A DNA stretch of 11,602 nucleotides from Flavobacterium psychrophilum. GTDB taxonomy: Bacteria > Bacteroidota > Bacteroidia > Flavobacteriales > Flavobacteriaceae. Positions within the stretch are counted from its first letter, which is position 1, and each line of letters opens with the position of its first letter. The position numbers were made by a program, and so were the translations under genes. The stretch lies in NCBI GenBank assembly GCA_945878515.1, contig CAMCTL010000113.1, positions 1 to 11,602 of the forward strand, in the 5' to 3' direction. Below, piece by piece: positions 1 to 11,602 of this stretch. The notes under the pieces are model-generated. The model saw only the letters and a program-made list of their open reading frames with translations. It ran no database searches and had not been told where the DNA came from.

Positions 1-195
1 AATTTTTTTGGTTATTTCTTGATAAGGAACATCGAATTTTTCGCTGTAAAAAGCCCTCATTTTTTCAATGAGTTCATCATCGGCAAGTGCAATAACTGAG
101 GATATTCCGTACTTCGCCACACGAATTGGGCTATCAATCGTGAAAGCCAATCCCATTACTGGAATATGAAAAGTATGTAATTGTTTATTTGTCAT
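1..195 (-). CDS. Uncharacterised protein, N-terminal 65 residues (runs off the window)
   Basis: Reading leftward from an ATG at 193-195 there are 65 open codons to the window edge, so only the N-terminus is visible. It begins MTNKQLHTFHIPVMGLAF and continues with a segment IDSPIRVAKYGISSVIAL (about residues 20-37) and an acidic helix-like stretch DDELIEKMRAFY. The start is supported by an AAAGGAG Shine-Dalgarno-like sequence at 207-213, 11 nt upstream, which is uncommon in Bacteroidota. I recall similar openings in long conserved hypothetical proteins of flavobacteria. The pattern 'IPVMG...AKYGISSVIA' is loosely reminiscent of FMN-dependent TIM-barrel enzymes, but this is a weak impression and no function is assigned. 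The gene is real by codon pattern and start context; its role is unknown. Its upstream side faces the MITE-like element at 328-512. Confidence 0.75.
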   Translation of the reverse strand, partial: MTNKQLHTFHIPVMGLAFTIDSPIRVAKYGISSVIALADDELIEKMRAFYSEKFDVPYQEITKKI

Positions 196-327
196 TTTTT
201 TGTTTACTCCTTTAATTGTATAAAATGCAAATTTCGACAAAGTAATCAACACAAAAACTGACATATATCATATTTTCGAATCGATCAGGACATATAAACC
301 AAACATAATGTTAAATTATAATGTTTT

Positions 328-512
328 AACCTCAGCTCGATTAATATTGAAAAGTTTAAACCACATAGATAAAATATTAGCTTTTAACAGAAAGACGCTT
401 TGCTTATCATAGTTTTCATACCTATGTGAAAATAAAATACTTATGAAAATCTTTGTTAATTATTTTTTATAAAATCTCTATGTGGTTAAAAATTATTAAT
501 CGAACTCAGGTT
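328..512. repeat. MITE-like inverted-repeat element, about 185 bp
   Basis: The left arm (328-375) and right arm (469-512) are imperfect inverted copies. Both begin, read inward, with AACCT(C/G)AG(C/T)TCGATTAATA and both carry an ACCACATAGA core followed by A/T-rich sequence ending in TTTAT/AAAAT. The roughly 93-bp centre has a smaller hairpin, CATAG/CTATG at 408-412 and 422-426. The motif CTATGTG appears three times in the element in both orientations. It has no coding capacity. Size, terminal inverted repeats and position beside transposase debris suggest a non-autonomous transposable element or dispersed intergenic repeat. No convincing target-site duplication was seen, so the exact ends are uncertain. 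Confidence 0.65.
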
Positions 513-592
513 TTTATGTTATTCTATAAAATCTTGCGCATCAAATTGTTTGCATTTTGCCAAAGAAATTGAGAGAAAAAAGTCATGAATAG

Positions 593-843
593 GTTTTGCG
601 ATTACGAAAAAATTCCACTTTACATAAAGCCTACTTGAAAAATACCAAAACAAACTTGAATTGGTTTACTTACCAGCAAACTCAGCGGATTTAAACCCTA
701 TTGAAAGAATTTGGTGGTTCGTCACAAATAGGCATCTAGAAACAATGCCTATAAAAATTGAAAAATTTAAAGAACTAATGAAAACATTTGAGTTTGAAAA
801 TGATTTAAGTAAAAACCGCTTTACGCAAATTGCAAATACTTAA
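593..843 (+). pseudogene. IS630-family transposase, decayed C-terminal fragment
   Basis: The frame ending at the TAA at 841-843 reads LEKYQNKLELVYLPANSADL followed by NPIERIWWFVTN. This is the signature of the IS630/DDE_3 catalytic core (usual form LPxYSPDLNPIExxW), including the third catalytic acidic residue, the E of NPIE. The preceding motif, D-N-A-x-x-H-K-A in intact enzymes, is recognisable in another frame as NSTLHKAYLK (611-640), so a frameshift lies near 632-642. Upstream of that, stops occur in every frame and the first two thirds of the enzyme (normally around 300 residues or more) are missing. The HFAKEIERKK-like segment near 550-580 may be further debris. The fragment is non-functional. 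No terminal inverted repeat of the parent IS could be placed with confidence. Confidence 0.75.
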
Positions 844-888
844 TGGACTTTATAAAATTAAGGAACATCTTATTCAATTTAATAATAT

Positions 889-917
889 CAAAAAACCCTC
901 ACATTTCTGCAAGGGTT
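889..917 (-). terminator. Rho-independent terminator of ahcY
   Basis: On the minus strand AACCCT (912-917) and AGGGTT (894-899) form a 6-bp stem with a 12-nt loop, followed by a T run and TGATATT. It lies about 42 nt past the ahcY stop codon, in the right orientation. Confidence 0.7.
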
Positions 918-924
918 CACAATA

Positions 925-952
925 ATCTAAAATCTAAATTCAGAAATCTAAA
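925..952. repeat. Heptamer array, ATCTAAA unit
   Basis: Four consecutive 7-bp units read ATCTAAA, ATCTAAA, TTCAGAA, ATCTAAA on the plus strand, 6 nt beyond the ahcY stop. The same unit and period recur just before the aspartate kinase start (3899-3946). Confidence 0.7.
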
Positions 953-958
953 ATAGAT

Positions 959-2275
959 TTAGTATCTGTAATACTCTGGTTTAAAAGGTCCTTCAACGGC
1001 AACACCAATATATTCGGCTTGGTCAACACGTAAAGTTTCTAATTCAACACCTAGTTTTGCTAGATGCAACATGGCCACTTTTTCGTCCAAATGTTTTGGT
1101 AACATATACACTTCATTGTTGTAAGCCGCGCTGTTTTTCCACAGTTCGATTTGAGCCAGCGTTTGGTTTGTAAAAGAGTTACTCATTACAAAACTTGGAT
1201 GACCTGTAGCACAACCAAGATTTACCAAACGACCTTCGGCTAGGATAAGAATGTCTTTTCCAGCAATAGTATATTTATCTACTTGTGGTTTGATTTCGAT
1301 TTTAGATGCACCATGGTTTTTGTTTAACCAAGCCATATCAATTTCGTTATCAAAATGACCGATGTTACAAATGATGGTTTTGTCTTTCATTTGTTCGAAA
1401 TGAGAACCCAAAACAATGTCTTTGTTTCCAGTAGTGGTGATAATAATATCTGCTGTTGCGATAACTGTATTTAATTTCTTTACTTCAAAACCGTCCATTG
1501 CGGCTTGCAAAGCACAAATTGGGTCAATTTCAGTAACTGTTACAATAGAACCAGCACCTCTAAAAGAAGCCGCTGTTCCTTTTCCAACATCGCCATAACC
1601 ACAAACAATTACTCTTTTTCCAGCCAACATAATATCAGTAGCACGACGAACTGCATCAACTGCCGATTCTTTACAACCGTATTTGTTATCGAACTTAGAT
1701 TTAGTAACAGAATCGTTTACATTGATTGCTGGCATAAACAAAGTGCCATTTTTCATTCTTTCATACAAACGGTGAACACCTGTTGTTGTTTCTTCCGACA
1801 AACCTTTAATACCTGGAATCAATTCAGGAAAACGATCAAAAACCATATTGGTCAAATCGCCACCATCGTCAAGAATCATGTTCAATGGTTTTCTATCTTC
1901 GCCAAAGAAAAGTGTTTGCTCGATACACCAGTCAAAAGACTCTTCGTCAAGACCTTTCCAAGCATAAACTTGAATTCCGGCAGCAGCAATCGCAGCAGCA
2001 GCTTGATCTTGAGTTGAGAAAATGTTACAAGAAGACCATGTTACTTCAGCTCCAAGAGCAATTAGTGTTTCAATCAAAACCGCAGTTTGAATAGTCATGT
2101 GCAAACATCCTGCAATACGAGCACCTTTCAGCGGTTGTTCGTCTTTATATTCCGCCCGAAGCGCCATTAAACCTGGCATTTCGGCTTCTGCCAATTCAAT
2201 TTCTTTTCTTCCCCAAGCTGCTAGAGAAATGTCTTTTACTTTGAAAGCCACAAAAGGCATAGTTGCTGTACTCAT
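959..2275 (-). CDS. ahcY: S-adenosyl-L-homocysteine hydrolase (adenosylhomocysteinase)
   Basis: Cytosolic NAD-dependent enzyme that splits S-adenosylhomocysteine into homocysteine and adenosine, removing the inhibitory product of methyltransferases and feeding the methionine cycle. The 438 residues match the usual family length. Visible signatures are [14 protein letters not shown] (58-71), LDDGGDLTN (135-143), the substrate/catalytic block [11 protein letters not shown] (187-197, with K192 and D196), the NAD-binding loop GYGDVGKG (226-233), IGHFD (305-309), [17 protein letters not shown] (346-362) and the C-terminal KPEYYRY, whose Lys432 and Tyr436 contact NAD of the neighbouring subunit in characterised homologues. 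All catalytic positions known from the human enzyme (H59, D137, E162, K192, D196, H307, H359 here) are present. The ATG start gives a normal N-terminus and a short leader after a TAAATTTG box. It is monocistronic, with its own terminator. Confidence 0.97.
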
Positions 2276-2306
2276 TTATAGTATATTTGTATTTATAAAT
2301 TTTTTG

Positions 2307-2314
2307 CAAATTTA
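2307..2314 (-). promoter_or_regulatory. Probable -7 box of the ahcY promoter
   Basis: On the minus strand this octamer is TAAATTTG, a perfect match to the Bacteroidota TAnnTTTG -7 element, placed to give a leader of about 25 nt before the ahcY ATG. No good TTG -33 element was seen at the expected spacing, so the call is tentative. Confidence 0.45.
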
Positions 2315-2341
2315 CATAATAACTTTATATTTTAAAAGGCA

Positions 2342-2372
2342 TTCGAGAACATTTATGAATTGTTTAATTTTG
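2342..2372 (+). promoter_or_regulatory. Possible promoter of the phosphopantetheinyl transferase gene
   Basis: TAATTTTG at 2365-2372 matches TAnnTTTG, with TTCG 19 nt upstream as a poor -33 element. The implied leader is long, about 150 nt, and contains the degenerate repeat copies at 2412-2484. Confidence 0.35.
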
Positions 2373-2411
2373 TAATCTTTTGAATTATAATGAAATAATT
2401 TTAGATACCAT

Positions 2412-2484
2412 ACTGAGCCCAGTCGGAGGATGGAGCCAATCTCACTATTCGTTGCAAATAAAGTGCACTGAACTCCGCAGAAAG
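2412..2484. repeat. Two degenerate copies of an ACTGAGC...GTCGAAG-type intergenic repeat
   Basis: ACTGAGCCCAGTCGGAG (2412-2428) and CACTGAACTCCGCAGAAAG (2466-2484) are in direct orientation. They resemble each other and the CTGAGCTTGTCGAAG core of the element at 5500-5661. Both are too diverged for a firm call. They fill the spacer between ahcY and the divergent gene. Confidence 0.35.
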
Positions 2485-2528
2485 TAGAAACATTGTGAAG
2501 TAATCGGGGCTAAAAATCTCTTTATAAA

Positions 2529-3164
2529 ATGCCACTATATAAAACTATACATTTCAATTCCTCAACCCAAATCCTAGTTTGGAAAATCACCGAATCTCTT
2601 GAGGAATTAATGGAAAAAGTCGTCTTAAAAGAAAAAAGCCAACTGCGATTGAATAAAATGAAATCCGAAATGCACCAACGGGCTTTTGTAAGTGTGCGTT
2701 TGCTATTGAAAAAAGCTGGTTATTCCGATTCCGAATTGCATTATGATGAATTTGGAAAACCTTATTTTCTAGATGAGAAACACATTTCAATTTCACATTC
2801 GCATCATTTTTCCACCATAATTATTAGTAACCAAATCGTTGGAATCGACGTAGAAATGCAAAGAGAAAAAATAATCAGCATTGCCGATAAATTTATAAAT
2901 GCTGCAGAAGTAAAACACCTAAGCCGTTTTGAAGTTCAAGATTACATCAAAAAACTAACAATAACATGGGGAGCAAAAGAAGCCATTTTTAAAATCCGAA
3001 ACGAAAAAGGAATCAGTTTCAAAGATCACATCCAACTTAGTTCATTTGAAATCAAAGACCAAAGCACAACTGCAATTCTAGAAATCGAAAAAATAAAAAA
3101 GCAATTCTTTGTGTATTTTGAGGAATTCGAGGGTTTTACTTTGGTTTATGCTTTTTTAAAGTAA
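2529..3164 (+). CDS. 4'-phosphopantetheinyl transferase superfamily protein (Sfp-type, short)
   Basis: Transfers the 4'-phosphopantetheine arm from coenzyme A to a conserved serine of carrier proteins, converting apo-ACP or peptidyl/aryl carrier domains to the active form. The 211-residue protein carries the family signatures FGKPYF (75-80), SISHSHHFSTII (87-98), the magnesium-binding GIDVE (105-109; D107 and E109) and WGAKEAIFKI (147-156; K150 and E151). Together these define the catalytic site. The start ATG at 2529 gives a typical length. The gene is divergent from ahcY and followed by a 245-bp spacer with no clear terminator. No fatty-acid, polyketide or peptide synthase genes are nearby, so the carrier partner (housekeeping ACP or another) cannot be inferred. 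The symbol is left empty because Sfp-type and AcpT-type names depend on the substrate. Confidence 0.9.
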   Translation: MPLYKTIHFNSSTQILVWKITESLEELMEKVVLKEKSQLRLNKMKSEMHQRAFVSVRLLLKKAGYSDSELHYDEFGKPYFLDEKHISISHSHHFSTIIISNQIVGIDVEMQREKIISIADKFINAAEVKHLSRFEVQDYIKKLTITWGAKEAIFKIRNEKGISFKDHIQLSSFEIKDQSTTAILEIEKIKKQFFVYFEEFEGFTLVYAFLK

Positions 3165-3255
3165 AAAGCCCAATCAGATAAGATTTCCATTGGTTTCGAA
3201 CATTCAATTCAATTCAAAGGCAAATTGATTTTTCATAATATCTGAAAAATGAATG

Positions 3256-3286
3256 CTACAAATAGACTTTTCTATTTTATTTGTAG
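3256..3286. repeat. Inverted repeat / potential hairpin
   Basis: CTACAAAT (3256-3263) and ATTTGTAG (3279-3286) are perfect 8-bp inverted copies around a 15-nt loop. It lies between the phosphopantetheinyl transferase gene and the next promoter. It lacks the GC content and adjacent T run of a clear intrinsic terminator, so it may be a weak terminator, a regulator site or chance. Confidence 0.4.
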
Positions 3287-3326
3287 TCACAAATTTGGAA
3301 TTTTTTGTGAAATTAGAAACAATTAA

Positions 3327-3356
3327 TTCGATTCAAATGTCAGAAGTGTATATTTG
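3327..3356 (+). promoter_or_regulatory. Probable promoter of the acetyltransferase-aspartate kinase operon
   Basis: TATATTTG at 3349-3356 is a perfect TAnnTTTG -7 box. TTCG, 18 nt upstream, stands where TTTG/TTG is expected. The predicted leader is about 45-50 nt before the ATG at 3410. Confidence 0.5.
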
Positions 3357-3409
3357 CCTTACGCTATTTATAAAAAAAATATACAACTGCTTTTTTACAA
3401 TACAAATAT

Positions 3410-3889
3410 ATGATTATCAGAAAAGGGAATCCCGAAGATATGGAGGCAGTTTTGAGCCTCATTAAGGAATTGGCAATTTTTGAAAATGAACCAAATGCGG
3501 TTGTAATAACCGCTGAAGATTTAGTTAAAGACGGCTTTTCCACAACACCTTTATTTAATATTTTTGTTGCCGAAGTAGCATCACAAATCGTTGGAATAGC
3601 TTTATATTACTATCGTTATTCTACTTGGAAGGGAAAAACCATCCACTTAGAAGATTTGGTTGTAAAAGAAAGTATGCGTGGTTCAGGAATAGGCTTTGCA
3701 TTGTATTCTGAAATCATAAAACAAGGAAAAAAGGATAATGTTCGAAGAATTGAGTGGAATGTTTTAGACTGGAACACGCCAGCAATAAATTTTTACAAAA
3801 ATTCAGGTGCCGTAATCTTAGACGATTGGAGGGTTGCTCAAATGAATGAGGATGCAATTAACTATTTCGTTGATAATAAATTAAAATAA
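3410..3889 (+). CDS. GNAT-family N-acetyltransferase, SSAT/diamine-acetyltransferase-like
   Basis: Acetyl-CoA-dependent acetyltransferase of 159 residues. The acetyl-CoA pyrophosphate loop (motif A, R/Q-x-x-G-x-G) is R90-G-S-G-I-G95. The downstream IEWNVLDWNTPAINFYKNSGA (114-134, written here in two parts: IEWNVLDWNTPAI and NFYKNSGA) carries the conserved tyrosine (Y129) used as general acid in many GNATs. LAIFENEPNAVVITAEDL, YYRYSTWKG and HLEDLVV are the pattern I associate with the spermidine/spermine N1-acetyltransferase-like branch. A polyamine or diamine substrate is therefore plausible but unproven. The ATG at 3410 follows a good -7 box. A longer ATG-type reading in another frame across the same region is spurious. 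Aspartate kinase follows 57 nt later on the same strand, suggesting co-transcription. Confidence 0.85.
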   Translation: MIIRKGNPEDMEAVLSLIKELAIFENEPNAVVITAEDLVKDGFSTTPLFNIFVAEVASQIVGIALYYYRYSTWKGKTIHLEDLVVKESMRGSGIGFALYSEIIKQGKKDNVRRIEWNVLDWNTPAINFYKNSGAVILDDWRVAQMNEDAINYFVDNKLK

Positions 3890-3898
3890 AAAAAATCG

Positions 3899-3946
3899 TT
3901 TTCAAATTTCAAACTAAAAATCTGAAATCTAAAATCTAAAATTAAA
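3899..3946. repeat. Heptamer array directly before the aspartate kinase start
   Basis: The whole spacer can be cut into 7-bp units: TTTTCAA, ATTTCAA, ACTAAAA, ATCTGAA, ATCTAAA, ATCTAAA, ATTAAAA. The last unit runs into the A of the ATG at 3947. The ATCTAAA/ATCTGAA units match those after ahcY (925-952). Confidence 0.65.
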
Positions 3947-5203
3947 ATGAGAGTATTTAAGTTTGGTGGTGCATCTGTAAAAGACGCCGCGGGAATAAAA
4001 AACGTATATGACGTTTTGCAAAAAGTTGGTTATGAGGATGTATTATTGGTTGTTTCTGCTATGGGAAAAACCACGAATGCGCTCGAAGATGTTATAAAAA
4101 ATTACTTTGACAAATCCGACGAATTGAATGCATCTGTTCAGGAAGTAAAAAAATACCACAATCAAGTGCTAATCGATTTATTCGAAGACGAAAACAACCC
4201 AGTTTTTGCTGCTGTAAATTCACAATTTTCTGATTTGGAGTATTTTTTAGCACACAATAAATCGCCCAATTACAATTTTGTTTATGACCAAATTGTGAGC
4301 TATGGCGAATTGATTTCGACTACAATTTTGAGCCATTTTATGAGCTTCATGGGTATTAAAACACAATGGCTTGATGTACGGAATTTTATAAAAACCAATT
4401 CAAATTATAGAGATGCTGAAGTAGATTGGGAATTAACTCAGGCAACCATTTCCAAAAACGTTCAGAAAAAAATGTTGAATATTACCCAAGGATTTTTGGG
4501 TTCTGACGAAAATAATTTCACTACAACTTTAGGTCGAGAAGGTTCTGATTATACTGCTGGAATTTTTGCGTATTGCCTTAATGCCGAAAGTGTAACCATC
4601 TGGAAAGACGTTCCAGGAGTTATGAATGCCGATCCAAGATATTTTGAAAATGCAAGTTTATTGACCAATATTTCCTATCGCGAAGCCATCGAAATGGCGT
4701 TTTATGGCGCTACAGTTATTCACCCAAAAACTTTGCAACCTTTACAAAAAAAAGAAATTCCACTGTATGTAAAATCATTCATAAATCCGATGTTAGCTGG
4801 AACTTGTGTGTCAAAAGGTTCTGATTCGGAGTGGCAAATTCCTAGTTTTATTGTTAAAAGGAATCAACTTTTAATTTCCCTTGCCTCAATAGATTTTTCG
4901 TTTATTATGGAAGAAAATATTAGCGAAATTTTTGCTTTGTTTCACCAGTTCAAATTGAAAGTAAATCTAATTCAAAATTCGGCCATCAGTTTTTCGGTAT
5001 GTGTAGAAGATAAATTTTCAAATTTCAAAGATTTGAATCCTGTTCTTTCAAAAAAATTTAAAGTCGATTTCGATGAAAATGTAACACTATACACCATTCG
5101 ACATTTTAATGATAAAGCAGCGCAAACTGTGGAGCACAATAAAACCGTTTTGCTGAAACAAGTGAGCCGAGAGACGATGCAAGTAGTTACTAAAGAAAGC
5201 TAA
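3947..5203 (+). CDS. lysC: Aspartate kinase (monofunctional aspartokinase)
   Basis: Catalyses ATP-dependent phosphorylation of L-aspartate, the committed step towards lysine/diaminopimelate, threonine and methionine. The 418-residue protein has an N-terminal amino-acid-kinase domain: KFGGASV (5-11), VVSAMGKTTNAL (35-46), TTLGREGSDYTAG (193-205), TIWKDVPGVMNADPR (217-231) and YGATVIHPKTL (253-263). A C-terminal region (about 300-418) fits ACT-type regulatory modules. It is shorter than ThrA/MetL, has no homoserine dehydrogenase domain, and is therefore monofunctional. The symbol lysC is used in the generic sense. It follows the acetyltransferase gene by 57 nt of heptamer-repeat spacer and is probably its operon partner. 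Feedback inhibition through the ACT region is likely by family, but the effector cannot be read from the sequence. Confidence 0.92.
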   Translation: MRVFKFGGASVKDAAGIKNVYDVLQKVGYEDVLLVVSAMGKTTNALEDVIKNYFDKSDELNASVQEVKKYHNQVLIDLFEDENNPVFAAVNSQFSDLEYFLAHNKSPNYNFVYDQIVSYGELISTTILSHFMSFMGIKTQWLDVRNFIKTNSNYRDAEVDWELTQATISKNVQKKMLNITQGFLGSDENNFTTTLGREGSDYTAGIFAYCLNAESVTIWKDVPGVMNADPRYFENASLLTNISYREAIEMAFYGATVIHPKTLQPLQKKEIPLYVKSFINPMLAGTCVSKGSDSEWQIPSFIVKRNQLLISLASIDFSFIMEENISEIFALFHQFKLKVNLIQNSAISFSVCVEDKFSNFKDLNPVLSKKFKVDFDENVTLYTIRHFNDKAAQTVEHNKTVLLKQVSRETMQVVTKES

Positions 5204-5283
5204 AAATAATCAGTTTAAGAGTTATAAAATAATTCAAATGACTAATAATTATATCTTTATTTCTCTCTATTAAATAGTAAGAA

Positions 5284-5309
5284 TTGTATAATGTCGTATT
5301 GTATAATGT
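5284..5309. repeat. Direct doublet TTGTATAATGT
   Basis: The 11-mer occurs at 5284-5294 and 5299-5309, a 15-bp period. It may be a two-unit remnant of a simple intergenic repeat. Confidence 0.5.
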
Positions 5310-5499
5310 AAAATTACTAGTAATTACAATGCTTTCGGAAGAAATAAACCCGATATTGCTTTATGTGCTTTACTTCTACTTTCTGCAAATAAAATATTTT
5401 ATTTTTTATTCATTTATTTGTAATTTGACATTATGATTCTGTATTAAACTTAGTCAATTTGTTTTCATTTTTAATAAGCATGAATTGGTAAATTATAAA

Positions 5500-5661
5500 T
5501 GACTTATCCCTTTTATCAACAAAGGCTTCGACATGCTCAGCCAGACAACATTCAGAATTTCGATTAGAAACCTTGATGTCTCCCTGAGCTTGTCGAAGGG
5601 TTTCTGTTAAGAATCGTCAATAAAGACTCGTTCTCCAAATATTAATAAAAAGGATAAGTCA
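5500..5661. repeat. Nested palindromic element (MITE/BIME-like), 162 bp
   Basis: Outer arms TGACTTATCCCTTTTAT (5500-5516) and the inverted copy at 5645-5661 agree at 16 of 17 positions. Nested inside is the inverted pair of a REP-like sequence listed separately (5524-5547 and 5577-5599). The outer-to-inner spacing differs between the sides (about 8 versus 45 bp), so this is a composite, not one simple hairpin. AAATTAT occurs just outside both ends (5490-5496 and 5662-5668) and could be a target duplication, but it is AT-rich and offset by 3 nt on one side. Confidence 0.6.
5524..5599. repeat. Inverted pair of a REP-like CTTCGACAnGCTCAG repeat
   Basis: GGCTTCGACATGCTCAGCC-AGACA at 5524-5547 and, on the opposite strand at 5577-5599, CCTTCGACAAGCTCAGGG-AGACA. 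The shared core CTTCGACA(T/A)GCTCAG is, from memory, a very common dispersed intergenic repeat in flavobacterial and other bacterial genomes. Each copy is itself partly palindromic, as expected of REP units. Confidence 0.7.
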
Positions 5662-5821
5662 AAATTATCATTCCTAAAGTAGAAAAATCCAATTCCAAAA
5701 AAAACAAAAAATCGTCACCGTAATTTTAAGAAATAATACAAATGCGTAATAATCCAACAAAATAAAGTATTTTTACACAACGGTATTCTAGCATGAATAC
5801 ACTTAACTGAACATTCAAAAA

Positions 5822-6568
5822 ATGATGCTTCTCCGTTATCTATCCCAAATAGGAAAATACTTCTTGATGTGGAAAGAAATTTTCAGAAAACAGACCAAAT
5901 GGTCGGTCATGAAAAATCTAATCTTCAAAGAAATTGACGAATTAATTATTGACTCTCTTGGTATTGTAGCTTTTATTTCCGTGTTTGTGGGAGGTGTTGT
6001 TGCCATTCAAACCGCATTAAACTTAGATAGTCCATTAATTCCAAAAGATTTAATAGGATATGCCACACGCGAATCCGTGATTTTAGAATTTTCGCCAACA
6101 TTCATTTCAATTGTTATGGCTGGAAAAATGGGTTCTTTTATTACTTCAAGTATTGGTTCTATGAGAGTTACAGAGCAAATTGACGCATTAGAAGTTATGG
6201 GAATAAACTCCCTAAATTACCTTGTTTTTCCTAAACTAATTGCCATTTTATTGTACCCTTTTGTAATTGGAATCAGTATGTTTTTAGGTATCGTAGGCGG
6301 TTATATTGCGTCGGTCTACGGAGGTTTTGGTACGAGTACAGATTTTATAGCTGGTGTCCAAAATGATTTTGAACCCTTTCATGTCACTTATGCGTTTATT
6401 AAGACTTTCATTTTTGGAATTTTACTGGCATCAGTACCATCATTTCACGGTTATTATATGAAAGGTGGCGCACTTGAAGTCGGGAAAGCCAGTACAGTGG
6501 CTTTTGTTTGGACTTCGGTGATGATTATATTTGTGAATTATGTTTTAACACAATTACTTTTGACCTAA
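5822..6568 (+). CDS. mlaE: MlaE-family ABC transporter permease (lipid asymmetry/retrograde phospholipid transport)
   Basis: Inner-membrane permease of the MlaE (formerly DUF140) family, which with the MlaF ATPase and an MCE-domain MlaD partner moves phospholipids between the inner and outer membranes. The 248 residues show the family core: ESVILEFSPTFISIVMAGKM near 80-100, followed by GSFITSSIGSMRVTEQIDAL and EVMGINSLNYLVFPK. Hydrophobic segments lie at about 45-65, 130-160, 190-210 and 225-247, and the C-terminal block is FHGYYMKGGALEVGKAST. The ATG at 5822 gives a normal amphipathic N-terminus. The stop overlaps the start of the ATPase gene by one base (TAATG), so the two are translationally coupled. 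No MCE or periplasmic partner gene is in the window. Confidence 0.92.
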   Translation: MMLLRYLSQIGKYFLMWKEIFRKQTKWSVMKNLIFKEIDELIIDSLGIVAFISVFVGGVVAIQTALNLDSPLIPKDLIGYATRESVILEFSPTFISIVMAGKMGSFITSSIGSMRVTEQIDALEVMGINSLNYLVFPKLIAILLYPFVIGISMFLGIVGGYIASVYGGFGTSTDFIAGVQNDFEPFHVTYAFIKTFIFGILLASVPSFHGYYMKGGALEVGKASTVAFVWTSVMIIFVNYVLTQLLLT

Positions 6569-7329
6569 TGATAGAAATAAAAGATATAGAGAAATCATTT
6601 GGCGATACCAAAATTCTTAATGGAGTTTCCACAGTTTTTGAAACTGGAAAAACGAATTTAATTATTGGAAAAAGTGGTTCAGGAAAAACAGTTTTACTCA
6701 AATCGTTGCTTGGTATTCATACCCCTGAAGTAGGCACTATTTCTTTTGACGGCAGAATTTATTCCGAACTTGATGCAGATGAAAAACGAGAATTGAGAAC
6801 TGAAATTGGCATGCTTTTTCAAGGTAGTGCTCTGTTTGATTCGATGACGGTTTCAGAAAATGTGGGTTTTCCGCTGAAAATGTTTACCAATGACGATAAA
6901 CATAAAATTCAAGACCGTGTTGATTTTGTGCTAAATAGAGTGGCGCTTGTTGATGCACATCATAAACTACCTTCGGAAATTTCAGGCGGAATGCAAAAAC
7001 GTGTCGCTATTGCACGTGCAATTGTGAATAATCCTAAATACCTTTTTTGTGACGAACCCAATTCTGGTTTAGACCCAAATACAGCAACTCTGATTGACAA
7101 TCTTATCCATGAAATAACCGAAGAATACAACATTACAACCGTAATCAATACCCACGATATGAACTCTGTGATGGAAATTGGAGAGCATATTCTATTCTTA
7201 AAAAATGGCGTTAAAGCTTGGGAAGGTACAAAAGAACAAATTTTCCGAACCGATAATGAAGCTGTAGTTGACTTTGTGTATTCTTCAAATTTATTTAAAA
7301 AAGTTCGAGAAGCTTATTTAAAGGAATAA
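6568..7329 (+). CDS. mlaF: MlaF-family ABC transporter ATP-binding protein
   Basis: Cytoplasmic ATPase subunit that powers the adjacent MlaE permease. The 253 residues contain all ABC ATPase motifs: Walker A GKSGSGKT (34-41), Q-loop glutamine Q85 in MLFQGSALFDSMTV, signature ISGGMQKR (138-145), Walker B YLFCDEP (158-164, catalytic E163), D-loop SGLDP and the switch histidine H196. The LFQGSALFDSMTVSENVGFPL block is typical of the MlaF/Ttg2A branch. The reading frame is open 20 codons further upstream, but that extension lies inside mlaE in another frame. The ATG at 6568 sits in the TAATG overlap and gives the standard IEIKDIEKSFG opening, so it is the chosen start. A strong terminator follows at 7336-7363. 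Confidence 0.93.
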   Translation: MIEIKDIEKSFGDTKILNGVSTVFETGKTNLIIGKSGSGKTVLLKSLLGIHTPEVGTISFDGRIYSELDADEKRELRTEIGMLFQGSALFDSMTVSENVGFPLKMFTNDDKHKIQDRVDFVLNRVALVDAHHKLPSEISGGMQKRVAIARAIVNNPKYLFCDEPNSGLDPNTATLIDNLIHEITEEYNITTVINTHDMNSVMEIGEHILFLKNGVKAWEGTKEQIFRTDNEAVVDFVYSSNLFKKVREAYLKE

Positions 7330-7370
7330 AAAAAAGTTCTATCTAAATAATTTCAGATAGAACCCTTTTT
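7330..7370. terminator. Bidirectional terminator between mlaF and the mannose-1-phosphate guanylyltransferase gene
   Basis: GTTCTATCT (7336-7344) and AGATAGAAC (7355-7363) form a perfect 9-bp stem with a 10-nt loop. A run of A precedes it and CCTTTTT follows, so it can terminate transcription from both converging genes. It begins right after the mlaF stop and lies about 40 nt past the stop of the leftward gene. Confidence 0.85.
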
Positions 7371-7410
7371 AAAATTTGTATGATCTTTTATATGAAATGA
7401 ATATCAACTA

Positions 7411-8472
7411 TTAAAGCTTATTTGCCAATGCTGTTATTCTTTTTATATCTTGCTCCTTACTTTTAGGGTAAATAAGTAGAATTCCCTCTTTGTCCACAAT
7501 AATGTAATCTTGCAAACCATCAACAACAACAAGCTTGTTTGCATCAGTCCTGATGATGTTGCCCGAGGCATTTTCTAACACAACTTTTGCATTGATAACC
7601 CCGTTTTTATTTTCATCTTTGTCTAGTTTTTCGTGAAGTTGTCCCCAAGTTCCTAAATCGTTCCAATCGAAAGTAGCGGGAAGAACATACACATTTTTGG
7701 CACTTTCCATCACAGCGTAATCAATGGAAACATCTTCGGCCAGCGCATAATTTTCTTCGATAAAAGATTTTTCAGCATCCGTATTATAACTCTCTAAACC
7801 TTTAAGAAACAAAGTATTCATCGTTGGTTGGAACTTTTCGAAAGCCTCGGTAATTGCTTTGGCACTCCAAATAAAAATCCCTCCATTCCACAAGAAATTA
7901 CCACTTGCTAAAAAGGATTTAGCTGTTTCATAATCTGGTTTTTCACGAAATTGTGAGACTTTTTTTATTGGATTGGTATCTGTTTTATCAAATTCAATAT
8001 AACCAAAACCTGTATTTGGGTACGTCGGTTGAATTCCAAGTGTCATCAATGCATTTTCTTTGGAACAAAAATCAAAACATTGCTGCAAATTTTCTGCAAA
8101 AGTTGCTTCATCTTCTATCCAATGATCGCTTGGCGCCACAACCATAACTGCATCAGGATTTTGTTTTTGAATTTTTAACGCCGCATATAAAATACACGGA
8201 GCTGTGTTTCGCATTGCTGGTTCAAGCAATACTTGCTCTTGTTTTACCATTGGCAACTGCTCTAAAACTATAGAATTGTACTTCTCATTGGTCAAAATCA
8301 AAATATTCTCTACTGGAATTAATTTTGACAATCTACTGAAAGTTTTCTGGATCAAGGTATCACCAGCACCTAACATATCATGAAATTGTTTTGGAAATTC
8401 CGTTGTACTCACTGGCCAAAAACGGGAACCTACTCCACCGGCCATTAATATTGCGTAATAATTTTTGTTCAT
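7411..8472 (-). CDS. manC: Mannose-1-phosphate guanylyltransferase (GDP-mannose pyrophosphorylase), nucleotidyltransferase domain only
   Basis: Makes GDP-mannose from GTP and mannose 1-phosphate, the donor for mannose, fucose and related sugars in surface polysaccharides and glycoproteins. The 353-residue protein begins with the nucleotidyltransferase signature MAGGVGSRFWPVS (10-22) and FPKQF (26-30). It continues with EPAMRNTAPCI (84-94), VAPSDHWI (112-119), NTGFGYIE (153-160), FREKPD (175-180) and GNFLWNGGIFIW (191-202). It lacks the C-terminal cupin phosphomannose-isomerase domain found in bifunctional ManC/AlgA enzymes of about 470 residues, so it should be monofunctional. The short form is usual in Bacteroidota. 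The gene is monocistronic, ends at a shared terminator and is divergent from the lipoprotein gene. The symbol follows common usage for the activity. Confidence 0.92.
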   Translation of the reverse strand: MNKNYYAILMAGGVGSRFWPVSTTEFPKQFHDMLGAGDTLIQKTFSRLSKLIPVENILILTNEKYNSIVLEQLPMVKQEQVLLEPAMRNTAPCILYAALKIQKQNPDAVMVVAPSDHWIEDEATFAENLQQCFDFCSKENALMTLGIQPTYPNTGFGYIEFDKTDTNPIKKVSQFREKPDYETAKSFLASGNFLWNGGIFIWSAKAITEAFEKFQPTMNTLFLKGLESYNTDAEKSFIEENYALAEDVSIDYAVMESAKNVYVLPATFDWNDLGTWGQLHEKLDKDENKNGVINAKVVLENASGNIIRTDANKLVVVDGLQDYIIVDKEGILLIYPKSKEQDIKRITALANKL

Positions 8473-8640
8473 CGTATTTTAGTTTTAAGTTGATAATTTT
8501 AATGAATCGGTGGTAAATGTATCTAAAAAATTTAGCAAATTAAATTGTTCTATAAAAATTCTTAGGTTATTTAGCTCAAAATTGCTTTACTATATATTAT
8601 TGTAGTCTCACGATTAGAATAGCTTAACCTTTGCTTAACA

Positions 8641-8668
8641 TTGTATCGATTGTTAATGAATACTTTCG
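8641..8668 (+). promoter_or_regulatory. Probable promoter of the lipoprotein gene
   Basis: TTG (8641-8643), a 17-nt spacer and TACTTTCG (8661-8668) match the flavobacterial TTG-N17-23-TAnnTTTG pattern with one mismatch. The leader would be about 15 nt before the ATG at 8689. Confidence 0.5.
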
Positions 8669-8688
8669 CATGATAACTTTTAATCAAA

Positions 8689-9114
8689 ATGAAAAAAAAC
8701 ATTATTATTACAGTAGCGCTTGGTTTATTTTTAGCGCTGACATCTTGTACAAAGGACGACGCTCCTGAAACGGCTGCCTCATTAATTGGAAAATGGGAAT
8801 TTTCGAAAGAAGGTGTCGCTAGTGGCGGTCAAGAGGTTCTTGTAGATTATGAACACTCAACTGGATGTCCCAAGGATTTTTCGACAATTACAGCCACAAC
8901 AATAGTAGATACCTATTTTTATGGAAGCAATTGTGCACAAGATATTACGAACACAGCATATACAAGAAGTGGCAACATCATATCTGCAAAAGTAGACGGA
9001 GTGACTCAAACTGTCGAAATCAAAACACTTGATACCAATACTTTAAAAATATATGGAACTGATCCTGACTCCCCTCAATTAAAACAAGTAATTGTTTTTA
9101 CTCGGGTTAAATAA
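8689..9114 (+). CDS. Small lipoprotein, probably surface-exposed, lipocalin-like
   Basis: The 141-residue product starts with a lysine-rich n-region (MKK), a hydrophobic segment (5-17) and the lipobox L17-T-S-C20, so signal peptidase II cleavage and lipidation at Cys20 are expected. The residues after the cysteine, TKDDAPE, resemble the K-(D/E)2 lipoprotein export signal described for Capnocytophaga and other Bacteroidota, which routes lipoproteins to the outer face of the outer membrane. The mature part opens with LIGKWEFSKEG (32-42), a pattern of small lipocalin-like beta-barrel lipoproteins in this phylum, followed by alternating beta-strand-like segments. Two cysteines (C60 in GCPKDF and C82 in SNCAQD) could form a disulfide. 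The ligand is unknown. The gene is monocistronic with its own promoter and terminator. Confidence 0.82.
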   Translation: MKKNIIITVALGLFLALTSCTKDDAPETAASLIGKWEFSKEGVASGGQEVLVDYEHSTGCPKDFSTITATTIVDTYFYGSNCAQDITNTAYTRSGNIISAKVDGVTQTVEIKTLDTNTLKIYGTDPDSPQLKQVIVFTRVK

Positions 9115-9133
9115 TAATGCACATGTAATATGA

Positions 9134-9165
9134 AGCAACATTAATTAATTTTAATGTTGCTTTTT
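9134..9165 (+). terminator. Terminator of the lipoprotein gene
   Basis: AGCAACATTA (9134-9143) and TAATGTTGCT (9152-9161) form a perfect 10-bp stem with an 8-nt loop, followed by TTTT. It ends just before the stop codon of the converging sprT-like gene, so it probably also acts as that gene's 3' end. Confidence 0.82.
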
Positions 9166-9766
9166 ATTTATTGGGCAACAACTCCACCTCAGCATTTGGA
9201 TTAAAAAGATAAGTTCGCCCTGAACTTATCTCAACACATTCATATCTTTTGGTTCGTAATGCTCCTTTTTTGAAAATTTTTCCGTTGTGAATCCTAAAAA
9301 TACTACCATAAGGAATTTCAAAGATATAATTTTTATCGTTTTCCTTATCAAATTGTTTCAATGCCAATGCCAAAGTGGTATCAGTGTCGCTACTAGCAGT
9401 AGGATTTTTGAAATGTCGTGCCAATAATGGCAACAATTGATTCGGGAAAATATCAGGTCGAATAAACGGAACCATCAATCTTTGAAAGGAATATTTCCAT
9501 TCGTTTCCGTGAGGTTTAATGTCGCGCCCAAATTTTTCGAAAGCAACTAAATGCGAAATTTCGTGGACCAATGTAATCAAAAATCGGTATTTATTTAAGT
9601 TGGCATTGACGGTGATTTCGTGCTTTCCGTTCATCCCTTTTCGATAATCGCCATGACGGGTTACTCGTTCATTCACAATTTTTAGATGCACTTGATTGGC
9701 TACAATCAGTTCAAAAACTGGTTTTACGGCGTGTTCTGGGAGATATTTTGAAAGGGTTTCGCTCAA
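9164..9766 (-). CDS. SprT-like zinc metalloprotease-fold protein
   Basis: The 200-residue protein carries the zinc-metalloprotease motif H68-E-I-S-H72 in LITLVHEISHLVAFEKFG. A third histidine ligand follows in KPHGNEWK (H86), the spacing seen in the SprT/Spartan family. The N-terminal helix region includes KPVFELIVANQVHLKI, and NGKHEITVNANLNKYRFL (47-64) resembles the SprT-N beta-strand segment. The C-terminal part (about 145-200: GSIFRIHNGKIFKKG, KRYECVEISSGRTYLF) takes the place of the zinc ribbon but has only one cysteine, so a classical C-x-x-C ribbon is absent. Family members process or bind DNA-linked proteins in eukaryotes; the bacterial role is not established. The start ATG lies 4 nt from a heptamer array. 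The SDR gene lies upstream on the same strand. Confidence 0.85.
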   Translation of the reverse strand: MSETLSKYLPEHAVKPVFELIVANQVHLKIVNERVTRHGDYRKGMNGKHEITVNANLNKYRFLITLVHEISHLVAFEKFGRDIKPHGNEWKYSFQRLMVPFIRPDIFPNQLLPLLARHFKNPTASSDTDTTLALALKQFDKENDKNYIFEIPYGSIFRIHNGKIFKKGALRTKRYECVEISSGRTYLFNPNAEVELLPNK

Positions 9767-9770
9767 AGTT

Positions 9771-9812
9771 AGTTATGAGTTATGGGTTATGAGTTATAGG
9801 TTATGGGTTAAG
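9771..9812. repeat. Tandem heptamer array, RGTTATG unit (six copies)
   Basis: Six contiguous 7-bp units: AGTTATG, AGTTATG, GGTTATG, AGTTATA, GGTTATG, GGTTAAG. The array begins 4 nt upstream of the sprT-like start codon (minus strand). Inverted copies lie at 9847-9874, next to the SDR stop. Confidence 0.85.
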
Positions 9813-9846
9813 AGCTAGAAGTAAACTTGTTTTAAGAAACTAGACG

Positions 9847-9874
9847 TTTAACAAATAACGTATAACTCTTAACT
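9847..9874. repeat. Inverted heptamer units facing the 9771-9812 array
   Basis: Read on the minus strand the units are AGTTAAG, AGTTATA, CGTTATT, TGTTAAA, again with a 7-bp period. GTTAAGAG in the left array pairs exactly with CTCTTAAC here, so the 115-bp spacer can fold into a large imperfect hairpin. The array starts 7 nt beyond the SDR stop. Confidence 0.65.
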
Positions 9875-9881
9875 TTACTAG

Positions 9882-10562
9882 CTATGGATTCGTCGATGAA
9901 ACTTGCAATACTTTTCCGTTGTAATATTTATTCCCGGTCAAGGAAAAATCAAAAATATAATTAGCCATATCTTTTGCTGAAATTGGTGCTTCATACCCTG
10001 GAAATGCTTCTTGCAACATTTCAGTTTGAACGGCTCCAAGTGCCAAAACATTAAACGAAATTCCTCTTTCTTTGTATTCTTCTGCCAATAATTCCGACAA
10101 GGTAATCACGGCTCCTTTGCTGGAACTATAAGCTGCCAAACCAGCAAATTTAAGACTTCCTTGAATTCCTCCCATCGAACTTATAGTAACTACGTGGCTT
10201 CCTTTTTGTAAAAACGGCAAGCAAATCCGAGTCAAATTGGCTACACCAAAAACATTCACTTTATAAATTTTTTCGAAATCTGTTTGTGAAGTTTCCGAAA
10301 AAGGTTTCAACAACAAACTTCCCGCATTGTGGATTACGATATCAACAGCTGCCCATGATTTAGAAAGAAAATTTTCAACTTGCTGCATTTCGTTTTCATC
10401 GGATAAATCGACAGAAAGGCAAGTTATATTTGGGTTTTCGATAAGGTCTTGAGGCGTTTTTCTGGAAATGGCTAATACATTATGTCCAGCATTGGCAAAC
10501 TGCAAAGCCAATTCGTAACCAATTCCTCTGGAAGTTCCTGTAATGATGATGTTTTTACTCAT
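9882..10562 (-). CDS. Short-chain dehydrogenase/reductase (SDR family oxidoreductase)
   Basis: Classical SDR of 226 residues, an NAD(P)-dependent oxidoreductase on an unidentified alcohol or ketone. It shows the cofactor motif TGTSRGIG (8-15), VDLSD (51-55, adenine-ring contact), HNAG (78-81), N103 in KVNVFG, the catalytic serine in ISSMGG (S128/S129) and the Y145-x-x-x-K149 pair in AAYSSSKGA. R34 in AISRK after the second strand suggests NADP(H) preference, which is inference. The start is ATGAGTAAAAAC at 10562. The repaired reading of the upstream toxin-like gene would stop inside this same start (TAA at 10555-10557), so the SDR appears to be the third cistron of that cassette, and no separate promoter is evident. 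A relic of a second SDR start lies beyond the cassette at 11167-11232. Confidence 0.92.
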   Translation of the reverse strand: MSKNIIITGTSRGIGYELALQFANAGHNVLAISRKTPQDLIENPNITCLSVDLSDENEMQQVENFLSKSWAAVDIVIHNAGSLLLKPFSETSQTDFEKIYKVNVFGVANLTRICLPFLQKGSHVVTISSMGGIQGSLKFAGLAAYSSSKGAVITLSELLAEEYKERGISFNVLALGAVQTEMLQEAFPGYEAPISAKDMANYIFDFSLTGNKYYNGKVLQVSSTNP

Positions 10563-10899
10563 TTGATTGGAGTATATTTAAAAAATTAGCTTCAAAAATG
10601 TGATTGTTTGTAAGGTGCTTTATCAAATAGTTTTTTCCTTTTTAGAGAAGAAAATATACCAAGTAGTTCTACTATTAGATTTATAAAAAAACATAAAAAT
10701 CTCCATATTTTAAAAGGGAATTTGGAGATTTTTTGTGTGGTAATGCGTCAATATTTTCTTCGATGTAAAAGACTAATTTTTGAACATACGCAATTGCATT
10801 TTCTTCATAACTGAAATATTCTTTGCTAAAAAGTGTTGTAATTAATTCGTCAAAAAAATCTTGAACATAATTTGTATAATTAACGGCTACTTTTTCCAA
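10555..10899 (-). pseudogene. RelE/ParE-like toxin gene with two compensating frameshifts
   Basis: The open frame from a TTG start at 10899 gives 72 residues ending ...PHKKSPNSLLKYGDFYVFL at a TAA (10681-10683). Removing one base from the 7-nt homopolymer at 10685-10691 continues the protein as YKSNSRTTWYIFFSKKE. Adding one base to the 6-nt homopolymer at 10631-10636 continues it as KNYLIKHLTNNHIFEANFLN and so on to a TAA at 10555-10557. The repaired product is 114 residues. Its pattern (NYTNYVQDFFDELI, FPHKK-like, F-Y-K-x-N-x-R-T-T-W-Y-I-F-F, Y-L-I-x-x-L-T-N-N-H) is what I recall of RelE/ParE-type toxins in Bacteroidota. Either the gene is inactivated or the two homopolymers hold sequencing errors. 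TTG is preferred as start because no ATG lies nearby and it overlaps the antitoxin gene by 13 nt. Confidence 0.7.
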
Positions 10900-11114
10900 G
10901 GTAATTTTTTAATAGTGTCAATCGCCCTTTCTAAAAACACTTCAGACGAAACTGAATTTTCCCATTCGGTATCAAAATCATCTTTTTCTTCTAAAACTCC
11001 AATTTGTTGAAGAAATGGTTCCAACTGTGAACCGTATTTTTGGAGATTTATCTTTACAAAAATTGGAGTTCCATTTGCATCATTCTCAAATTGAATGTCT
11101 TCAATAGCTGCCAT
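10887..11114 (-). CDS. Putative antitoxin, partner of the RelE/ParE-like gene
   Basis: A small acidic protein of 75 residues from ATG at 11114, starting MAAIEDIQFENDANGTPIF and continuing with FVKINLQKYGSQLEPFL, then EEKDDFDTEWENSVSSEVFL, and ending in AIDTIKKLPWKK. I do not recognise a named DNA-binding fold. The assignment as antitoxin rests on size, acidity, position before a RelE/ParE-like frame and the 13-nt overlap between the two genes. An in-frame TTG at 11132 would extend the protein by six residues, but it lies inside the TACATTTG promoter box, so the ATG is preferred. The pair lies between the intact SDR gene and the SDR relic. If it is an antitoxin, it probably represses its own promoter, as is usual for such operons. 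Confidence 0.65.
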   Translation of the reverse strand: MAAIEDIQFENDANGTPIFVKINLQKYGSQLEPFLQQIGVLEEKDDFDTEWENSVSSEVFLERAIDTIKKLPWKK

Positions 11115-11129
11115 AATATTTAATTTTAC

Positions 11130-11157
11130 CAAATGTACTAAATATTTTTATTCAAAA
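11130..11157 (-). promoter_or_regulatory. Probable promoter of the toxin-antitoxin-like cassette
   Basis: On the minus strand TTTTG (11153-11157) and TACATTTG (11130-11137, perfect TAnnTTTG) are separated by 15 nt, slightly shorter than usual. The leader to the ATG at 11114 would be only about 10 nt. This is the only clear promoter upstream of the SDR gene. Confidence 0.5.
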
Positions 11158-11166
11158 TGATTTGTC

Positions 11167-11232
11167 TTATTTTTTCAAAGCCAATTCATAACCAATTCCT
11201 CGCGATGTTCCTGTGATGATGATGTTTTTCAT
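11167..11232 (-). pseudogene. Relic of a second SDR gene: first 19 codons only
   Basis: From an ATG at 11232 the frame reads MKNIIITGTSRGIGYELALKK and then stops. NIIITGTSRGIGYELAL is identical in protein sequence to residues 4-20 of the intact SDR. At DNA level 46 of 51 bases match, and all five differences are silent (ATT/ATC, ACT/ACA, TCC/TCG, AGA/CGA, TAC/TAT). The homology ends abruptly after the TTG leucine codon, beyond which the sequence turns AT-rich towards the cassette promoter. The remnant cannot make an enzyme: it retains only the cofactor glycine motif. Confidence 0.85.
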
Positions 11233-11240
11233 TTTGCTAA

Positions 11241-11279
11241 ATTAAAAAAATTCCATCAAGTATAAACAAGATGGAATTT
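11241..11279 (-). terminator. Terminator of the leftward membrane-protein gene
   Basis: AAATTCCATC (11248-11257) and GATGGAATTT (11270-11279) form a 10-bp stem with a 12-nt loop, followed on the minus strand by a T run. It lies 5 nt past the stop of the membrane-protein gene and 9 nt before the start of the SDR relic. Confidence 0.82.
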
Positions 11280-11284
11280 AATAG

Positions 11285-11602
11285 TTAACCTTTTATACTC
11301 TTAAAATATTTTTGATACACTTTAAACCCTTGGACAACGGCGAGCACCACAAAAAATAAGGGTATAACCACGGGAACAATATATTTTGAAAAAGAAAAAG
11401 TGTTTTGCGATAAAGTATTCAACAAAACGATAATGGCTAGCATTCCAAAAAAAGTACCCACTAAGGTGCCGAAAATATAATAAAATTTAATCTTTCCATC
11501 TAAAAAAATAGATTTGGCATTCACTAAATACAAATTCCAACCCATCCAAAAAGGGATTTGAATAAAATTCAATCCACACAAAACCAAACCAATTAGAAAA
11601 GG
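11285..11602 (-). CDS. Multi-spanning membrane protein, C-terminal part (probably LysE-like transporter); 5' end outside the window
   Basis: The frame is open to the window edge (105 visible residues), so the apparent TTG start at 11587 is internal and not the true start. The visible part has three hydrophobic segments: FLIGLVLCGLNFIQIPFWMG (about 2-21, with the rest of that helix to about 26), a glycine-rich span with GTLVGTFFGMLAIIVLLN (45-62), and YIVPVVIPLFFVVLAVVQGF (74-93). It ends in the basic tail KVYQKYFKSIKG. The G-L-N-F-x-x-I-P-F motif and the helix layout resemble the C-terminal half of LysE-type exporters of flavobacteria. That assignment comes from memory and is moderate at best; the substrate is unknown. 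The gene has its own terminator. Confidence 0.6.
   Translation of the reverse strand, partial: PFLIGLVLCGLNFIQIPFWMGWNLYLVNAKSIFLDGKIKFYYIFGTLVGTFFGMLAIIVLLNTLSQNTFSFSKYIVPVVIPLFFVVLAVVQGFKVYQKYFKSIKG

Follow-up and report, generated by a model that had tools for sequence, protein, structure and literature searches.

A relic gene start beside a toxin-antitoxin-like cassette in Flavobacterium: a probable scar of transfer with a second version of a short-chain dehydrogenase gene

A two-gene, toxin-antitoxin-like cassette lies between an intact short-chain dehydrogenase (SDR) gene and a relic of an SDR gene start in the Flavobacterium DNA analyzed here, a stretch of 11,602 nucleotides (the window). 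We consider it quite probable that the cassette came from another Flavobacterium, already fused to a second version of the SDR gene, and that the relic was left behind as a scar. The features of the region are listed below.

11285..11602, minus strand: small putative membrane-protein gene, the upstream neighbor; an open reading frame that is open at the window edge and carries the label given in the earlier note.
11233..11284, minus strand: putative resident upstream segment, with an inverted repeat, then a T run and a short leader; recognized by similarity to cassette-free loci.
11176..11232, minus strand: relic, MKNIIITGTSRGIGYELAL, read as the resident SDR start from the repeat, the upstream similarity, and its MKN start.
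11175..11176, no strand: left junction, where SDR similarity ends and apparently foreign sequence starts.
10887..11114, minus strand: antitoxin-like gene of 75 codons, 71% to that of locus L074.
10681..10899, minus strand: toxin-like gene, frame broken after 72 codons, 73% to that of L074 over residues 1 to 71.
10555..10563, minus strand: cassette/SDR fusion point, AATGAGTAA, where the toxin-type frame reaches its stop codon within the start of the SDR, as seen in the window and in L074/L081.
9882..10562, minus strand: intact SDR gene of the MSKN type, 226 amino acids (Pfam adh_short, E = 6.3e-43).

The intact SDR is 96% to P0071 of the protein database and is followed, in minus-strand order, by an SprT-like gene. 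Short tandem-like GTTATGAGTTATGG repeats lie between these two genes (9771-9810), and a similar text, GTTATAAGTTATGA, comes after the SDR in L055. The membrane-protein-like gene matched no Pfam family at an E value of ≤0.1. At the far end of the window, positions 661-843 are similar to the terminal part of a DDE_3 transposase at an E value of 6e-5, which falls short of the curated cut-off; together with inverted repeats nearby (308-346 and 494-532), they are the remains of an insertion element.

The pair 10503-10556 and 11176-11229 (54 nt, 91%) heads the list of 24 direct-repeat families in the window, and matching the SDR head against its own upstream sequence returned it at an E value of 2.7e-18. 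The ATG of the relic occupies 11232-11230, SDR-like sequence runs to 11176, and the frame continues to a stop at 11167. Relic and intact start share 18 codons (SDR residues 3 to 20) with five base differences, at codons 7, 10, 11, 12, and 16, all of them synonymous. The earlier note had counted 17 identical residues over 51 bases; its five silent changes stand, and the full block is one codon longer. In the start block the relic is closest to L015 (0.93), while relic and L004 agree at 0.83 and the intact start and L004 at 0.89. Its TCG and CGA codons are rare, occurring in 1 and 5 of 79 orthologues, respectively. Both observations count against the transfer reading given below.

Under a neutral model, the probability that five changes on one copy are all silent is 0.0005 to 0.0022, and it is still 0.013 to 0.028 if only three fell on the relic. 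Among the 79 SDR orthologues, in contrast, 26 of the 38 pairs with five differences in the block (0.684) differ by silent changes only. Because the pattern is neutrally improbable yet is found in most such orthologue pairs, both starts most likely diverged as working genes. This supports the proposal of the earlier note that two functional lineages were involved, and its argument that a simple recent duplication would not give silent-only changes agrees with the neutral probabilities for five changes.

The head-against-upstream scan was also run on 79 other usable SDR loci, where it returned matches of at most 29 nt and no second scar. The scan reached up to 4 kb upstream; at least 1 kb was present in 78 of the 79 loci, and 949 nt in L068. 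L055 begins inside the SDR and was left out of the set of 80, here and in the count of start codons, and L081, which is the same locus as L074, was left out of the repeat scan.

Which of the two starts was resident is suggested by what lies upstream. The relic is separated from the membrane-protein gene by 52 bases, and these resemble the sequence upstream of intact SDR starts in four cassette-free loci. The similar segment stands directly before the intact start in L002 (98% of 51 nt), L003 (88% of 48 nt), and L007 (94% of 32 nt), and 10 bases before it in L004 (96% of 48 nt). Because the relic thus shares its upstream sequence with the SDR genes of these loci, we take it to be the resident SDR start, and the check on cassette-free relatives proposed in the earlier note came out as expected. 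So did the expected order of genes: in 7 of 80 loci the SDR is preceded, at no more than 300 nt, by a relative of the membrane-protein gene, and none of the seven holds the cassette. L046 also has a segment matching the relic's upstream sequence (87% of 45 nt), but at a distance of about 1 kb from the SDR, on its upstream side; such hairpins therefore occur elsewhere than at SDR starts.

The start codons point the same way. The intact SDR of the window begins with ATGAGTAAA (MSKN), whereas the relic begins with MKN, like most cassette-free orthologues. Among the 79 usable loci, the codon directly before the KN codons, where the relic has its start, was ATG in 69 and TTG in 2. Eight of the 79, L074 among them, have at least one extra codon at the start, and the ATGAGTAAA start of the intact copy recurs in L074 alone. 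Two loci, L001 (about 1800-1901) and L012 (about 3840-3954), have an additional ATGAAA and some 80 to 110 bases inserted just before the SDR start; the inserts have ATTCCATTTTCCGT and AGTAACTTCGA in common and are perhaps another small insert at the same SDR start. The contigs of L005, L012, and L069, all from metagenome-assembled genomes (MAGs), bear the labels Lentimicrobium, Klebsiella pneumoniae, and Bifidobacterium breve, in that order, but carry Flavobacterium-like SDR/SprT loci and are probably from mislabeled or contaminated bins.

Among the 80 loci, the cassette precedes the SDR in one only, L074, from a Flavobacteriaceae MAG (71% for the antitoxin and 73% for the toxin). Its toxin is full length and the toxin's stop codon falls within the SDR start AATGAGTAA; the upstream repeat scan found no relic there. 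L079 has a closely similar SDR start with MKN and no cassette. Apart from the window, L074 alone was seen as DNA with cassette and SDR together, and it is too distant to be the donor. The fusion predicts the end of the toxin: C termini of NE, ND, or KE occur in 13 of 36 aligned toxins (that of L074 plus 35 of 54 homologues), of which L074 alone was seen as DNA.

Protein records suggest further linked pairs. Starts of MSKN, VSKN, or MVSKN were found in 20 of the best 120 of 4,360 SDR homologues. We compared the longest-contig sizes listed for these 120 proteins with those of 69 cassette proteins; the comparison concerns the sizes only. Equal sizes were found for MSKN SDR P0071 and cassette protein P0048 (10,057), for P0114 and P0002/P0027 (87,289, with the same source list), for P0129 and P0005 (51,730), and for P0186 and P0008 (2,775); the last agreement may be due to chance. 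There is one counter-case, toxin P0035 and MKN SDR P0105, both at 14,827 but with different listed sources. Agreements at sizes of at least 10 kb numbered 4, against 0.02 expected after jittering, and overall 5 were seen against 0.7 expected. No cassette protein with an equal longest contig was found for 16 of the 20 SKN-start SDRs, two of them from F. aquatile, and an SKN start is therefore no proof of a cassette.

The repeat could instead have been made by the insertion itself. Restriction-modification units of Helicobacter provide a model, insertion with a long target duplication, for which PMC1643837 and PMC2654758 cite Nobusato et al. 2000. The pattern outlined in PMC1643837 looks similar, in that a selfish-type gene pair stands between direct repeats of a neighboring gene. 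Applied to the window, insertion into the SDR start with a target duplication of about 57 bp is nevertheless improbable, although it fares best among the alternatives. Copies made in this way would be identical at first, and the noncoding one should then drift nonsilently; the window's copies, with five silent differences and MKN against MSKN, do not look like products of one target but like diverged alleles of different origin, the intact one having the cassette-type start. In addition, L074 has the same cassette-SDR fusion and no repeat, and a flanking direct repeat was found in only 1 of 33 toxin-homologue loci, where it measures 20 nt. One expectation of the model does hold, namely, that relatives with an empty site have a single copy: there is no second upstream copy in the 79 usable loci (of which L074 holds the cassette).

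The antitoxin-like protein has 16 homologues in the protein database, the best at 93%. Neither window protein reached the cut-off of a Pfam or NCBIfam family, and Pfam and PADLOC runs on four homologous pairs returned nothing above the cut-off (the NCBIfam run covered the window's two proteins). The toxin frame of the window is broken, with residual DNA similarity onward to the SDR start; a comparison of P0066 with full-length homologues forms part of the evidence for this gene. The homologues P0035, P0048, and P0050 are shortened to 91 residues, and because of this the C-terminal part of the toxin may have been lost more than once.

An AlphaFold model of the intact L074 toxin (mean pLDDT, 90.2) was compared with the PDB by Foldseek, and the best matches were chains of the PfiAT complex (E = 1.5e-3, probability 1.00), followed by ParE and RelE toxins; every E value exceeded 0.001, and the best four matches had TM scores of 0.54 to 0.62 with an rmsd of about 6. 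Judged by title, the top 35 PDB rows all describe toxins or complexes of toxin and antitoxin, except for two conserved hypothetical proteins of Helicobacter pylori, which we take to be RelE-like. A PDB sequence search with the toxin alignment also returned two designed proteins, but only 18 to 19 residues were matched and we judged these hits to be chance. The gene pair is thus RelE/ParE-like by predicted fold, and it shares with modules of that superfamily the antitoxin-toxin order with an overlap. It differs from them in falling outside the families of Pfam, NCBIfam, and PADLOC, and its activity is a prediction.

The toxin family is common, since homologues occur in 81 of 398 genomes of the genus (E ≤ 1e-8). 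Close relatives of the antitoxin are rare: G001, the genome of L074, was the only one with such a relative among sets of 8 and 296 genomes, and none was found in 398 and 397 other genomes (partly overlapping draws). Another idea is that of a mobile element: the cassette would bring along its own copy of the SDR 5′ end as an attachment site and integrate site-specifically. In favor of this, both genomes examined as DNA have the end of the cassette fused with the start of the SDR. No integrase-like frame lies between the relic and the SDR, however, L074 has no second half-site, viral contigs yielded no toxin homologue, and a search of plasmids yielded one distant antitoxin match; we regard such an element as slightly less probable still than a long target duplication.

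Two further explanations deserve very little credence. A tandem duplication of the SDR, with decay of one copy and later insertion of the cassette, would account for a gene start present as a direct repeat, but no second SDR of this type exists in the 80 loci (L003 shows no more than a remote 27% match some 3.3 kb downstream), so that the full tandem paralogues named in the earlier note as refuting its proposal were not found among them; none lies upstream in the 79 usable loci, the copies differ silently only, and the relic stops after 19 codons with no further SDR remains. Equally slight is the chance that the relic persists because it regulates the cassette operon, as a short leader frame of 21 codons. 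Its intact frame and silent changes might suggest this, but a resident origin accounts for both and the 79 usable loci offer no second example.

If the intact SDR arrived with the cassette, its 5′ part may be foreign to the genome. The nearest of L001 to L021 to the window is L004, where the genes are present, in sprT (0.882), manC (0.889), mlaF (0.869), and mlaE (0.854); the mlaE, mlaF, and manC names are those that we presume for the window's open reading frames at 5822-6568, 6568-7329, and 7411-8472, and over 5822-8472 as a whole L004 agrees with the window at 87%. In the SDR, L004 stands at only 0.840 and ranks 11th, with ten others nearer. In a regression on core identity across 14 genomes including the window, the window-L004 pair had the lowest residual of 91 pairs over SDR bases 1 to 384 (z = −2.24) and an ordinary one over bases 385 to 672 (z = −0.28). 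The 5′ residuals of L004-L015 and L013-L014 were nearly as low (z = −2.2), and because L004-L015 reaches this value too, L004 rather than the window may be the one that changed. With the window and 28 of the 80 loci in the trees, the AU test did not reject a window-plus-L004 clade, whether for the 5′ part of the SDR (P = 0.328), for its 3′ part (P = 0.878), or for the gene as a whole (P = 0.627). Since the AU test is not significant, we consider a mosaic SDR to be suggestive only. The gene tree advised in the earlier note was thus a weak check; the 5′ and whole-gene results do not reject window and L004 as a clade, and L004, the nearest relative in other genes, is not the locus that the relic resembles most. 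A further pattern, in which the window and P0071 proteins have no differences in residues 1 to 66 and ten after, was noticed post hoc, and we dropped it as proof of a breakpoint because it was noticed after the data had been seen.

From these comparisons we infer a transfer event, a one-sided mechanism, and a donor lineage. In the resident Flavobacterium, an SDR gene starting ATGAAAAAC would have come next after the membrane-protein gene. This bacterium would have taken up DNA from another Flavobacterium lineage in which the two-gene cassette was fused to an SDR start, the stop codon of the toxin lying inside ATGAGTAA and giving the SDR its MSKN start. One end of the incoming DNA would have undergone a homologous crossover within the SDR gene, and the other would have become attached behind codon 19 of the resident gene by a nonhomologous join. 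The outcome would be the present order, in which the resident upstream region leads to the relic start, then to the cassette, and last to an SDR whose 5′ part is foreign.

On the homologous side, an SDR orthologue follows the cassette at the resident position and L074 displays the cassette-SDR linkage; on the other side, resident sequence has been kept, with the relic's upstream segment at 98% to L002 and 96% to L004. The left join appears to be nonhomologous. The 42 nt beyond 11176 gave only short matches (E = 0.016 or weaker) in 86 loci. One candidate for junction homology, 17 to 18 nt common to the relic end and a gene in five loci (presumably acyl-CoA dehydrogenase-like), was dropped because it extends only two or three bases beyond the SDR match. 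The earlier note had proposed that the cassette arrived with a diverged SDR copy by homologous recombination and left a scar that marks the insertion point to the nucleotide. The L074 fusion and the relic's upstream sequence favor the arrival and the scar, but the left join does not look homologous, and nucleotide precision holds for the left junction, while the right crossover within the SDR was not located.

Because one homologous exchange in the SDR and one apparently nonhomologous join are needed, the arrangement most likely reflects homology-facilitated illegitimate recombination. This mechanism was proposed, not demonstrated, in PMC5361080 to explain why arrays of immunity genes are displaced in type VI clusters of Vibrio. 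In that model, too, a homologous anchor and a nonhomologous end insert a foreign toxin-type module beside a resident remnant; the window differs in having an SDR gene as anchor, 57 bp of a gene start as remnant, and a toxin-antitoxin-like pair as module. The window would thus be a clear case of an already known kind of gene transfer. Among the papers listed by literature searches, which covered journals without subscription, none dealt with such a scar in Flavobacterium.

The scar is single so far, and the stop-in-start fusion is recurrent. The next gene begins inside the last codons of the toxin in 3 of 33 toxin loci, namely, an SDR in L081 (the L074 locus) and a gene starting MALKTIE in L089 and L091, which Pfam assigns in L091 to the GNAT acetyltransferases. 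The toxin of L103, too, ends in AAATGGCTTTA, with an LKTIE gene starting 62 nt on. The distribution of small toxin-antitoxin pairs is patchy, and it is often unclear by what route they spread when no transposase is present. We tentatively raise the possibility, which we hold to be somewhat less than even, that a RelE/ParE-like subfamily of Flavobacterium is fused to the starts of host genes, the stop codon of the toxin overlapping the start codon of the host gene, and spreads from species to species without a transposase or integrase, with the host gene as homologous anchor. The scar in the window marks a resident allele, an incoming allele, and one junction at the nucleotide level, and it suggests that overlap with the start of a conserved gene would give a cassette a ready-made homologous arm.
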